Below, one piece after another: positions 1-64,000 of a stretch of 64,000 bases of DNA; the stretch's first letter is position 1, and the number at the start of each line of letters is the position of its first letter. This DNA is from Nesterenkonia alba DSM 19423 (GTDB lineage Bacteria > Actinomycetota > Actinomycetes > Actinomycetales > Micrococcaceae). Location: assembly GCF_000421745.1 (NCBI RefSeq), contig NZ_ATXP01000009.1:1-64000 (forward strand), written 5' to 3'. Under the pieces are notes generated by a model. It was not told the DNA's origin, did no database searches, and saw nothing but the letters and a program-made list of their open reading frames with translations. The position numbers were made by a program, and so were the translations under genes.

Positions 1-266
1 AGCTCCTTCAGCGCAGCTTTCTCAAGCTCTGCCTCGGCCAGCAGTCGTTTGAGCCGGTCATTCTGCTTCTGGAGCTCTTTGAGTCGCTTGGCGTCCTCGG
101 CCTTGAGCCCGCCGTATTGGTTCTTCCACCGGTAGTAGGTGCCCTCAGTAACTCCGAGTTCCCGGGCAACCGCGGCGACATCATGGCCTTGGGCCAGCAT
201 CTTCTCAGCCTCACCGAGCTTGCGGATGATCTGCTCCGGGGAGTGCCGCTTCCTCTTCGCTGTCAT
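1..266 (-). CDS. IS3-family transposase OrfA, N-terminal 88 residues (cut by window edge)
   Basis: Translation from the ATG at 266-264 gives MTAKRKRHSPEQIIRKLGEA, then a helix-turn-helix containing AAVARELGVTEGTYYRWKN, then a Leu/Lys-rich coil with KRLKELQKQNDRLKRLL. This is the standard layout of IS3-group OrfA: an HTH_Tnp_1 DNA-binding domain followed by a leucine zipper for dimerisation. OrfA normally ends shortly after the zipper and a programmed -1 frameshift joins it to OrfB, which carries the DDE catalytic domain. Both the frameshift site and OrfB are outside the window. There is no sign of damage in the visible part. Confidence 0.85.
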   Translation of the reverse strand, partial: MTAKRKRHSPEQIIRKLGEAEKMLAQGHDVAAVARELGVTEGTYYRWKNQYGGLKAEDAKRLKELQKQNDRLKRLLAEAELEKAALKE

Positions 267-321
267 GGTTACACCAGTCTTCCTCCCGCCAAGAGCGGGC
301 GCCAGTGCAACTCACATAACT

Positions 322-344
322 ACTGGACCGAAATCAAGGGGTCA
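322..344. repeat. Terminal inverted repeat of the IS3-family element
   Basis: Read on the minus strand the stretch starts TGACCCCTTGATTTCGG and ends at CAGTA, about 55-80 bp before the orfA start codon. Position, TG start and length suit an IS3-family terminal repeat. The partner repeat is not in the window, so the assignment rests on position and resemblance only. Confidence 0.5.
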
Positions 345-360
345 CTCCACCCACATCGCC

Positions 361-858
361 GTGAATATGTATCCCACTCATGGGGAGGGGCAAGACGTAC
401 CCAAGGGTATGCTCGATTACTTCTTCCCTGAAGCACCCCGACCCGGGCTGCCTTATGACGAGCTGCTCACCTTCGATGTGCGTCCTCTACGAGCCGCACT
501 TCACGGAGGAACTGTTGACGAGATCACTGTCCGCCCGCTGCCCAAGCACCATTACCCCATCCGGCGGAGCTACTTTTTCCGTGAATCAGAACGCCCCGCG
601 GAGCTGACGGAGGCCAAGCAAAAGAAGCTTCAGAAAATGGCCCGGAGGGGGCGCCTCTGCGGTTTTCTTGAAAAGATCGAAAACGGCATGCTCCTGATGA
701 TTAGCTCCGAGGACGAGCAGACAGTCGAAGAGTTTGCTGCCGCCGTTTCACGGGCACTCTCCCACAGCCTGCCGGAGAGCGAGCCCTGGCACGGCCCCGT
801 CACCATGGGCTTCCGCATGCCCCAACTCCTGCCAGAAGAAGACCCGGCCGGGCTCTAA
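361..858 (+). CDS. Hypothetical protein, possibly with a degenerate acylphosphatase-like half
   Basis: I do not recognise this gene with certainty. The open frame continues 5' into the insertion sequence, so the visible start (GTG 361, ATG 367 or ATG 409) may be secondary and the true 5' end may have been removed by the insertion. From 367 it would encode 163 residues. The C-terminal half (ARRGRLCGFLEKIENG, then a Glu/Asp turn and VEEFAAAVSRAL) has the spacing of the second half of an acylphosphatase fold (helix, GxxGxV, N-G turn, strand, helix), but the catalytic GVxFR loop is missing. It converges on the ATP-grasp run: its TAA (856-858) overlaps the stop of the gene at 855-1925. The acylphosphatase similarity is a weak inference. 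Confidence 0.5.
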   Translation: MNMYPTHGEGQDVPKGMLDYFFPEAPRPGLPYDELLTFDVRPLRAALHGGTVDEITVRPLPKHHYPIRRSYFFRESERPAELTEAKQKKLQKMARRGRLCGFLEKIENGMLLMISSEDEQTVEEFAAAVSRALSHSLPESEPWHGPVTMGFRMPQLLPEEDPAGL

Positions 859-1925
859 ACCGGAGAGACCGAGACCATGTGCGCCTTGTGCTTCTTCGAC
901 CCAACGCCTGTCAAGGCAGTCGAGGCAAGAAGAGCGGAAGCCTCCGCCGCTCCTGCAGACGTCATGCTGAGGCTCTCCTCAGCGGGAACATCTTCCAGGG
1001 CGAGATCGCAGCCAAGAGCTGCTGCTGCAGTGGATACGTTCTCATAGAACTCTTCCGGCACAATCAGTCCTGAGCACTCCAGTCGCACCATGTCGACGCT
1101 CTGAAGAGCAGGGAGGCTGATTCCCTCCTCTTCAGCATGATGCTCCACCACGGCACGCACGGCATACTGGTGAGAGGCAGTTTCTTCTTTTCCATAGACG
1201 CGCAGACTCGGCGCCGGGTTCACCTGCACGACCTGGATGTCGTTCTTGGTTGCCGAAGGATTCTGCACGTCCAGCTCCATGAGAACCTCCCCGAGTTCTA
1301 TCCCCGGCACGGCGCGCAGAGCCTGCTGCGCCAATCTGAGGAGCCCCGGAGAGATGTCCTCATCCCTCAGAAGAGCGGGAGCAGCGTCCGGCTGCTGTGC
1401 CATGACGAGTAGCGGCCGATCCTCCAGAAGCAAGAAGCGCATCGTGCCGCCTGTCAACTTCTTGCGGATGATCGTCTTATGCGGCTTTGGGCCAGCCTGG
1501 ATGCGTTCCATGGCACTTCGCAGCTGATCTTGTGATTCCACCGCCCAAAAACGTTCCCCCTTCTCAGTGGTGACAACCACGGGGTAGCCGGCTTCTTCAG
1601 CGAAACGGCCAGCCGTCTTGGCAGCGGTAGCCTTAAACGCTCTCCACAGGGGAACGGGCAGGCCTGCCTCCTCCAGGAGCGGCCAAGCACTGGTGACCCT
1701 GCGGCTCATCGCCATCCCTCCGAAAGAGGTGGTCGAGGCTGAGCTCATCCCCAGAAACGCCATACCCTTCCCAGCCTCGGAATTGGTGAACGCGACTCCG
1801 CCCGGAAGTAGGTGGACGTTCATTCCTCTATCCAAAAGGTGGCAGACGATGAGCCAGCGATCATAGTCTGCGGCACTGAGCTCCCGGGCGCGTGCCTCGA
1901 ACTCCGCCATCGTGGATCCGCTCAT
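855..1925 (-). CDS. Degenerate ATP-grasp protein (fourth gene of the cluster)
   Basis: This 356-residue protein is a paralogue of the ATP-grasp proteins encoded just upstream, but its active site is eroded. The lysine of the GxPVVVKP strand is replaced (GYPVVVTT, residue 119). The metal-binding Glu-x-Asn strand reads VVQVNP, so Glu is Gln (234) while Asn 236 is kept. The hinge GVDF motif has become MELDV. Residues about 270-335 occupy the place where the paralogues carry an acylphosphatase-like tail. Ligase activity looks unlikely, so it may be a regulatory partner of the intact paralogues. Its ATG overlaps the upstream stop as ATGA (1922-1925), and an AGGAGA ribosome site precedes it. It closes the five-gene run that starts with smc. 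Confidence 0.75.
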   Translation of the reverse strand: MSGSTMAEFEARARELSAADYDRWLIVCHLLDRGMNVHLLPGGVAFTNSEAGKGMAFLGMSSASTTSFGGMAMSRRVTSAWPLLEEAGLPVPLWRAFKATAAKTAGRFAEEAGYPVVVTTEKGERFWAVESQDQLRSAMERIQAGPKPHKTIIRKKLTGGTMRFLLLEDRPLLVMAQQPDAAPALLRDEDISPGLLRLAQQALRAVPGIELGEVLMELDVQNPSATKNDIQVVQVNPAPSLRVYGKEETASHQYAVRAVVEHHAEEEGISLPALQSVDMVRLECSGLIVPEEFYENVSTAAAALGCDLALEDVPAEESLSMTSAGAAEASALLASTALTGVGSKKHKAHMVSVSPV

Positions 1926-3256
1926 GGGGTCTTCTCCTTCCCCGCAGTCCCGATGGTGAAACGGCTGTACTTGCCCGTCTCGACCTGCTCAGCACGGATG
2001 CTGCGCACTCGTGCTCCGTCCCCTCCCTGCTGCGCTGAAGAGATCAGTACGCTCACCATATGAGGTGTGCCGCACCATACGCCGCGGACAAGTGTCCTGC
2101 TCATCATCGCAGTTGTCCCGGTGACTCCAAGTTTCTCCGCTCGCTCAGACAGAGCAGACAGAAAGGCATCATCCTTAAACCGCCCCCGAATCTGCACGTC
2201 GACAGCGACTTCGGATACCTCCTCGCCCAACTGAACGCCCTCTTTCGCCGCAGAGCGTGTCAGCAGCTCCTTGGTCACGGGACGGGGCTCTCCAGCAAGC
2301 GGGTACTCATGCGTATCTGCTCCCGGCACCGAGTTCACTTCGCAGATCGCTGCGCGCTGGTCGTCCAGTGGACGCCCCGGATCCTCAATCAAGAAATCAA
2401 CGCCCCCGAAGGTCATTCCGGGAATCGCACGCACGGCACGGACAGACGCTTCCATGAAGGACGGATGAATCTTGTCCATCACCTGCGTGTGCTCCCCACC
2501 CTGGTGAGTGTTCGATCCATACGTAATCAGAATCTCCTCACCCGCCGCAGGCACGCTGAACAGAGAGTGGCCTTGGGAGGCCACAAGCCGTTCCATGACC
2601 TCATCCACGTGCAGAGGACGGGAGAGCAAATGCGGGTTCATCCGTCTCTGCTGCTGCTTCTCGTCAATGAGCGCAGAGACAGATCTCATCCCGTCTCCGA
2701 TAATGCGGCCTCGACGCTTGTAGAGAACTGATATGACGTCACCGTCCATGACCACAAATCGGTAAGCCTCGCCACGGATCTGCTCCTCGACTACGACATC
2801 GCCCTTGGCGTAGGCGGTCCTCTTGAGGTTCTCGAAGGCCCAGGCGATATCTTCCGAGGACATGATGTCCGTGACGACCCCTTTGCCTTCCATGCCCTCC
2901 AATGGCTTGACGACCACAGGAAAGCCGAGCTGCGATGCATATCTCTGCGCCTGCTCCACATCTGCTGGAGTGAAACGCCTTCCCTGCGGGACCGGTACAC
3001 CTGCTCTCTGGAGGACGAGTCGAGTGGAATGCTTGTTGCGTGTGATAGGTGCCGCTGGTCGCTGGGCTAGCGCCGAAGCTGTTCGCGAGAACGGAACCGA
3101 ACGGCCGTGCTGGTCCCACGCGATGAAATCCCAGGGTCCTACACGCAGAGTGCTCAGGCCTCGGGCAAGGGCGTCACGCTCCAACAGAATTGTACTGAGG
3201 GGACGCCGACCGAAATGCTGCAGATGCTCAGCGATAGGGTACGTATTAGTTTCCAC
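1922..3256 (-). CDS. ATP-grasp ligase, cyanophycin-synthetase-like, with eroded acylphosphatase-like tail
   Basis: The 444-residue protein has a complete ATP-grasp core: GFPVVVKPLEG (Lys 117), a glycine loop around 121-126, VVVEEQI (about 155-160), IIGDGMRS (185-192), GGVDF (Asp 287) and ICEVNSVPG (Glu 306, Asn 308). The HEYPLAG stretch after the active site and the GDG-RS loop resemble the ATP-grasp half of cyanophycin synthetase and GshF-type ligases, which form amide bonds through an acyl-phosphate. Residues about 350-420 (VDVQIRGRF... LGVTGT...) keep the outline of an acylphosphatase domain but not its GVxFR or Asn catalytic residues. The start is GTG at 3256 with a GGAG site. It overlaps the previous gene by 11 bp and the next by 4 bp. 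Substrates cannot be predicted. Confidence 0.85.
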   Translation of the reverse strand: METNTYPIAEHLQHFGRRPLSTILLERDALARGLSTLRVGPWDFIAWDQHGRSVPFSRTASALAQRPAAPITRNKHSTRLVLQRAGVPVPQGRRFTPADVEQAQRYASQLGFPVVVKPLEGMEGKGVVTDIMSSEDIAWAFENLKRTAYAKGDVVVEEQIRGEAYRFVVMDGDVISVLYKRRGRIIGDGMRSVSALIDEKQQQRRMNPHLLSRPLHVDEVMERLVASQGHSLFSVPAAGEEILITYGSNTHQGGEHTQVMDKIHPSFMEASVRAVRAIPGMTFGGVDFLIEDPGRPLDDQRAAICEVNSVPGADTHEYPLAGEPRPVTKELLTRSAAKEGVQLGEEVSEVAVDVQIRGRFKDDAFLSALSERAEKLGVTGTTAMMSRTLVRGVWCGTPHMVSVLISSAQQGGDGARVRSIRAEQVETGKYSRFTIGTAGKEKTP

Positions 3257-4466
3257 AGCGTGTCTCCACTGCCATGGCCGGGGCTGAGAGCAGATTGCTC
3301 TCGGCGGCTAGTTCGTTCAGCAGGGCTACCAATCTCGGGGCCCCCTCCATCCTTCCCATGAGAATACCGCTGACAGAATCCTCCTCTGTGATCTGGAGTG
3401 CGACAGGCAACTTCTCTGAGATCTCCTCAAGCGTACGTGCGTCCTCGCTTACCTTTGAAAGGCCTTCCCAGCGGAAGACCACTGTGACGTCGTTTTCCTC
3501 GGGCGAAGTCTCCCCCGCATCCGGAACGCCCTCTTTCAGAAGGAGACCGGCCAGGTAGTCCGGATCTGCGTTCGTGGTCCAGCACTGCGCTTGAAGCCAC
3601 GGCCGCTCGGAGACTTCGATGACCACCGGCTGCTGGGCATCGAGCCCCGCGGAGAAATCAGCTGTCCTGACGTCCAGTGCCATCGCAGCCAGTCCAGGAA
3701 GCGCTTGGGCCACCCGCTGAGCAAAAGCCAGGAAGTCTGGATGCAGTTCCTCCAGAATCTCCCGGGCTGCGGCAGCCGCACCCCAGGGCCCTTCCGGGAG
3801 GTGGAGGCAAGAGACTACTTCTCCTCTTACCAAAAGGAATCTCACATATTCTCCCGGCACTGTCTCCTCCACGACGTAGCGGTAGGTCCCTCTGGTCCGC
3901 TCGCTCTCCGCCGATCGTGGTGTAAGGATCTGGGTGAAGGCGTAGGAGGAGGTCGTGAAGTCAGGACGGCGCGTGGGCACAATATCTAAGTAGTCCAGCA
4001 CTGCATCCAATGAGGCTTCGTTCTGCACGTCATCGAAGACTTCCACTGTCGACTCGCCGATCATCGGCTTCACTCTCACCGGGTAGCCGAGCTCTGCTGC
4101 AAATTCCTTGGCGAACGGCCGGCCTCGCTTCAGAGAGAACGTCCGTCCTGCCGGAACAGGAATCCCGGCCTCCGCGAGCAAATCCCGGGTCATCCGCTTG
4201 TCCTGGAGGAGAGTCGCGGCTGAGAGCCACGTAGTGTTCGGGACTCCGTGGGCAAAAGCGCCTCCCGAGCTGGGGTCCCTGCCCTCGTATACCATCAGGG
4301 CCTGGCCGGGGAACAACAGAGTGTTCAGCCTGCGGCGCAGTGCCGCTGCATGAACGAGCCAACCATCTGCCAGCTCTGCCGGGCACTTGTCCAGAGGGGT
4401 GGGCACTCCTGTCTCCACCGCCCGAAGGGGTGCTGGTCTCATCACCTCAACGCCGTTCAGCATCAT
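3246..4466 (-). CDS. Partly degenerate ATP-grasp protein (second of the cluster's three short paralogues)
   Basis: This 406-residue ATP-grasp paralogue keeps the nucleotide lysine (GYPVRVKPM, Lys 133), MALDV (Asp 265) and Glu 284 of VVIEVSERP, but the usual Asn two residues on is Ser 286. The glycine-rich loop and the GDG motif seen in its neighbours are absent. Its state is therefore between the intact ligase at 1922-3256 and the eroded one at 855-1925. Residues about 326-395 (DVTVVFRWEGL...) align in position with the acylphosphatase-like tails of its paralogues but lack catalytic residues. Two ATGs lie in tandem at 4466 and 4463; the AGGAG spacing favours 4463. It overlaps the preceding gene by 20 bp. 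Confidence 0.8.
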   Translation of the reverse strand: MMLNGVEVMRPAPLRAVETGVPTPLDKCPAELADGWLVHAAALRRRLNTLLFPGQALMVYEGRDPSSGGAFAHGVPNTTWLSAATLLQDKRMTRDLLAEAGIPVPAGRTFSLKRGRPFAKEFAAELGYPVRVKPMIGESTVEVFDDVQNEASLDAVLDYLDIVPTRRPDFTTSSYAFTQILTPRSAESERTRGTYRYVVEETVPGEYVRFLLVRGEVVSCLHLPEGPWGAAAAAREILEELHPDFLAFAQRVAQALPGLAAMALDVRTADFSAGLDAQQPVVIEVSERPWLQAQCWTTNADPDYLAGLLLKEGVPDAGETSPEENDVTVVFRWEGLSKVSEDARTLEEISEKLPVALQITEEDSVSGILMGRMEGAPRLVALLNELAAESNLLSAPAMAVETRCGN

Positions 4467-7269
4467 TATCTCCTGCCTCTTCGACCCTGTCGTCGAGCTC
4501 CTCCGGTGTTAAGCCTCTGCCTTCGGCGAAGGAGACGTCCTCCCTCAGCGTGTCCTTCGCCTCTTCTGGAGCGGGCTCCCGGGGACCTTCGATGTCGAAG
4601 TCGTCCTCGTCGTGCCCTGTGCCAGGCTCCCCTGCGCCGGTCCCCTCTCGATCCTCATCCTCATCGAGAACCACGAAGTCCTGACTATGGAGAGTGTCCG
4701 CAAGGTGGGTGGAAAGAACCGATTCAGGTGCCGCCTTAGGAGGGCCGAGCACTGCGAGCATCACCATGGCAGTGACCGCGGCTGTCGGGCCGGCGATCAC
4801 AGCCTCGGCTTCCCTCTCTCCGGTGCTGCGGATCCACCCGGTCAACCCCGAACGCTCCGCTCTGCGTCCGAACCACCGACGATAGCCCACTCCGGTGATG
4901 CCTCCCCGGATACGCAGATGGAGGGTGAGTTCATCGGCACGCTCCGACCAGATCTCCAAGCCGAACTCCTCGGCACATTTCAGCACGAACTGTTCGGAGA
5001 GCCGTCGCGGGGTGCCATACATCGGATATTCCGCGACGGGCAGCGCAGCCATAGCGTTAAGCTCGCAAATGGCTGCGTCCTGCTCATCCAACGGCTTGGT
5101 GTGATCTTCTAGGAGGAAGTCAACACCGCAGTAGCCCATACCCGGGACAGCTTGAACGGCTCGGACGCAGGCTTCCTTGATGCTCGGGTGCAGCTCATCG
5201 AGCAGCTCCACGGAGTCGCCACCCTGCGTCAGGTTGTTCGTGCTAAGCAAGTAGACCCTTTGCCCCTTGGGGACGACGCTGCTGATGCTGAGCCCTTGTT
5301 TCTCCAGCTCGTATTGGACAGCAGGAGTCCATTTGATCTTGAGCGGGCCCAAGTGTGAGTTCTCACGGCGGGCCATGTTCTTGTCAATGATCAGCTGCGC
5401 AACAGTCTGCTCACCATCCCCAGTGATGTTCGCGGGAATCCGCTCCACTGCTGCGGCGACCTCATCGCCGATAACCATGATCCGATAGTCACCGCCGTTG
5501 ATGTGCTTCTCGACAATGAACTCGTTATTTCCGTGGGTAGTGCCGGCGAAAAGCTCGAGCGCGCGGACCAGCTCCTGCTCGGAACGGATGTTTGCCATGA
5601 CACCGACGCCCATGGACCCCTCTGCTGGTTTTAACACCACGGGATAGCCGATACGGGCGGCGTACTGTAATGCCAGCTGCTGATCACCGCCGTGGAAAGT
5701 GCGCCCCTCAGGTACTGGCACACCAGCGCGCTTAAGAAGAATACGAGTCGCTTCCTTGTGCCGTGCCACAGAAGAGGCAACGACACCCGAGAGGGGCCAA
5801 CGCGTAGTGCGGAATGGGAGCTGATGTCCCTCATTGTCCGAGACAACAATGCTTGATTTGGTGAAGCGCCAGCTGTTGAGTCCTCTTGCCAGCGCCTCCC
5901 GCTCCACAATATGGCCGTGAACCGCATACGAGCCGATCGGAGCGATGTACTCCACGTCGTCGTATGTATTCGGCAGGCTCGCACCAAGCTGCGCAGTGGC
6001 TGCCGGGCGAGGATGCCGCACCCTGGCACGAGCTCGTGAGATCAGCGCCTCGTAGTCGGGCACGAGCCCTGTTCCGCGTCTCAAGAAAGGGGAGCGCAGA
6101 CGAGTAGAGGCGCGGCGAGAAACCCTGAAGTGCTTGTCCACTTCGGCGGAGGCTATCCCCCAAGCCAGGCCAGGAAGAACCTTGGCCAGGTCCCGATGAA
6201 GGATCTGGGTAACACGTGAGGCCCCAGGCGGCTGAGTCAGCAGCAGTTTGGTGTCCGGCAGGGCTTCAGTAATCTCGTAAGCCGTCTCAATGGTCCTCAG
6301 AATGCCACCGAGTTGCGCGGGCCTCAGGTTCACAACACGGAGGGCTTCGCCTGAACCGACCAGCAGTTCCGAGGTCTCGTACGGACCGGCACTGCGACTA
6401 AGGATCTGGATGTCCGTGCCCTCTCCCAAGGAGTCTGCGAACCCCTGCAGTGAGGGTGCATGTACGATCGCTCCCTCTCCGACTGGATTCTGAATAATGA
6501 TGGTCTGCGGCAGGCGTCCGGCTGCAGACTCGGAGTGGAGACGACGGATGGCCTCCTGCGCAGTCTCCACGTCATAGCGTGCGCGGAAGTTGATCCACAG
6601 CGGGGCAGAGTCCAGGCCGCTGCGGACCCGACGGCGGGTCTCTGCGACATGAAGAATATGAGTGAGATCCTCTTCAACCCCCTCTCCGCCGACCAGACGC
6701 ACCAAACCGCGATGAGTGCGGGGAAGCTTCTTAAAGAACCCCTCAACGTCCTCAGCCTCTCGGGAACGCAGCACCCGGGGGGCCGAGGATGAGCGGACCC
6801 GACGACGACCTAGCAGGTCGGCGAGTGTCACGTTCTTCGCCTTTGCAGCGAGGTCGAGCAAGGCCGCTTCAATCCCCATGATCGTGGCCCGGTTACGGAA
6901 AAGGACGCTCTCCTCATCCGACCCTGCCGCTTCCTCCATAGAGGTCACTCTGCTGCGGATTGTGCTCACAACGTCGGCAAGCTCCAGTTGCTGCCCGAGG
7001 AGGCTACCGAGCATGCCGTCAAGAAACGGCCAGGACCTTTCGTGCAGATCCCCGGTCTGATTGGGCCGAGGCTGCGCTTCTCCGAGCCCAATGATGGTCT
7101 CACCCTCAGACGTAACTGCCTGCAACGTGATGAGGTAGTTGAAGGGCGCTACCGTCCTCTGAGCTTCCTCTGCCGTGAGGTCCATCGGAACCCGGTATGC
7201 AATGGCTTCTGCTTCGATAATGGACAGGTAGGCAGGCCGCCTGCCCGGCACAGGGATGGAAAGTCTCAT
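4447..7269 (-). CDS. Three-domain protein: pseudo-enolase-superfamily + ATP-grasp + acylphosphatase
   Basis: A 940-residue fusion I cannot match to any characterised enzyme. Residues about 15-400 follow the muconate-lactonizing/dipeptide-epimerase branch of the enolase superfamily, but the usual metal ligands are gone: WINFR (Asn 227 for Asp), IIIQNP (Gln 260 for Glu), ILSRS (Arg 292 region) and the KxK pair reads VRL (190-192). Residues about 440-765 are a complete cyanophycin-synthetase-like ATP-grasp: GYPVVLKP (Lys 547), VEKH (Glu 587), ITGDGEQT (615-622), GVDF (Asp 717), ICELNA (Glu 736, Asn 738). Residues about 780-855 are an acylphosphatase domain with GVGYRRW (catalytic Arg 797 present), but the Asn of GWVxN is Ser 815. 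An Asp/Glu-rich tail ends the protein. Its ATG overlaps the smc stop as ATGA, preceded by AAGGAAA inside smc, so it is translationally coupled to smc. Confidence 0.85.
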   Translation of the reverse strand: MRLSIPVPGRRPAYLSIIEAEAIAYRVPMDLTAEEAQRTVAPFNYLITLQAVTSEGETIIGLGEAQPRPNQTGDLHERSWPFLDGMLGSLLGQQLELADVVSTIRSRVTSMEEAAGSDEESVLFRNRATIMGIEAALLDLAAKAKNVTLADLLGRRRVRSSSAPRVLRSREAEDVEGFFKKLPRTHRGLVRLVGGEGVEEDLTHILHVAETRRRVRSGLDSAPLWINFRARYDVETAQEAIRRLHSESAAGRLPQTIIIQNPVGEGAIVHAPSLQGFADSLGEGTDIQILSRSAGPYETSELLVGSGEALRVVNLRPAQLGGILRTIETAYEITEALPDTKLLLTQPPGASRVTQILHRDLAKVLPGLAWGIASAEVDKHFRVSRRASTRLRSPFLRRGTGLVPDYEALISRARARVRHPRPAATAQLGASLPNTYDDVEYIAPIGSYAVHGHIVEREALARGLNSWRFTKSSIVVSDNEGHQLPFRTTRWPLSGVVASSVARHKEATRILLKRAGVPVPEGRTFHGGDQQLALQYAARIGYPVVLKPAEGSMGVGVMANIRSEQELVRALELFAGTTHGNNEFIVEKHINGGDYRIMVIGDEVAAAVERIPANITGDGEQTVAQLIIDKNMARRENSHLGPLKIKWTPAVQYELEKQGLSISSVVPKGQRVYLLSTNNLTQGGDSVELLDELHPSIKEACVRAVQAVPGMGYCGVDFLLEDHTKPLDEQDAAICELNAMAALPVAEYPMYGTPRRLSEQFVLKCAEEFGLEIWSERADELTLHLRIRGGITGVGYRRWFGRRAERSGLTGWIRSTGEREAEAVIAGPTAAVTAMVMLAVLGPPKAAPESVLSTHLADTLHSQDFVVLDEDEDREGTGAGEPGTGHDEDDFDIEGPREPAPEEAKDTLREDVSFAEGRGLTPEELDDRVEEAGDNDAERR

Positions 7270-10200
7270 ACTGTTTCCTTCGTGGACTCGCCCTCATGGA
7301 TACCACGGAGCCGCTGGGACACTACCCGAGTGGACCCGTCTTGGCGCATGGACACCCCGTAGAGCGCGTCGGCAATCTCCATGGTGCGCTTCTGGTGGGT
7401 GATGACGATCAGCTGCGAACTCTCCCGCAGTTCCTCGAAAATCACCAACAGCCGGGAAAGGTTTGTGTCATCGAGGGCGGCCTCGACCTCATCCATCACG
7501 TAGAACGGGCTGGGACGCGCCTTGAAGATCGCCACCAGCAGCGCCACGGCGGTCAGTGACCGTTCCCCACCGGAGAGCAACGACAACCGGCGGATGCGTT
7601 TGCCCGGTGGACGGGCGTGCACCTCAATCCCTGTGGTCAGCAGATCTTCCGGGTTCGTCAGCTCCAACCGACCCTCGCCCCCGGGGAACAACCGAGAGAA
7701 AACCCGCTCAAACTGTTCCTTGGTGTCCTCCCACGCGGCGGCGAAGACTCGCTCCACCTCGGCGTCGACCTCCCGGATGATCGCCAGTAAGTCCTGCCGG
7801 GACTGTTTCAAATCCGCCAGCTGCTGTTGCAAGTACTGGTGGCGCTCCTCCAGGGCCGCATGCTCTTCCAAGGCCAGGGGGTTCACCTTCCCCAGTGCCT
7901 TGAGGTCTTTTCTCGCCCGGGCCAGCCGTGCTTCCTGCTCCGCACGGTTGTATGGCCGCGTGGGAACTTCCCCCTCAGCCTCCTCGCCCTCGCCGGGCGC
8001 TTCGGCATCCGGGTCCGGTACCGGCTGGTCCGGACCGTAGTGCTCAATCAGGTATTCCGCACTCAGGCTCAGTTCCTCCTGGGCCCGCGACTCCGCGGCC
8101 TCCAGTGCCAGACGCAGCTCGGTCTGCTTCACCTCAGCGGCATGCAAACGCGCCGTCACCGCCTCCAACTGCTGGGCGGTCTCCGCACGAACGCCCCGCA
8201 ACTGCTCAGCCCGCTGGCTCAGCTCCCGGTGTTCGGCCCGAGCGTGCTGAGTGGCCACCTCCGCTTCGCTCAGCTGCTGAGAAACCTGCGCGACAGCAGC
8301 CTCAGCCTCAGCCCCGATCTGCTCAGCCCGCTGAGCTCGTTCGGCGCGTGCCCGGGCGGCACGGGCCTCCTGCTCCCTGCGGTGTTCCTCCGCCTGGGCG
8401 GAACGCCGCAGGGAGGCAGCCCGTTCGCTCAGCTGCTTGTGCTGCTCCTCTGCGGCTCGCAACGCTAAGCGGGCATCGACTTCCTCACGACGACGCCGCG
8501 AAGCCTCCTCCGCCAAACGGTCACGTTCTGCAGTGGACGGGTCTTCAACGACGTCGTCAGACTCAGCAGCCTGCAACCGCGCTTCAAGTTCAGATTTCTG
8601 AGCCTGCAATTCCCTACTGGCCGCTTCGGCGTCGTCGATCTCCTGCTGCGAGGTCTCAATGCGTTCTTCAGCGCGCTCAACCTCCGTGGTGAGCCGCTGC
8701 AGTTGCTCCGCGGTGGAGGCAATCGCCGCCTCCCGAGCCTGGTGGGCCTCCCTGGCCTCAGCGGTCCGGGCCTCGGCCTCCTTCAGCGCAGCCGCGCTGT
8801 CCTCTGCCTCAGCCTGCGCCTGCTCCAGCTGCCGTTGAGTCTGCTCAATCTGAGTGCGCAAAGCCTCGATCTGCTCGGCCAAGGAGTCCCCCGCCTGGGA
8901 GGAAACCCCGCTGCGGATCCGTTCTCCGTCCTTGATGACGGCTTCACCGACCGCCAGAGCTGCTGCAGCCTCGCCGCGAGAGACCAGCTCCTCACCGAAC
9001 GAGGACTCCCCCACCAGCACCGCCTCAGCCAGAACCTCCCGCAAGCGCTGCTGCACAGCGGCCTGGGCCTGCACCACATCCAGACGGAACGCCGCGCCGG
9101 GGTCATCCAGTGCCACGGCCTCATCAGCGGCCGCCACAGCCGCCTCCAGTCCGGAGAGCCGGGCGCGCTGCTCGGAGACCAGGATCTCCAAGTCCCGAGC
9201 CCGTACCGTGCGCTGTTGGTGCTGTTCGGCACAGTGCTGCTGGGTTTCACGCGCCTGTTCGAACTGCTCGGCGAGTTCAGCCACACCAGCGCTGAACTCC
9301 GCACTGCGTTGGCGCAGTTCTTCTAAATCCGCAGCCGAGGACTCCAGGGCGGCCTGATCGGCCTGCCGTTGCTGCTCGGCGCGGGTTCGCCGTTGCTGGG
9401 CGGCCTCAATGCGTCCCTGGACCGTCTCCACCCGTCCGCGCAGTGTGGCCAGCCCGGCACGCTTATCTGCAGCGGCCCGCAACTGCTCAGTGATCCGGTT
9501 CTCCTCCTGAGCCAGAGCCCTTTCGGCCTCAGCACGCACCTGCCCAGCGGTCTCCAGCTCCGCACGGGCGGCGTCTACCTGCTGGTGGACCTCCCCGGCT
9601 TCGGTGAGCACTTCCTCGGCTTGAGCACGCAACCGCTCGGGGTCCCGGCCGGAGTCTGTGCGCACCGGTACCGCGGTGAGGCTCCGGGCCCGTTCAGCGG
9701 CCAATTGGGCCACCGAACGCAACCGTTCCTGCACCTGAGCCAGCCGGTGGTGCCCCGAGCCCAGGGCCTCCGCCCGGGAGCGGGCGGCCTCTGCTGCACC
9801 GGCCAGTTCGGCGATCTGGGCGTCGATGGTTTCCACTTGGTGTTTCAGCTGCTCGGCGGCTTGAACATCGGAGGCTTCCCCCTGGCTGGATTCCGCCAGG
9901 GCCGTGGCTGCCTGCACCAGGTCATCGGCGATGATCCGCGAGAGCGCATCACGTACATCGTGCTGAATCCGCTGGGCCCGACGAGCCACTTTCGCCTGCC
10001 GCCCCAGCGGTGCCAACTGCCGGGAGGTCTCGGTGACCAGGTCCTCGAGCCGCTGCAGGTTCCCCTGCATGTTCTCCAACTTACGCACGGTGCGTTCCCG
10101 GCGTCGTCGGTGTTTAAGGACTCCGGCTGCCTCCTCGATGAAACCGCGCCGCTGTTCCGGAGTCGCCTGCAGAATCTGGTCTAGCTGCCCCTGGCCCACA

Positions 10201-10619
10201 ATGACGTGCATCTCTCGACCCAGCCCGGAGTCTGAGAGCAGCTCCTGGATATCCAGCAGCCGGCAAGGACTGCCGTTGATGGTGTACTCACTGCCGCCGG
10301 TGCGGAACATCGTCCGCGAAATCGTCACCTCAGAGTATTCGATGGGCAGGGCACCGTCGGTGTTATCGATCGTCAGGCTCACTGATGCTCGCCCCAGCGC
10401 CTGGCGCTCCGCGGTCCCGGCGAAGATCACATCCTCCATGGACCCGCCGCGCAGCGACTTGGCCCCCTGCTCCCCCATCACCCAGGCCAGGGCGTCGACC
10501 ACATTGGATTTACCCGACCCATTGGGCCCGACGACGGCAGTCACCCCGGGCTCGAACTGGAACGTCGTAGCCGAGGCGAAAGACTTAAATCCGCGGATCG
10601 TCAGGGTTTTCAGGTGCAT
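7266..10619 (-). CDS. smc: Chromosome segregation ATPase SMC with a shortened hinge
   Basis: SMC compacts and segregates the chromosome as a ring with ScpA/ScpB. Residues 1-160 form the N-terminal head with Walker A GPNGSGKSN (31-39) and the QxxLGR-type region. Alanine/glutamate-rich coiled coil follows, then after about residue 960 the C-terminal head with LSGGERSLTA and Walker B YVMDEVEAALDD. I start at the ATG at 10619 because the protein then begins MHLKTLTIRGFKSF, the canonical SMC N-terminus, behind an AGGGGGAATC ribosome site; the longer in-frame extension to 10799 is antisense to the gntR gene. The 1117-residue length is short for actinobacterial SMC. The loss is in the hinge (about 500-580), which has roughly half the usual residues. 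The four ATP-grasp genes follow without a gap. Confidence 0.95.
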   Translation of the reverse strand: MHLKTLTIRGFKSFASATTFQFEPGVTAVVGPNGSGKSNVVDALAWVMGEQGAKSLRGGSMEDVIFAGTAERQALGRASVSLTIDNTDGALPIEYSEVTISRTMFRTGGSEYTINGSPCRLLDIQELLSDSGLGREMHVIVGQGQLDQILQATPEQRRGFIEEAAGVLKHRRRRERTVRKLENMQGNLQRLEDLVTETSRQLAPLGRQAKVARRAQRIQHDVRDALSRIIADDLVQAATALAESSQGEASDVQAAEQLKHQVETIDAQIAELAGAAEAARSRAEALGSGHHRLAQVQERLRSVAQLAAERARSLTAVPVRTDSGRDPERLRAQAEEVLTEAGEVHQQVDAARAELETAGQVRAEAERALAQEENRITEQLRAAADKRAGLATLRGRVETVQGRIEAAQQRRTRAEQQRQADQAALESSAADLEELRQRSAEFSAGVAELAEQFEQARETQQHCAEQHQQRTVRARDLEILVSEQRARLSGLEAAVAAADEAVALDDPGAAFRLDVVQAQAAVQQRLREVLAEAVLVGESSFGEELVSRGEAAAALAVGEAVIKDGERIRSGVSSQAGDSLAEQIEALRTQIEQTQRQLEQAQAEAEDSAAALKEAEARTAEAREAHQAREAAIASTAEQLQRLTTEVERAEERIETSQQEIDDAEAASRELQAQKSELEARLQAAESDDVVEDPSTAERDRLAEEASRRRREEVDARLALRAAEEQHKQLSERAASLRRSAQAEEHRREQEARAARARAERAQRAEQIGAEAEAAVAQVSQQLSEAEVATQHARAEHRELSQRAEQLRGVRAETAQQLEAVTARLHAAEVKQTELRLALEAAESRAQEELSLSAEYLIEHYGPDQPVPDPDAEAPGEGEEAEGEVPTRPYNRAEQEARLARARKDLKALGKVNPLALEEHAALEERHQYLQQQLADLKQSRQDLLAIIREVDAEVERVFAAAWEDTKEQFERVFSRLFPGGEGRLELTNPEDLLTTGIEVHARPPGKRIRRLSLLSGGERSLTAVALLVAIFKARPSPFYVMDEVEAALDDTNLSRLLVIFEELRESSQLIVITHQKRTMEIADALYGVSMRQDGSTRVVSQRLRGIHEGESTKETV

Positions 10620-10689
10620 GATTCCCCCTATTGTGCCTGATGCGGCTACTATCACCTGGGCGACGGCCCCATGAGGAAAGGACTTCCCC

Positions 10690-11496
10690 TTGGCCCATCC
10701 CTCCGGCGCACACCCTCCGGCAGAGAACTCCTCGGCTACGGATGCTCCTGCGGCTGTGCTGCCGGAATTCACCCCAGCGCCAGAGGGCCCCACAGCCATT
10801 CACTTACAGATTTCCGAATGGCTCAGTGACCTCATCGAGTCTGGACAGCTTGCCGAAGGCACCCGCCTTCCCACGGAGCGGGACTTCTCACGTCGGTTGG
10901 GAGTCAGTCGCATGACCCTGCGCCAGGCATTGCAGACACTGGAACTGCGCGGACTCATCCGCCGCACCCATGGTCGCAAGGGAGGGTCTTTTGTCACCTC
11001 CCCGGCCATCAAAGTAGACCTGGCCACTCTTCCGGGCCTGGCATTCCAGATCCAGGAATCCCGGCAGCGGCCAGGATCCATCGTCCGGCAGGCACGGCTC
11101 CAGCAGGCCAGTGCCGCCACCGCAAGTGCCCTGAATCTTCACCCCGGTGATGAGGTGTACTTCATCGACCGTATCCGGTTGGCTGATGGCTCTCCCATCG
11201 CCCGGGAGCGCTCCTATTTCCCCGCCGCGCTGCTCCCCGACTTCTTAGACCAAGACCTGGAGGGCTCCCTGTACAGCCTGTTGCGCCGCTACGGTCACGG
11301 CCCGACCCACGCCGATGAACAACTCAGCGCGGTCCTGGCCGGTGATGATGGCAGCAGCTTGGAGATCGCCCCGGATCGTCCGGTGCTGCTGCGTGTACGG
11401 CATGCCCACACCGCTGAAGGCATCCCCATCGAGTACTCCAGGGATGTTTTCCGCACCGACCGGGTTCAGGTGACCTCCACCAGTCGCATCGGCTGA
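10690..11496 (+). CDS. GntR/HutC-family transcriptional regulator with UTRA domain
   Basis: A 268-residue regulator. A winged-helix GntR domain occupies about 38-105 (LPTERDFSRRLGVSRMTLRQ is the recognition region) and a UTRA ligand-binding domain about 125-260. HutC-type GntR proteins sense a small metabolite and repress the adjacent transport or catabolic operon. The start is TTG at 10690 behind AGGAAAGG, divergent from smc with a 70 bp shared upstream region. The next operon encodes an ABC importer of phosphonate/phosphate-ester type. The intergenic region holds TGGTCTAGATCA (11532-11543), close to the operator of the mycobacterial PhnF regulator of this family, so repression of the downstream operon is the likely role. 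Confidence 0.85.
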   Translation: MAHPSGAHPPAENSSATDAPAAVLPEFTPAPEGPTAIHLQISEWLSDLIESGQLAEGTRLPTERDFSRRLGVSRMTLRQALQTLELRGLIRRTHGRKGGSFVTSPAIKVDLATLPGLAFQIQESRQRPGSIVRQARLQQASAATASALNLHPGDEVYFIDRIRLADGSPIARERSYFPAALLPDFLDQDLEGSLYSLLRRYGHGPTHADEQLSAVLAGDDGSSLEIAPDRPVLLRVRHAHTAEGIPIEYSRDVFRTDRVQVTSTSRIG

Positions 11497-11531
11497 GCCG
11501 TAACTCTGCCGTGAACACCCACACCATCTTT

Positions 11532-11543
11532 TGGTCTAGATCA
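11532..11543. promoter_or_regulatory. Candidate GntR/PhnF-like operator
   Basis: TGGTCTAGATCA is a near-perfect 12 bp palindrome between the GntR gene and the ABC operon. It differs at two positions from the TGGTATAGACCA element I recall for mycobacterial PhnF, a HutC-family regulator. A TATTCA box (11545-11550) directly follows and could be the -10 it occludes. Binding is an inference. Confidence 0.5.
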
Positions 11544-11555
11544 TTATTCATCCGG

Positions 11556-11585
11556 CATTCATGAACGAGTCATGAACCGTTCACC
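11556..11585. promoter_or_regulatory. Pho-box-like direct repeat (11 bp period) plus inverted unit
   Basis: Two exactly adjacent 11 bp units, cattcATGAAC (11556-11566) and gagtcATGAAC (11567-11577), read GTTCATGAnTn on the minus strand. They are followed by GTTCACC on the plus strand (11579-11585). Tandem 11 bp GTTCA-type units are the hallmark of actinobacterial PhoP binding sites. Together with the importer/phosphoesterase operon downstream this suggests control by phosphate starvation. Inference only. Confidence 0.45.
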
Positions 11586-11665
11586 GCGGCGTCAACCTTC
11601 GGCACAAAGATCAGGGACCGACAGGCCGACCGCCTGCCTCACCGCCTTGATCCTGAGGAGCTTCA

Positions 11666-12874
11666 GTGAACGCACCCCTTCCATCCGCTGTGTCTGGCAC
11701 CGCCGGGCTCCGCCTGCTCGCCGCCGGTTCGCTGGCTGCACTGTTGGCCCTGACCGCCTGCGCCGACAACCTCTCTGAAAATGAGGCCTCCGCCGAGACC
11801 AACGGTGCCGCGGAAAACGACAACGACGACGCCGGCACCACCGAAGACGACCGAACGATCGGTGAATCCATCGACGAACTGCATCAGCTGGCTCAGGAGG
11901 AAGGCACCGTCCACCTCATCGCCTACCCAGAGACCTGGGCGAACTACGCCAAGCATTTCGACGAGTTCGAAGCAGCCTTCCCCGGGGTGGAGATCGAAGT
12001 CTCCAGCCCTAACGCCTCCTCGGCCGAGGAGCTGGAGGCGGTCCGCACCCTCCGCGGACAGTCCACTCAGCCAGATGTTCTCGACATCGGGTTCTCATTC
12101 ACTGAACCCGCCAAGGACGAGGACTTACTGGATCACTACGTACCCACTGTGGCCGATGAAGTTCCCGCCGATCTCATCGACGAGGACGGCTACTGGGTCG
12201 GCGCCTACTACGGGGTGCTCTCCATTGGAGTCGACGCCGACGCCGTCGAAGTCCCCACCAGCTTCGCGAACCTGACCGATGAGCAGTACTGCGGCCAGAT
12301 CACCGTAGGTGACCCCCGTGAAGGGGCTTCGGTCTTCGCTGCGGTCTTCGCCGCCTCCTTGGCTCATGGTGGCAGTCTCGATGACATCCAGCCGGGGATC
12401 GACTTCTTCGCCGAACTCGCTGAAAACGACTGCCTGGTCGAGAGCACCTCGGTAGCCTCAGCCCTGGAAACTGGAGAAGCTGCGGTGACTTTTGACTGGA
12501 ACTACAACTACACCGGTATTGAGGACCAGTTGGCTGACGCCGGTGTGAACATGGAAGTGGTCACCCCCGAAGACGGCGTCTTCGGTAACTTCTACGCTCA
12601 GCCGGTCACCGTGGAGAGCCCGCAACCTAACGCCGGGCGGCTGTGGATCGAATGGCTGCTCTCCGATGAGGGCGCCAACGTCTACGCCGAGGCCGGTGCT
12701 GTTCCTGCCCGGTATCAGGCCATGGTTGATGCGGGCACCCTCACCCCCGAGGCTGAGGCCGGGCTGCCACCGGCGGAGATCCTGGAGTCCATCGCCTTCC
12801 CCTCCATGGAACAAGGCGACACAGCCAGCGACGTCGTCGTGGAGAACTGGGGACCCCAGGTCGCCAACCGCTGA
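11666..12874 (+). CDS. ABC transporter substrate-binding lipoprotein (aminoethylphosphonate/iron-type family)
   Basis: A 402-residue extracytoplasmic binding protein. Residues 1-33 are a lipoprotein signal ending in the lipobox LTAC, with Cys 33 as the lipidation site, followed by an Asn/Glu/Asp-rich linker and a family-6-type binding domain (about 65-395). It starts at GTG 11666 behind GAGGAGC. The gene heads an operon with two permeases, an ATPase and an alkaline-phosphatase-fold hydrolase, an arrangement usually annotated as a 2-aminoethylphosphonate or related phosphate-ester importer. The same protein family also binds ferric iron, so the ligand is not proven; the phosphoesterase partner and the regulatory sites favour a phosphorus compound. 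Confidence 0.8.
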   Translation: MNAPLPSAVSGTAGLRLLAAGSLAALLALTACADNLSENEASAETNGAAENDNDDAGTTEDDRTIGESIDELHQLAQEEGTVHLIAYPETWANYAKHFDEFEAAFPGVEIEVSSPNASSAEELEAVRTLRGQSTQPDVLDIGFSFTEPAKDEDLLDHYVPTVADEVPADLIDEDGYWVGAYYGVLSIGVDADAVEVPTSFANLTDEQYCGQITVGDPREGASVFAAVFAASLAHGGSLDDIQPGIDFFAELAENDCLVESTSVASALETGEAAVTFDWNYNYTGIEDQLADAGVNMEVVTPEDGVFGNFYAQPVTVESPQPNAGRLWIEWLLSDEGANVYAEAGAVPARYQAMVDAGTLTPEAEAGLPPAEILESIAFPSMEQGDTASDVVVENWGPQVANR

Positions 12875-12886
12875 CCTTCGCTTCCG

Positions 12887-13756
12887 ATGACTGAAACCCG
12901 CCATGCGCGCCGGCGCTCAGAGCTACTCCCGGCTCTGGGCGCCGCGCCCTACTTTGTCTTCGTCGGCGTCTTCCTGCTGCTGCCCATCGCGGTCAACCTG
13001 CTCACCAGTGTGCGCACCCCTGACGGGGTCTTCACCCTTGAGCCACTGTTGCGTTTGGGTGAGGAGCAGTACCGAAGCGCTTTCTGGAACTCCACCCAGC
13101 TCTCGGTCGTTACCACAGTGATCGGCGGCGCCCTGGGTCTGCTGCTGGCCTGGGCACTGGCCACCACCCAGCGGCCCGCGTGGTTGCGCGACGGGGTTTT
13201 GTCCTTCACCACCGTGGCGTCACAATCCGGCGGAATCCCCCTGGCCTTTGCTTTCGTCGCCCTCCTCGGCACCCAGGGGCTACTCACCACCGCCATTGCT
13301 GAGCTCACCGGCTGGAACCTGGCTGAGACCTTCCGCCTGTCATCATTCACCGGACTGACCGTGGTCTACCTCTACTTTCAGATTCCGCTGATGGCCGTGC
13401 TGATGCTGCCCGCCCTCAGCGGGCTGCGGACCGAATGGCAAGAGGCCGCGGCAAGTCTGGGGGCCGGCCGGGCCCGTTACCTGAAGGATATTGCTCTGCC
13501 GATTCTCACCCCGGCGACGGCGGGAGCGCTGCTGCTGCTCTTCGCCAACGCCTTCAGCGCCTACGCCACCGCCTATGCGCTGGCCGGCGGCGGCGCCAAC
13601 CTGGTGCCGATTCTGGTGGGCTTCTTCGTCTCCGGCAACGTGATGATGGATTACAGCTTCGGTGCGGCGCTGTCCACCGGAATGATCGCGGTCATCACGG
13701 TGGCCATGGTGCTGCGCTGGCTGTTGACCCGACGAACCACCCGGTGGATGCAATGA
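12887..13756 (+). CDS. ABC transporter permease (first of two)
   Basis: A 289-residue inner-membrane permease with about six transmembrane helices, the first at roughly 20-38. A binding-protein-dependent transport signature covers the EAA loop (EAAASLGAGRARYLKDIALP, about 186-205), which contacts the ATPase. It starts 12 bp after the substrate-binding gene and its TGA overlaps the ATG of the second permease (ATGA at 13753-13756), so the two are translationally coupled. It belongs to the CysTW/ThiP-like permease family used by aminoethylphosphonate, iron and sulfate importers. Confidence 0.85.
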   Translation: MTETRHARRRSELLPALGAAPYFVFVGVFLLLPIAVNLLTSVRTPDGVFTLEPLLRLGEEQYRSAFWNSTQLSVVTTVIGGALGLLLAWALATTQRPAWLRDGVLSFTTVASQSGGIPLAFAFVALLGTQGLLTTAIAELTGWNLAETFRLSSFTGLTVVYLYFQIPLMAVLMLPALSGLRTEWQEAAASLGAGRARYLKDIALPILTPATAGALLLLFANAFSAYATAYALAGGGANLVPILVGFFVSGNVMMDYSFGAALSTGMIAVITVAMVLRWLLTRRTTRWMQ

Positions 13757-14523
13757 ACCGTACCTCCACCATTCTGCGCATCGCCGTACTCCTCGGGGCC
13801 GTGAGCTTCTTCGCCTTGCCCTTCCTCGCCTCGGCCTACTTCGGTTTCACTCTCCCCGGCAGAGGGTTCACCTTTGAACCGCTGATGCGCCTGGCTACGG
13901 GCCGCTCGGCGTTCTGGGATCAGCTGGGCCGGACACTGCTTCTAGCCCTCTGTACCGCCGTCGTCGGCTCCGCACTGCTGACCAGCACCCTGCTGTGGCT
14001 ACATCTGCGGGCCCGAAAACTGCTGCCGATTGCCGAAGGGCTCTCCGTGCTGCCATTCGTAGTCCCACCGGTGGCTCTGGTCATGGGCGCGAACCTCTTC
14101 TTCCGCAGCATCTATCCCGGCTTCCTCACCCACCTGCTCTCCTTGGTTCCCTTCTACGTCATCATCACCATGCCGTTGATGTACCGGGCCTTGGACTCCG
14201 GCATGCTCGCCCTTGATCTGCGGACCCTGGTCGACGCCGGCAAAAGCCTGGGGGCACGGCGGCTGCGCATCCTGATTCAGATTCTGCTGCCGAACTTGGC
14301 TCCGGCGATGATCGCATCCTCGCTGATCTGTGTAGCCATGGTTCTCGGGGAGTTCGTCATGGCCTCCCTGCTGCTGCACAACACCTTCCCCGTCTTCCTG
14401 GCCCAAGCCGGACAGGACAACCCGCGGGCGGCAGCCGCCCTGGCGTTCCTCACCATGGTGGGAACGTGGCTGCTTCTGGCCGCAGTGGCCCGCACCCTAC
14501 ACACCCCCAGGAGACCTCAATGA
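13753..14523 (+). CDS. ABC transporter permease (second of two)
   Basis: A 256-residue permease with six predicted helices beginning at residue 8 and an EAA-type loop (VDAGKSLGARRLRILIQILLP). The start at 13753 is set by the ATGA overlap with the first permease; the open frame runs further upstream but only as a shadow of that gene. Its TGA overlaps the ATPase ATG at 14520-14523. With the first permease it should form the heterodimeric channel of the importer. Confidence 0.85.
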   Translation: MNRTSTILRIAVLLGAVSFFALPFLASAYFGFTLPGRGFTFEPLMRLATGRSAFWDQLGRTLLLALCTAVVGSALLTSTLLWLHLRARKLLPIAEGLSVLPFVVPPVALVMGANLFFRSIYPGFLTHLLSLVPFYVIITMPLMYRALDSGMLALDLRTLVDAGKSLGARRLRILIQILLPNLAPAMIASSLICVAMVLGEFVMASLLLHNTFPVFLAQAGQDNPRAAAALAFLTMVGTWLLLAAVARTLHTPRRPQ

Positions 14524-15587
14524 GTGAAGACGCCCACCTGCGTCTGGATGACGTCACCAAGGCATTCGCAGGACGCACCGTGCTGGAGAACATCGGACTG
14601 ACACTGCCCGCTGGCGAACTGCTGACCCTGCTTGGCCCCTCAGGCTGCGGCAAAACCACCGCGCTGCGGATCATCGCCGGCTTTGAGCGCCCCGACACCG
14701 GTCAGGTCCGTCTCCACGGCCGGGACATCACCCGGGTCTCGGCACATCGACGCAATATGGGGGTGGTCTTCCAGGCCTACTCGCTCTTCCCCCATATGAC
14801 CGCTCTGCAGAACATCGGCTACGGCCTTCGCCTCAGGGGTATCTCCAAGGCACGGCGCCTCCAGCGGGCCGGGGACCTCATCGACCTGATGGGGCTGACC
14901 GAACACGCGGAGAAATACCCTCATCAGCTCTCCGGCGGACAGAAGCAGCGCGTGGCACTGGCTCGATCCTTGGCCACTGAGCCGGAAGTCCTGCTGCTGG
15001 ACGAACCGCTCTCGGCACTCGACGCCCAAGTCCGAGTCCAACTGCGCGGAGAAATCCGGCGGATCCAGCGGGAGTCCGCGGTGACCACGATCATGGTCAC
15101 CCACGACCAGGAGGAAGCCCTGACGATCGCCGACCGCGTCGCGGTGATGCACGCCGGCACCATCCAACAGATCGGTCCCCCGGGAGAGCTCTACCGCAGC
15201 CCAGCCAATGACTTCGTCTCCGGGTTCCTTGGCGCGGTCAACCGAATCCGCACCACCGTTCACAACGGTTCCGTTCAGCTCTTCGGCCACACGATCCCTT
15301 CCCGGACACACCACGCTCCCGGCACCACGGTGTGGGCCCACGTCCGCCCCGAGGACATCACCCTCACCCCAGACCCGCAGGGAGACGGAGAAGTCGAGGC
15401 CATCATCCTGCGCGGGGCCACCACCAGCGTGGAAGTCCGGTGGCCTCATCTGTCCCAGCCGGTGCGCATTGATATCCCCACCCGGGAAGCTGTGCACTTT
15501 GACGCCGGAACAACGGTGACCTGCACGGTCGAAGCGCCCGAAGTGCTGACCGAACCACTGGCACCCTTGAAGGAGCACACCCGATGA
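14520..15587 (+). CDS. ABC transporter ATP-binding protein with TOBE domain
   Basis: A 355-residue ATPase energising the importer. Visible motifs in order: Walker A GPSGCGKTT (39-47), Q-loop VVFQAYSLFPHM, signature LSGGQKQRV, Walker B VLLLDEPLSALDA and H-loop VTHDQEEAL. Residues about 275-350 form a C-terminal TOBE-type regulatory domain, as in PotA/FbpC/PhnT relatives. I start at ATG 14520 (MSEDAHL) behind CAGGAGACC rather than at the longer upstream frame, because this gives the ATGA overlap used throughout the operon. Its stop in turn overlaps the start of the phosphoesterase gene. Confidence 0.9.
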   Translation: MSEDAHLRLDDVTKAFAGRTVLENIGLTLPAGELLTLLGPSGCGKTTALRIIAGFERPDTGQVRLHGRDITRVSAHRRNMGVVFQAYSLFPHMTALQNIGYGLRLRGISKARRLQRAGDLIDLMGLTEHAEKYPHQLSGGQKQRVALARSLATEPEVLLLDEPLSALDAQVRVQLRGEIRRIQRESAVTTIMVTHDQEEALTIADRVAVMHAGTIQQIGPPGELYRSPANDFVSGFLGAVNRIRTTVHNGSVQLFGHTIPSRTHHAPGTTVWAHVRPEDITLTPDPQGDGEVEAIILRGATTSVEVRWPHLSQPVRIDIPTREAVHFDAGTTVTCTVEAPEVLTEPLAPLKEHTR

Positions 15588-16492
15588 CCAGCACAAACCT
15601 TCTCTACATCGGCATCGACGGGCTCCGCATCCGCGATGCCCTCACCGAAGGCACCGTCCCGGCACTGAAGACATTCGTGGAGCACGCCGCCTACACAGAG
15701 ATGACCATGGAAGTCCCCACCATTTCTGGACCCGGCTGGTCCTCTCTGCTCACCGGAGCCTCCCACCAGGAACACCGGGTGAAGGACAACTTCTTCCTCG
15801 GCCACCGGCTGCGGGATTTCTCCGATGTCCTCAGCTCCGGGGCCGCTGAAGACTCTGCGGCCTTCACCTTCGCAGCCACCGGATGGCCGCCACTGGCCGA
15901 CCCTCAAGGACCCGGCCCAATCCTGCAACCCCGGGCAGCTGACCAGCGCGCCGGCCGCCACCATCTGGTGATCCGCGACGGCGAAACCTATGGGTACCGG
16001 TGGGCCGATGCAGAGATCACTGCCGCGACCTCCCTCATGCTCCGTGAACAGACAGCAGCCCCGATCCTCGCCTTCGTCTACCTCGGTGAGATCGATGAAG
16101 CCGGCCACCTCTACGGAGGCACCAGCGGGCAGTACCGGCAAGCCTGCGCTCGGGTGGATGCCCACCTGGCCGAACTGCTCAGCCGGATCGCTGAGCGGGT
16201 CCGCACAGGGAGTCAGACCTGGCATATCGCCATCACCACCGACCACGGACACACCGATGCCGGTGGACACGGCGGCGGCAGCGACCTCGAACGTCGCAGT
16301 TTCCTCGCATACGCACGCAGTGGTGGCCACCCGCGCAGCACCACGGAGGGGGCAGACCACCATCACCACATTCGGTCCACCTCAGGCTCGGCGGGGATAC
16401 TCCCCGGTGCACCCCTGACCCCTCTGTCCATCCCCGATGGGCTGCGTCCCCGCGATGTTCCCCGCCTTCTCTTGGCGGACCTCACCCCCTGA
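15584..16492 (+). CDS. Alkaline-phosphatase-superfamily phosphoesterase
   Basis: A 302-residue, apparently cytoplasmic hydrolase of the nucleotide pyrophosphatase/phosphodiesterase type. Metal and nucleophile positions are recognisable: YIGIDG (first Asp), PTISGPGW (Thr/Ser nucleophile), GEIDEAGH (Asp and His) and TTDHGHTDAGGHG (Asp-His and the last His). No signal peptide is seen. The ATGA overlap with the ATPase places it last in the importer operon, so it probably cleaves the imported phosphorus compound, releasing phosphate or hydrolysing a phosphonate such as phosphonoacetate. The exact substrate cannot be read from sequence. Confidence 0.75.
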   Translation: MTSTNLLYIGIDGLRIRDALTEGTVPALKTFVEHAAYTEMTMEVPTISGPGWSSLLTGASHQEHRVKDNFFLGHRLRDFSDVLSSGAAEDSAAFTFAATGWPPLADPQGPGPILQPRAADQRAGRHHLVIRDGETYGYRWADAEITAATSLMLREQTAAPILAFVYLGEIDEAGHLYGGTSGQYRQACARVDAHLAELLSRIAERVRTGSQTWHIAITTDHGHTDAGGHGGGSDLERRSFLAYARSGGHPRSTTEGADHHHHIRSTSGSAGILPGAPLTPLSIPDGLRPRDVPRLLLADLTP

Positions 16493-16563
16493 ATCCTCCG
16501 CAAACCCGCCGTTTCATGGCGTTGATTCGCTCGGTGGTGCCCCACAGGCGATACCATCCCCTC

Positions 16564-17766
16564 ATGCCCACCGAAGAGGATTCCGACGCCGTCACGCCCT
16601 CGGTCCCCCCGCGCAGCTCCAAGCCACCGTTCCCCATCCGGGCGGCCAAGCGCACTCTGCGTAACCTCACCGACCCGCGGGGCATCCCGGAGCGGACCGC
16701 GAAGACCTACCGTTACCGGCGTCGCCAGTTCGGCGCCGCGCGCCGGTTCCTGCGCAAAGAGTTCCGCTGGGAGACCAACTGGTCCAACCGCAAACCCGAA
16801 TGGTGGCGCAAAGGGTTCCTCTCCCGCTCTGTGACCCTGTACCAGCTGCCGGAGAACGACCCTTCCCTCTACATCAACGATGTCCAGCGGTACTTCCGCA
16901 CCAAGCAGATGGTCAACCCTCACCTGCAGGAAGTGCTGAACAACAAGTTCTCCTTCTTCCTGCTCATCAATAACCTGGGGTTGGAGTCCGACGTCGTTGA
17001 CCTCCTGGGTCTGCACACCCGCGGCTACGTCCACCCCTTCCCGCAGAACCGCCGCATCCCGCTGGAGGACTTCCTCACCGAAGCGCTCACCGAACGCGGG
17101 CATATCTTCGTCAAACCGCTGCACGGGGCCGAAGCCAACGGGGTGCGCTCCCTGAAGCTGACCGAGACCGGCTACCGGATGGACGGCGGGCCTTCCTCTG
17201 TGGAGGAGATCGCCACCTGGGTGCGTGAATTCCCTCGGCCGGTCCTTTTTGAAGCCGCCCTGACCCAGCACCCCGACCAGGCTGGGCTCAACCCCCACTC
17301 CACCAACACCATCCGCCTGCTGACCATGCCAGATGTCACCGGGGATCACTCCCCGTTCATCGCTCGGGCCTCCCAGCGGATCGGCACCGTGCGGTCCGGA
17401 CATATCGACAACTGGACCAAAGGTGGGCTCAGCGCCAACGTGGACTTAGACACCGGGGTGCTCTCCGCTGCCGCCCAGCTGCCCGAAGACGACCAGCTGC
17501 ACTGGTTCTCCACCCACCCGGATTCCGGAGCGCAGATCGAAGGCCACCAAGTGCCGTACTGGGAGGAGACCCAAAAACTCATCCTGGAGGCCGCCGACCG
17601 GCTGGCATTCATGGAGTACATCGGCTGGGACGTGGTCATCACCGCAACCGGTCCGGTCATCCTGGAGGCGAACATCAACTCCGGGATGAACGTGCTGCAA
17701 GTCCACGGCCCGCTGCTGGCCGACCCGCGGGCGGCCGCCTACTACCGGGCTCGCGGCGTCATCTAA
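16564..17766 (+). CDS. Sugar-transfer-associated ATP-grasp protein
   Basis: About 400 residues, matching the ATP-grasp family found beside polysaccharide and sugar-transfer genes. Motifs are IFVKPLHGAEANG (nucleotide lysine and loop), VLFEAAL, NTIRLLTM, a glycine loop WTKGGLSANVD and VILEANINSG (metal-binding Glu and Asn). The N-terminus is basic and rich in Arg. These enzymes are thought to attach an amino acid or similar acyl group to a sugar or lipid carrier, but few are characterised. I start at ATG 16564 because TACCAT lies 6 nt upstream, a leaderless arrangement; an in-frame ATG at 16516 has no ribosome site either. It opens the surface-glycan locus. Confidence 0.75.
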   Translation: MPTEEDSDAVTPSVPPRSSKPPFPIRAAKRTLRNLTDPRGIPERTAKTYRYRRRQFGAARRFLRKEFRWETNWSNRKPEWWRKGFLSRSVTLYQLPENDPSLYINDVQRYFRTKQMVNPHLQEVLNNKFSFFLLINNLGLESDVVDLLGLHTRGYVHPFPQNRRIPLEDFLTEALTERGHIFVKPLHGAEANGVRSLKLTETGYRMDGGPSSVEEIATWVREFPRPVLFEAALTQHPDQAGLNPHSTNTIRLLTMPDVTGDHSPFIARASQRIGTVRSGHIDNWTKGGLSANVDLDTGVLSAAAQLPEDDQLHWFSTHPDSGAQIEGHQVPYWEETQKLILEAADRLAFMEYIGWDVVITATGPVILEANINSGMNVLQVHGPLLADPRAAAYYRARGVI

Positions 17767-17892
17767 GCCTGAAAGAGCCCCGCCAGATACAGCCAGGTAC
17801 CTCCAGGTCGTCGCATGCTGAGGCGCCCCGCCAGCGCGCAGGGCACCGTCTCCCCGGTGACCTCGCTAGCTCGCATTACCCGCCGTCTGGCC

Positions 17893-18387
17893 TTAACGGG
17901 CTTTGGGGGTGTGGACCCGCGTCAGCCGCAACAGGGCCCGGGTGACCTCCGCGCCGGTGGCCTCCGGTGGCAGGTAGGCGGTGCGCTCCGTGCCGGCGAA
18001 ATCCTCCACCACGCTCAGCAACTCCGCCTCCCGGGTGATGAGGTGACTGACCACCCCGGCCAGGGCATGGTCGACGTCGTCGGCTCGCCGCACCTCAAGC
18101 ACCGTGGGGATGCTCTGGGTCTCCGCGCAGATCAGGCCCGGCACGTACTGAGGTGGAATGCGACCGGGGGCCGGATTCTCAGCTGGAATGTCGACAACGA
18201 CGACGTCGACCCCTCGGCTGAGCTGCCCGGTGCCCTGATCTCGACTCACCTCTTCCACATGCAGGATCCGTGGCCGGAGCGTACTGCGGACCAGGCGCCC
18301 TGTTGTGCGCACCGCACGCCGAACCCGCCGGAGGGCCGGATCCAACCGGCGGGCGGCCCACGTGGTCTCTACAGGTTTATCCGGCAT
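17893..18387 (-). CDS. Hypothetical protein of the glycan locus
   Basis: I do not recognise this 164-residue protein. It is Arg-rich at the N-terminus (ARRLDPALRRVRRAVRTTGR), then has alternating strands and helices (ILHVEEV, VDVVVVDIP, GLICAET, IPTVLEVRR) like a Rossmann-type or glycosyltransferase N-terminal half. I prefer ATG 18387 (MPDKPVETTW) behind a GGGGAG stretch; another in-frame start lies at 18423. Either way it overlaps the end of the asparagine-synthase-like gene and is probably the last gene of that three-gene minus-strand operon. It converges on the ATP-grasp gene ending at 17766. Confidence 0.6.
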   Translation of the reverse strand: MPDKPVETTWAARRLDPALRRVRRAVRTTGRLVRSTLRPRILHVEEVSRDQGTGQLSRGVDVVVVDIPAENPAPGRIPPQYVPGLICAETQSIPTVLEVRRADDVDHALAGVVSHLITREAELLSVVEDFAGTERTAYLPPEATGAEVTRALLRLTRVHTPKAR

Positions 18388-20104
18388 CGGCCACTCCCCG
18401 GGGATCGGTGTCGGTGAGGACATCGGCGTAGTCCTCCAACCACAGGGCGAGCATGCCCAGTCCGCGCAGCAGGTGCTGGGGCCGGGTGCTGTTCAGTGTG
18501 CGCTGCCAGGTGACCAGCCCTGTGGGATCAGCCGGGTCGGCTTCAGCCAGTCGGCGGGACAGCAGTGTGTACACCGGGCTGGTACCGATGAGCTGAGCCA
18601 GATACCCAGCCCCCTCCCGGCTGGCGATGCGCCGCTTGTGATGATGCGTGCCCAGCAGGTCATCAGCAGTGGGTACACCCTGTAGCCGGGCATCGGCGGT
18701 GGTGAGCAGTTCCGGGTACCAGCGGCCGTCAGTTTTAGCCTCGGCGGGCAGTTCCATGGCGCAGCGGATCGCCGGGTCGGTGAGCATGGGCGTCACGGTC
18801 GGCTGTGCGGAGCCGAGAACCTTGGTCGGGGCCAGGGAGATGCCCGGCACGGTACGGATCAGATAGGAGGTCAGTGTGTGGCCGTTGGGGTGCCCGGTAT
18901 AACGGCGGGCAATGGGCCAGGCACGTTCTGCAGCCCGGGCAGTGAGGGTCTGCGCTGCATCTGCTGAGAGCACGGCACCGGCAGCGTGCAGATAGTGCGA
19001 TCGCGCCTGAATCCGGGTGGTGGCCAGCTGAGTACTGGCCGTGCCCGGTGGGTCGGCGAAGCCTCCTCCGTAGAAGACACCCCCACCGATACCGTCAAAC
19101 ACCGTTCCCGGCGTTGCCTGTGCCAGTTGCCGGGCTGCGGGCATCAGCCACACGTGGAAGGAAGCCTGATGGTCCACAGCGTCGGCGTAGTGGGCGAAAT
19201 CCCGGCCGAATTCGCTGTACCGCCCGACAACCACCCGGTGATCCACCCCAAGGGTGTGGGCGACGTCGGCGGCGACGATCTGCTCCAGGGCTGAGCCGGT
19301 GTCCGAACTGGTCGACCAGCCGGTGACCGGCACGGGCGCATCAGCGTGCCGGGCCGCCAATGCGGTGAGCAACCGGGAATCCCGCCCCCCGGAGAGCATC
19401 GGGTGGGCCGCAGGGCCTGCCTCAGTGCTCAGATGTGGGCGCATCACCGCGGTGAAGTGTTCGATCACCTCCGCGGTGGCCTCGGCCACCGAAGCTCCAG
19501 CCCGAGGTTCGTAGTCTTCCCAGGGCCAGTGTTCCCGACCCAGTCGGGGTCCCTGGTCGGTCAGTTCGACGTACTCCATGGGCTGCAGCCGGCGGATCCG
19601 GGTGAAGGTAGTCGCCCCACCCAGGGGTGCACCGAAGGCGAGGATCTCCGCCCAGGATTGCCAGTCCGGGGCAAGTTGCTCGGCGGTTTGAGCCAGCCAC
19701 CGCAACCGGGTGGCGAAAAACACTGCCCGGGTGGTGGGCAGCACGTAGACCACACCCGCTCCGGAGACATGACCGTGCACCAGTGGCCACTGCCCCGGCT
19801 CGGCCCGGACTCCGCAGGCATCGGCCACCCGTGCCAGCTGTGGCCAGGGCTGGTTGAGCTGGTGGCCGTCAGGCGCCCCGGCTGTGGTCCATCCGGCAGC
19901 CAGGTGGTTTTCCCCCTCGACCAGTCCCAGGGCGTCGGTGCCCCAGACCATGATGTTCTCCCCGGTGTGCCGGCGGGTGAAGGTCACTCCTTCGGTTTCT
20001 GCGCAGGCGGCAATCTGCTGGGCCCGCTGAGTATCAGCGGGCAGATCCGCGCTGAGCACCCCGCACACCGCGGTCAGTGCAGTACCGTGCCCGGTGTGGT
20101 TCAT
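18377..20104 (-). CDS. Asparagine-synthase-like amidotransferase/cyclase
   Basis: A 575-residue protein of the asparagine synthetase B superfamily. The PP-loop ATP-pyrophosphatase motif is LSGGRDSR (about 235-242), followed by the usual helical synthetase domain. The N-terminal glutaminase-like region is diverged. With the ATG at 20104 the candidate nucleophile is Cys 14 (AVCGV), but a GTG at 20068 would place that Cys at position 2, as class II amidotransferases need; the ATGA overlap with the upstream glycosyltransferase favours 20104. Such proteins in glycan loci amidate sugar acids or, in lasso-peptide loci, cyclise peptides. Here neighbours are a glycosyltransferase and an ABC exporter, so glycan modification is the better guess. 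Confidence 0.7.
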   Translation of the reverse strand: MNHTGHGTALTAVCGVLSADLPADTQRAQQIAACAETEGVTFTRRHTGENIMVWGTDALGLVEGENHLAAGWTTAGAPDGHQLNQPWPQLARVADACGVRAEPGQWPLVHGHVSGAGVVYVLPTTRAVFFATRLRWLAQTAEQLAPDWQSWAEILAFGAPLGGATTFTRIRRLQPMEYVELTDQGPRLGREHWPWEDYEPRAGASVAEATAEVIEHFTAVMRPHLSTEAGPAAHPMLSGGRDSRLLTALAARHADAPVPVTGWSTSSDTGSALEQIVAADVAHTLGVDHRVVVGRYSEFGRDFAHYADAVDHQASFHVWLMPAARQLAQATPGTVFDGIGGGVFYGGGFADPPGTASTQLATTRIQARSHYLHAAGAVLSADAAQTLTARAAERAWPIARRYTGHPNGHTLTSYLIRTVPGISLAPTKVLGSAQPTVTPMLTDPAIRCAMELPAEAKTDGRWYPELLTTADARLQGVPTADDLLGTHHHKRRIASREGAGYLAQLIGTSPVYTLLSRRLAEADPADPTGLVTWQRTLNSTRPQHLLRGLGMLALWLEDYADVLTDTDPRGVADAG

Positions 20105-21369
20105 CCTTCGCCTGCCTCAGGCTGTTCTGATGCGGGCGGCTGCACCTGAGGCGGGGTCACCGCGAAACGTGCCAGCCGCTGCAGATGGGTCTGCGGTCCG
20201 CACCCTTGAGCGAACTGTTGCCCGGTGCGGGACTGCTGGAGGAAGCGGGCGACGTCGTCCCGGTAGGGTGCGATGACACTGAGCACCTCATCGGGTTCTG
20301 CATAGAGAGCGGCCTCAGCGTAGATCGCCTCCAAGTAGGGCGGTAACACCACCACGCAGCCGGCGGCCATCGCCTCGATAATCGCCCGCCCGTAGGCCTC
20401 CCGCCAGTCCGGATGGTGCATGTAAACCCAGAAGTCCACCCCCGCGAGGAACGCATCAGGCTTTTCAGCTCCGAAGTCGGCCACCTGCCAGGTCTGCGGC
20501 ACCCGCCCGAGGATCTGTTCGGGCACCTGCGCTCCGCCGAGAATCTTCACCTGGTAGTCCTCACCCTCCGGATAGGCGGAGAGGATCGCCTCGGCGGTCG
20601 CCGGCCACTTCTCCCGTTGGGGCCTGGAGTGCCGTCCGATGACCGGAGGTCGGCCGGTGAAACCCTCCCGGGGGGTGAGTCGGACTGGTTCACCGAAAAT
20701 ATTGACCCAGTCGCCGTCGTCGAGCCGCACTGCTGCACCCTGCTCGGCGATGCTGGTGCGCACCACCGGGCTGATCGGTGCCCAGACCGGGTCGGTGCCT
20801 ATCATGCGCTTCAGCTCGGCGTTCACGCCAGCGACGTCGTAGTGCCACTGCCCTGCGGCATCAACTGCCGGGTGATTGGCCACCACCACCACGTGCTCGG
20901 CCCGGATCCCGGAGATATCCACCGGGGTGGTCGCCAACACCTTGGGATGCCGGATGATGAGTACTTTCGCCTCCAGCTGCTGCCGCGCGGAGACAATATG
21001 CACCCCGGGCAGGGACATCACGCCGCGGATATGGTCACTAAACCCTGTAGTCAAAGATGTGATGCCGCTTTGGGCGTGGATCAAAGCGGTCCTCAGCCCT
21101 GCGGCCGACTGCGCCCGGGCTTCCTGCGCCATGGAGGCTGTGGTCCCCCCGGGCAGACGCAGATCACTGAGCATGGCGACGTCGACCCGTTTCACCCCCG
21201 TCACACCGGTGGGTTCCTGTTCTCTCAGGAGTGCTTCGTACTGGGCACTGAGAGTGTTGACCTCCCCGGCGAGCACTGTGAGTTCGTCACGCAACCGGGA
21301 CAGCTCATCACCCCGGGCCCTGCGGTACAGACGCCCGGCTGCACGGCGCAGCGGTGTGATTCGACTCAT
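20101..21369 (-). CDS. Glycosyltransferase, GT-B fold (GT4-like)
   Basis: About 422 residues. The N-terminus is basic followed by a short coiled coil (RLRDELTVLAGEVNTL). The C-terminal half is GT4-like: VIGRHSRPQREKWP, a nucleotide-sugar-binding strand, and REAYGRAIIEAMAAG with the paired-Glu signature, then VVLPPY. It should transfer a sugar from a nucleotide donor to a surface-glycan acceptor. I start at ATG 21369 (MSRITPLRR): TAGAGT sits 8 nt upstream on the minus strand, a leaderless layout, and this gives a divergent pair with the gene at 21430. The longer frame to 21435 would overlap that gene. Its stop overlaps the next gene's ATG. Confidence 0.8.
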   Translation of the reverse strand: MSRITPLRRAAGRLYRRARGDELSRLRDELTVLAGEVNTLSAQYEALLREQEPTGVTGVKRVDVAMLSDLRLPGGTTASMAQEARAQSAAGLRTALIHAQSGITSLTTGFSDHIRGVMSLPGVHIVSARQQLEAKVLIIRHPKVLATTPVDISGIRAEHVVVVANHPAVDAAGQWHYDVAGVNAELKRMIGTDPVWAPISPVVRTSIAEQGAAVRLDDGDWVNIFGEPVRLTPREGFTGRPPVIGRHSRPQREKWPATAEAILSAYPEGEDYQVKILGGAQVPEQILGRVPQTWQVADFGAEKPDAFLAGVDFWVYMHHPDWREAYGRAIIEAMAAGCVVVLPPYLEAIYAEAALYAEPDEVLSVIAPYRDDVARFLQQSRTGQQFAQGCGPQTHLQRLARFAVTPPQVQPPASEQPEAGEG

Positions 21370-21429
21370 CGGTGGCCACTCTATCCCGGCTGCAACCGGC
21401 AGGCACCGGGGGCCGATAGGCTGGCATCC

Positions 21430-22527
21430 ATGCACGCCGCACCCGAGGGTCCCGTAGGGACGTTCATCACCGAACAGGTCCTACCGTTCTGGGATGAACT
21501 CAACGAGTTTCCGCTGGTGCGTTCACATATGAGGTTTGTGCTCAGCCAATTGGAGCGCCGCGGGTTCAGCGTCACAGGCTTCCGCAATATTGGCCGGGTC
21601 TTCATGCACAGCAATCGGGTCGCCGGGGGCAGTTTCGGCCGGCTGACCACCCTGGTCAGCGATCAGGCCGCCGAGGCCGCCGAATCCAAGTGGCTCTCTC
21701 GCCAGTACTTCACCGCCGCCGGGCTTCCAGTACCCACCGGGGAGCTCTTCACCCGGGATCAGTACGACGACGCCGCCCGCTACGCTTCCTCCGCGACCGT
21801 TCCTCTGGTGCTGAAGTCAGATCATGCCCGCCACGCTCAAGGTATGACCTTCGGTATCACCGGAGCCGAGTCCTTCCAGCAACCCTGGGAAGCGGCTGTC
21901 CACGCCGGTCAAGAGCACGCCCACTCCGAGGGTGAGGTGCTGCTTGAGGAGTTCCTCGAGGCGCTGACGGTGCGGTTCTTCATCATCGGTTCGGCCCCAC
22001 GGGCGGCCACGGTACGGGTCCCCTTGTTTGTGGTGGGTGACGGGCGGCGCAGCATCCGTGCACTGCTGCAGGCCAGTTTTGACCATCGTCGGCGCAACCG
22101 AGCCTTGGAGTTGTCGATCCCGGAGATCACCGAGGAGCTCGTCGAAGGGGCTGACCTCAACGCCGTTCCGGCCCGTGACGAGCTGCGGATCCTCAGCCGC
22201 GCCCCGGCCGTGCTGCGCGGTGCCCTGCCGGTGGATGTCACCGAAACGATCAGCCAGGACCTCACCCAGCTGGCCGTGGACGCCGCCGCAGCCATTCCCG
22301 GCCTGACCGTCACCGCAGTCGATGTACTCACCCCGGATCTGGACTCGGCCGATGAGGCGGTGGTACTCGACGTCGACCCGCGGGCGAGTCTGCGCATGCA
22401 CCGGTACCCCGCGGTGGGCACGCGCCGGCTGCTGCCCGGGGCCATCGCCGATCAGATCAGGTTGCGCGCCCGGTTCGCGGACCGACCCCGGGAGACGGGG
22501 TTGTTAGACTGGGACGAACCTGAGTGA
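21430..22527 (+). CDS. Cyanophycin-synthetase-like ATP-grasp protein of the glycan locus
   Basis: A 365-residue ATP-grasp protein that resembles the cluster at 855-7269 more than the sugar-transfer family. It has VPLVLKSDHARHAQG (Lys 129), EVLLEEFLE, VVGDGRRSIRALL (201-213, the GDG loop of cyanophycin synthetase), VTAVDVL (Asp 298) and VVLDVDPRAS followed by HRYPAVG. The metal-binding Glu-x-Asn has become Asp 314-x-Asp 316. It lacks the acylphosphatase tail. ATG 21430 is preceded by TAGGCT at 7 nt (leaderless), divergent from the glycosyltransferase. The TagGH-type exporter follows after 40 bp, so it may add an amino acid or peptide to the exported polymer. Substrate unknown. Confidence 0.75.
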   Translation: MHAAPEGPVGTFITEQVLPFWDELNEFPLVRSHMRFVLSQLERRGFSVTGFRNIGRVFMHSNRVAGGSFGRLTTLVSDQAAEAAESKWLSRQYFTAAGLPVPTGELFTRDQYDDAARYASSATVPLVLKSDHARHAQGMTFGITGAESFQQPWEAAVHAGQEHAHSEGEVLLEEFLEALTVRFFIIGSAPRAATVRVPLFVVGDGRRSIRALLQASFDHRRRNRALELSIPEITEELVEGADLNAVPARDELRILSRAPAVLRGALPVDVTETISQDLTQLAVDAAAAIPGLTVTAVDVLTPDLDSADEAVVLDVDPRASLRMHRYPAVGTRRLLPGAIADQIRLRARFADRPRETGLLDWDEPE

Positions 22528-22567
22528 GAGGTCCCGGGACGGAACCTCTGAGGAAGGGACGCCTTTT

Positions 22568-23542
22568 ATGACCCAGACTGACCCCCGCACCGCGCCTGCC
22601 AATGGCCGGTCGGGTCAGCAGTCCAGTGCGCCCACATTCAGCATCGGGGCCCGCCGCATCGCGCAGGTGAACGGCTCCAAGCTGGTGCGGGTCGGTGCCC
22701 GGCTCTCCCTGGGGCAGTACATCAAAGAGCTCTGGCAGTTCCGGCACTTCCTGTTCTACGACTCCCGTTCCCGGGTGTCCTCGCAGAACAACTTGGACTC
22801 CATGGGCCGGGTGTGGATGCTGGTAAACCCGGCCCTGCAAGCTCTGGTGTACTTAACGATCTTCGGCATCATCTTGGAGACCAGCCGTGGTGTGGTGAAC
22901 TTCATTGGCTACATCATCATTGGGGTGTTCACGTTCCGGTTCATTACCGGGGCGGTCACCGGCGGGGCGGATTCCATTGCCCGGAACCAGCGGGTGGTGC
23001 AGTCCTTCAACTTCCCGCGGGCCGCGCTACCGATCTCGGCGACCATTCGGGAACTCTTCGCCAGTGTGCCGGTGTTCTTCATGATGGCGGTGCTGGTGTA
23101 TTTCCTCGGCGACTATGAGATCGGCGGTCTGGAAGAAGGGGTCCAGCCGATCCACTTAACCTGGCACTGGTTGTTGTTCTTCCCAGCGATCTTCTTAGCT
23201 CTGCTAGTCATGACGGGGCTGGGACTCATGTTGGCGCGTATGGTCAACGCGCATAATGACATCAAACACTTAGTACAGATCGGTACCCGGATCTGGTTCT
23301 ACGCTTCCGCGGTGATCTTTGGGGTGGACCGCTTCTCTAATCTTGGCCACGACTGGATCATCACAGTGATGCACCTGAACCCGGCGTTCTGCGTGCTGGA
23401 TATCATCCGTTCCGCTTGGCTCTACGCGGAGTTCCCCGACCCCTACCGCTGGGTGGTGCTCTCCGCCTGGGCGGTCGGGGCCATGGTCATCGGGTTCATC
23501 GTCTTCTGGCTGGGCGAAGAGTCCTACGGGAAGGAACGATGA
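22568..23542 (+). CDS. ABC-2 type polysaccharide/teichoic-acid exporter, permease subunit
   Basis: A 324-residue membrane protein with an amphipathic cytoplasmic N-terminus (about 1-85), then six hydrophobic helices starting near residue 90 (VWMLVNPALQALVYLTIFG). The N-terminal stretch LWQFRHFLFYDSRSRV and the ABC2 layout match TagG/Wzm-type transporters that export lipid-linked teichoic acid or O-antigen-like chains. The ATG is preceded by AGGAAGGGACG. Its TGA overlaps the ATG of the ATPase (23539-23542). Confidence 0.85.
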   Translation: MTQTDPRTAPANGRSGQQSSAPTFSIGARRIAQVNGSKLVRVGARLSLGQYIKELWQFRHFLFYDSRSRVSSQNNLDSMGRVWMLVNPALQALVYLTIFGIILETSRGVVNFIGYIIIGVFTFRFITGAVTGGADSIARNQRVVQSFNFPRAALPISATIRELFASVPVFFMMAVLVYFLGDYEIGGLEEGVQPIHLTWHWLLFFPAIFLALLVMTGLGLMLARMVNAHNDIKHLVQIGTRIWFYASAVIFGVDRFSNLGHDWIITVMHLNPAFCVLDIIRSAWLYAEFPDPYRWVVLSAWAVGAMVIGFIVFWLGEESYGKER

Positions 23543-24597
23543 GCGCACCGGTCAACGGCTACACCCCACGTCGAGCAAACTGGCTGGCCAGCCCCGCGGC
23601 GAAGACCACTGAAGGCTACGACGTCGACCCAGAGACTCTCGACGACGGCTTCGGTGAGATCGAGGAGATCGCCTGGGATGACGCTCCTCTGACCCAAAGC
23701 GCACCGACGATCGAGAAGATCGACCCGAAGAAGGTCTCCGTCGTCGTCGATGGGGCGGCGATGACCTACCGGGTGCGTTCTTCCAATGAGTACTTGAAAT
23801 CCAAAAAACGCGTGGCCCGGGAGGTCAAGCGGGTGTTGGGCTCCGGGTGGCTGGAGATCCCCGCCCTGGAGGAAGTCAGCTTTGTGGTCAACCGCGGTGA
23901 GACCGTCGGTGTCATCGGTACCAACGGGTCCGGTAAGTCCACCCTGATGAAACTGCTCACCGGGAAGATCCGCCCCACCGCTGGGGAGGTCTATGCCACC
24001 TCCACCCCGGTGATGCTGGGAGTCAACGCCGCGCTGGTCAAGGAGATCTCCGGACGGGAGAACATCAAACTCGGCTGCCTGGCCATGGGGCTCTCCCCCA
24101 AGGAAGCCGAGCAGAAATTCGACATGATCGTGGAACTCTCCGGACTGGAGGATGCCCTCGATATGCCGTTGAAGGCGTACTCGGCGGGTATGCAGTCCCG
24201 GCTTCAGTTCGCCATCGCCACCGCTGTGGACCCGGACATCCTGCTCATTGACGAGGCCCTGAACACTGGGGATGCGCAGTTCCGCGCGCGGACTAAGAAA
24301 CGCTTGGACCAGGTGCGCTCTCAGGCTGGCTGTGTGTTCCTGGTGTCCCACTCGCTGGGGACCATCAAACAAATGTGCACCCGGGTGATCTGGATCGAAC
24401 AGGGTCGGCTTCTGGCCGACGGTGATCCTGAGTGGGTCTGCTCCCAGTACCAGGAGTACACCGACCACAAATCCAATGGGCGGGTGCGCTCAGCCCAGAT
24501 CGTCTATGACCGGACGATGCTGAAGCTCGCCCCGGTGCAGATCGAATTCACCGAGGGCACCCGACCCACCCGCGCCGGCGGGGCCAGAGCCAACTGA
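23539..24597 (+). CDS. ABC polysaccharide/teichoic-acid exporter, ATP-binding subunit
   Basis: About 352 residues. A long N-terminal extension (1-70, acidic) precedes a TagH/Wzt-type ATPase: Walker A GTNGSGKST, signature YSAGMQSRLQFA (a variant signature typical of this family), Walker B ILLIDEALNTGD and H-loop VSHS. The start is ATG 23539, within the permease stop, behind GGGAAGGAACG; the longer upstream frame is a shadow of the permease. It powers export of the glycan assembled by the neighbouring enzymes. It ends just before a hairpin that separates it from the convergent gene. Confidence 0.9.
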   Translation: MSAPVNGYTPRRANWLASPAAKTTEGYDVDPETLDDGFGEIEEIAWDDAPLTQSAPTIEKIDPKKVSVVVDGAAMTYRVRSSNEYLKSKKRVAREVKRVLGSGWLEIPALEEVSFVVNRGETVGVIGTNGSGKSTLMKLLTGKIRPTAGEVYATSTPVMLGVNAALVKEISGRENIKLGCLAMGLSPKEAEQKFDMIVELSGLEDALDMPLKAYSAGMQSRLQFAIATAVDPDILLIDEALNTGDAQFRARTKKRLDQVRSQAGCVFLVSHSLGTIKQMCTRVIWIEQGRLLADGDPEWVCSQYQEYTDHKSNGRVRSAQIVYDRTMLKLAPVQIEFTEGTRPTRAGGARAN

Positions 24598-24603
24598 ACC
24601 GCT

Positions 24604-24633
24604 TCCCCCGCCTAGCGGTCACCGCGTGGGGGA
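24604..24633. terminator. Candidate bidirectional terminator
   Basis: TCCCCC (24604-24609) pairs with GGGGGA (24628-24633), enclosing a nested GCGG/CCGC hairpin (24615-24618 with 24622-24625). It lies between convergent genes ending at 24597 and 24716. There is no T-tract, as is common for hairpins in high-GC actinobacteria. Confidence 0.45.
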
Positions 24634-24715
24634 CCTCACCCTCGCTCGCCGCACACCGTCGGCTTCAGCCAGTGCTCAACAGCCCAGTTCGACCGGCTGT
24701 GGCTCCACAATGCAG

Positions 24716-26959
24716 CTAGGCCGGCTGCGGATCAGCGTCGCGGACCCGTGCCAGGCACCGGTTTAACGCGGTGGTCAGTTGCTCTGCCGCGGCACTCTGC
24801 GCGGCAGCTTCACCGCTGTGTTCACGCTCGAGGGCTTCCAGCTCCGCGAGGGCTTCTGCGGGTTTACCCGCAGCCAGGTACACCTCCGTGAAAGCCTCCA
24901 CTGCCGGTGGGAGCAGGTCGGGGTGTTGGGAGTATCGCGCTAAACGCAGGGACTCGGTGACCGGGGCTTCTGCCTCCTGCGCCCGGCCGAGTTCCACCAG
25001 CGCGAGCGCGGACCACCGTGCCCCGGTGCTGGCATCGGGGGTCTGCCCCAGGGCTGCGGCCTCCTTCCACCGGGTCTGTGACCAGACGTGGACCTTCTCC
25101 CACTGGCGGCGCTGCTGGTGGAAGACCGCCAGAGCGTTGGCGGCCTGGACGGCTTCGCTCTTGAGGCGGTGGGTTTCGGTGTAGTCGCGCAGCTGGTGCA
25201 AAGCCGCCTCTTCGGCGTCGTCGTCACCCTGTTCGCGGGCGGCCCGGCAGGCCAACTCCGCACCCGCGTGACCGATCTGCACCGGGTCCCAGGCCGGCTC
25301 GGTGGGATCAACCCGCACCCGGGGGCCCTCTGTGGTGGTGATGACCCCTTCGATGAGTTCATCGGCGTCGTCGTAGTGTCCGGCGTCGATGAGCTTTTCG
25401 GCCGCATCGAGCTCGAGCGCTTGGACCACGGTGACCCAACCGTGCTGGGGGTCCGGGTGGCTGGAGAACCAGCGGGCCACATCCTGGTGCAGCCGGATGA
25501 TTCCGGTGAGGTCACCGCGTTGTTCCGCCTTGCCGTACTTCAGCAGAAAGCGCATCAGGTAGCTGCGGTGCCTCAGCGGCAGGGTCACCACCCCGGCGGC
25601 GCGGTGTGCGGAGTCGACCCGATGCTGGTTCAGAGTACGTTCGGCACTGGCGGCGAAATCCGCATCGATCTCACCCACCCCTGGGAGGTCTTCCTGTTGG
25701 GCGATGCGCTGCAGGGCCTGGGCCTCGGCCCGACTCAGCCCCGTTGCGCCCTCTAAAGTGGCCATGAAACTCAACAGCGCCCCCGCGTAGGCCGACCAGT
25801 CCCGGCCCGGTGCCACCAAGTGCTCGATCGTGCCGTCCTCGCGGAATGTCACCGCGGTGATGAGCCCGGTCAGTTCCAGGGGGACTTGCTGAGCAGCCGG
25901 GGCTTCAAGCGCGTCAACCAGGAACTGGTACCGCTGACGGGTGCCTTCAGCACCATCCGGGGGCAGAATGACGATCGTCTTGGGCAGCAGTCCCATCTCC
26001 TTCAGCTGCCCGACCTCCCAGCTGAGCCCTTGGGTGCGTCCGGCCACCACGATGAGCGCTTTCGTTTGGGCTGCGGTAGAGCGGATCGCTTGCTGCCAGG
26101 TGTCATCCGTCCAGTAGGTGCGGGAGGCACCCAGGTGGGGGATCTTCTCTCCCGGGCGGCCGATGGCCACCAACTCGGTGGAGCGGGAGAGCATTGCGGC
26201 GGCGAACTCTTCGAACCGGCGTCGTCCGGGTACAAAGCTCCACCGAGGCCCGAGCCCGGCCATGGGAGTGCGCAGTTCGAAGGTGTCATCGTCAAAGGAC
26301 CGGAGAAACAGGGTGTCTTCAGTGGAGGCTTCTGTGGCGAAGCGGGCTTCCCGGTGTTTCATCGCCCGGCGTTCCAACCAGGTCACCGGCAGGTAGCAGT
26401 AGGTGATGAGCAGGAAGGAGGCGACCAGACAGGCCACCGCAACCGTCCAGTGCCCGGCGTCCTGGTTCAACCGGAGGATGCCCTCATAGGCGAGCACGAC
26501 GCCGGCGAAGACCAGTGCGCTCTTGGTCAGACAGGCCAGAACAAACAAGGCCCAGGAGTTCTCATAGGCGCGGGTCTCGGTGGTGCTGACCACCACAGAG
26601 CTGACGCTGTGCAGGGCCACGTAGCCGGCGATCAACGCCGCGGCGATCCAGGGTGCGAAACCGAGGATCAGCTGCATCGCCACGATGAGGATCACCGGGA
26701 TCAGCGGTGCCAACTGGGATCGGCGCACCATGCGGCGCAGTTGGCGGGTGCCGCTGCGGCCATCTGCGCCCTGCGGGGTTTCGAGGTCTTTGAGAACGAC
26801 TCCGGCCGATTGGAGCTCATCGAGCCACGGATCTACGGCCCTCCACCCGCCGGAACTGCGGAACCGGCGGCGTTCGCGGCTGCCCTGATCGGTCGCCAGG
26901 TCAGTGACGATATGGGCTACATACAGGCCGATGTAAAGATAGAGCCCGAAGCCGAGCAT
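24716..26959 (-). CDS. Membrane protein with TIR-like domain and TPR-type repeats
   Basis: A 747-residue protein of unknown function. Residues 1-20 and about 83-195 contain some five hydrophobic segments. Residues about 215-335 form a TIR-like alpha/beta domain: TLFLRSFDDD, VAIGRPGEKIPHLGA, TDDTWQQAI, ALIVVAGRTQGLSWEVGQL (Glu 315 at the place of the TIR catalytic Glu) and IVILPP. Residues about 475-740 are Ala-rich helical pairs resembling TPRs. Similar TIR-like and repeat combinations occur in signalling and conflict proteins. It lies 46 bp downstream of ndk on the same strand, so it may be co-transcribed with the ileS operon. Whether the TIR-like domain consumes NAD is unknown. Confidence 0.65.
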   Translation of the reverse strand: MLGFGLYLYIGLYVAHIVTDLATDQGSRERRRFRSSGGWRAVDPWLDELQSAGVVLKDLETPQGADGRSGTRQLRRMVRRSQLAPLIPVILIVAMQLILGFAPWIAAALIAGYVALHSVSSVVVSTTETRAYENSWALFVLACLTKSALVFAGVVLAYEGILRLNQDAGHWTVAVACLVASFLLITYCYLPVTWLERRAMKHREARFATEASTEDTLFLRSFDDDTFELRTPMAGLGPRWSFVPGRRRFEEFAAAMLSRSTELVAIGRPGEKIPHLGASRTYWTDDTWQQAIRSTAAQTKALIVVAGRTQGLSWEVGQLKEMGLLPKTIVILPPDGAEGTRQRYQFLVDALEAPAAQQVPLELTGLITAVTFREDGTIEHLVAPGRDWSAYAGALLSFMATLEGATGLSRAEAQALQRIAQQEDLPGVGEIDADFAASAERTLNQHRVDSAHRAAGVVTLPLRHRSYLMRFLLKYGKAEQRGDLTGIIRLHQDVARWFSSHPDPQHGWVTVVQALELDAAEKLIDAGHYDDADELIEGVITTTEGPRVRVDPTEPAWDPVQIGHAGAELACRAAREQGDDDAEEAALHQLRDYTETHRLKSEAVQAANALAVFHQQRRQWEKVHVWSQTRWKEAAALGQTPDASTGARWSALALVELGRAQEAEAPVTESLRLARYSQHPDLLPPAVEAFTEVYLAAGKPAEALAELEALEREHSGEAAAQSAAAEQLTTALNRCLARVRDADPQPA

Positions 26960-27005
26960 GTCACCAGTCCCCTCCCTCAGGTGGCGGGACTGGCCTTACC
27001 CGGAA

Positions 27006-27419
27006 TCACCCGAACCAGATATTGATTTCTCTCTCTGCGGATTCTACCGAGTCGGAGCCGTGAACGAGGTTCTTCTGAACTTTCTCTCCCCAGTCACGGC
27101 CGAGGTCGCCGCGGATAGTACCCGGTGCTGCCGTCGTCGGCTCCGTGGAACCGGCCAGGGAGCGGAAGCCTTCGATGACCCGGTCGCCTTCGACGATGGC
27201 TGCGACGATGGGGCCGGAGAGCATGAACTCCACCAGCGGCTGGAAGAAGGGTTTGCCTTCGTGTTCGGCGTAGTGGGCAGTGAGCTGTTCTTCGGTGGCG
27301 CGGATCTGTTTCAGCTCGGCGATGCGGTAGCCCTTAGCTTCTACGCGGCGCAGGATCTCACCGGTGAGTCCGCGCTGGACACCGTCGGGTTTGATGAGCA
27401 CCAGAGTGCGTTCGCTCAT
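27006..27419 (-). CDS. ndk: Nucleoside diphosphate kinase
   Basis: Ndk transfers the gamma-phosphate of ATP to nucleoside diphosphates through a phosphohistidine. The 137-residue length is standard. [14 protein letters not shown] opens the protein and NLVHGSDS holds the catalytic His. ATG 27419 overlaps the stop of the upstream DUF4233 gene as ATGA. The folC-DUF4233-ndk order is conserved in actinobacteria. Confidence 0.97.
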
Positions 27420-27895
27420 GAATCCTTCTCCTCACTGTCAGCCGGCAGGTCCTCGCCGGCGGCATACTCTTGTTCCAACCGGTATCTTTCCATCTTTTCG
27501 GCGTCCAACCGTTCCCCGGTGGTCACTGCGTACCACCAGCAGGCCAAAAAGCCCAGTCCGGGCAGCAACGCCATGGAGACGATGAGCCCCTCCCCGGAGA
27601 CCATGGCGCCGAGGACGAAAACAGCGATCATGACGAACTGCAGCGCCCATCCCAGCGGGTAGCCAATGGGCCGCTGCAAGACCGCGCAGGCGGCCACCAG
27701 CACTCCGGCCAGCACCAGGGAAGCCCCGAAGAGCCACCAGGCGTACCACTGATGCTGGTTCAGCCCCCAGGCGGCCAGGCCAAAAAAGACCATCAGCGCA
27801 GCCTCCAGGCACAGCACACTGGAGGCAAAAAGCGTCTTCACCGAGCGAGGCGGTTTCGGTTGCTGACCAGATGGTTGGTTCTCTGGGGATGTCAT
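27416..27895 (-). CDS. DUF4233 membrane protein
   Basis: A 159-residue protein of four hydrophobic helices (about 25-145) flanked by a Pro/Gln-rich cytoplasmic N-terminus and an acidic C-terminus. It matches the DUF4233 family, found between folC and ndk across actinobacteria. Function unknown. Its ATG follows directly on the folC stop (TAAATG) and its stop overlaps the ndk start. Confidence 0.85.
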
Positions 27896-29296
27896 TTACT
27901 TCACCTCCGCGCCGAGCAGGGTGCGGGCTTCGCCCACCAGAGTGATGGAACCGGTGATGAGCACTCCCCCACTGGCGGTGGCGCCGTCGTCGTCGATTCT
28001 GCCCACTGCCCAGTCGATCGCTTCATCCAGCCGCGCGGTGCTGTGGATGGCTTCTTCCCGGAACCCGGCATTCAGCGCCAGATCAGCCAGTTCGGTGGCG
28101 GGAATGGCCCGCGGGGAGGTCGATTCGGTGAAGCAGATATCGGCGACTAAGTCCCCGTAGTGTTCGAACAGGGTGGCCAGCATCGCCTCGGCGTCTTTCT
28201 CCTGAAGGATGCCGACGACGAGCACGAGCTTGTCCAGCCCGAAGCTTTCTTTCAGTGCCAGCGCCGAGGCTTCAAGACCGGCGGGGTTGTGGGCGGCATC
28301 GACGATGATCGCAGGGCCGGTGCGCAGTGTCTCCAGGCGGCCTGGGGAGCTGATGTGCTCGCAGGCCAGCTGGAGGTTCTCCAGGTTCAGTTCCTGTTCC
28401 CCGCCGCCGATGAACGCCTCCAGCGCCGCCACGGCCAGGGCGAAGTTCTCCGCCTGGTGGGCACCGTGTAGCGGCAGCAGCAGGTCCGGGTAGCGTCCGG
28501 CGAGCCCGTTGATGGTGACCTGCTGTCCACCGACACCGGGCAGTCGGGATTCGACGCCGAACTCCACCGCCTCGAAGGTAAAGGGCACCTGGGCTTCACG
28601 GGCGGCGCGCAGCAACACATCGGCGGCCTCAGGCACCTGGGCCGCGGAGACGAGGAACCCGCCGGGTTTGATGATGCCGGCTTTCTCTTCGGCGATCTCA
28701 GCTTCGGTCTCCCCCAGCATGGCGGTGTGGTCGGGGCTGATGGGGGTGATGACTTGCACCTGCCCGTGGGCGACGTTGGTGGCATCCCATGCGCCCCCGA
28801 GCCCGACTTCGAGCACCATGACATCGACGGGCTCGTCGGCGAAGATGGCGAAGGCCAGCACGGTGAGGCACTCGAAGAGCGTTAAGGGCACCTGCCCACG
28901 TTCGGCGAGCTTCTGGTCGGTCAAGGCGATGTAGGGGCGGATTTCGTCCCAGATGCGCACGAAGGTCTCATCGGCCACCGGTGTACCCTCGATGGCGATG
29001 CGTTCGGTGACTGACCCCATATGCGGGGAGGTGTAGCGGCCCACCCGCAGGTCGTGGGCCATCAGCCCGGCTTCGATCATTCGGGCGGTGGAGGTTTTGC
29101 CGTTCGTTCCGCCCACGTGGATCACCGGTGCCGAACGGTGGGGTTCACCGAGAATGTCAACGGCCAGTTGGACCGGTTCCAGACGCGGCTGCATATCCGA
29201 TTCGGGGGCGCGGGAGAGCATCTCCGCGTAGACACTGGCCACGGAGAAGTGGTCCACCGGTTCCTGGGGTGTTCCGGGTGCGGGTGTCTCAGACAT
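27896..29296 (-). CDS. folC: Folylpolyglutamate synthase / dihydrofolate synthase
   Basis: FolC adds glutamate to dihydropteroate and folates, a Mur-ligase-fold reaction via an acyl-phosphate. The 466-residue protein has the P-loop [13 protein letters not shown] (about 58-70), [29 protein letters not shown] and the C-terminal [17 protein letters not shown] 29296 overlaps the end of ileS by 8 bp. It is the second gene of the T-box-controlled ileS operon. Confidence 0.95.
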
Positions 29297-32200
29297 GGGA
29301 GTCCTCCACGACGACGACGTCCGCAGTGGTGTCGGTGTGGTCTGTGGCTTCGACCAGGTTCAGTTCCACAGTGAGGGTTTCGGCCTGGACCAGCTCGGTG
29401 TGTTCTCCGACCGCGGCGATCACCTCGGCTGGGGCGGTCACCGTGGTGGCGATCCGGTCGGAGACCTGCAGGTCGGCGTCCTTGCGGGCCGCTTGGATGG
29501 TGCGGATGACGTCCCGTGCGGTGCCTTCGGCTCGCAGTTCTTCAGTGATGTGGGTATCGAGGACTAAGAAGCCCTCATCCAGGGTGGTGACCGCGGTGTC
29601 TCCGGCGTCGTCAGCCACGGTGGTGGTCAGCTCGTATTCACCGTCTTGCAAGGTGATCCCACCGGCGACGACGGTCTCCCCCTCCACGTTCCAGTCACCG
29701 GATTTGGCGCCCTTGATGGCGTGCTGGACATCTTTGCCAAGCCGCGGCCCGGCGGCCCGGGCGTTGACGACCAGCTGCCGGCCAATACCGAACTGTGCTT
29801 CGCTGACCTCGGCAGCATCGAGTAGCTGAACCTGTTTAATGTTGAGTTCCTCGGCGATGATCTGCTGGTAGGTGCCGCTGAGGGCCTGGGCGTCAGGGAC
29901 CACCACGGTCAGTTGGGCCAGCGGCTGGCGCACGCGGATTTTGGCCTGCTTGCGCAGCGCGGAGCCAGCGTGGGTGATGGCTCGGGTGCGGTCCATCAGC
30001 TCTACGGCCCGGTGGTCGGTGAGGTAGTCGGCCGGGTTCGGCCACTGGGCCAGGTGAACACTGCGGCCGCCAGTGAGCCCGCGCCAGATCTCTTCAGTGA
30101 CCAGAGGCAGCATGGGGGCGGCGACCCGGGTCATGGTTTCTAGTGCGGTGTAGAGCACGTCGTAGGCGGTGAAGTCTTCGTCGTAGAACCGTTGCCGAGA
30201 CCGGCGGATGTACCAGTTGGTCAGGGTTTCAGCGTAGCGACGCAGGGCGTCACAGGCACCGGCGACGGAGAATTCCTCCAGTGCGGCGGTGACCTCACGC
30301 ACCAGGTCCCCGGTGGCGGCGAGGATGTAGCGGTCCAGGGGGTGGGCGACGTCGTCGGCATGTGCGATCTTCGCCTGGTACCCCGCTGTGTGGTTGGCCG
30401 TGTTGGCGTAGAGCGCGAAGAAGTGCCAGGCGTTCCACATGGGCAGCAGTACTTGCCGGACACCTTCGCGGATGCCTTCTTCGGTGACGATGAGGTTTCC
30501 GCCGCGCAGAATGGGTGAGCTCATCAGGAACCATCGCATGGCGTCAGACCCGTCCCGGTCGAAGACTTCGTCGACGTCGGGGTAGTTCTGCAGGGATTTG
30601 GACATCTTTTGCCCGTCGGAGCCCAGCACGATGCCGTGGGAGATCACGTTGGTGAAGGCGGGCCGGTCGAACAGTGCGGTGGCCAGGATGTGCATGGTGT
30701 AGAACCAGCCGCGGGTTTGGCCGATGTATTCGACGATGAAGTCGGCCGGGTGGTGGTGGTCGAACCATTCGCGGTTCTCGAAGGGGTAGTGCACTTGAGC
30801 GAATTGCATGGACCCGGAGTCGAACCAGACATCGAGGACGTCTTCGACTCGGCGCATGGTGGACTTACCCGTGGGGTCGTCGGGGTTGGGCCGGGTGAGC
30901 TGGTCGATCCACGGCCGGTGCAGGTCGGGTTCCCCGGCGGCGTTACGCGGGTAATCGCCGAAGGCTTCCTTCAGCTCCTCCAGGGAGCCGTAGACCTCGG
31001 TGCGCGGGTAGTTGGGGTCATCGGAGACCCATACCGGGATGGGGCTGCCCCAGTACCGGTTGCGGCTGATGGACCAGTCGCGAGCGTTTTCGAGCCACTT
31101 GCCGAACTGGCCGTGCTTGACGTTGTCAGGGATCCAGTTGATCTGCTCGTTGAGCTCGACCATGCGGTTTTTGAACTGGGTGACTGCCACGTACCAGGAG
31201 GTCACCGCTTTGTACATCAGCGGGGTGCGGCACCGCCAGCAGTGCGGGTAGGAGTGCACATAGGATTTCTCGCGGACTAGCCGCCCGTCGGCTTTGAGCC
31301 GGTTGATGATGGCCCGGTTGGCGTCAAAGGCCTGCACCCCAGCGATCTCAGCTAAGGGGGTATCGCCCGACGGCGTGGGTTCGGCAAACATCGGCAGGAA
31401 CTTCCCTGCCGCGTCCACGGAGAGGATGACCGGCACACCGTGGTCTTCGGAGGAGCGTTGGTCTTCTTCACCGTAGGCGGAGGCCTGGTGGACCAGCCCG
31501 GTGCCGTCTGTGGTGGTCACGTAGTCTTCGACGACCACCTGCCAGGCGTGCTCGGTGCCCCAGGTCTCGGTGTCTGTGTAGTAGTCCCACAACGGCTGGT
31601 ATTTCAATCCGCCGAGGTCACGCCCGGTGTAGCGGGCGACGATGGCTGAGGTGGCGGCCTCGGCGTCGTCGAATCCGAGATCCGCCGCGTAGGCGCTGAC
31701 GAGGTCTTCGGCGAGCATGTGCCGGCCTGGCAGTGGACCCTCATCGGGAGCTTCGACGACGGCGTAGGTCACCTGGGGACCCACGGCCACGGTGAAGTTA
31801 GTGGGCAGGGTCCAGGGGGTGGTGGTCCAGGCGAGCAGGTTGACTCCGATGAGTTCCTGGGGGCCTTCGGTGATGGGGAACGTGACGGTCACCGAGGGGT
31901 CTTGCCGGTCCTGGTAGACCTCGTCGTCCATGCGCAGTTCGTGGTTGGACAGCGGGGTTTCGTCTTTCCAACAGTAGGGCAGCACCCGGAAGCCCTGGTA
32001 GGTGAGGCCTTTGTTGTGGAGCTGTTTGAAGGCCCAGATGACCGACTCCATGAACTCCACGTTGAGGGTCTTGTAGTCGTTTTCGAAGTCCACCCAGCGG
32101 GCGGAGCGGTTGACGTAGGACTCCCACTCTTTGGTGTATTTCAGTACGGAGTTTCGGCAGGCGTCATTGAAGTGTTCGATGCCCATGGCTTCGATCTCGG

Positions 32201-32564
32201 CCTTGTCCTTCATGCCGAGTTCTTTCATGGCGGAGAGTTCGGCGGGCAGCCCGTGGGTGTCCCAGCCGAACCGGCGTTCCACACGTTTGCCGCGCATGGT
32301 CTGGTAGCGCGGGACGAGGTCTTTGACGTATCCGGTGAGCAGGTGACCGTAGTGGGGCAGCCCGTTGGCGAACGGCGGGCCGTCGTAGAAGACGAACTCT
32401 TCGGCACCTTGGGCGGGGTCGCGCTGTTCCAAGGAGGCTTGGAAGGTCCCGTCGGCCTCCCAATACTTGAGGATGCGCTCTTCGATCTCGGGGAAACGCA
32501 CGGAGGTGGGGACCTCGCGCTTCGGAGCGGAGGTCGCGCGCGGGTAGACGGGAGAGTCTGTCAT
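29289..32564 (-). CDS. ileS: Isoleucyl-tRNA synthetase
   Basis: A class I synthetase of about 1091 residues. It has the HIGH-type motif GLPHYGH, editing-domain stretches ([15 protein letters not shown]) and the KMSKS loop [10 protein letters not shown]. The length and motif wording fit the eukaryote-like (type 2) IleS usual in actinobacteria, a class often less sensitive to mupirocin. I start at ATG 32564 (MTDSPVYP), 6-8 nt after AGGATGGA; an ATG at 32573 lies too close to any ribosome site, and the frame to 32690 runs through the T-box. The upstream leader is a T-box that reads tRNA-Ile charging. Confidence 0.96.
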
Positions 32565-32584
32565 GGAGTCCATCCTGCTTGGGC

Positions 32585-32840
32585 CGAACGTGGTCTTGAC
32601 GGGCACTATCTGCACTTGCCGCAAGGACGCCAGGTGAGCTGCGGGGTCGAACCCTGCCGCTCCTATGGCGCGGTACCACCTTGCTTGCACGGCCCCGGTT
32701 CAACCGGAGTCGTGCCGCTCCATGACTGCTGTGACGGGCTTACCCGTGCGGTTCTACTCGGATGCGCACGACATCGCCGAACGCACCTTTTCTTCCGCAA
32801 GCTCCCCGGTGATGGCCGGATCGACGCCGCTGCCCACAGT
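32585..32840 (-). promoter_or_regulatory. T-box riboswitch (translational type) controlling ileS
   Basis: The leader of ileS contains the T-box core GCAAGGTGGTACCGCG (32684-32669) whose UGGU bulge would pair with the tRNA-Ile ACCA end. Upstream, a short hairpin TCCGG-CCATCA-CCGGGGA presents AUC (32813-32811) followed by A in its apical loop, as expected for an ultrashort Stem I with an isoleucine specifier. Further stems are GTGCG/CGCAC, ACGGG/CCCGT and a GCACG/CGTGC Stem III. The 3' strand TCCTTGC can pair with GCAAGG (antisequestrator) or alternatively with the SD-containing GCAGGA at 32572-32580, so control of translation initiation is the likely mode. Boundaries are approximate. Confidence 0.85.
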
Positions 32841-32869
32841 GTACTAGAGGGCCATCACAGGACACCCAA
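32841..32869 (-). promoter_or_regulatory. Promoter of the ileS operon
   Basis: On the minus strand TTGGGT (32869-32864) and TAGTAC (32846-32841) are separated by 17 bp. Transcription would start a few bases downstream, just before the T-box Stem I. Confidence 0.55.
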
Positions 32870-32921
32870 ACGGTCAGAGGCGGTCACAAGACAATGGCAC
32901 CTGCCTGCACACACGTACAGG

Positions 32922-33626
32922 TCAGACTCGGGGTGCAGCCGGGCGGCTAAACCGCTGGGTCAGCCACAGCGCCAGTGCCACTGCCAGCAACACCACCCCG
33001 AAGATCAACGCCCCGATCCCACCGATGATGGCGAACACCCCGGTGAAGAGACTGCCGAACCCCTGGGAGTCCCCCACCGGAGCCAACACCACGGCCACAT
33101 TCTGCGAAGCATCCAGGACATCTTCTCTCAGCTCCACGGTGTGGGTCCCACTCTCCTGGGGGGTGATGTCCCGGGCAGAATTCACCGACCACCCATGACG
33201 TGTGGCCTGTGTGCTGATCTCCGGCATGCGATCACGGACCATCTCACCATCCGGGCCGGTGACCTCCAGCTGGTACCGGCTAATCCGCGACTCAGCACCC
33301 CGGCCCGCCTCATAGACCAGATAAAAACGGTAATCCTGGTCCGCCGCGAGATCCGCCTCAAAGGAGCCCGGCACCTCGGTGTAACCGACCGCATCCGGCC
33401 CGGGGCCGCCGTCGTCGTCGATCAACCCGCCAGGAGTCAACCCAGAGATACTGAAGAACGCCACCACCAGGGCCACCACCCCACCCACAGTGAAAATCAC
33501 ACCAATCGCCCCGGTCCACGCGGCCGCAATCCGCAGCCCCCGGCCCGGCTTCCTCGAGGAAACGCCCGAGCCACCAGGCGGGCCGTAGCCCGGCCGGTGA
33601 GGTGGGATATTCGGTGGCACACTCAT
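32922..33626 (-). CDS. Hypothetical membrane protein downstream of valS
   Basis: A 234-residue protein I do not recognise. It has a Pro/Gly-rich cytoplasmic N-terminus, a transmembrane helix at about 34-60, an extracytoplasmic beta-rich domain (about 75-195, with VPGSFEADLAADQDYRFYLVYEAG and a TVELRED strand, reminiscent of jelly-roll or pre-peptidase folds) and a second helix near 198-222. It starts 15 bp after the valS stop and is presumably co-transcribed with it. Confidence 0.7.
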   Translation of the reverse strand: MSVPPNIPPHRPGYGPPGGSGVSSRKPGRGLRIAAAWTGAIGVIFTVGGVVALVVAFFSISGLTPGGLIDDDGGPGPDAVGYTEVPGSFEADLAADQDYRFYLVYEAGRGAESRISRYQLEVTGPDGEMVRDRMPEISTQATRHGWSVNSARDITPQESGTHTVELREDVLDASQNVAVVLAPVGDSQGFGSLFTGVFAIIGGIGALIFGVVLLAVALALWLTQRFSRPAAPRV

Positions 33627-33641
33627 GGTCTACTCCTCGTC

Positions 33642-36269
33642 CTACTCCTGAGAAGCCAGCTCCACCTGGGAGACCGTGATCTCCTGAGCCGCCTCCCACT
33701 CGGTCACCAGCTCCAGGCTGCGAGCCTTCGTCGCCGCACAGATATCCCCCAGCGCGGATTCAATCTGCCCCACCTGCTCCTGAGGTCCGGTAATCCGCGC
33801 GGAGATAATCTCGGTGCGCTGTTTGACCTTGGCATCAGACTTCGCCCGGCGAATCCCGGTGAGCGCCTCCCCCACTGAATCCAGCAGAGCAGCTGAGCCG
33901 GCGACGTCGTCGAGCTCCTCAGGCTCTGGCCAGGCAGCGGCGTGCACCGAACCCTTCCGCCACCAACGCCACACCTCATCGGTTGCGAAGGGCAGCACCG
34001 GGGCGAAGAGCCGCAGCAACTTATCCAAAGCCGTGGCCAGGGCCGCATGCGCAGACGCCTGAGGCGCCTCTCCCCGACCACCATAGGCACGGTCCTTGAC
34101 CAGCTCCACATAGTCATCTGTGAACTGCCAGAAGAAGCTCTCGGTGATCTGCAGCGCCCGCGCGTAGTCATAGTTCTCGAAGTGCTCAGTAGCCTGCTGG
34201 ATCACCTCCCGCAGTGCCGCCAGCAGAGCCCGGTCAAGCGGCTCAGTCACCACCTCCGCACCCCGTTCACCGGTCACGATGTGCGCCTCGGTGACTCCCT
34301 GAGCCAGAGCGAACTTCGAGGCATTCAGCAACTTGATGGCCAAACGCCGGCCGATCTTCATCTGCGCTTCTTCAAACGCGGTGTCCGCCCCGAGCTTCGC
34401 CGAAGCCGCCCAATACCGGACCGCATCCGTGCCGAACTTCTCCAGCACGTCATCGGGCACGACGACGTTACCTTTCGACTTCGACATCTTCTTCCGGTCC
34501 GGATCCAGGATCCACCCGGAGATGGCGGTGTTCGTCCACGGCACCGAATCGTGCAGCGAGTGAGCACGCACCACAGTGGAAAACAGCCAGGTCCGAATGA
34601 TGTCATGCCCCTGCGGCCGCAGGTCATACGGGAAAACTCGGGTGAAGAACTCGTTGTCCCGCTCCCACTTGCCAGCGATCTGGGGGGTCAACGACGACGT
34701 CGCCCAGGTGTCGAGCACATCGTGCTCCCCGGTAAAACCACCAGGCACCCCGCGCAGCTCCTCGGAGAACCCAGGCGCCGGCTCAGACGAAGGATCCACC
34801 GGCAGCTGAGACTCCTCCGGCAGAATGGGGTTCTCGTAGTCAGGTTCGCCCTCGTCATCGAGCCGGTACCACACCGGGATCGGCACACCGAAGAACCGCT
34901 GACGGGAGATCAGCCAGTCCCCGTTGAGACCCTCCACCCAGTTTTCGTACCGGGCCCGCATGAACCCAGGGTGCCAGTCGATGTTGCGGCCGCGTTCAAT
35001 GAGCTCAGCCCGCCGATCGGCGTCGCGCCCGCCGTTACGGATGTACCACTGCCGGGAGGTGACGACCTCCAGCGGCTTGTCCCCCTTCTCGTAGAAGTGG
35101 ACCGCGTGGGTAATCGGCTTTGGTTCCCCGTCAAGCAAGTTGTGCTCACGCAGCAGGTCCACCACGGCTTCCTTCGCCGAGTGCACGGTCTTGCCCGCCA
35201 ACCGCTGGTAGTTCTCTCGCCCGGTCTCAGTGGTTATCCACTCCGGGGTTTCCCGCAAGAACCGACCATCACGGCCGATAAGCGCCCGGGTCGGCAACTG
35301 CAGCTCCCGCCACCACGTCACATCAGTCATGTCACCGAAGGTGCAGATCATCGCAATACCGGAGCCCTTCTCCGGGTCGGCAAGCGAGTGTGCCTTGACC
35401 TCGACGTCGACGTCGAACAGCGGAGAGCGCACTGTGGTGCCGAACAGCGGTTTATACCGCTCATCCTCCGGGTGGGCGACGAGGGCAACACAGGCCGGCA
35501 GCAGCTCCGGGCGGGTCGTTTCGATGAAGACCGGCTCCCCCGTCTGAGTGAAGAACGGGTAACGGTGGTAAGCCCCCGGGCGTTCCTTCGCCTCAAGTTC
35601 TGCTTGGGCCACTGCGGTCCGGAAGCTGACGTCCCACAGCGTGGGCGCCTCCGCGGTGTAGGCATTGCCAGAGCGCACGTCGCGTAAGAAAGCACGCTGG
35701 CTCGCGGCCCGGGACTCATCGTCGATAGTCCGGTAGGTCTGGCGCCAATCCACGGACAGCCCCAGTCGGGTGAACAGGTCCTCGAAAACCTTCTCATCCT
35801 CCACGGTGAGCTTCTCGCAGAGTTCAATGAAGTTCCGCCGACTGATGGCGTCCCAGTCCCGCTGGTTCTTGGCCGGCTTCTGCGGCGGAGTGTAGTTCGG
35901 GTCATACGGCTGGGAGGGATCACAGCGGACCCCGTAGTAGTTCTGCACCCGGCGCTCAGTGGGCAGCCCGTTGTCATCCCACCCCAAGGGGTAGAAGACC
36001 TTCTTGCCGCGCATCCGCTGGAAGCGGGCGACGACGTCAGTCTGGGTGTAGGAGAACATGTGCCCCACGTGAAGGGAGCCCGACGCCGTCGGCGGTGGCG
36101 TATCAATCGAGTACACCTCGTCACGACTCGCCGATTCGTCGAAGTGGTACAACCGCTCATCCCGCCACGCGGCGTTGAGCTTGTCCTCCAACCCTTCGAG
36201 TGCGGGCTTCTCCGGAACGTCAGGGGTCTTGGGTGTGGGCGCGTCTGTGCCCAGGGTGTTCTCAGCCAT
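33642..36269 (-). CDS. valS: Valyl-tRNA synthetase
   Basis: A class I synthetase of 875 residues. It carries the HIGH-type motif SGSLHVGHMF (about 64-73), the editing domain (EPVFIETTRPELLPACVALV), the KMSKS motif KKMSKSKGN and the anticodon-binding helices. I start at ATG 36269 (MAENTLGTD); the frame extends to 36320 but that overlaps the divergent SDR start. No T-box motif is seen in the 49 bp between valS and the SDR gene. The downstream membrane-protein gene follows after 15 bp. Confidence 0.96.
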   Translation of the reverse strand: MAENTLGTDAPTPKTPDVPEKPALEGLEDKLNAAWRDERLYHFDESASRDEVYSIDTPPPTASGSLHVGHMFSYTQTDVVARFQRMRGKKVFYPLGWDDNGLPTERRVQNYYGVRCDPSQPYDPNYTPPQKPAKNQRDWDAISRRNFIELCEKLTVEDEKVFEDLFTRLGLSVDWRQTYRTIDDESRAASQRAFLRDVRSGNAYTAEAPTLWDVSFRTAVAQAELEAKERPGAYHRYPFFTQTGEPVFIETTRPELLPACVALVAHPEDERYKPLFGTTVRSPLFDVDVEVKAHSLADPEKGSGIAMICTFGDMTDVTWWRELQLPTRALIGRDGRFLRETPEWITTETGRENYQRLAGKTVHSAKEAVVDLLREHNLLDGEPKPITHAVHFYEKGDKPLEVVTSRQWYIRNGGRDADRRAELIERGRNIDWHPGFMRARYENWVEGLNGDWLISRQRFFGVPIPVWYRLDDEGEPDYENPILPEESQLPVDPSSEPAPGFSEELRGVPGGFTGEHDVLDTWATSSLTPQIAGKWERDNEFFTRVFPYDLRPQGHDIIRTWLFSTVVRAHSLHDSVPWTNTAISGWILDPDRKKMSKSKGNVVVPDDVLEKFGTDAVRYWAASAKLGADTAFEEAQMKIGRRLAIKLLNASKFALAQGVTEAHIVTGERGAEVVTEPLDRALLAALREVIQQATEHFENYDYARALQITESFFWQFTDDYVELVKDRAYGGRGEAPQASAHAALATALDKLLRLFAPVLPFATDEVWRWWRKGSVHAAAWPEPEELDDVAGSAALLDSVGEALTGIRRAKSDAKVKQRTEIISARITGPQEQVGQIESALGDICAATKARSLELVTEWEAAQEITVSQVELASQE

Positions 36270-36318
36270 GTTGCTCAGTCTCTCACGCTGGGCACCGCTG
36301 GAGACTATCCTGGGACGC

Positions 36319-37080
36319 ATGATGACTCAGCCGCAGACCCGCAGTGCCCTGGTGACCGGTGCCTCCTCCGGGATCGGTGCCGCCACCGCTCTCCGCCTCA
36401 CCGCGGAAGGTTGGCGAGTGTTCGCGCTGGCCCGCCGGGCCGAGAAGCTTGAACACCTCGCCGAGCAGGAAGGCATTGTGCCAGTGGTCTGCGATGTCAC
36501 CGAGCCTGCGCAGGTGGCTGAGGCACTGAAAACCGTCACTGAGGCCGGAGGCATCGATACCCTCATTAACAATGCCGGCGGAGCCCTGGGTGTGGACCCG
36601 GTGGCCGAAGGCCGGTTAGAGGACTGGCGGTGGATGTACGAGGTCAACGTCCTCGGCACCCTGAACATGATTCAGGCGTTTTTGCCCATGCTGCGTGAGC
36701 ACGGTGAAGGCACCATCGTGAACCTGACCTCCACTGCCGGACTGGTGCCCTACGAAGGCGGAGCCGGGTACAACGCGGCCAAGTTCGGCGAGCACGCCCT
36801 GACCGGCGCCCTGCGGCTGGAAGAGGCCGAACACAATGTCCGCGTGGTGGAGATCCTCCCCGGCATGGTGAAAACCGAGGAGTTCTCCGCCAAACGGTTA
36901 CGCGGGGATGCCGCCGCCGCGGAGAAGGTTTACGCCGGAGTGGAGAAGCCGCTGGTTGCCGACGACGTCGCCGCGGTGATCGCCCAGGCAGTGATGCTTC
37001 CGCACCACATCAACTTAGATCAGGTCGTGGTCCGGCCGGTGGCCCAGGCCGCCCAGCACAAAGTTATCCGCAGAGGCTGA
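36319..37080 (+). CDS. Short-chain dehydrogenase/reductase
   Basis: A 253-residue classical SDR. It shows the cofactor motif VTGASSGIGAA (near residue 12), NNAGGAL, catalytic Ser in NLTSTAG and the YNAAK catalytic Tyr and Lys. Such enzymes reduce or oxidise small alcohols and ketones with NAD(P)H; the YdfG-like overall look suggests a hydroxy-acid or serine dehydrogenase, but I would not fix a substrate. Start ATG 36319 (or the next ATG at 36322) has TATCCT 7 nt upstream, the leaderless layout. It is divergent from valS. Confidence 0.9.
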   Translation: MMTQPQTRSALVTGASSGIGAATALRLTAEGWRVFALARRAEKLEHLAEQEGIVPVVCDVTEPAQVAEALKTVTEAGGIDTLINNAGGALGVDPVAEGRLEDWRWMYEVNVLGTLNMIQAFLPMLREHGEGTIVNLTSTAGLVPYEGGAGYNAAKFGEHALTGALRLEEAEHNVRVVEILPGMVKTEEFSAKRLRGDAAAAEKVYAGVEKPLVADDVAAVIAQAVMLPHHINLDQVVVRPVAQAAQHKVIRRG

Positions 37081-37144
37081 GGCCGACGCCGCGGGGGAAT
37101 CGCAGCGGCCTCGCGACGGAATCCCGCCATGGACGGCCTCAGCC
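37075..37144. terminator. Long-loop inverted repeat between convergent genes
   Basis: GGCTGAGGCCG (37075-37085) and CGGCCTCAGCC (37134-37144) form a perfect 11 bp stem enclosing 48 nt. The left arm includes the SDR stop codon, and the convergent nitroreductase gene ends at 37172. A termination role is possible; the long loop makes it uncertain. Confidence 0.35.
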
Positions 37145-37171
37145 GCGGAGAGAGGCTCCCACTGAGAGCGC

Positions 37172-37774
37172 CTAGTCGAAGACGGGGCGCTCGGTCCGGC
37201 TGCGCTTGAGCTCGAAGAAGTACGGGTAGCTGGCCAGCGCGACCGCACCGTCGAAAATCTTGCCGGCCTCTTCCCCGGTGGGGATCCGGGTAATGACCGG
37301 GCCGAAGAACGCAGTGCCCTGGAAAGCCACAATCGGAGTGCCGACGTCCTGGCCTACCTTGGAGATACCCTCCTGGTGGGAGGCGCGCATCCGTTCATCA
37401 TTCTTATCTGTCTTGGCATCTTCTAGCAGTGAGGCATCCGCACCGATCTGCTGGAGCGCTTTGGCGGTAGCGTCAGCGAAGTCCTTATTGCCCTCGTTGT
37501 GAATCTGCGTTCCGACCGCGGTGTAGAACTCCCCGACCTTCTCTGGGCCGTGGGCAACCTCCACAGCAGTGGCTGCGCGGGAAGGGATCCAGCGGGCGGC
37601 AACCTCAGGGTCCTCCGCTGGTGAGGGGTTCTTGTCTTCGTTGAGCACACCGAGGCTCATCACATTCCAGTGCACTTCGATGTCGCGGACCTTTTCCACT
37701 TCCAGGATCCAGCGTGAAGTCACCCAGGCGAAGGGGCACAGGGGATCGAACCAGAAGTCAACGCGCTCAGCCAT
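37172..37774 (-). CDS. Mycothiol-dependent-nitroreductase-like DsbA-family protein (second active-site Cys missing)
   Basis: A 200-residue DsbA-fold protein strongly resembling mycobacterial Rv2466c over its full length: FWFDPLCPFAW, TSRWILEVEKVRDIEV, VMSLGVLNE, HNEGN, DVGTP, AFFGPVITRIPTGEEAGK and the end FFELKRSRTE. Rv2466c is a mycothiol-dependent thiol-disulfide and nitro reductase with a CPWC active site. Here the motif is CPFA, so only the first Cys (15) remains. A monothiol mechanism through a mixed disulfide with mycothiol would still be possible. mtr lies upstream on the same strand, separated by 224 bp rich in repeats that probably regulate this gene. Confidence 0.85.
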   Translation of the reverse strand: MAERVDFWFDPLCPFAWVTSRWILEVEKVRDIEVHWNVMSLGVLNEDKNPSPAEDPEVAARWIPSRAATAVEVAHGPEKVGEFYTAVGTQIHNEGNKDFADATAKALQQIGADASLLEDAKTDKNDERMRASHQEGISKVGQDVGTPIVAFQGTAFFGPVITRIPTGEEAGKIFDGAVALASYPYFFELKRSRTERPVFD

Positions 37775-37862
37775 GAGACTCTCCTTGAGTTGAGAAACAA
37801 AGGTGTTCCTGTGGTGCCAACCACGCCGACGTCGTCGTCATTCCTCCCCCCCAGCTTCATGT

Positions 37863-37924
37863 TTCCCACCGATAATGCTGCTTCCCACCGGAATTCCCGT
37901 GGGAAAGAGTAATTTGGGTGGGAA
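37863..37924. repeat. Four TTCCCAC half-sites, two direct and two inverted, ~18-19 bp apart
   Basis: TTCCCACC occurs at 37863-37870 and 37882-37889. Its complement occurs at about 37899-37905 (GTGGGAA) and 37917-37924 (GGTGGGAA). All four fall upstream of the nitroreductase-like gene (start 37774). The regular spacing and 2+2 arrangement look like an operator cluster. No regulator can be named. Confidence 0.55.
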
Positions 37925-37994
37925 GTTTGGGGCGGGGCGGGGAGGCAGGGCGGCACGGGCAGGGATGTGACAGCGGGGGAAGTTTGGGGCGGGG
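37923..37994. repeat. Direct repeat AAGTTTGGGGCGGGG
   Basis: Two copies of AAGTTTGGGGCGGGG start at 37923 and 37980, 57 bp apart, with G-rich sequence between them. They lie between the TTCCCAC cluster and the 3' end of mtr. They may be regulatory or simple G-run expansions. Confidence 0.45.
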
Positions 37995-37998
37995 GAGG

Positions 37999-39441
37999 TT
38001 AAAGCGGGGCGTCGGCGGGGACGGGGACCTCAAGCCCCAGCAGTGCGTTCTCCACCACTTCCATCAGCGCCGGGTGGATCCAGTACTGCCCCCTGGCCGC
38101 GGTGTAGGCGTCGGTGCCGAAGCTCATCGCCTGCACCACCGGCTGAATGAGGTTGGAGGCCTGATATCCCACCGCGTGGGCCCCTAGGATCTGCCCGTTA
38201 CGCCGGTCGGCGATGATCTTGAACAGCCCGGTCTCATCCTCCATCGCCCACCCGTAGGCCGTGTCACCATAGCGCTGCGTCTTGACCGTGACGTGCTCAG
38301 CACCGATCTGGTCCATCGCCTGCTGCTGTGTCAGCCCTACCTGAGCAATCTCCGGGTGGGAGAACACCGCCGAGGGGATCGCCTCGTGCCGTGCGGTACG
38401 CAGCTGCCCCGGGTTCTCCAGATTGTGGGCGACCACTCTCGCCTCATGGTTGGCGACGTGTTTGAGCATCGCCTCCGAACTGATGTCCCCCAGCGCGTAG
38501 AGCCCTTCGACCGGTTCACCGCCAGCAAGAACCCGCTGGTAAGCATCCACGGCGATCCGCCCGTCAGCGTGGAGATCCAACCCGGCCTCGGCAGCTCCCA
38601 CCAGGTCACTATTGGGGACCCGACCGATGGCAATGAGCACGACGTCGGCGTCGTACTCTTCTGCCCGACCATCAGAGGTCACCACATGCGCGGTCACCCC
38701 ACCTTCAGAGCGTTCGACGACGCCAGCTAAGGTCCGCTGATACCGCACCGTCCAGTTCTGCTCGGCCTGGGCGGAGTATGCATCGGCGATCTCGGCATCG
38801 AGTTGGTTCATCAACCCCTGGCTACGGTTGAGTTGGGTGACCTCGCTGCCCAAACCGGAAAAGATCCCGGCGAACTCGCACGCAATATAGCCACCACCGA
38901 TGATGAGTAGCCGCTGCGGGAACTCCTCCAGTCGCATGATGGTCTCCGAGGTGTGCACCTGCTCCAGCCCGATACCCGGCACCTCCGGGACCGCCGGACG
39001 AGAACCGGCGGCGATGACCAGTTGTTCGGCGGTGACCTGTTGGCCTGAAGCGGTCCGGAAAGAATGCGTCCCCGTGAGGGTGACCTTCTCGCTGAGCAGT
39101 TCGACATGGGCGAGCTCTTCGCGGTACTGACGCCCACCGGAGGAGATCGCGTCCACCCGCGCGAAAATCCGGTCCCGGATACCGGCCCAATCGGCACCCA
39201 GCGTCTGGGCGTTCACTCCCACCCGGGCCGCTTCTTCGGGCAAACGGGCCAGGTGGGCGGGTCGGACAAACATCTTGGTGGGGATGCACCCCACATTGAG
39301 GCAGGTGCCCCCGAACGCCCCGGTGGCGTCGATGCCCTTATCAGCGAGCACGACCTTCTTGTCATCCCAGAACGGGGTGATGAGCGAGTTGCCAGAGCCG
39401 GAGCCAATGATCGCCAGGTCGGCGGTGAGAGGTGAAGCCAT
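37999..39441 (-). CDS. mtr: Mycothione reductase
   Basis: The enzyme reduces mycothiol disulfide with NADPH, keeping the actinobacterial thiol pool reduced. It is a 480-residue flavoprotein disulfide reductase: FAD motif IIGSGSGNS near the N-terminus, redox pair GGTCLNVGC, NAD(P) motif IIGGGYIACEFA, IGRVPNSD, ALGDISS and the C-terminal HPALMEVVENAL with the catalytic His-Glu. SGSGNS and YWIHPALMEVVENALLGL are characteristic of Mtr rather than glutathione reductase or lipoamide dehydrogenase. I start at ATG 39441 (MASPLTADL); an ATG four codons upstream is possible. Confidence 0.92.
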   Translation of the reverse strand: MASPLTADLAIIGSGSGNSLITPFWDDKKVVLADKGIDATGAFGGTCLNVGCIPTKMFVRPAHLARLPEEAARVGVNAQTLGADWAGIRDRIFARVDAISSGGRQYREELAHVELLSEKVTLTGTHSFRTASGQQVTAEQLVIAAGSRPAVPEVPGIGLEQVHTSETIMRLEEFPQRLLIIGGGYIACEFAGIFSGLGSEVTQLNRSQGLMNQLDAEIADAYSAQAEQNWTVRYQRTLAGVVERSEGGVTAHVVTSDGRAEEYDADVVLIAIGRVPNSDLVGAAEAGLDLHADGRIAVDAYQRVLAGGEPVEGLYALGDISSEAMLKHVANHEARVVAHNLENPGQLRTARHEAIPSAVFSHPEIAQVGLTQQQAMDQIGAEHVTVKTQRYGDTAYGWAMEDETGLFKIIADRRNGQILGAHAVGYQASNLIQPVVQAMSFGTDAYTAARGQYWIHPALMEVVENALLGLEVPVPADAPL

Positions 39442-39562
39442 GGGCCTATTCAATCACCAGCCTGTAGCCCTCTTCGAGGGTCTCACCCCCAAGGTGCTGG
39501 TGATCCATCTCATGGTGGTCGGCGCGGTGAACAATACGGTGTGAGGTCCTAAAATGGGGTCC

Positions 39563-39892
39563 ATGATCCTCATCGTTGTGAAGTTCCCCGTTAAGCCCGA
39601 GTACGCCGACCGTTGGCCGGAGATCACCCGGGAGTTCACCGAGGCCACCCGCGCCGAACCAGGCAATAAGTTCTTCGAGTGGTCCCGCAGCCTTGAGAAC
39701 CCCAACGAATACGTCCTGGTGGAAGGATTTGAGGACGACGCCGCCGAGGCTCACGTCACCAGCGACCACTTTAAGAAGGCAACCAGCACTGAGAGCGAGA
39801 TGTACCAGGCCCTGGCCGCCACGCCCAAGATCATCTCCCGGACCATCGACGCCGAGGGATGGGAAGAGATGGGAGAGATGCAGAAGGGCTGA
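39563..39892 (+). CDS. Antibiotic-biosynthesis-monooxygenase (ABM) domain protein, quinol-monooxygenase-like
   Basis: About 109 residues with a single dimeric alpha/beta-barrel ABM domain: MILIVVKFPVKPEYADRWP, EPGNKFFEWSRS, YVLVEGFEDDAA and HVTSDHFKK. Members such as YgiN oxidise quinols or act on small aromatic compounds without a cofactor; some are heme-degrading. Start ATG 39563 has TAAAAT 7 nt upstream (leaderless); an ATG three codons earlier lies within that box. Divergent from mtr. Confidence 0.8.
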   Translation: MILIVVKFPVKPEYADRWPEITREFTEATRAEPGNKFFEWSRSLENPNEYVLVEGFEDDAAEAHVTSDHFKKATSTESEMYQALAATPKIISRTIDAEGWEEMGEMQKG

Positions 39893-39950
39893 CTGACCCT
39901 CCGGCGGGAACCTCCCACAGCGGTAGGGCCCGTATCCCTATGATGGAGGG

Positions 39951-40757
39951 GTGCAGATCTTAAGCGTCTCTAGTCTGAAAGGCGGGGTCGGGAAGACCTC
40001 GGTCACCATGGGCCTGGCCTCCTCGGCCCTCAATAATGGCGTGAAGACGCTGGTGATCGACCTTGACCCGCATGCCGACGCCACCACGGGGCTGTCTGTT
40101 TCCCGCGGGGCCGGCCGGGAAGCGGGGCTGCTGCTGAAAGAGGCCCGTAAGGCTCGTCTCAATGACCACGCGGTGCCTTCGGGGTGGCTGGAGCTGCTGC
40201 CCCCGGAGAAGCGTAAGAACGCCAGGCTGGATGTCATCGTCGGCTCGGCTCTCTCGGCAACATTCGACAGACCGGATATCCGCCCCCGGGATATGAAACG
40301 TTTGAAGACCCTGGTGGACGGGGTCAGCGGCTATGACCTGGTGCTGGTGGACTGCCCACCGTCCCTGTCTGGACTGACGCGGATTGCCTGGGCGGCTTCC
40401 CACCAAGTGCTGTTGGTGGCTGAACCCAGCCTGTTCTCCGTGGCCGGGACCGAACGCACGATGCGGGCCATTCGCATGTTCTCCAATGAATTCGCCCCCC
40501 AGCTGACACAGGCGGGTGTGGTGGTCAACCGCGCCCGGGCTGACTCCGCGGAGCACGAATACCGCCTGTTGGAGATGGAACGGCTCTACGCGGATAAACT
40601 CATGCTCCCGGTGCTGGAAGAGAACCCCCATTGGCAGCAAATTCAGGGAGCTGCCTACCCGGTGCATCAGTGGCCCGGAGATCAGGTGCGGGATATGGCC
40701 AAGAGCTTCGATGAGCTGCTCCGCCAACTCGTACCGGCTAAGAAACTCAGCGGCTAA
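39951..40757 (+). CDS. ParA/Soj-like ATPase
   Basis: A 268-residue deviant-Walker-A ATPase: LKGGVGKTS (about 9-17), LVIDLDPHADATTGL and VDCPPSLSGLTRIA. ParA proteins bind DNA non-specifically as ATP dimers and position cargo. No parB lies nearby, and the chromosomal parAB pair is usually near the origin, so this is an orphan ParA-like protein that accompanies the MerR/garA block in related genomes. GTG 39951 is preceded by TATGAT 6 nt upstream, with GGAGGG directly abutting. Convergent with the MerR gene ending at 40869. Confidence 0.85.
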   Translation: MQILSVSSLKGGVGKTSVTMGLASSALNNGVKTLVIDLDPHADATTGLSVSRGAGREAGLLLKEARKARLNDHAVPSGWLELLPPEKRKNARLDVIVGSALSATFDRPDIRPRDMKRLKTLVDGVSGYDLVLVDCPPSLSGLTRIAWAASHQVLLVAEPSLFSVAGTERTMRAIRMFSNEFAPQLTQAGVVVNRARADSAEHEYRLLEMERLYADKLMLPVLEENPHWQQIQGAAYPVHQWPGDQVRDMAKSFDELLRQLVPAKKLSG

Positions 40758-40868
40758 TTCTCCAGTAGGACGCAGGCACGAACTGTTCAGGGCGCTGCCC
40801 GGTGCCCGGTGGAGCGCGTGGGGTCGTGGACCGGTGAGCCGCCCAGGTGTACGCCTATCAGATGGCGC

Positions 40869-41447
40869 CTAGGACGCTTTCTGCTGCTTCTCTGCCCGGC
40901 GCCGGGAGAGTTCGTCCTGGAAGTTCACAGTGGTTTGTTCGGCTGCCGGGCGCACTGCATCTTCGCTGCGTTCCCGTGGCAGTTCGGCCAAGCTGCCTTC
41001 GACTTCGCGCCACACCCGGCCCACAGCAATTCCGAAGACGCCCTGCCCGCCTTGGACTAAGTCAATGACTTCGTCCTGTGAGGTGCATTCGTAGACGGAG
41101 GCACCATCGGACATCAGGGTGATTTGGGCGAGGTCTTCTACTCCTCGTTCACGCAGGTGTTCGATGGCGGCACGGATCTGCTGCAGAGAGACCCCGGTGT
41201 CCAGCAGACGCTTGACCACTTTGAGCACCAGGATGTCCCGGAAGGAGTACAGCCGGGCGCTGCCGGAGCCTGAGGCGTTGCGCAGCGACGGCTCGACGAG
41301 CTTGGTGCGGGCCCAGTAGTCCAGCTGCCGGTAGGTGATGCCCGCGGCAGCGCAGGCCACCGGCCCGCGGTAGCCCATCTCCTCGTTGAGGTCGGGAAGG
41401 CCGTCGTCGAAGAGCGGCGGCGTATCAGCGCGTCGGTCCAAACTCAC
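40869..41447 (-). CDS. MerR-family regulator (Rv1830/ResR-like)
   Basis: A 192-residue MerR protein. The winged helix-turn-helix at about 28-95 has GITYRQLDYWARTKLVEPSLR and RLYSFRDILVLKVVKRLLD, followed by a C-terminal domain with ASVYECTSQDEVIDLV. It corresponds in sequence and position to the mycobacterial Rv1830 type, the last gene of the gcvH-garA-MerR-DUF151-MerR block, linked there to growth and drug tolerance. GTG 41447 follows AAAGGTGACC. No metal-binding cysteines of classical MerR sensors are visible. Confidence 0.88.
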   Translation of the reverse strand: MSLDRRADTPPLFDDGLPDLNEEMGYRGPVACAAAGITYRQLDYWARTKLVEPSLRNASGSGSARLYSFRDILVLKVVKRLLDTGVSLQQIRAAIEHLRERGVEDLAQITLMSDGASVYECTSQDEVIDLVQGGQGVFGIAVGRVWREVEGSLAELPRERSEDAVRPAAEQTTVNFQDELSRRRAEKQQKAS

Positions 41448-41530
41448 CGGTCACCTTTCACATTCATGGGCAGTCCTGTTCAGTGTATCCACGCCGAAGG
41501 CTTCGGGGCCGGTAGTGACCTCAGCGCGTC

Positions 41531-42082
41531 TCATTGGCGGTCAAAGTCTTCGGGACCGGCTTGGTCGAGAAAGCGGTGAAACTCTTCGATCTCCTCTTCG
41601 GAGATGGGACCGCGTGCTGCCACGTGCTGAGCTTCAGGGCTGACCGGTGCGGCTTGGTTGCCTTCTGCGCTGTACTGCGGAGTGATCGAGACCATCTCTA
41701 GGGTGGCCCGATCCATGGTGAGGGAACATTCGGCACGTACGGCGACCGCGACGGCGTCGGAGGCTCTGGCATCAACTTCTTTACCACTGGCCAACCGGAT
41801 GGTCCCGGAGTAGGTGCTTTCATCGTGTAACCCGATCTCCACACTGGCGACGCCGCCACCGAGGTCTTCAAGCACACTGGTCAGCAGGTCATGAGTCATC
41901 GGGCGGGGCGGGATCTCGCCTTGGAGCGCGCGGGCTACGGCAGCAGCTTCAGCGGGGCCGACGACGACGGCGACGTGGTACTCAGCAGCCTCCGGTTCTG
42001 CTCCGCGGAGGATGAGGACAGGCTGGTTGCTGGGCAGTTCGACGCGGACTCCGACGACTTCGAGCTCAACCTGGTGCTCCAT
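41531..42082 (-). CDS. Bifunctional nuclease family protein (DUF151)
   Basis: A 183-residue protein. The BFN/DUF151 domain occupies about 1-130: VRVELPSNQPVLILRGAE, DVLTSVLEDLGG-like helices, EIGLHDESTYSGTIRL and DARASDAVAVAVR. A plant family member has DNase and RNase activity; the bacterial role is unknown. The rest is a Gln/Glu-rich tail ending RFLDQAGPEDF. It sits between the two MerR genes as in Mycobacterium (Rv1829). Confidence 0.88.
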   Translation of the reverse strand: MEHQVELEVVGVRVELPSNQPVLILRGAEPEAAEYHVAVVVGPAEAAAVARALQGEIPPRPMTHDLLTSVLEDLGGGVASVEIGLHDESTYSGTIRLASGKEVDARASDAVAVAVRAECSLTMDRATLEMVSITPQYSAEGNQAAPVSPEAQHVAARGPISEEEIEEFHRFLDQAGPEDFDRQ

Positions 42083-42125
42083 GTCACCAGTGTAGGGCCG
42101 CGACCTGGGGTTTGTGCAGCTGAAT

Positions 42126-42884
42126 TCAGCTCTTATCGAGCTTCTCCACCGCGGAATCCATGATGGAGGAGCGGAGATCTTTCAAGCACTGGAGCATCTC
42201 TTTGGACGATTCGGCGACACGAGCTCGGGCCGCGGCGTCTTTGCGGGCGGCATGCGGCGCCATGGCCCGGGCGATGAGGTCGAGTTCATTGTCCGCGGAG
42301 CGCCGGATGTTCACCAGGTGCTTGGGTTCCAACCCGTAGCGAGCCAGGACCCGCACTGCTTTGACGGCTTTGAGGTCGTGGTGGCTGTAGTTGCCGTGCT
42401 CATCGGCGGAGATGATCCGGAACTTCTCCAAGGTGTCGAGCATCCCCCGGGTGGCACCGGAGAGGGCGCGCAGCTCTTTGCGTCCCATGGGACGGGCCCG
42501 GCCGGTGATCGCAGCGGCCATGTCCCCGGTGACTTCACGTGGCCCCACGGGCGCAGATTCCGGCAGGGCTTCTGGTTTTTCCCCGGCGTCGATGGCGTCC
42601 ATCGTCTCTTTGATGACGTCCAAGGGCATGTAGCGATCGCGCTGCAGAGCGAGGATGAACCGGAGACGTTCGACGTCGGCAGCGGAGTACTTCCGGTAGC
42701 CCGAGGGTGTGCGAGCCGGCTTGACGAGGTCTCGTTCTTCGAGAAACCGCAGCTTGGAGGCGGAAAGGTCGGGGTACTCGTTCTGTAGTTCGCGCAGCAC
42801 CTCGGAGATGGTGAAGACATGCGCGTCTGCGGGGGTCTCGCCGGTGGACGCCGCCTTGGGCGTGCGCGCGGGTCGTGCACTCAC
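42126..42884 (-). CDS. ftsR: MerR-family regulator (FtsR/Rv1828-like)
   Basis: A 252-residue regulator with an N-terminal MerR winged helix (about 24-95: TISEVLRELQNEYPDLSASK, FLEERDLVKP, GYRKYSAADVERL) and a long helical C-terminal domain with RYGLEPKHLVNIRRSAD. Homologues are FtsR of Corynebacterium, an activator of ftsZ, and mycobacterial Rv1828. Starts at GTG 42884, 74 bp after garA. Assignment rests on sequence type and the conserved neighbourhood; the ftsZ target is not in this window. Confidence 0.8.
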   Translation of the reverse strand: MSARPARTPKAASTGETPADAHVFTISEVLRELQNEYPDLSASKLRFLEERDLVKPARTPSGYRKYSAADVERLRFILALQRDRYMPLDVIKETMDAIDAGEKPEALPESAPVGPREVTGDMAAAITGRARPMGRKELRALSGATRGMLDTLEKFRIISADEHGNYSHHDLKAVKAVRVLARYGLEPKHLVNIRRSADNELDLIARAMAPHAARKDAAARARVAESSKEMLQCLKDLRSSIMDSAVEKLDKS

Positions 42885-42958
42885 TGTCGGTATCCTCTTT
42901 CAGGCTCAGGGGAAGGTGAAGCCTGCCTCAGGATAACGCGTTGAGACCGTTACCTGCG

Positions 42959-43405
42959 TTATTTAGTGCCTGCGTAGTAGGTGAGCCGGAATTTTCCGAT
43001 CTGCACTTCGTCACCATTCTGCAGGGTGTGGTGGTCTACGCGGTCGTGATTGACGTAGGTTCCGTTGAGGCTGCCGAGGTCCTCTAGTTCGAACCCGCCC
43101 TCGCGGCGTAAGAACTTCAGGTGCCGCCGGGAGACGGTCACATCGTCGAGGAAGATATCGGCCTCCGGGTGTCGCCCCACAGTGGTGACATCCTCGTCAA
43201 GCAGGAAGCGGGCCCCTTGGTTGGCACCGGTGTGGGCGATCAGCAGCGCAGAGTGTGCGGGCAGTGCCTCGATGGCTTTGGCATCGGCTTCAGAGAGGCT
43301 GGGCTCTGGTCCACCCTTGGCCGGGGGCAGAGAGATCGACGTCGTCTCCGAGGCACGCGGAGCGTTTCCGCCCGACGACGGCGACTCAGGGCGTGCGGAC
43401 TCCAC
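42959..43405 (-). CDS. garA: FHA-domain regulator GarA/OdhI
   Basis: A 148-residue protein. GarA binds and inhibits 2-oxoglutarate dehydrogenase and tunes glutamate metabolism until Ser/Thr kinases phosphorylate its N-terminal ETT motif and close it on its own FHA domain. Here ETTS lies at about 20-23, and the FHA domain spans 65-140 with TVGRHPEADIFLDDVTVSRRH and GSLNGTYVN (phosphothreonine-binding Arg, Ser and Asn). GTG 43405 is behind AAGGAGGAGG, a strong ribosome site. An inverted repeat overlapping the likely promoter lies at 43435-43457. Confidence 0.92.
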   Translation of the reverse strand: MESARPESPSSGGNAPRASETTSISLPPAKGGPEPSLSEADAKAIEALPAHSALLIAHTGANQGARFLLDEDVTTVGRHPEADIFLDDVTVSRRHLKFLRREGGFELEDLGSLNGTYVNHDRVDHHTLQNGDEVQIGKFRLTYYAGTK

Positions 43406-43434
43406 GGCGACCTCCTCCTTGGCGCTACTTAACT

Positions 43435-43457
43435 GTGACCTACCTATAGTAGATCAC
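43435..43457. promoter_or_regulatory. Inverted repeat in the garA promoter
   Basis: GTGACCTAC (43435-43443) and GTAGATCAC (43449-43457) are inverted with one mismatch around CTATA. On the minus strand TGACTG (43473-43468) and TACTAT (43451-43446) could be the -35 and -10 with 16 bp between, so the repeat would straddle the -10. A regulator-binding site, possibly for one of the adjacent MerR proteins, is the simplest reading; a gcvH terminator is an alternative. Confidence 0.45.
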
Positions 43458-43470
43458 AACTATATAACAG

Positions 43471-43857
43471 TCACCCGGCTTGCTTCGAGTATTCCTCTGC
43501 GGTGAGCAGCTTATCCAGTTCGGAGCTGTCGGAGAGCTTGAGTTCGAAGAGCCAGCCGGCACCGTAGGGTTCTGCGTTGATGGCCTGTGGTTCGTCGTCG
43601 AGCGCGGTGTTGACCGCCACGATCTCCCCGCTGACCGGAGCGTAGATATCGGAGACCGATTTGGTGGATTCGACTTCTCCGACCACATCACCGGCGGAGA
43701 CGGTCGCACCTTCTTCCGGGTGTTCCACGTAGACCACTTCACCGAGTGCGTCCTGAGCGAAGTCGGTGATGCCGACCCGGACCACTCCTTCAGTCTCTGC
43801 GGGGGCAACCCATTCGTGCTCGGCGCTGTATTTCAGGCTCTCCGGAATGTTACTCAT
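43471..43857 (-). CDS. gcvH: Glycine cleavage system H protein
   Basis: A 128-residue lipoyl carrier protein that shuttles the aminomethyl group between P, T and L proteins. Lipoyl-lysine motif [15 protein letters not shown] and the GDVVGEVE turn are intact. No gcvP or gcvT lies in the window. In mycobacteria gcvH likewise precedes garA. Unusually, its ATG overlaps the stop of the sugar-ABC ATPase gene (ATGA, 43854-43857), so it sits at the end of the importer operon. Confidence 0.95.
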
Positions 43858-45104
43858 GAGGACAACTTAGCACCCGCGCGCTCGGCTTCGCGCTGCCGGT
43901 CTTCGCGTGCCATTTCGGTCAGCCTGGCACCGGCTTCGGCATCCCGGGTGAGGTTCTCCCCCGTGGCGGGATCGAAGAGGTGGATGCGCCGGGTGTTGAC
44001 CCACAACTCGGCAGTGTCTCCGCCACGGATCGTGGACATTGCGTCAACGGCGACCACCAGCTGGGTGCGCAACTCATCGGCGTCCATGTCTTCGGCCAGG
44101 GACTGCAGGACGTCGGTGACCCGCGGGTCGTTCTCATAGTTGACGTAGGCGTACTGTTCATTGCCTAGCCATTCGGTGTGGGAGAGCTCTGCGGTGAAGA
44201 CCTGGCCTTTGGCTCGCTGGGAGGCGTCAACCTGGCTGGCTTCGTCGAAGAACTCCGGCCGGATACCGGCGAGGACCACTTCTTTGTCACGCCCGGCCTC
44301 GGCTTGTTTCTCGTTCAGCTCGATCTCCCCGATGGGAGTTTTCAGCGTGGTGCCTTCCACGCTTCCGGGCAAAAAGTTCATCGAGGGCGCTCCGATGAAT
44401 CCGGCCACAAAGAGATTCAGCGGCTGTTCGTAGAGCTCCCGCGGTGAGGCCACCTGCTGCAGTTCACCCTTCTTCAGCACCGCGACCCGGTCACCGAGGG
44501 TCATCGCCTCGGTCTGGTCGTGGGTGACGTAGACGCTGGTGGTGTTCAACCGCCGTTGCAGTTGGGAGATCTCGGTGCGCATCTGGCCGCGCAGCTTGGC
44601 GTCCAGGTTGCTCAGCGGTTCGTCGAAGAGAAACGCGGCGGCTTCACGCACAATGGCCCGCCCCATGGCCACCCGCTGACGCTGCCCACCGGAGAGGTTG
44701 GCCGGCTTGCGGTCCAGGTGTTCAGTCAGTTCCAGGGTCTCGGCGGCTTTGCGGACTTTCTGGTCGACTTCTTCCTTGCTGAACTGACCTTTGTGCAGCC
44801 GCATGGGGAAGGCAATGTTCTCGTAGACCGACAGGTGCGGGTAGAGCGCGTAGTTCTGGAAGACCATGGCCACATTGCGTTCGCGCGGGGGTTTCTCATT
44901 GACCCGTTCACCGTCGATGAGCAGCTCACCAGAGGTGATGTCTTCCAGCCCGGCGATCATCCGCAGCACCGTGGATTTCCCCGAGCCCGAAGGGCCCACC
45001 AGGATGACGAATTCGCCGTCCTCGATCTCTAGGGAGACGTCGTTGACAGCCGGGTAGCCGTCCCCGTATTCCTTCACGAGATTTCTGATGCTGATCGAAG
45101 CCAT
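43854..45104 (-). CDS. sugC: Sugar ABC transporter ATPase (trehalose-type, SugC/UgpC-like)
   Basis: A 416-residue ATPase. In order: Walker [10 protein letters not shown] (about 37-45), Q-loop [12 protein letters not shown], signature [12 protein letters not shown], Walker [13 protein letters not shown] and VTHDQTEAM. About 170 C-terminal residues hold OB/TOBE regulatory folds ([24 protein letters not shown]). It follows the two permeases after 33 bp. Its wider family serves many sugars, and the same ATPase may power several importers; the LpqY-like binding protein points to trehalose. Confidence 0.85.
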
Positions 45105-45137
45105 GTTCTGTGGTCCTTTCGTTCTCGCCGTCGACGT

Positions 45138-45986
45138 CTATCCCTTGACTGCACCCTGGGTCAGTCCGGAAACAATCTGCCGTTGGAACAGCAGTACCAG
45201 TACCACCACGGGGATGGTGACCACGATGGCGGCGGCGGAGATCGCCCCGGTAGGTTCTTCGAATTGGCTGGCCCCGGTGAAGAATGCCAGAGCAGCCGGC
45301 ACAGGGCGTGCGGCCTCAGTGGAGGTCAGGGAGATCCCGTAAACGAAGTCGTTCCACGCGATGAAGAACGCGATGATCGCGGTGGTGAACACCCCGGGTG
45401 CCGCCAGGGGGACGATGGCCTTGCGGAAGGCCTGCCACTGGGTGGCACCGTCAACCAGTGCCGCCTGTTCCAGCTCCCAGGGGATCTGCCGGAAGAACGC
45501 CGAGAGGGTCCAAATGGAGATCGGCAGGGTCAGGGACAGGTACGGGATGATGAGTCCGAGCCAGGTGTCGTAGAGCCCGATGGTCCGCCAGAGGTTGAAC
45601 AGCGGGGTCACCACGGAGATCACCGGGAAGATAGAAACCGCCAGTGCGGTGCCCAGGATGATCCGTTTGCCGGGGAAGTTCAGCCGGGCGATGGCGTAGG
45701 CGCACAGCGTGGAGAGGACGACGGCGACTGCGGTGGCGATGAGCGTGATCCCGATCGAGTTGCGCAGTGCGGTGAGGAAGAGTTCCTGTGCTCCGCCGAC
45801 GAAGATCATCTCGTAGTTGTCCCAGGTCCAGGTGGTCGGCCAGAACTGGTTGCTGCCGAGGTCGGCCTGGGTCTTGAAGCTGGTGACGAAGATCGAAGCC
45901 ACGGGGAACAGTGCATAGAGCAGCACCCCGATGGTCAAGAAGGTCCAGGCCACTCGCTGTTTGGAGGTGAGCTTTCCGGCTGCCAT
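45138..45986 (-). CDS. sugB: Sugar ABC transporter permease (SugB-like)
   Basis: A 282-residue permease with six helices starting at about residue 12 and the EAA loop EQAALVDGATQWQAFRKAIVP. The ATG at 45986 overlaps the TGA of the first permease by one base; the frame runs further upstream only as its shadow. It forms the membrane channel with the neighbouring permease. Confidence 0.85.
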   Translation of the reverse strand: MAAGKLTSKQRVAWTFLTIGVLLYALFPVASIFVTSFKTQADLGSNQFWPTTWTWDNYEMIFVGGAQELFLTALRNSIGITLIATAVAVVLSTLCAYAIARLNFPGKRIILGTALAVSIFPVISVVTPLFNLWRTIGLYDTWLGLIIPYLSLTLPISIWTLSAFFRQIPWELEQAALVDGATQWQAFRKAIVPLAAPGVFTTAIIAFFIAWNDFVYGISLTSTEAARPVPAALAFFTGASQFEEPTGAISAAAIVVTIPVVVLVLLFQRQIVSGLTQGAVKG

Positions 45987-46930
45987 CACTTCTCCCCCTT
46001 CCCCGATGAGGCGTCGGTACCCCGGGCGAGGTCCACATTGAACAGTTTGATGGCTGCCCAGCACATCAGCACCACGCAGAGGAACATAATGACCGAGAGC
46101 GCTGAACCGAGCCCAATCTCCAGGCGGCTGATCGTCTGGTGGTAGGTCAGCAGGGCGAGTACTTCGGTACCGGCCTCTCCCCCGGTCATGATGAAGACGT
46201 TGTCGAAGATCCGGAAGGCATCCAGGGCCCGGAAGAGCACCGCCACCATGATGGCGGCCTTCATATTGGGGATGATGACCTTGTACATCTGCTGCCACCA
46301 GGTGGCACCGTCAACCCGTGACGCTTCCAGCAGGTCATCGGGGACTTGGGCGAGCCCGGCCAGTAGCAGCAGGGCGATGAATGGAGTGGTCTTCCAGATC
46401 TCGGAGAGCATGATGACCGTCACCGCGGTCCAGAAGTTGGAAAACCAGTCGAGGTCTTCGGTGATCCCAGGCACCCAGGAGAACCAGCTGTTGATGAACC
46501 CGGAGTTGATGTCGAACATGTAGTACCAGGCGAAGGCGGACACCACAGTGATGATCCCGTAGGGCACCAAGATGGAGGTTCGCAGCAGCCCTCGGAGCCG
46601 TTTGAGCGCCTTGTGCATCACCAACGCCAGGGCGAAGCCGAGTACCAGCTCCACAGCGACGGTCACCACGGTGATGAACAGGGTCACCGCCATGGCCCGC
46701 CCAAAGACCGGGTCGGTGAGGATGGTGGTGTAGTTGCCCAGGCCGATGAATTCGCGCTCGTCGGGAGCGGTGAGCCGGTGGCTGAATAACGAGTCGAACA
46801 ACGCCTGGGCGATGGGGTAGGCGGTGACCGCCAGCATCACTAGGAAGGCCGGGCCGGCCAGGTACCAGCCGAGGCGGGCTTCCTGCCGGGCGCGGCGGGA
46901 GGCGGGGTTTTTCTCCGCGGTGGCCGTCAT
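45986..46930 (-). CDS. sugA: Sugar ABC transporter permease (SugA-like)
   Basis: A 314-residue permease with six hydrophobic helices, the first at about 22-43, a MalF-type periplasmic loop (FINSWFSWVPGITEDLDWF) and the EAA loop LEASRVDGATWWQQMYKVIIP. Start ATG overlaps the stop of the binding-protein gene as ATGA (46927-46930). Confidence 0.85.
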   Translation of the reverse strand: MTATAEKNPASRRARQEARLGWYLAGPAFLVMLAVTAYPIAQALFDSLFSHRLTAPDEREFIGLGNYTTILTDPVFGRAMAVTLFITVVTVAVELVLGFALALVMHKALKRLRGLLRTSILVPYGIITVVSAFAWYYMFDINSGFINSWFSWVPGITEDLDWFSNFWTAVTVIMLSEIWKTTPFIALLLLAGLAQVPDDLLEASRVDGATWWQQMYKVIIPNMKAAIMVAVLFRALDAFRIFDNVFIMTGGEAGTEVLALLTYHQTISRLEIGLGSALSVIMFLCVVLMCWAAIKLFNVDLARGTDASSGKGEK

Positions 46931-48213
46931 AGCAGTCGCTCCCCTCGCAGGACCTGCTGGATGAAGGTGTCGGTCTGCTCACCAGTGGTCTCCGGGTCAA
47001 TCCCGGAGATGGGGGTGAACCGGCTCTGAATGCCTTCGGAGACTTCGTTATAGAAGGGGGTTTGCGGCCGGGGCGCAGCGTTGTCGATCGCTTCCCGGAT
47101 ATCTTCTGCCATGGGGAATTCATCCTCGAAGCGGTCGTCGGCGTAGGCGGAGTCCGACGACGGCGGCAGCCCGTCGGTGAGGAAGTAGTCGGCTTGGTTC
47201 TCCGGTTGAACGATGCACTCCACCGCCTGGTAGGCCAGGTCCGGGTGTTCGGATTCGGCCCCCACGGCCAGTGCCACTCCGCCCAGTGGCGGGGCGGATT
47301 CGGTGTCGGCCTCAACCCGCGGGTACTGCGCCCATCCGATGTCGTCGAGGACTTCTTCGTCGAGGTCTCCACCTTCGACTGCAGCGTTGGTGGCCGGCCA
47401 GACGAAGGGCCAGTTGACCATGAAGGAACCGTTGTCCCCCTGGAAGAGCCGCATGCCCTGTTCCTCGTCAAGCGATGCGACACCGGGCCCGGCGAGCCCT
47501 TCGGAACCGATGGTGGAGATAATCTCTGCGGCACGCTGCCCGGCTTCGGAGCCCAGCTGGGGTTGGAGTTGGTCGGCTTCTGCCTGTTCGTCGGCCAGGA
47601 TCGTCTCCCCTTGGGAGGCGATCAGCGCGTTGACCCAGACGGTCATGGACTCTTCCCGCACGCCTTGGATACCGAGGTAGGTGTCTGTCTCACGGGCGGC
47701 GTCGATGATGTCATCCCAGGTGACGGGTTCGTCCATGTCCAAACCGGCTTCTTCAGCCACCGATTCGCGGTACCAGAGCAACTGTGGGTTTGCGGTAAAG
47801 GGGATGGCGACCAGTTCATCACCCCAAGTGGCGGCTTCCAGGGGCCCATCGAGAGTGTCTTCGGTGGTGTTCTCGGCGACATCGTCGGGCACCGGAGCCA
47901 GGAATCCGGGTTCGGCGAACTCGGGAATGAAGGGCAGGTCGACGGACATGATGTCCAGGGATGAGTCCCCGGCGGCGAGGCGACGGGCCAGCTGCTCCCG
48001 CTGGGCGGGGGCGTCATTGGGCAGCAGGGACGTCTGAATGATGTATTCGCCGTCGGCCTCGTCAGTGCATTGTTCGGCCAGTGCGGCTTGTCCACCGTCA
48101 TCGGGGTTGATGTACCAGGTCAGCACGGGGGTGTCGTCTGTCTCCCCGCATCCGGTCAGTGCCAGTGCGGCGATCATCGCCGTGGCAGCCACCCGTGGTC
48201 GGGAGCCCGTCAT
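46927..48213 (-). CDS. lpqY: Trehalose-type ABC substrate-binding lipoprotein (LpqY-like)
   Basis: A 428-residue lipoprotein with signal ending LTGC (Cys 22 lipidated) and a family-1 solute-binding domain. Similarity to mycobacterial LpqY is visible along the protein: QREQLARRLAAGD, LDIMSVDLPFIPEFAE, TANPQLLWYR, NWPFVWP, GGVALAVG and the end ISGIDPETT. LpqY-SugABC recycles trehalose released from the cell envelope. ATG 48213 is behind GGAGGTAAAGG. The promoter overlaps the end of clpX. Confidence 0.8.
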   Translation of the reverse strand: MTGSRPRVAATAMIAALALTGCGETDDTPVLTWYINPDDGGQAALAEQCTDEADGEYIIQTSLLPNDAPAQREQLARRLAAGDSSLDIMSVDLPFIPEFAEPGFLAPVPDDVAENTTEDTLDGPLEAATWGDELVAIPFTANPQLLWYRESVAEEAGLDMDEPVTWDDIIDAARETDTYLGIQGVREESMTVWVNALIASQGETILADEQAEADQLQPQLGSEAGQRAAEIISTIGSEGLAGPGVASLDEEQGMRLFQGDNGSFMVNWPFVWPATNAAVEGGDLDEEVLDDIGWAQYPRVEADTESAPPLGGVALAVGAESEHPDLAYQAVECIVQPENQADYFLTDGLPPSSDSAYADDRFEDEFPMAEDIREAIDNAAPRPQTPFYNEVSEGIQSRFTPISGIDPETTGEQTDTFIQQVLRGERLL

Positions 48214-48269
48214 AAACCTTTACCTCCACATCGAGGTGATGCCGTTCACATCATCGGTCTGCTACGCAC

Positions 48270-48300
48270 ACTATATGCCAGCGGGCCTGATATGTCAGGC
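48270..48300 (-). promoter_or_regulatory. lpqY promoter overlapping the clpX stop and a hairpin
   Basis: On the minus strand CTGACA (48298-48293) and TATAGT (48275-48270) are 17 bp apart, a good -35/-10 pair. The -35 overlaps the clpX stop codon and one arm of the inverted repeat GCCTGA-TATG-TCAGGC (48285-48300). That repeat could be a clpX terminator or an operator. Confidence 0.5.
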
Positions 48301-49587
48301 GGTCTTTTTGCGGAGCTTCTTGGCTTCGGCCCTGGTCAGCAGCAGAGGCTCGGCGCCTTCGCGGACCACCTCGCCGGTGATGGTGACCGTGGCGATGTCT
48401 TCACGGTCAGGGAGTTCAAACATGATGGGGTTGAGCACGGCTTCCAGGATGCTGCGCAGTCCACGGGCCCCGGTGCCGCGCGCTTCGGCGAGTTCGACGA
48501 CGGCTTCAATAGCGTCCTCGGTGAACTCGAGTTCGACGTCGTCGATGGAGAAAATTTTCTGATACTGCTTGATGAGCGCGTTCTTCGGCTCGGTGAGGAT
48601 CTGAGCCAGGGCACTGCGGTCGAGTTCTTCAACGGTGGCCACCACGGGAAGTCGCCCGATGAACTCGGGGATGAGCCCGAATTTGTGGAGGTCTTCGGGC
48701 TCGACGTCGGCGTAACTGACTTCCTGCCGAGTCAAGGTGGACAGCGGAGCCCCGAACCCGATGCCCTTCTTGCCGGCCCGGGACTCGATGATCTCCTCTA
48801 ATCCGGCGAAGGCCCCCGAAACGATGAAGAGCACATTGGAGGTATCGATCTGGATGAATTCCTGCTGAGGATGTTTTCGTCCCCCCTGCGGCGCCACAGA
48901 GGCCGTGGTGCCTTCCAGGATTTTCAGCAGGGCCTGTTGGACACCCTCCCCGGAGACATCCCGGGTGATGGAGGGGTTCTCGGATTTGCGGGAGATCTTG
49001 TCAATCTCGTCGATGTAGACAATGCCTTGTTCGGCTTTCTTCACATCCCCATCGGCGGCTTGGATGAGCTTGAGCAGGATGTTCTCCACGTCTTCACCCA
49101 CATAACCGGCTTCCGTGAGGCTAGTGGCGTCGGCAACGATGAACGGAACCTGCAGTTTCCGGGCCAGGGATTGGGCCAGGTAGGTCTTCCCCGACCCGGT
49201 GGGACCAATCATGAGGATGTTCGACTTGCCGATTTCGACGTCGTCGTACTCCCCTCCTCCGATGGAGGCGGTCTTCGCTGAGGCGCCGGTGGCAGCGACT
49301 CGTTTGTAGTGGTTGTGCACCGCCACAGCGAGGGTGCGCTTGGCTTTGTTCTGCCCGACGACGTACTCATCGAGGTAGTCGTAAATCTGCTTAGGCGTGG
49401 GCAGCTCGAAGTCATGGGGCTCGGCGACCTCGTTGAGGTGCTCTTCGATGATCTCGTTGCACAGCTCGATGCACTCATCGCAGATGTAGACGCCGGGGCC
49501 GCCGATGAGTTTGTACCGGACCTGCTTTTGGTTCTTCCCGCAAAAGGAGCACTTGAGCAGGTCAGCGCTGTCGCCAAGTCGTGCCAT
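48295..49587 (-). CDS. clpX: Clp protease ATPase subunit ClpX
   Basis: The AAA+ unfoldase that feeds ClpP1P2. 430 residues: N-terminal zinc-binding domain CSFCGKNQ...CDECIELC (13-40), Walker [13 protein letters not shown], Walker [11 protein letters not shown], pore loop GYVGED, sensor region and arginine finger ([11 protein letters not shown]). The IGF-type loop (KKGIGFG) that docks to ClpP is present. It lies 18 bp downstream of clpP2 in the usual clpP1-clpP2-clpX order. Confidence 0.98.
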
Positions 49588-49605
49588 GGAATCCAGCCTA
49601 CGCTT

Positions 49606-50262
49606 CTAGACGGGCAGTTTGCGGGAGGCCAGCACCTCATCGACCAGGCCGTATTCCTTGGCCTGCTCGGCAGAGAGGAATTTGTCCCGGTCGATGTCTT
49701 CGCTGACCTGTTCGGCGCTGCGGTCGGTGTGCTCAGCCAGCACCTGTTCCATCCAGGTGCGGATCCGGCGGATCTCATCGGCCTGAATGGCCAGGTCGGT
49801 GGCAGTACCACGAGCCCCGCCCATAGCCGGCTGGTGGATGAGCACCCGGGCATTCGGCAGGGCGTAACGCTTGCCCTTGGTTCCGGCGGCCAACAGCACT
49901 GCAGCTGCGGAGGCGGCCTGCCCCAGGCATACCGTCTGCACGTGGGGGCGGATGTATTGGATGGTGTCGTAGATGGCAGTCATCGCGGTGAAGGAACCAC
50001 CGGGCGAGTTGATGTAGAGGGTGATGTCCCGCTCGGAGTCCATGGATTCCAGCACGAGCAGCTGGGCCATGATGTCATCGGCGGAGGCGTCATCCACCTG
50101 GGCACCGAGGAAGACGATGCGCTCTTCGAAGAGCTTGGCATAGGGGTCCTGGCGCTTGAAACCGTAAGGGGTGCGCTCCTCGAACTGCGGCAGGACGTAG
50201 CGGCTTGCCGGTGCGGCGGTTGCGGGAACTGCCTCGGGGGTCTGGTCAGCGGTGAAGTTCAT
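49606..50262 (-). CDS. clpP2: ATP-dependent Clp protease proteolytic subunit ClpP2
   Basis: A 218-residue serine peptidase. Catalytic Ser is in GQAASAAAV, His in HQPAMGG, and the DRDKFLSAEQAKEYGLVDEV segment holds the Asp region. I start at ATG 50262 (MNFTADQTPE) behind CAGGAGAGAC rather than in the upstream shadow of clpP1. It assembles with ClpP1 into the mixed tetradecamer typical of actinobacteria. Confidence 0.96.
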   Translation of the reverse strand: MNFTADQTPEAVPATAAPASRYVLPQFEERTPYGFKRQDPYAKLFEERIVFLGAQVDDASADDIMAQLLVLESMDSERDITLYINSPGGSFTAMTAIYDTIQYIRPHVQTVCLGQAASAAAVLLAAGTKGKRYALPNARVLIHQPAMGGARGTATDLAIQADEIRRIRTWMEQVLAEHTDRSAEQVSEDIDRDKFLSAEQAKEYGLVDEVLASRKLPV

Positions 50263-50309
50263 GTCTCTCCTGTGTCCTTGAAGTCCTGCGGTGCTCCGGG
50301 CCGGGCGGC

Positions 50310-50918
50310 TCAGACGCCTCCGCCGCCGGAGACGGTGTGGGAGCGCTGGGCAATCTTGTCGAAGAACCCGTATTCGAGCCCTTCTTCGGCGGTGAACCAC
50401 TTGTCGCGGGCGTTATCCCGCAGGATGGTCTCGATGGACTGGCCAGTCTGTTCGGCGGTCAACTCGGCCATGACCTGCTTCATGTGCTGGATGAGCTGGG
50501 CCTGGATGCGCACATCGGATTCGGTACCGCCGATGCCGCCGGAGGGCTGGTGCATCAGAATGCGGGCGTGCGGAGTGGCGAAGCGCTTCCCGGGAGTTCC
50601 ACTGGACAGTAAGAACTGCCCCATAGAGGCGGCCAGGCCAGTGGCGACGGTGACGACGTCGTTGGGGATGAACTGCATCGTGTCGTAGATCGCCATACCG
50701 GCGGTGACCGAACCACCCGGGGAGTTGATGTAGAGGTAGATGTCACGCTCGGGGTCCTCGGCGGAGAGCAGCAACATCTGGGAGCAGATGGTGTTGGCGT
50801 TTTCATCGCGCACCTCGGAGCCCAGCCAGATGATCCGCTCCTTGAGGAGCCGGTTGTAGATGTAGTTCTCCTGGGATGCCGGATCCACGCTCGAGGCCGT
50901 GGGCAGCTGCTCAGACAT
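50310..50918 (-). CDS. clpP1: ATP-dependent Clp protease proteolytic subunit ClpP1
   Basis: A 202-residue serine peptidase with [11 protein letters not shown] (Ser), [11 protein letters not shown] (His) and the [20 protein letters not shown] stretch. The N-terminus is processed in homologues. ATG 50918 follows a GAGGAGAAGTCC ribosome site. It heads the clp operon; the upstream 146 bp to tRNA-Pro would hold its promoter and any ClgR site, but I could not pick one out. Confidence 0.96.
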
Positions 50919-51006
50919 GGACTTCTCCTCGTCGCTTGGGTCAGTGCGTTCTGATCCAGAACACTACTTCACACCGGTGACACACCACGGCGCCCACACG
51001 GGGGTG

Positions 51007-51035
51007 TTCGCCGTCGGCACACGCGACACTATAGA
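51007..51035 (+). promoter_or_regulatory. Promoter of tRNA-Pro
   Basis: TTCGCC (51007-51012), 17 bp, then TATAGA (51030-51035), about 30 bp before the tRNA. Confidence 0.45.
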
Positions 51036-51064
51036 CTCGTGCAGTCTGCTCACGAGGCGGGCAC

Positions 51065-51138
51065 CGGGACATAGCTCAGCTTGGTAGAGCGCCCGCTTTG
51101 GGAGCGGGAGGTCGCAGGTTCAAATCCTGTTGTCCCGA
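51065..51138 (+). tRNA. tRNA-Pro (TGG anticodon)
   Basis: The 74 nt cloverleaf has acceptor CGGGACA pairing TGTCCCG, D-arm with AGCTCAGCTTGGTAGAGC, anticodon stem CCCGC/GCGGG around loop TTTGGGA (anticodon TGG), and T-arm GCAGG-TTCAAAT-CCTGT. CCA is not fully encoded. It is 30 bp from the end of the TrkA-N/RyR gene. Confidence 0.95.
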
Positions 51139-51167
51139 CCGTGTGTTGTCCCGTCCGTTGTGACGTG

Positions 51168-53282
51168 TCAGGACAGCGTTGCCGGGGTGATCTCCAGGCC
51201 GATCTCGGCCAACAGTACGGGGAACCGGCGGACGGGTTCGCGATCGTATTCCTTTTGCCCGTCGGTGAGCTCATCCCACTCGCGCTGATGTTTGTGGTCA
51301 GTGCGTCCGTTGCGCAGCTCAAAGTGGAACCACCGGCGGTGTTCTAACTCCGCCAATTGCTCCACCTGCTCATCGGTGAACTCGGCGATGGCCGGATGGT
51401 CACTCACCCGCCAGGAGAGTCCCGCAATAGCCAGCTTCACCGGAATATTCGCCATCTGCGCAATATTCGACCGCTGCGCGTAACTGTCCAGTTCTTCCCA
51501 CGCCCGCTCCGCGTTGGCCGACTCTGTGGCGTTCGCGGTCTTCTGCGCGGTCTGTACGTACTGGGCATGAGCCTGCTGAGCCAGGTGTTTCAGGTTCTGG
51601 GTGAAGCGACGCTGCTCAGCACTACGAGCACTCACCGGCGACCATCCGCAGCGCGAGACCAGCACCGGCAGCCGCGAAGCCAACTCCACCAGCCGGTGGA
51701 ACTGCTCCTGCTCATCACCGGCACGGGTGAGGTCGTACCCGTCTACCTGATCCAGGGTCTGCCGTAGTGCACCGGCCACCGCACGCAGCTGATCCGGGGC
51801 GAGGATGGTGACGGCGTCGTCGTCGTTGTCGTCATAGGCCAAGCGCACCCCGGCGGCACCGAGGATCTCCTTGATCTGCTCAGCCACCGCCTGCACTGCT
51901 GCCACTTCATCCGGCCGGGCACCGGGTTCACGCAGTGACTCGAACAGCCCCGGCATATCCGCCGGCCAGCGGGCCTGGTCCGCGGAGATCTCCTTGGCCA
52001 GCAGATCATGGGGGTGCAGCAAGATGGTGTCGGCGCTGGAGAGGATCTCCCGCGGGGAAACCAAGGTCAACTGGTCGGTCTCGGCACCGGGGATCTCCCA
52101 GGTCTCACGGTCACGCACGACGGCGACCACAGTGGCTTCTGGAAGTTTCTTCGCCAGTTTCTTAGCGATCGGGCTGGAATGCACGCTCGAACGGTATGCC
52201 ACATAGATGGTGGGCGAGGCCGTGGCATAGCGCTCTTTGTGGTCCCGCACCCAGGAGTCCACAATCCCGCGGACAGTCTCCGCGCAGACTTCCACATAGG
52301 GGTTCATCCGCCGCCAGGTGACCTGGACTTTGTCCTCCACCCCGATGATGGCCGGTTCGATCCACTCCTCATCCCGGGAGGCGACCTGCACGTGGCGCTG
52401 CTCAGCGGGTTGTTGCCAACCCACGGCAATGCGCCGCAGAATCGCCCCGGCCACCGGAGAATCCCCCACGACGATCGGCGGCGGGGAGACGGCGTCCTCG
52501 GCGTAGGGCGGCTGTTGACGCAGCAGCATCATGGCCACCAGGCTGGAGCGGCACAGGGCTAAGTCCCCGGTCTCGTTGCGCCACTGCTCGGCGACTTTGC
52601 GGTCGTTGAAGAGCACGAACATGGGGGTCTTCTCATCAGCGAAGTGCCGGGCCTTCTGAGCCAGCTCGGTGGTGTATTCGTCGTCAAGGTCCATCACCAC
52701 GATCCGCTCGGCTCCGGCGAGGATCTTCTGCAGGTAGGTATCCGGCACTGCGCTGAGGTGAGCGATCTTCGCCGATGCCAGTTCCAGCCGCTCGTGCTCG
52801 CTGAGCTGACCGATAACCACCACGCGGCGCAGCCACTTTCCGCCACGCCGCCCCTTCTGACCGGTGCGCACCTTGAGGTTCAGTGCCGCAGGCACCACTT
52901 CCTCACTGTGCCCCAGGATGACGATGTGGTCTTGGAAGCGAATAGCCTTCGACATCACCCGGCGGGCAGAGACCATCCGGTAGGCCACCAGCGCCACCCC
53001 GTAGAACAGCACCGCCGCGGCGAGGAACCGCGCCAGATTCAGCTGCCAGGGGACATTCGCCTCATCCGGTACCGGTGGGGTGTTGAGGGTGAACAGCCGC
53101 AGCACGTGGTAGGCGGTCCAGTCCCAAGGCTTCTCCGGGGCTGCGATGCGGATTCCCCAGGTGCCCAGGATGGCGATGAGCACCACCAGGCAGAGCACAA
53201 TGAGACCGCGGTGACTGCGGTACCAGTCTTTGCTCCGCTGCCAGAGGGAAGGCTGAGGTGCGCTCAGCTCAGGTGCGCTCAT
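51168..53282 (-). CDS. Membrane protein with tandem TrkA-N-like domains and a C-terminal RyR domain
   Basis: A 704-residue protein. Two transmembrane helices (about 26-48 and 83-101) flank a short loop without a canonical K+ selectivity filter, as in two-helix channel-like proteins. A TrkA-N-like Rossmann domain follows (DHIVILGHSEEVV at 118-130, and RIVVMDLDDEYTTELAQKAR near 193), then a second (PPIVVGDSPVAGA at 268-280), and a C-terminal ryanodine-receptor domain (about 636-696: LAELEHRRWFHFELRNGR, ELTDGQKEYDREPV, FPVLLAEIGL). RyR domains in bacteria are thought to bind ligands in nucleotide-signalling systems. It is the last gene of a three-gene minus-strand operon headed by a TIR-LRR gene, 34 bp after the permease gene. 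Transported ion and ligand are unknown. Confidence 0.8.
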   Translation of the reverse strand: MSAPELSAPQPSLWQRSKDWYRSHRGLIVLCLVVLIAILGTWGIRIAAPEKPWDWTAYHVLRLFTLNTPPVPDEANVPWQLNLARFLAAAVLFYGVALVAYRMVSARRVMSKAIRFQDHIVILGHSEEVVPAALNLKVRTGQKGRRGGKWLRRVVVIGQLSEHERLELASAKIAHLSAVPDTYLQKILAGAERIVVMDLDDEYTTELAQKARHFADEKTPMFVLFNDRKVAEQWRNETGDLALCRSSLVAMMLLRQQPPYAEDAVSPPPIVVGDSPVAGAILRRIAVGWQQPAEQRHVQVASRDEEWIEPAIIGVEDKVQVTWRRMNPYVEVCAETVRGIVDSWVRDHKERYATASPTIYVAYRSSVHSSPIAKKLAKKLPEATVVAVVRDRETWEIPGAETDQLTLVSPREILSSADTILLHPHDLLAKEISADQARWPADMPGLFESLREPGARPDEVAAVQAVAEQIKEILGAAGVRLAYDDNDDDAVTILAPDQLRAVAGALRQTLDQVDGYDLTRAGDEQEQFHRLVELASRLPVLVSRCGWSPVSARSAEQRRFTQNLKHLAQQAHAQYVQTAQKTANATESANAERAWEELDSYAQRSNIAQMANIPVKLAIAGLSWRVSDHPAIAEFTDEQVEQLAELEHRRWFHFELRNGRTDHKHQREWDELTDGQKEYDREPVRRFPVLLAEIGLEITPATLS

Positions 53283-53316
53283 GGGATTAAACCTACTTCA
53301 CGTCGTCGGGCCCGGA

Positions 53317-54459
53317 TCATGACCACACCACCCACATCAGTGCCGTCAGCAGGATGAGCAGCCCCAGGTTGACCGCCAGGAACAGCACCAGGAACCGCCC
53401 CATCCCGTGCGAGGAGTGCACCTGGAACTGCCGCAAGGCGATGAGGTTGGCCAGGGATGCGATGAGAGTCCCGACGCCGCCCACGTTGACTCCCACCAGC
53501 AGCTCTCGCCAGTTCTCGGTGAACCCGCTGAGCAGAATCGCACTGGGGACATTGGAGATCACCTGGCTGGCGAGGACTGCGGCGATGAGCGTGTTGCCTT
53601 CCACCATGGAGGTCACCGTGGTGGAGATCGCATCGATGCGGGCGATATTCCCGGTGATGATGAAGAAGCTGACAAAAGTGATGAGCAGCCCGTAGTCGAT
53701 GCCTGCGGCGATCGCTACGTCAGAGAGGATCAGCAGGGCGACCACGGCCAGGCCCACCCACACCGGTAAGACCCGTACGGCCACCAGTACCGCCAGGGCG
53801 AAGCCCAGCCCGTAGAGCAGGGTGCGGGTTCTGTCCCCAGTGGTGGCCGGTGGCAGCGGGACCACCCGGCTGCTGCGTACCGACAGAGCCATCACGGTCA
53901 GCACCACCAGCGCCACACTGAAGGGCAGGGCCATGGTGGAGACAAACTCCCCGAAGCTCATCTCATAGGTCTGGTAGATGAAGATGTTCTGCGGGTTGCC
54001 GAAGGGCATAATCATTCCGCCGAGGTTGGCTGCAGCGGCCTGAAGAGTGAAGACGTAGGCGAGGTAGCGTTCATCGCCGGTGATCTTCAGCGCCCGGGCG
54101 GCGATGGGCAGGAACGTCAACAGGGCCATGTCATTGGAGATGGCCATAGATCCGATCCCGGTCAGCAGGACCAGCCCGGTGATGAGACTCCGGCGGCTGC
54201 GCAGCCGGGTCACCAGGTGTTCGGCGGCGATGGTGAACACGTGCACCCGCTCCAGGGCGGCAATGGCGGTGAGCATGCAGGTCAGCGCCACGATGGTCCG
54301 GTAGTCGATGTAGTCCAGGTATTCCCCGTCCGGGGGGACGGCGAAGCAGCTGGCCACAGCCAGTAGCACTGCAATGCCCGCGAAGGTGTGGGAGACGATC
54401 CAGCCGCGGAGGGTCTGCAGGAGGGATGAGCTCGTCACGGCACCGGCCTGCCGACTCAC
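53317..54459 (-). CDS. SLC13/ArsB-type ion or anion permease
   Basis: A 380-residue membrane protein with ten or more hydrophobic helices. The inverted-repeat motifs of the ion-transporter superfamily are present: SNDMALLTFLP and GNPQNIFIY in the first half, and ITGNIAR, SNVPSAILLSGF and VGTLIASLANLIA in the second. Relatives carry dicarboxylates, arsenite or sodium; the substrate here cannot be read from sequence, and no arsenic genes are near. GTG 54459 overlaps the TIR-LRR stop as GTGA (54456-54459), so it is translationally coupled to that gene. Confidence 0.8.
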   Translation of the reverse strand: MSRQAGAVTSSSLLQTLRGWIVSHTFAGIAVLLAVASCFAVPPDGEYLDYIDYRTIVALTCMLTAIAALERVHVFTIAAEHLVTRLRSRRSLITGLVLLTGIGSMAISNDMALLTFLPIAARALKITGDERYLAYVFTLQAAAANLGGMIMPFGNPQNIFIYQTYEMSFGEFVSTMALPFSVALVVLTVMALSVRSSRVVPLPPATTGDRTRTLLYGLGFALAVLVAVRVLPVWVGLAVVALLILSDVAIAAGIDYGLLITFVSFFIITGNIARIDAISTTVTSMVEGNTLIAAVLASQVISNVPSAILLSGFTENWRELLVGVNVGGVGTLIASLANLIALRQFQVHSSHGMGRFLVLFLAVNLGLLILLTALMWVVWS

Positions 54460-56036
54460 AGGGCGGTGTGCGGGATGTCGTTCTCCGCGCAGTATCCCCA
54501 GGCGTAGGAGTTCGGCGGGCAGGCGATCTCCACATCCGGGCAGCCGTGGAAGGCACCCCAGCCGATGTGCAGCAGCCTCTCGTGGAGCACCACCCGGCGC
54601 AGCCCGGTGCAGTTACGGAAGGCGATGTCATCGATGTAGGTCACCGACGGCGGCACCACGAGTTCGGTCAGCCCGGTACAGCTGTAGAAGGCTCCCTCGC
54701 CGATGTCTTCAACGGAGTCGGGCAGTTCGATGCTGGTCAGCGCCCGGGCGTCAGCGAAGGCCCAGGAGGAAATGGAGACCACGCTGTCGGGAACGACGAA
54801 CCAGTCGACGTCGCGCGCTGGTGGGTAGGCCACGATGGTGGACTTGGGCTTGTTGTAGAGGATCCCGCCTTGGTCCTTGTAGTGGCGGTTGCCTTCCTCC
54901 ACCCGGATCTCTTCCAGACTGCTGGCCGAACGGAACGCATCGGAGCTGATATTGCTCACCCCGGTGGGAATATCGATGCTCTTCAGGCTTGAGCACCCTT
55001 TGAAGGCGAACCGGCCGATCTTGGAGAGCCGGTCGGGGATGTGGACCCGCTGCAGGTTCGTGCAGTCGGCGAAGGCTCCAGAGTCGATTTTGAAGGTCTC
55101 CTCCGGTAGCACGACTTCCCGTAGCCCGGTGCAGTCGGCGAAGGCGCCCTCCCCTACGGTTTTCAGTTTGGAGGGGAAGGGAAAGGATTCCAGCGAGGAG
55201 CAGGAGTTGTACGAGCCTTCGGCGATTTCTTCGCGTTCGTCGGGCACGATGACGTTCTTCAGGGAGACGCAGTTTTCGAACACGCGTCCGCCGAGGTAGG
55301 CCTCGGGGTTGTGCATGGCGAGGTTTTCCATCCCGGTGCAGTCACGGAAGGCGCTGTGTCCGATGCGCTCCAAATTGGGTCCGAGTTCGATCCCGGTGAG
55401 GGCGGTACAGCCGCGGAAGGCTTCCCGGCCCATCTCCACCAGGGAGTCCGGCAGGCTGACGGTCTGTAGTTGGAGGCGTTCTTTGAAGGCGCCGTCGGCA
55501 ATCTTGGTGACACCTTCGGGGATGTCGACGTGACGGCCGTTGTCGATGGCACTGAGTACGACGCCGTCTTCGATGACCAGCCGTTCCATGGTCTCCGGGG
55601 GCAGGCTTTCAACGAGTTTTTCCACGTAGCGGGGTTCAGAGGTGTACCCCTTGACGTGTTGGAGATTCTCCAGGATCAATTGCAGTGCCGGTGGGATCTG
55701 CACATCGGGGTAGAGCATCACCGGGTAGATCCGCTTGCCCAGCTGGTGGGCGGTGATGAGCTCCATGCCGCAGAACTTGGAGTTCATGGACTCGTTGGAG
55801 ATGAACATGACGAAGGCACTGCAGCGGCTGATCTGCAGGCGGAGTTCGTCGCGGAAGTCGCTGCCGATTTCCATGGTGTCGTCGTACCAGAACCGGAATC
55901 GGTGGTCGGCGAGCACGGCCATCAGGTCGTGGACTTCGGTGGTGTTACGGTGCGAGTAGCTGATGAAGCAGAACGGGTCCTCACCGCTGTACGCCTTAAA
56001 CCGCGGAACCGCTTCTACGACGTCTGTTTCCGCCAA
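54456..56036 (-). CDS. TIR domain fused to BspA-type leucine-rich repeats
   Basis: A 526-residue protein, no signal peptide. Residues about 18-145 are a TIR domain: PFCFISYSHRN, RFRFWYDDTMEIGSDFRDEL, SAFVMFIS and SKFCGMELITA with Glu 92 at the NADase catalytic position. Residues about 165-510 hold a dozen or more ~23-residue LRR_5/BspA repeats of the pattern GAFxxCTxLxxVxLPxxxxxI. TIR domains cleave NAD, some yielding cyclic ADP-ribose isomers; LRRs may sense a partner. Start is TTG 56036 behind GAGGGGGTTGGGG; no in-frame ATG or GTG lies upstream. It heads the operon and is divergent from tig. Confidence 0.88.
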   Translation of the reverse strand: MAETDVVEAVPRFKAYSGEDPFCFISYSHRNTTEVHDLMAVLADHRFRFWYDDTMEIGSDFRDELRLQISRCSAFVMFISNESMNSKFCGMELITAHQLGKRIYPVMLYPDVQIPPALQLILENLQHVKGYTSEPRYVEKLVESLPPETMERLVIEDGVVLSAIDNGRHVDIPEGVTKIADGAFKERLQLQTVSLPDSLVEMGREAFRGCTALTGIELGPNLERIGHSAFRDCTGMENLAMHNPEAYLGGRVFENCVSLKNVIVPDEREEIAEGSYNSCSSLESFPFPSKLKTVGEGAFADCTGLREVVLPEETFKIDSGAFADCTNLQRVHIPDRLSKIGRFAFKGCSSLKSIDIPTGVSNISSDAFRSASSLEEIRVEEGNRHYKDQGGILYNKPKSTIVAYPPARDVDWFVVPDSVVSISSWAFADARALTSIELPDSVEDIGEGAFYSCTGLTELVVPPSVTYIDDIAFRNCTGLRRVVLHERLLHIGWGAFHGCPDVEIACPPNSYAWGYCAENDIPHTAL

Positions 56037-56152
56037 TCCCCCAACCCCCTCATGTGCATCGGCCGCGTTGACACCTGCCCCATGCTAGCCGACGACGACG
56101 TCGCCACAGGGTGGATGACGCAGGCAGAATGGCGGTCATGGCCGCGAGACGT

Positions 56153-56158
56153 TAGGCT
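56153..56158 (+). promoter_or_regulatory. Candidate -10 of tig
   Basis: TAGGCT lies 48 bp before the tig GTG. The -35 region (around 56130, TGGCGG) is weak. Confidence 0.35.
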
Positions 56159-56206
56159 AGTGCGGCCTACGACCAGTCCCCTCAACATCCTTACAGGAGC
56201 CCTTAC

Positions 56207-57607
56207 GTGGTCAAGAGTACCGTCGAAGAACTGAATCCGACTCGAGTCAAACTCACCGTCGAGGTGTCCAGCGAGGAGCTCGAGCCCAAGATCAAGGCAG
56301 CTTATAAGAGCATTGCCGGTCAGGTTCAGATCCCTGGGTTCCGCAAGGGCAAGGTGCCTGCGGCCATCATCGATCAGCGCATCGGCCGGGAGTATGTCAT
56401 CCAGCAGGCCATTAATGATGGGCTGCAGGAGTTCTACCAGGCTGGTCTGGCCGACGCGGAGATCAGCCCGCTCTCCCGCCCCGAGGTGGAGGTCGAGGAG
56501 ATCCCTGACCCGAAGACCAATGAGGGTGTGCTGAAGTTCTCCGGTGAGCTGGACATCAAGCCGGAGATCGACCTGCCTGACTACAAGGGTCTTGAGGTTC
56601 AGGTCGAAGCCCGCGAGGTCGACGACGAGGCGGTCCAGAAGGAGCTCGACGAGCTGCGCAGCCGTTTCGGCACTTTGAAGGAGATTGACCGCCCAGCTGG
56701 TGACGGTGACTTTGTCTCCATCGACATGGTTGCCAAGATCGACGGCGAGGAAGTCGACTCCGCCACGGGCCTGTCCTACCAGGTGGGGGCCGGCAACATG
56801 CTCGAGGGCCTCGATGAGGCACTTGACGGCCTGACCCCGGGTGAGGACGCCACCTTCGAGACCACCCTGGCCGGCGGGGAGCACTCCGGTGAGCAGGCGC
56901 AGGTCACGGTGACCCTCACCGCGGTCAAGGAGCGGGAACTGCCCGAGGCTGACGACGAGTTCGCTCAGATGGCCTCCGAGTTCGACACCATTGAGGAGCT
57001 CCGCGAGGACCTGAAGAAGAAGGCCGCTGAGAAGCTCGTGGAGCAGCAGGGGGCCGAGGCTCAGGACAAGGTGTTGGAGAAGCTGGTGAACCTGGTGGAG
57101 GTTCCGGTGCCGGCTGGTGTGGTGGAGGAGCAGGTGCAGCAGCACTTCAGCTCCCAGGGCCACTCCGAGGGTGACGATCATGACACCGAGGAGCACCGCG
57201 AGGAGATCCGCAAGCGCACCGAAGAGGCCTTCCGTAATGAACTGGTGCTGGACATCGTCGCCGAGCGCGAGGAGATCCAGGTTGAGCAGAACGAGGTCAT
57301 TGAGTACATCGTGGCCACCGCGGGCCAGTACGGCATGCAGCCACAGCAGTTCGCGCAGATGCTTGAGCAGGCTGGCCAGATCCCGATGATTCTGGGTGAG
57401 GTGCGGCGCCGTAAGGCCCTGGCTAAGGTGCTGGAGCACGCTGCGGTGGTGGACACTGAAGGTAACGACGTCGACCTCAGTGAGTTCGTCAACCCACCGA
57501 GCGAGGACGACGACGTCGCCGACTCAGCCGAGACCACCGAGGCCGACGCTGATGCTGAGGGCACGGAGGATTCCGAGGCCCAACAGGACCCGGAGGAGAA
57601 GGAGTAA
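56207..57607 (+). CDS. tig: Trigger factor, ribosome-associated chaperone and prolyl isomerase
   Basis: A 466-residue protein. N-terminal ribosome-binding domain with [10 protein letters not shown] (the GFRxGKxP signature, about 44-53), central FKBP-type PPIase domain (about 160-245: [25 protein letters not shown]) and helical C-terminal chaperone arms, ending in a long Asp/Glu tail common in actinobacteria. GTG 56207 follows CAGGAGCC. In related genomes tig usually adjoins clpP1; here the TIR/permease/RyR operon and tRNA-Pro lie between. Confidence 0.97.
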
Positions 57608-57625
57608 CGTCCTCTTCTCACCCGT

Positions 57626-57661
57626 AGAGCGGCGGGCGGCAGCGAAGTTGCCCGCCGCTCT
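57626..57661 (+). terminator. Strong hairpin terminator of tig
   Basis: AGAGCGGCGGGC (57626-57637) and GCCCGCCGCTCT (57650-57661) form a perfect 12 bp stem with a 12 nt loop, 18 bp after the tig stop. No T-tract follows. Confidence 0.75.
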
Positions 57662-57698
57662 CAGCGGGTGCTAAGGTTATCTGTCGTTGCCCGGAGAC

Positions 57699-57771
57699 GG
57701 GCCTCTAGCTCAACTGGCAGAGCATCAGACTCTTAATCTGCAGGTTCCGGGTTCGAGTCCCGGGGGGCCCA
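57699..57771 (+). tRNA. tRNA-Lys (CTT anticodon)
   Basis: 73 nt. Acceptor GGGCCTC with GGGGCCC, D-arm AGCTCAACTGGCAGAGC, anticodon loop CTCTTAA (anticodon CTT) and T-arm CCGGG-TTCGAGT-CCCGG. CCA is not encoded. Confidence 0.96.
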
Positions 57772-57792
57772 CGACTTTTCTGTCCGCACCAT

Positions 57793-58308
57793 TTAGGCGC
57801 GGACTCTCTCCACGGCATCCATGAAGTGGTCGAGGAATGCGTAGAAATCCTCGACGTCGCGGTGCTGGTTCAACGGCACTTCCGGCAGGGACGTAAACCG
57901 TGTCTGCTCGCGTAGCTGCAGTTTCACTCGCCGTCCGGTGGACAAAGCGATTTCTACCTCTGAATCTTCAGCGGCCAGCCCTGCCAGGTTGGTCAGGTTC
58001 ACGGGCACCGGTACGGAGCGGCTGATGGCGACGTCGGCACCGGCTGCGGCAGTGAGCACTTCCTCCAGGTTCACTGGGCAGAGCACCATCTCCGCGGGTT
58101 CGCGGCGGTAACCTACCAGCAGGTGCCGGCTGGCCACGAGGTTCTCCTGGGCTGAGATCTCCTCACCGGGGCTCTGAGCCGCTGCCAGGGCGTTCTCTGC
58201 GTAGAGCAGGTTGTAGGCCCCGAAGTTCATCACCGAGGCGTCGAAACGGGCACGGAAGGCGGCGATGAGACCTTCCTCGGCCGGGCTGCGCTCGGTGTGA
58301 ATCACCAT
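57793..58308 (-). CDS. Hypothetical protein
   Basis: I do not recognise this 171-residue soluble protein. N-terminal helices (AEEGLIAAFRARFD, FGAYNLLYAENALAAAQ) precede a strand-rich middle (HLLVGYRREPAEMVLCPVN, EIALSTGRRVKLQL) and a helical end (EDFYAFLDHFMDAVERV). It is divergent from bcp with a 49 bp shared promoter region. Likely a conserved actinobacterial protein. Confidence 0.65.
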   Translation of the reverse strand: MVIHTERSPAEEGLIAAFRARFDASVMNFGAYNLLYAENALAAAQSPGEEISAQENLVASRHLLVGYRREPAEMVLCPVNLEEVLTAAAGADVAISRSVPVPVNLTNLAGLAAEDSEVEIALSTGRRVKLQLREQTRFTSLPEVPLNQHRDVEDFYAFLDHFMDAVERVRA

Positions 58309-58357
58309 GCGGCCAGTCTAGGTGCCACCTGGGAGGTTGAATATAGGCTTAGGGGCT

Positions 58358-58837
58358 ATGAGCAACCGTTTGTCTGTGGGCGATTCCGCCCCCGAATTCA
58401 CCCTGCCCTCTGCTTCCGGGGAAGACGTCTCCCTGGCCGACTTCCGTGGCCAGAAGGTGATTGTCTACTTCTATCCGAAGGCTTCCACTCCCGGGTGCAC
58501 CACCCAGGCCTGCGATTTCCGTGACTCCCTGGATTCTCTTCAGGCGGCCGGCTACCAGGTGCTGGGGATTTCCCCCGACCCGGTCTCCGCGTTGGAGAAG
58601 TTCACGCAGACGCAGAGCTTGAGCTTCCCTCTGCTGTCGGATACAGACCATGCGGTGGCGGAGGCCTATGGCGCATGGGGTGAGAAGAAGAACTATGGCC
58701 GGACGGTGGAAGGGCTAATCCGCTCCACCATCGTGGTTGATGAAAACGGCACTGTGGAGCACGCGCTATACAACGTGAAGGCCACCGGGCATGTCACTCG
58801 TTTGCGTAAGCAGCTAGGACTGGCCGGAGCCGAGTAG
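58358..58837 (+). CDS. bcp: Thioredoxin-dependent peroxiredoxin (Bcp/PrxQ)
   Basis: A 159-residue peroxidase of hydrogen and organic peroxides. Motifs APEFTLPSASG, VYFYPKASTPGCTTQACDF (peroxidatic Cys and a resolving Cys five residues later) and FPLLSDTDHAVAEAYGAW. ATG 58358 has TAGGCT 8 nt upstream (leaderless). The longer frame to 58322 has no ribosome site. Confidence 0.94.
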   Translation: MSNRLSVGDSAPEFTLPSASGEDVSLADFRGQKVIVYFYPKASTPGCTTQACDFRDSLDSLQAAGYQVLGISPDPVSALEKFTQTQSLSFPLLSDTDHAVAEAYGAWGEKKNYGRTVEGLIRSTIVVDENGTVEHALYNVKATGHVTRLRKQLGLAGAE

Positions 58838-58873
58838 ACTAGTGAGTCGCCATCGTAGTCTTCGACGGCGCAA

Positions 58874-58954
<81 letters not shown>

Positions 58955-59045
58955 CCCGGTTCAGTTAAGCGTTCCATCAACCTCGGCCTGCCTGGGACCC
59001 ATATATAGGCAATACCTCACAGAGTTTCCGGGCAGTTGGGCCTAT

Positions 59046-59915
59046 CTACTCAGTGGTTGCTCCTCGGACGGGGAGGGTGAACGCATAGCAGCTGTTCTCA
59101 CCCTCCCCGTTCGGGCCGCGGTACATCATGTCCCAGCCGTCCTGGCCTCCCCACTCAACGTCAAATGAGTGCTCCCCTCCGAAGCCCATGTAAACGGTGC
59201 GCGCACTAGGAGCGTCCTCCACGGCGCAAAAGGCACTGATTCCGCGGAAATACGGGTCTATCACCCCGCCTGGTTCCTCAAAGCAGGTGGGGTCTTCATC
59301 AGTGTCGAAAGCTACCCACAGGTGCTGTGTCCCTTCACCGCAGCTTGTGGCAGTGGCATTGTCCTGGAGCATCGCCTCTCTGCGGCTATGCCACGGAATA
59401 TTCGTCAGTTCCTCTGCAAGCGGCCCCACGCCGTCCTGAGTGAGTTGGTCCTCATACAGCGGCGTGGCTCTACCCGGGTCAATGGCTCCATCAACGGTGA
59501 ATGTCTCGCCATTGACCGTCAGTTCCATGACAGGCTGTTCAAACTCAATCAGCCCAGCCTCATCAGGTTCGGCTCCGTCCTCGAGCGCGTCAGAATACGC
59601 TTGCTCCACCGGGGAATGGTCGAACGGCGCTTCAGGCGTGGGCACCGTCTCGTAGTCATATATGGGCGGATCTTCACTCGCGGGAGGCCGGGGTTCTGCA
59701 TAGAGATCATGGGGCTGTGGTCCGCCGTCCTCGAACTCCTGCGTTTCCTCCTCGCTCAGCGGAACCCGCTCGTCGGCCGCAGCCTCACCTGCCGCTGACT
59801 CACCACTGGCCGTGGCCGTCGGTTCATCGGTGGCGGAAGCATCACCCACGCAGGAGGTAACCAACAGGCTGATACCCAGTACGGAGAGGGCAGGTGCCAA
59901 CGTTCGAGTGCTCAT
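59046..59915 (-). CDS. Hypothetical secreted lipoprotein
   Basis: A 289-residue lipoprotein with signal peptide ending VTSC (Cys 22). A Glu/Ala/Thr-rich low-complexity linker covers about 28-110. A globular domain (about 125-285) follows with MELTVNGETFTVDGA, TSCGEGTQHLWVAFD and DPTCFEEPGG; several cysteines suggest disulfides. No family recognised. It converges on tRNA-Leu. Confidence 0.7.
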   Translation of the reverse strand: MSTRTLAPALSVLGISLLVTSCVGDASATDEPTATASGESAAGEAAADERVPLSEEETQEFEDGGPQPHDLYAEPRPPASEDPPIYDYETVPTPEAPFDHSPVEQAYSDALEDGAEPDEAGLIEFEQPVMELTVNGETFTVDGAIDPGRATPLYEDQLTQDGVGPLAEELTNIPWHSRREAMLQDNATATSCGEGTQHLWVAFDTDEDPTCFEEPGGVIDPYFRGISAFCAVEDAPSARTVYMGFGGEHSFDVEWGGQDGWDMMYRGPNGEGENSCYAFTLPVRGATTE

Positions 59916-60029
59916 CTGAATACCCTACGTGCTCACTCCGACACACTATGGAGATGCTCGCAGACCCCTCAAACAAAGGCCAGCTACTGAGGCGCCGAGT
60001 CTGAGGTTCTCGGGCCTCATCGTTCAGAC

Positions 60030-60500
60030 CTATGCGGACTGGGCCGACTTCTGGGCTGCCACGCGTTCGTTGGCCTGCTTCACCTGCCACCACGTCGCGC
60101 ACCCGGCTGCGAGGCTCATCGTCACACGCGGTGCAGGAACGCGCAATTTGCGCACCACGTTCTCCACCGCGGTATCTGACCACAGCGACAGTTTCCACCC
60201 GCCATACATGACCGCCCCAGCGGTCACTGCAGCAACAGCCCGCGCCCCGGGAGTGATGTGCACCTCACGCACACCCTCCGGGTCATCACCAACCCACTCG
60301 CTGAGCTTGCGCAACGCCTTGGTGGTCGCCCCGGGGGTAGCCACCATCGCGGCCGCACCCAACGCAGGCCCCCACGCCAGTGTGGTCTTCAACCATCCGG
60401 GGTACTTCCGTACCGGCACCAAAGTCAACGCACCCACTGTGGCCGCCTGCGCCCACGGGTCATTGAGGAAACGGTAGGTGTTCTCTGTGTTCTCAGCCAT
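60030..60500 (-). CDS. Hypothetical membrane-associated protein
   Basis: A 156-residue protein with two or three weakly hydrophobic Ala/Gly-rich segments (about 18-58, 87-105, 128-140), the first including TLAWGPALGAAAMVATPGA. No recognised domain. It is divergent from the solute-binding gene at 60591. Confidence 0.55.
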   Translation of the reverse strand: MAENTENTYRFLNDPWAQAATVGALTLVPVRKYPGWLKTTLAWGPALGAAAMVATPGATTKALRKLSEWVGDDPEGVREVHITPGARAVAAVTAGAVMYGGWKLSLWSDTAVENVVRKLRVPAPRVTMSLAAGCATWWQVKQANERVAAQKSAQSA

Positions 60501-60590
60501 GGAACCGACTCTAGGAGGCAGACCACGGTGGCGACATCCTCCCGCAGGATGACTTCCTGCTCTCAGCGCCCAGGGCTCTAGAATCGCGGG

Positions 60591-62246
60591 GTGACGTATC
60601 TATCCAGACGGCAGCTGCTTGAAGCTGCCGGACTCGGCGGTGTCGCCCTGACACTCACCGCCGCCACCGAGGCACCCGATCCGGAAGACACCGACCCGGC
60701 GGAAACCGAGGAGCCCCCTACCCCGGCTGAAGGTGCACTGACCATCGGGGCGATCTCCACCCCCGGTTCACTCGACCCGGCCCTAGCGGTGGACACCGAA
60801 ACTGAACGGATCTGTCGGCAAATTTTCCAAACCCTGGTCGGCATCGACGCCGACACCGGTTCGGTCACCCCGCTGCTGGCCCGGGAATGGGAGGTCAGCG
60901 AGGACGAACTGACCTACACCTTCCGACTGCGCCGGAATGTGACGTTTCACGACGGCGAAGACCTCACCGCCGACGTCGTCGTCGCCAATATCCAACGCTG
61001 GGGACAGTTGGACTACCTCTACGGGTACGGCAATGTGGCCCGCTCTACTCCCTTGGCCTTCCCGGCCGTCTTCGGCGGCTTCTTCGGTGACGAGACCTGC
61101 GTGCTTGAAGACGTCGAGGCCGAGGGTGACTACACCGTGGTCCTCACCCTCTCCGAACCCGTGGTGTTCCTGCTCCAGGCCCTGACCCAGCCGGCCTTCG
61201 CCATCGCCTCGACCTCCGTGCTCTCCGACGCCGACCCGGAACTGGTCTCCCGCAGCCCCCAAGGCACCGGCCCCTACCGTCTGGTGGAGACCGAGCCCGA
61301 CGAACAAGGGCTACGGCTTGAAGCCTTCGAGGACTACTGGGGCGCTGCACCCGCCGTCGGTTCGGTGACGGTGCGGCCCATCGCCCGTTCCTTCGACCGG
61401 TTGCGTGAACTCACCCGTGGCCGGATCGACGTCTATGACCACATCACCGCAGACAACCTCCGACCCCTGGTGCAGGCCGGGCGGATCATCCTGCAGCGTG
61501 ACCCCTTCTCCGTGCTCTACCTGGGGTTCAACCTCGAACACCCCATCATGGGTGACCACGAGATCCGCGAAGCCGCCGCCCGCGCCATCCACCGGCCCAG
61601 CCTGGTCGAAGACCTGTTCCTAGAAGGCACCAGCGCCGCGTACCACTTCACCCCGCCGTCTCTGGGGGTGGAATCCGAAGAAGCTCCCCGCTACGAACAC
61701 AATATGGAAGAAGCCCAAGAACTGCTGGCCGACTCCGGATACGACGGCGAACCACTTCCCTTTTACTACCCGATGGCCACCACCCGCAGCTGGCTTCCTC
61801 GACCTGAGGCGGTTTACGCCGCTGTGGCCCGCAACCTCACCGAAGCGGGATTCGTCCTCCAACCGCGGCCGGTGAAGTGGGATGACGGCTACGTGGACGA
61901 ACTCATGGCCGACGACGACCGGGCGATGCACCTGCTGGGCCGCAACGGCGGCTACCGCTCAGCACACAGCTTCCTGGGCTCCCTGTTCTCCGTGCCGAGC
62001 CGAGAATTCCACTACGTCAATGACGACGTCGTCGAACTCCTCGCCGAGGCCCGCGCCGAAGCCGACGACGAAGAACGCACCGCCCTCTACGCCGAAGCCG
62101 CCACCCTCATCGCCGAAGACCTGCCCGCTGTGCCACTTGCCTTCCCCATCTCCGGGCTGGCCCTGGGCTCCCGCGTTGCCGACTACCCAATGTCCCCGGT
62201 CCTCAACGAGCCGTTCGCCGAGATCGTCCCCGCTCAGGAGACCTGA
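60591..62246 (+). CDS. Extracellular solute-binding protein, family 5 (peptide/nickel type), Tat-type signal
   Basis: A 551-residue binding protein. N-terminus LSRRQLLEAAGLGGVALTL is a twin-arginine-like signal, with no lipobox Cys. The SBP_bac_5 domain spans about 48-545: LTIGAISTPGSLDPA, LAREWEVSEDELTYTFRLRR, FHDGEDLTADVV and YLGFNLEHP. Such proteins usually feed oligopeptides, opines or nickel to Dpp/Opp permeases, but no permease or ATPase is in the window. GTG 60591 has TAGAAT 6 nt upstream (leaderless). Confidence 0.85.
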   Translation: MTYLSRRQLLEAAGLGGVALTLTAATEAPDPEDTDPAETEEPPTPAEGALTIGAISTPGSLDPALAVDTETERICRQIFQTLVGIDADTGSVTPLLAREWEVSEDELTYTFRLRRNVTFHDGEDLTADVVVANIQRWGQLDYLYGYGNVARSTPLAFPAVFGGFFGDETCVLEDVEAEGDYTVVLTLSEPVVFLLQALTQPAFAIASTSVLSDADPELVSRSPQGTGPYRLVETEPDEQGLRLEAFEDYWGAAPAVGSVTVRPIARSFDRLRELTRGRIDVYDHITADNLRPLVQAGRIILQRDPFSVLYLGFNLEHPIMGDHEIREAAARAIHRPSLVEDLFLEGTSAAYHFTPPSLGVESEEAPRYEHNMEEAQELLADSGYDGEPLPFYYPMATTRSWLPRPEAVYAAVARNLTEAGFVLQPRPVKWDDGYVDELMADDDRAMHLLGRNGGYRSAHSFLGSLFSVPSREFHYVNDDVVELLAEARAEADDEERTALYAEAATLIAEDLPAVPLAFPISGLALGSRVADYPMSPVLNEPFAEIVPAQET

Positions 62247-62310
62247 AATCCTCAGGTAAGGTTCCTAAACGAGACACGCTGCCCCAACAGACGTTGCGAA
62301 GGAAGCACTT

Positions 62311-63822
62311 GTGACTGAGACCCCAGCGACCACCCCCAAACCATCCGGCCCGGACAACCGCTTCGACGTCATCCTCATCGGCGCCGGCATTATGTCCACC
62401 ACGCTGGGCACCCTCCTCAAAGAGCTGGAACCCAGCTGGCACGTGGGACTGTTCGAGAAGCTCGACGGTGCCGGCAAGGAATCCTCCGACCCGTGGAACA
62501 ACGCCGGCACCGGCCATGCTGCGCTCTGCGAGCTGAACTACACCCCCCGAGCCGCTGACGGGTCGGTCCCCACCGCCAAGGCCAAAGGGATCAACGAGCA
62601 GTTCCACGTCTCCAAGCAGCTGTGGTCCCACTGGGTGGACAACGGTGTCCTGGGCTCCCCTCGCACATTCATCAACGCTCTGCCGCACATCAGCTTCGTC
62701 TGGGGGGATGAAAACGCCGAATACCTCAAGGCCCGCTACGAGGCGATGCGCGCCGAGCCGCTCTTTTCCCACATTCAGCACACCGAAGATCAGGACACCA
62801 TCGCCTCCTGGGCGCCGCTACTGACCCGGGGCCGTGACCCCCAGCAGCGGGTGGCGGCCTCCAAGTTCGACGACGGCACCGATGTGGACTTCGGGGCGAT
62901 CACCCGGCAGCTGGCCTCGCACCTGGAGGGCGCCGGGACGGATATCCGCTACGGCCATGAAGTCGCCGGCATCAGCCGCGGCACCGATGGCCGCTGGAAC
63001 GTCACCGTGAAGTCCAGCTCCGGAGAGAAATTCACCGCCACGGCCCGGTTCGTCTTTGTCGGTGCCGGTGGTGGGGCCCTGCCACTGCTGCAGGCCTCCG
63101 GCATCAAAGAGGCCCACAAGATCGGCGGCTTCCCCGTATCAGGCCAGTTCTTCCGTGCCACGGACTCATCAGTGGCCGAACAGCACCACGCGAAGGTCTA
63201 TGGGCTGGCATCGACCAAGGGCGCGCCGCCGATGTCGGTGCCGCACCTGGACACGCGGTTTGTGGAGGGCCGGCGTTCGCTGATGTTCGGCCCCTACGCC
63301 GGGTTCTCCACCAACTTCCTGAAGACCGGCTCCTACCTGGACCTGCCGCTCTCCGTGCGGCCGCACAACCTCAAGACCCTGCTAGGCGTGGGGGTCAGCA
63401 ACTTTGAGCTGACCACCTACCTGATGAAAGAAGTCACCAAGTCCCGGTCCAAGAAGCTCGAGGAGCTGTACCGGTTCTTCCCCGAGGCCGACGGTGACGC
63501 CTGGGAGCTCATCACCGCCGGCCAACGGGTCCAGATGATGAAGCAGGACGAGAACGGCAAACCGATTCTGCAGTTCGGCACTGAACTGGTCTCCTCCAGT
63601 GACGGGTCCATCGCCGGGCTGCTGGGCGCCTCCCCCGGAGCCTCCACGGCACCGAGCATCATGTTCCGGCTGCTGGAGCAGTGCTTCCCCGCTCAGGCTC
63701 AGGCGTGGAAACCACGCCTGGAGAGCATGGTTCCCTCATACGGGCGGCTACTCAATGAGGACCCGAAGCTGCTCGCCGAGGTGCACGAGCGGACCAGCTC
63801 GGTGCTGCAACTCGACAACTGA
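62311..63822 (+). CDS. mqo: Malate:quinone oxidoreductase
   Basis: A 503-residue membrane-associated FAD enzyme that oxidises malate to oxaloacetate and passes electrons to quinone, replacing or complementing malate dehydrogenase. FAD motif [15 protein letters not shown] (about 19-33), then [31 protein letters not shown] and PFPVSG-like [10 protein letters not shown], all typical of Mqo. GTG 62311 follows GAAGGAAGCACTT. Confidence 0.96.
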
Positions 63823-64000
63823 TCAGGCTGACCACCACCAGTCCCACAGTCCACCGCGCCTCAACGAGTTCCGCCACAGCGGAGAACACCACAATGAGCA
63901 CGACGCCGGCTCCCCACCACAGTGCCTCCGCTGCACTCAGCAGGGCAATGGGGTGAACCGGCAGGTGGTCTTCGCTGTCACGGACCATCTCCAGGGCCGG
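63752..64000 (-). CDS. Possible 3' end of a membrane-protein gene, cut by window edge
   Basis: An open minus-strand frame enters from the right edge and ends at 63752, overlapping the mqo 3' end by 71 bp. Codons from 63988 read [20 protein letters not shown], then two hydrophobic stretches ([31 protein letters not shown]). The frame is open beyond the ATG at 63988. It may be the C-terminus of a larger membrane protein or a chance frame opposite mqo. Confidence 0.25.

What the first reader, a model, noticed from the sequence alone, without database searches (positions are those of the whole stretch)
51168..56036. Three-gene operon linking a TIR-LRR enzyme, an SLC13-type permease and a TrkA-N/RyR membrane protein
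Seen: a minus-strand run of TIR-LRR (Glu 92 kept), a permease overlapping it by GTGA, and 34 bp later a two-helix TrkA-N protein ending in a ryanodine-receptor domain. Known: TIR domains can turn NAD into cyclic ADP-ribose isomers, animal ryanodine receptors respond to cyclic ADP-ribose, and bacterial RyR domains have been proposed as nucleotide-ligand sensors in conflict systems (from memory). Inference: the LRRs sense a cue, TIR makes a nucleotide, and the RyR/TrkA-N protein with the permease changes ion flux, as a defence or stress response. I know of no described system with this gene set.
Basis: partly seen in the sequence, partly recalled or inferred. Interest (0 to 1): 0.9.

Follow-up and report, generated by a model that had tools for sequence, protein, structure and literature searches.

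The report
TIR enzyme beside ryanodine-domain channel-like protein
An actinobacterium has an operon in which an NAD-cutting immune-type enzyme sits beside a channel-like membrane protein that ends in the nucleotide-binding module of animal ryanodine receptors, a pairing that also turns up in distant bacteria and archaea and may be a nucleotide-gated membrane defence.

Summary
The three genes are real and lie where stated: TIR plus BspA-type LRR (Glu92 kept), a CitMHS/SLC13-type permease, and a two-helix membrane protein. The third protein's C-terminus is a genuine ryanodine-receptor R12 domain. Its own Pfam RyR score is sub-threshold (11.4 against 27.4 bits), but homologues pass, and the modelled fold matches human RyR3 R12 (Z 12.8). 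Its N-terminus resembles 2TM-RCK potassium channels (MthK, GsuK) without a K+ filter. The four ligand residues reported for phage RyDEP, an R12 enzyme that cleaves 2'/3'cADPR, are present.

The exact trio was found nowhere else. The permease was never found beside another channel-R12 gene, and the five closest orthologues (36-38%) have no TIR or permease neighbour; four of those five genomes have no TIR_2. Yet a TIR gene lies within 2 kb in 15 of 52 related loci, in five phyla including archaea, at 11.6 times the density of more distant flanks.

Best reading: a Thoeris-like pair in which LRR-TIR makes an ADP-ribose-type signal that R12 reads to gate a channel-like effector; the permease is accessory. 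Ligand, channel activity and defence are inferred. A 2025 preprint surveying TIR systems was not readable, so priority is uncertain.

The parts
54456..56036 (-). TIR-LRR gene, 526 aa, TTG start; proposed sensor and NAD-consuming, signal-making enzyme
55644..55967 (-). TIR_2 domain, residues 24-131, with Glu92 at 55761-55763
   Evidence: Pfam 59.2 bits; weak sequence matches to SARM1 (E 0.001) and CRISPR-associated TIR Cat1 (E 0.0021); Glu column
54537..55535 (-). BspA-type LRR_5 array (about residues 168-500)
   Evidence: Pfam 246.5 bits; LRR structures of the PDB, best E 4.7e-60
54456..54459 (-). GTGA overlap of TIR-LRR stop and permease start, suggesting translational coupling
   Evidence: sequence
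53317..54459 (-). CitMHS/SLC13-type permease, 380 aa; role in the system uncertain
   Evidence: Pfam 97.7 bits; plasmid homologues annotated SLC13 family permease
51168..53282 (-). 2TM-RCK(TrkA_N-like)-RyR/R12 protein, 704 aa; proposed receptor and effector
52938..53210 (-). Pore-like module: TM1 (res 25-47), short helix 53-64, TM2 (79-115); no TxGYG-type filter
   Evidence: model; hydropathy; MthK and GsuK rows
52497..52937 (-). RCK/TrkA_N-like Rossmann domain, about residues 116-262
   Evidence: HMM built on homologues detects this region in relatives
51177..51605 (-). RyR Repeat12 domain, about residues 560-702; H648 (51339-51341), W651 (51330-51332), H663 (51294-51296), D680 (51243-51245) are equivalent to RyDEP H75, W78, H100, D117
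   Evidence: PMC13232231
51065..51140 (+). tRNA-Pro(TGG) directly beside the operon end; site context

Best explanation
The operon encodes a Thoeris-like, two-step nucleotide signalling defence in which the effector is an R12-gated, channel-like membrane protein. The BspA-type LRRs of the first protein sense an intracellular cue such as a phage product (inferred). Its TIR domain then converts NAD to an ADP-ribose derivative (inferred from family and Glu92). The R12 domain of the third protein binds that nucleotide through H648, W651, H663 and D680 (residues shown, binding inferred). Binding is relayed through the RCK ring to the two-helix pore-like module, changing ion flux and stopping or killing the cell (inferred). 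The permease is translationally coupled but not a conserved partner; it is most likely an accessory transporter adjusting the flux or a locally recruited cargo gene. Shown here: gene structure, domain identities, R12 ligand-residue conservation, R12 as the most conserved part against the nearest orthologues, and the recurrent TIR/R12-channel association. Not shown: any activity.
For: TIR_2 with Glu92. RyR R12 fold, Z 13.0 to a Bacteroides/human R12 chimera and 12.8 to human RyR3 R12 with AMP-PCP. RCK and MthK/GsuK channel matches. RyDEP ligand residues: 4 of 4 in the window; in the 47-sequence alignment (window included) H648 46, W651 43, H663 27, D680 42; 5 of 5 nearest orthologues have all four. 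Against those orthologues the R12 domain is 48-51% identical and the membrane part 25-27%. TIR gene within 2 kb of the channel-R12 gene in 15 of 52 loci that were found by the R12 protein alone; 12 of the 15 on the same strand, 9 of them within 500 bp. TIR density 16 per 184,976 bases at 0-2 kb against 4 per 537,885 at 2-10 kb, ratio 11.6, binomial p 5e-7. In order-level relatives 3 of 10 genomes with a RyR match have a TIR_2 beside it (G550, G1073, G1142). Neighbour TIRs often carry sensor-like repeats (WD40, TPR, NB-ARC, Roc, PD40), as the LRRs do here. Phage R12 proteins bind or cleave 2'/3'cADPR and counter Thoeris (PMC13232231, parts 1-2 of the text read).
Against: The five closest full-length orthologues (36-38%) have no TIR and no permease nearby, and four of those five genomes have no TIR_2 at all, so this subfamily can work without a TIR. 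37 of 52 loci have no TIR within 2 kb. The trio is a single case. The window R12 has a loop 10 residues shorter between W651 and H663 than phage R12 proteins and most homologues, which may alter the ligand. Two-helix pore has no K+ filter, and the whole-chain match to MthK is loose (rmsd 9-11 A; TM-scores under 0.4). The tree label needs only 8 changes, related loci are counted separately, and MAG titles may be wrong. No defence-island genes were sought or seen in the window beyond this operon; the site is a housekeeping region. No activity was measured.
Confidence: 0.4

Rival explanations
1. The third protein is an ion-homeostasis channel or transporter regulator gated by ordinary adenine nucleotides (ATP, ADP, NAD), and the TIR-LRR is an unrelated or loosely associated neighbour acquired at the same site. 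The R12 domain works as in animal RyR, which binds AMP-PCP or ATP.
For: Five standalone orthologues, four in genomes without TIR_2. R12 structures bound to AMP-PCP, ADP and ATP head the fold list. GsuK and RCK domains also bind nucleotides (titles). 37 of 52 loci lack a close TIR.
Against: TIR clustering around channel-R12 genes is 11.6 times the local background and spans five phyla. In the window the genes are in one compact operon with an overlapping start.
Confidence: 0.27
2. The R12 domain is an enzyme or sponge that removes the TIR product (RyDEP-like, with the H/D dyad kept), so the third protein is the off-switch or immunity component of a TIR toxin rather than its effector.
For: Both RyDEP catalytic residues (H75, D117) have equivalents H648 and D680; RyDEP cleaves 2'/3'cADPR (PMC13232231).
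Against: The same paper reports that tested homologues of high conservation bind without cleaving, so the dyad is not diagnostic. A dedicated degrader would not need a conserved 2TM-RCK part.
Confidence: 0.13
3. The TIR-LRR is a self-contained NADase suicide effector; the two membrane proteins are passengers or an independent transport function.
For: TIR-repeat proteins can act alone as NADases (recalled); permease and channel genes both occur without TIR elsewhere.
Against: Recurrent TIR/R12-channel pairing in other genomes.
Confidence: 0.12

Closest known systems
Thoeris (TIR ThsB plus nucleotide-reading ThsA effector)
   Same: A TIR gene beside a gene for a protein with a nucleotide-binding domain; TIR matches ThsB models weakly (PADLOC best ThsB E 2.5e-6).
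   Different: Receptor is an R12 domain on a 2TM-RCK protein, not SLOG-SIR2 or Macro-TM; PADLOC has no model matching the receptor or the permease at E up to 1. No phage data.
RyDEP and other phage R12/RyR proteins (PMC13232231)
   Same: R12 domain, same four ligand residues and identical H-W (3) and H-D (17) spacings (spacings counted by eye).
   Different: Cellular, fused to 2TM-RCK; loop between W and H is 12 instead of 22 residues; encoded with the TIR rather than against it.
2TM-RCK channels MthK and GsuK
   Same: TM1, short helix, TM2, then RCK domain; Foldseek best hits MthK 6oly (E 1.0e-5) and GsuK 4gx0 (1.4e-5).
   Different: No TxGYG-type filter; extra C-terminal R12; low TM-scores for the whole chain.
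Animal ryanodine receptor Repeat12 domain
   Same: Fold, Z 12.8 to human RyR3 R12.
   Different: 15-18% sequence identity; different channel body.
Swarozyc (DUF4062, TIR-like NADases; PMC13174449, search listing only)
   Same: NAD-consuming TIR-like defence with associated genes.
   Different: Different family; the window TIR is TIR_2 and no DUF4062 was called.

Membership tests
TIR domain family (TIR_2) | Score over the curated cut-off | tested here: met
   59.2 bits, cut-off 28
TIR domain family (TIR_2) | Catalytic glutamate | tested here: met
   Glu92 in the conserved column; activity not measured
RyR / Repeat12 family PF02026 | Score over the curated cut-off for this protein | tested here: not met
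   11.4 bits, cut-off 27.4; its homologues pass in 9 of 10
RyR / Repeat12 family PF02026 | R12 fold | tested here: met
   Z 13.0 (6uhi), 12.8 (9l91) over 142-143 residues; the tool warns that Z under about 13 is common for helical folds, so read together with sequence evidence
RyR / Repeat12 family PF02026 | Ligand residues of RyDEP (H, W, H, D) | tested here: met
   H648, W651, H663, D680
2TM-RCK K+ channel | Two TM helices with an intervening short helix, then RCK domain | tested here: met
   Model, fold rows
2TM-RCK K+ channel | TxGYG-type selectivity filter | tested here: not met
   Residues 64-80 after the short helix hold no such motif (sequence, alignment)
Thoeris | TIR gene next to a nucleotide-reading effector gene | tested here: met
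   Operon in window; recurrent pair
Thoeris | Effector belongs to a described ThsA type | tested here: inconclusive
   No PADLOC 2023 model matches; later Thoeris types are in a preprint that is not held
Thoeris | Signal molecule made by TIR and phage protection | not testable with these tools
   needs biochemistry
CitMHS / SLC13-type permease | Score over the curated cut-off | tested here: met
   97.7 bits, cut-off 31.9

The most novel reading that the evidence does not exclude
Bacteria and archaea possess a widespread TIR signalling branch whose effector is a 2TM-RCK channel opened by an ADP-ribose-type messenger through a ryanodine-receptor R12 domain. The operon here is a divergent member with an LRR sensor and an added permease. 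The link between TIR-made cyclic ADP-ribose and R12-bearing channels, debated for animal ryanodine receptors, would then have a prokaryotic counterpart, and phage R12 proteins would be stolen receptor domains.
Probability: 0.33. Interest if true: 0.87.

Novelty: new variant of a known kind. Interest (0 to 1): 0.62.

Why it matters
If right, TIR immune signalling can act through a ligand-gated channel-like effector that uses the same domain as animal ryanodine receptors. That would give a genetically simple system in which to test whether TIR-made cyclic ADP-ribose isomers directly gate R12-bearing channels, and it would explain where phage R12 anti-Thoeris proteins come from. It would also add an effector class to Thoeris-like defences that current annotation (PADLOC 2023) does not recognise.

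Tried and rejected
The trio as a conserved system: rejected within the genomes searched. No permease relative (blastp E up to 1e-4) in ORFs of 74 RyR loci (L039-L058, L068-L121), none at E up to 1e-5 in nine order-level loci. Permease relatives in the class (two genomes at 47%, of 196 other genomes) have no RyR or TIR-LRR relative in about 19 kb around them and no TIR_2 in the genome. Permeases on four plasmid records looked at (of nine with matches) sit with other genes.

The RyR gene as a family trait: 0 of 294 other genomes of the family, 0 of 29 others of the genus. These searches score only a few candidates per genome, so misses are possible.

Residue 663 (His in 11 of 13 TIR-near rows and 15 of 33 others, Fisher p 0.02) as a TIR-specific signature: not upheld when related sequences are paired on the tree (median p 1).

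Viral contigs: no match to the window RyR protein and no confirmed permease relative. Plasmids: no match to the RyR protein; the TIR-LRR matches listed start at residue 103 or later and their listed annotations are leucine-rich-repeat proteins or absent. The RyR search of the own genome with PF02026 found nothing, but no control genome rang either.

The first alignment of 12 homologues was too diverse for a collection scan. A fourth alignment was meaningless and is not used.

Literature: nine searches were answered; among the papers listed none has a title or abstract describing a TIR gene paired with a 2TM-RCK-RyR protein. Most listed papers were seen only as listings. [quoted passage not shown] Burroughs et al. 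2015 on nucleotide-centric conflict systems, which I recall as discussing prokaryotic RyR domains, was not held.
Full report
What is there. The window's minus strand holds three compact genes: 54456-56036 (526 aa), 53317-54459 (380 aa) and 51168-53282 (704 aa), the first two overlapping by GTGA and the third following after 34 bp. They lie between tRNA-Pro (51065-51140) with the clpP-clpP-clpX cluster on one side and tig (56207-57607, plus strand) on the other. Base composition is coding-like and unremarkable. Pfam calls TIR_2 and LRR_5 on the first protein and CitMHS on the second. The class-level relatives include contigs of the same length as Frankia and Planomonospora records (10,267 and 794,797 bases), so it is an actinobacterium.

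The third protein. Alone it gets no TrkA_N call and a sub-threshold RyR call. A search of 394 class genomes gave 38 others with matches, nearly all to residues 560-702. Of ten of these homologues scanned, nine pass RyR and eight pass TrkA_N. An AlphaFold model built on 47 sequences (mean pLDDT 69, pTM 0.56; residues 292-557 mostly poor) shows TM1 at 25-47, a short helix at 53-64, TM2 at 79-115, a Rossmann domain from 119, and a confident helical domain at 555-700. Foldseek ranks MthK and GsuK channels first (E about 1e-5, low TM-scores). VIA-align ranks RyR Repeat12 crystal structures first for residues 557-702 (Z 13.0 and 12.8) and RCK domains for 115-288 (Z 12.3), while the two-helix part follows MthK only loosely (rmsd 9-11 A). 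The region after the short helix has no potassium-filter motif. So the protein is a 2TM-RCK channel-like body carrying an R12 domain; whether it conducts is unknown.

Ligand pocket. The RyDEP paper (PMC13232231; I read the abstract, results and the beginning of the methods, plus passages and references) names H75, W78, H100 and D117 as ligand residues and H75/D117 as the catalytic dyad of an enzyme that cleaves 2'/3'cADPR; tested homologues mostly bind without cleaving. I did not have the RyDEP sequence. An Arthrobacter phage R12 protein aligned here has the same spacings of 3, 22 and 17 (counted by eye). The window has H648, W651, H663 and D680 with spacings 3, 12 and 17, that is, all four residues and a loop ten residues shorter. 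In the 47-sequence alignment, window included, these columns hold H 46, W 43, H 27 (S in 15) and D 42.

Nearest relatives. An order-level search of 396 genomes gave ten others with matches; five, all of one family (f9), match over the full length at 36-38%. All four ligand residues are kept in 5 of 5. R12 is 48-51% identical to them, the RCK2-like region 37-39%, RCK1 24-30% and the membrane part 25-27%: R12 is the most constrained part. But around these five genes no TIR-LRR, TIR or permease relative was found (one contig is only 4.6 kb), and four of five genomes have no TIR_2 at all. Of the other five order-level genomes, three have a TIR_2 next to a RyR gene (G550, G1073, G1142); in G1097 and G889 it is far away or on another contig. 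My own TIR model missed the G1073 case, so its counts are lower bounds.

Recurrence of the pair. One scan of 84,980 species genomes with an alignment of the R12 protein gave 54 loci, 52 of them with a recognisable 2TM-TrkA_N-RyR ORF. TIR played no part in finding them. In 14 a TIR gene lies within 2 kb by my model at E up to 1e-4; L120, just under that threshold, is added because Pfam confirms it, giving 15 of 52. Twelve of the 15 are on the same strand and nine of those within 500 bp; archaeal gaps are 6 and 7 bp. By record title they span Actinomycetota, Chloroflexota, Pseudomonadota, Verrucomicrobiota and methanogenic archaea. Density is 16 TIR genes in 184,976 bases at 0-2 kb against 4 in 537,885 at 2-10 kb, ratio 11.6, p 5e-7 (L120 not included). 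One of the four distant ones is itself next to a second channel-R12 gene (L113). Of 20 TIR neighbours scanned, all 20 pass TIR_2 (two of these, L049 and L055, come genomes, and L070's TIR is 4 kb away); L073 was not scanned. Several carry WD40, TPR, NB-ARC, Roc or PD40 repeats, comparable to the LRRs here. The label 'TIR near' needs 8 changes on the tree. Limits: related loci are counted separately, and 37 of 52 have no close TIR, including nearly all Frankia-type ones.

The permease. It is a CitMHS/SLC13-type carrier of a kind annotated elsewhere as SLC13 family permease. It never appears with R12 genes in the loci examined. One same-genus genome (G290, of 29 others) keeps a 64-residue piece at 75% identity, alone. 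The trio is therefore a local assembly.

Site. In five of five same-genus genomes examined (of 29), the order is clpP1, tig, tRNA-Pro with tig on the same strand as clpP. In the window tRNA-Pro and tig are inverted as a block with the operon between them. The operon was thus gained at the tig/tRNA-Pro junction, with an inversion.

Interpretation. The most economical account of a recurrent TIR/R12-channel pair, given R12's demonstrated affinity for TIR products in phage proteins, is a signalling pair of the Thoeris kind with a channel-like effector. The main competing account is a nucleotide-gated channel that does not depend on TIR, which the standalone orthologues favour. I put the first at 0.4 and the second at 0.27.

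Novelty. Nine answered literature searches listed no paper whose title or abstract describes this pairing. The preprint most likely to contain it was not held, and prior discussion of prokaryotic RyR domains in conflict systems is recalled, not read. I therefore call it a new variant of a known kind.

Noticed in passing
window 51065-57607: tRNA-Pro and tig form an inverted block relative to five of five same-genus genomes examined, with the operon inside the block.
   Followed up: partly
L163:665-856 (G290:C3): A 64-residue remnant of the permease (75% identical) stands alone between unrelated genes in a same-genus genome; no TIR or RyR remains were detected.
   Followed up: partly
L068:7841-10498, L070:12746-15241, L076:3268-5757: Beside the channel-R12 gene lie other RyR proteins with RelA_SpoT domains, with LSDAT_prok over cut-off in two of the three, hinting that R12 also reads other nucleotides.
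   Followed up: no
L069:5025-8387, L092:3-2957, L111:7361-10381, L119:4677-6779: Neighbouring RyR-containing proteins with weak AAA/STAND-like ATPase matches (RyR itself sub-threshold in L069).
   Followed up: no
phages collection, e.g. L169:189-1022 (Arthrobacter phage Shiba gp66): R12-like proteins occur in 73 phage records for one query, 21 of them Arthrobacter phages; gp66 has the RyDEP residue spacings and a hydrophobic N-terminus.
   Followed up: partly
L073:3134-7294, L106:13174-17064: Two TIR neighbours seem to lack the glutamate in the aligned column, so these may bind rather than cut NAD.
   Followed up: no
alignment A3, window residue 663: The phosphate-contacting His is replaced by Ser in 15 of 47 channel-R12 proteins; some of these sit beside RelA_SpoT-RyR genes.
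   Followed up: partly
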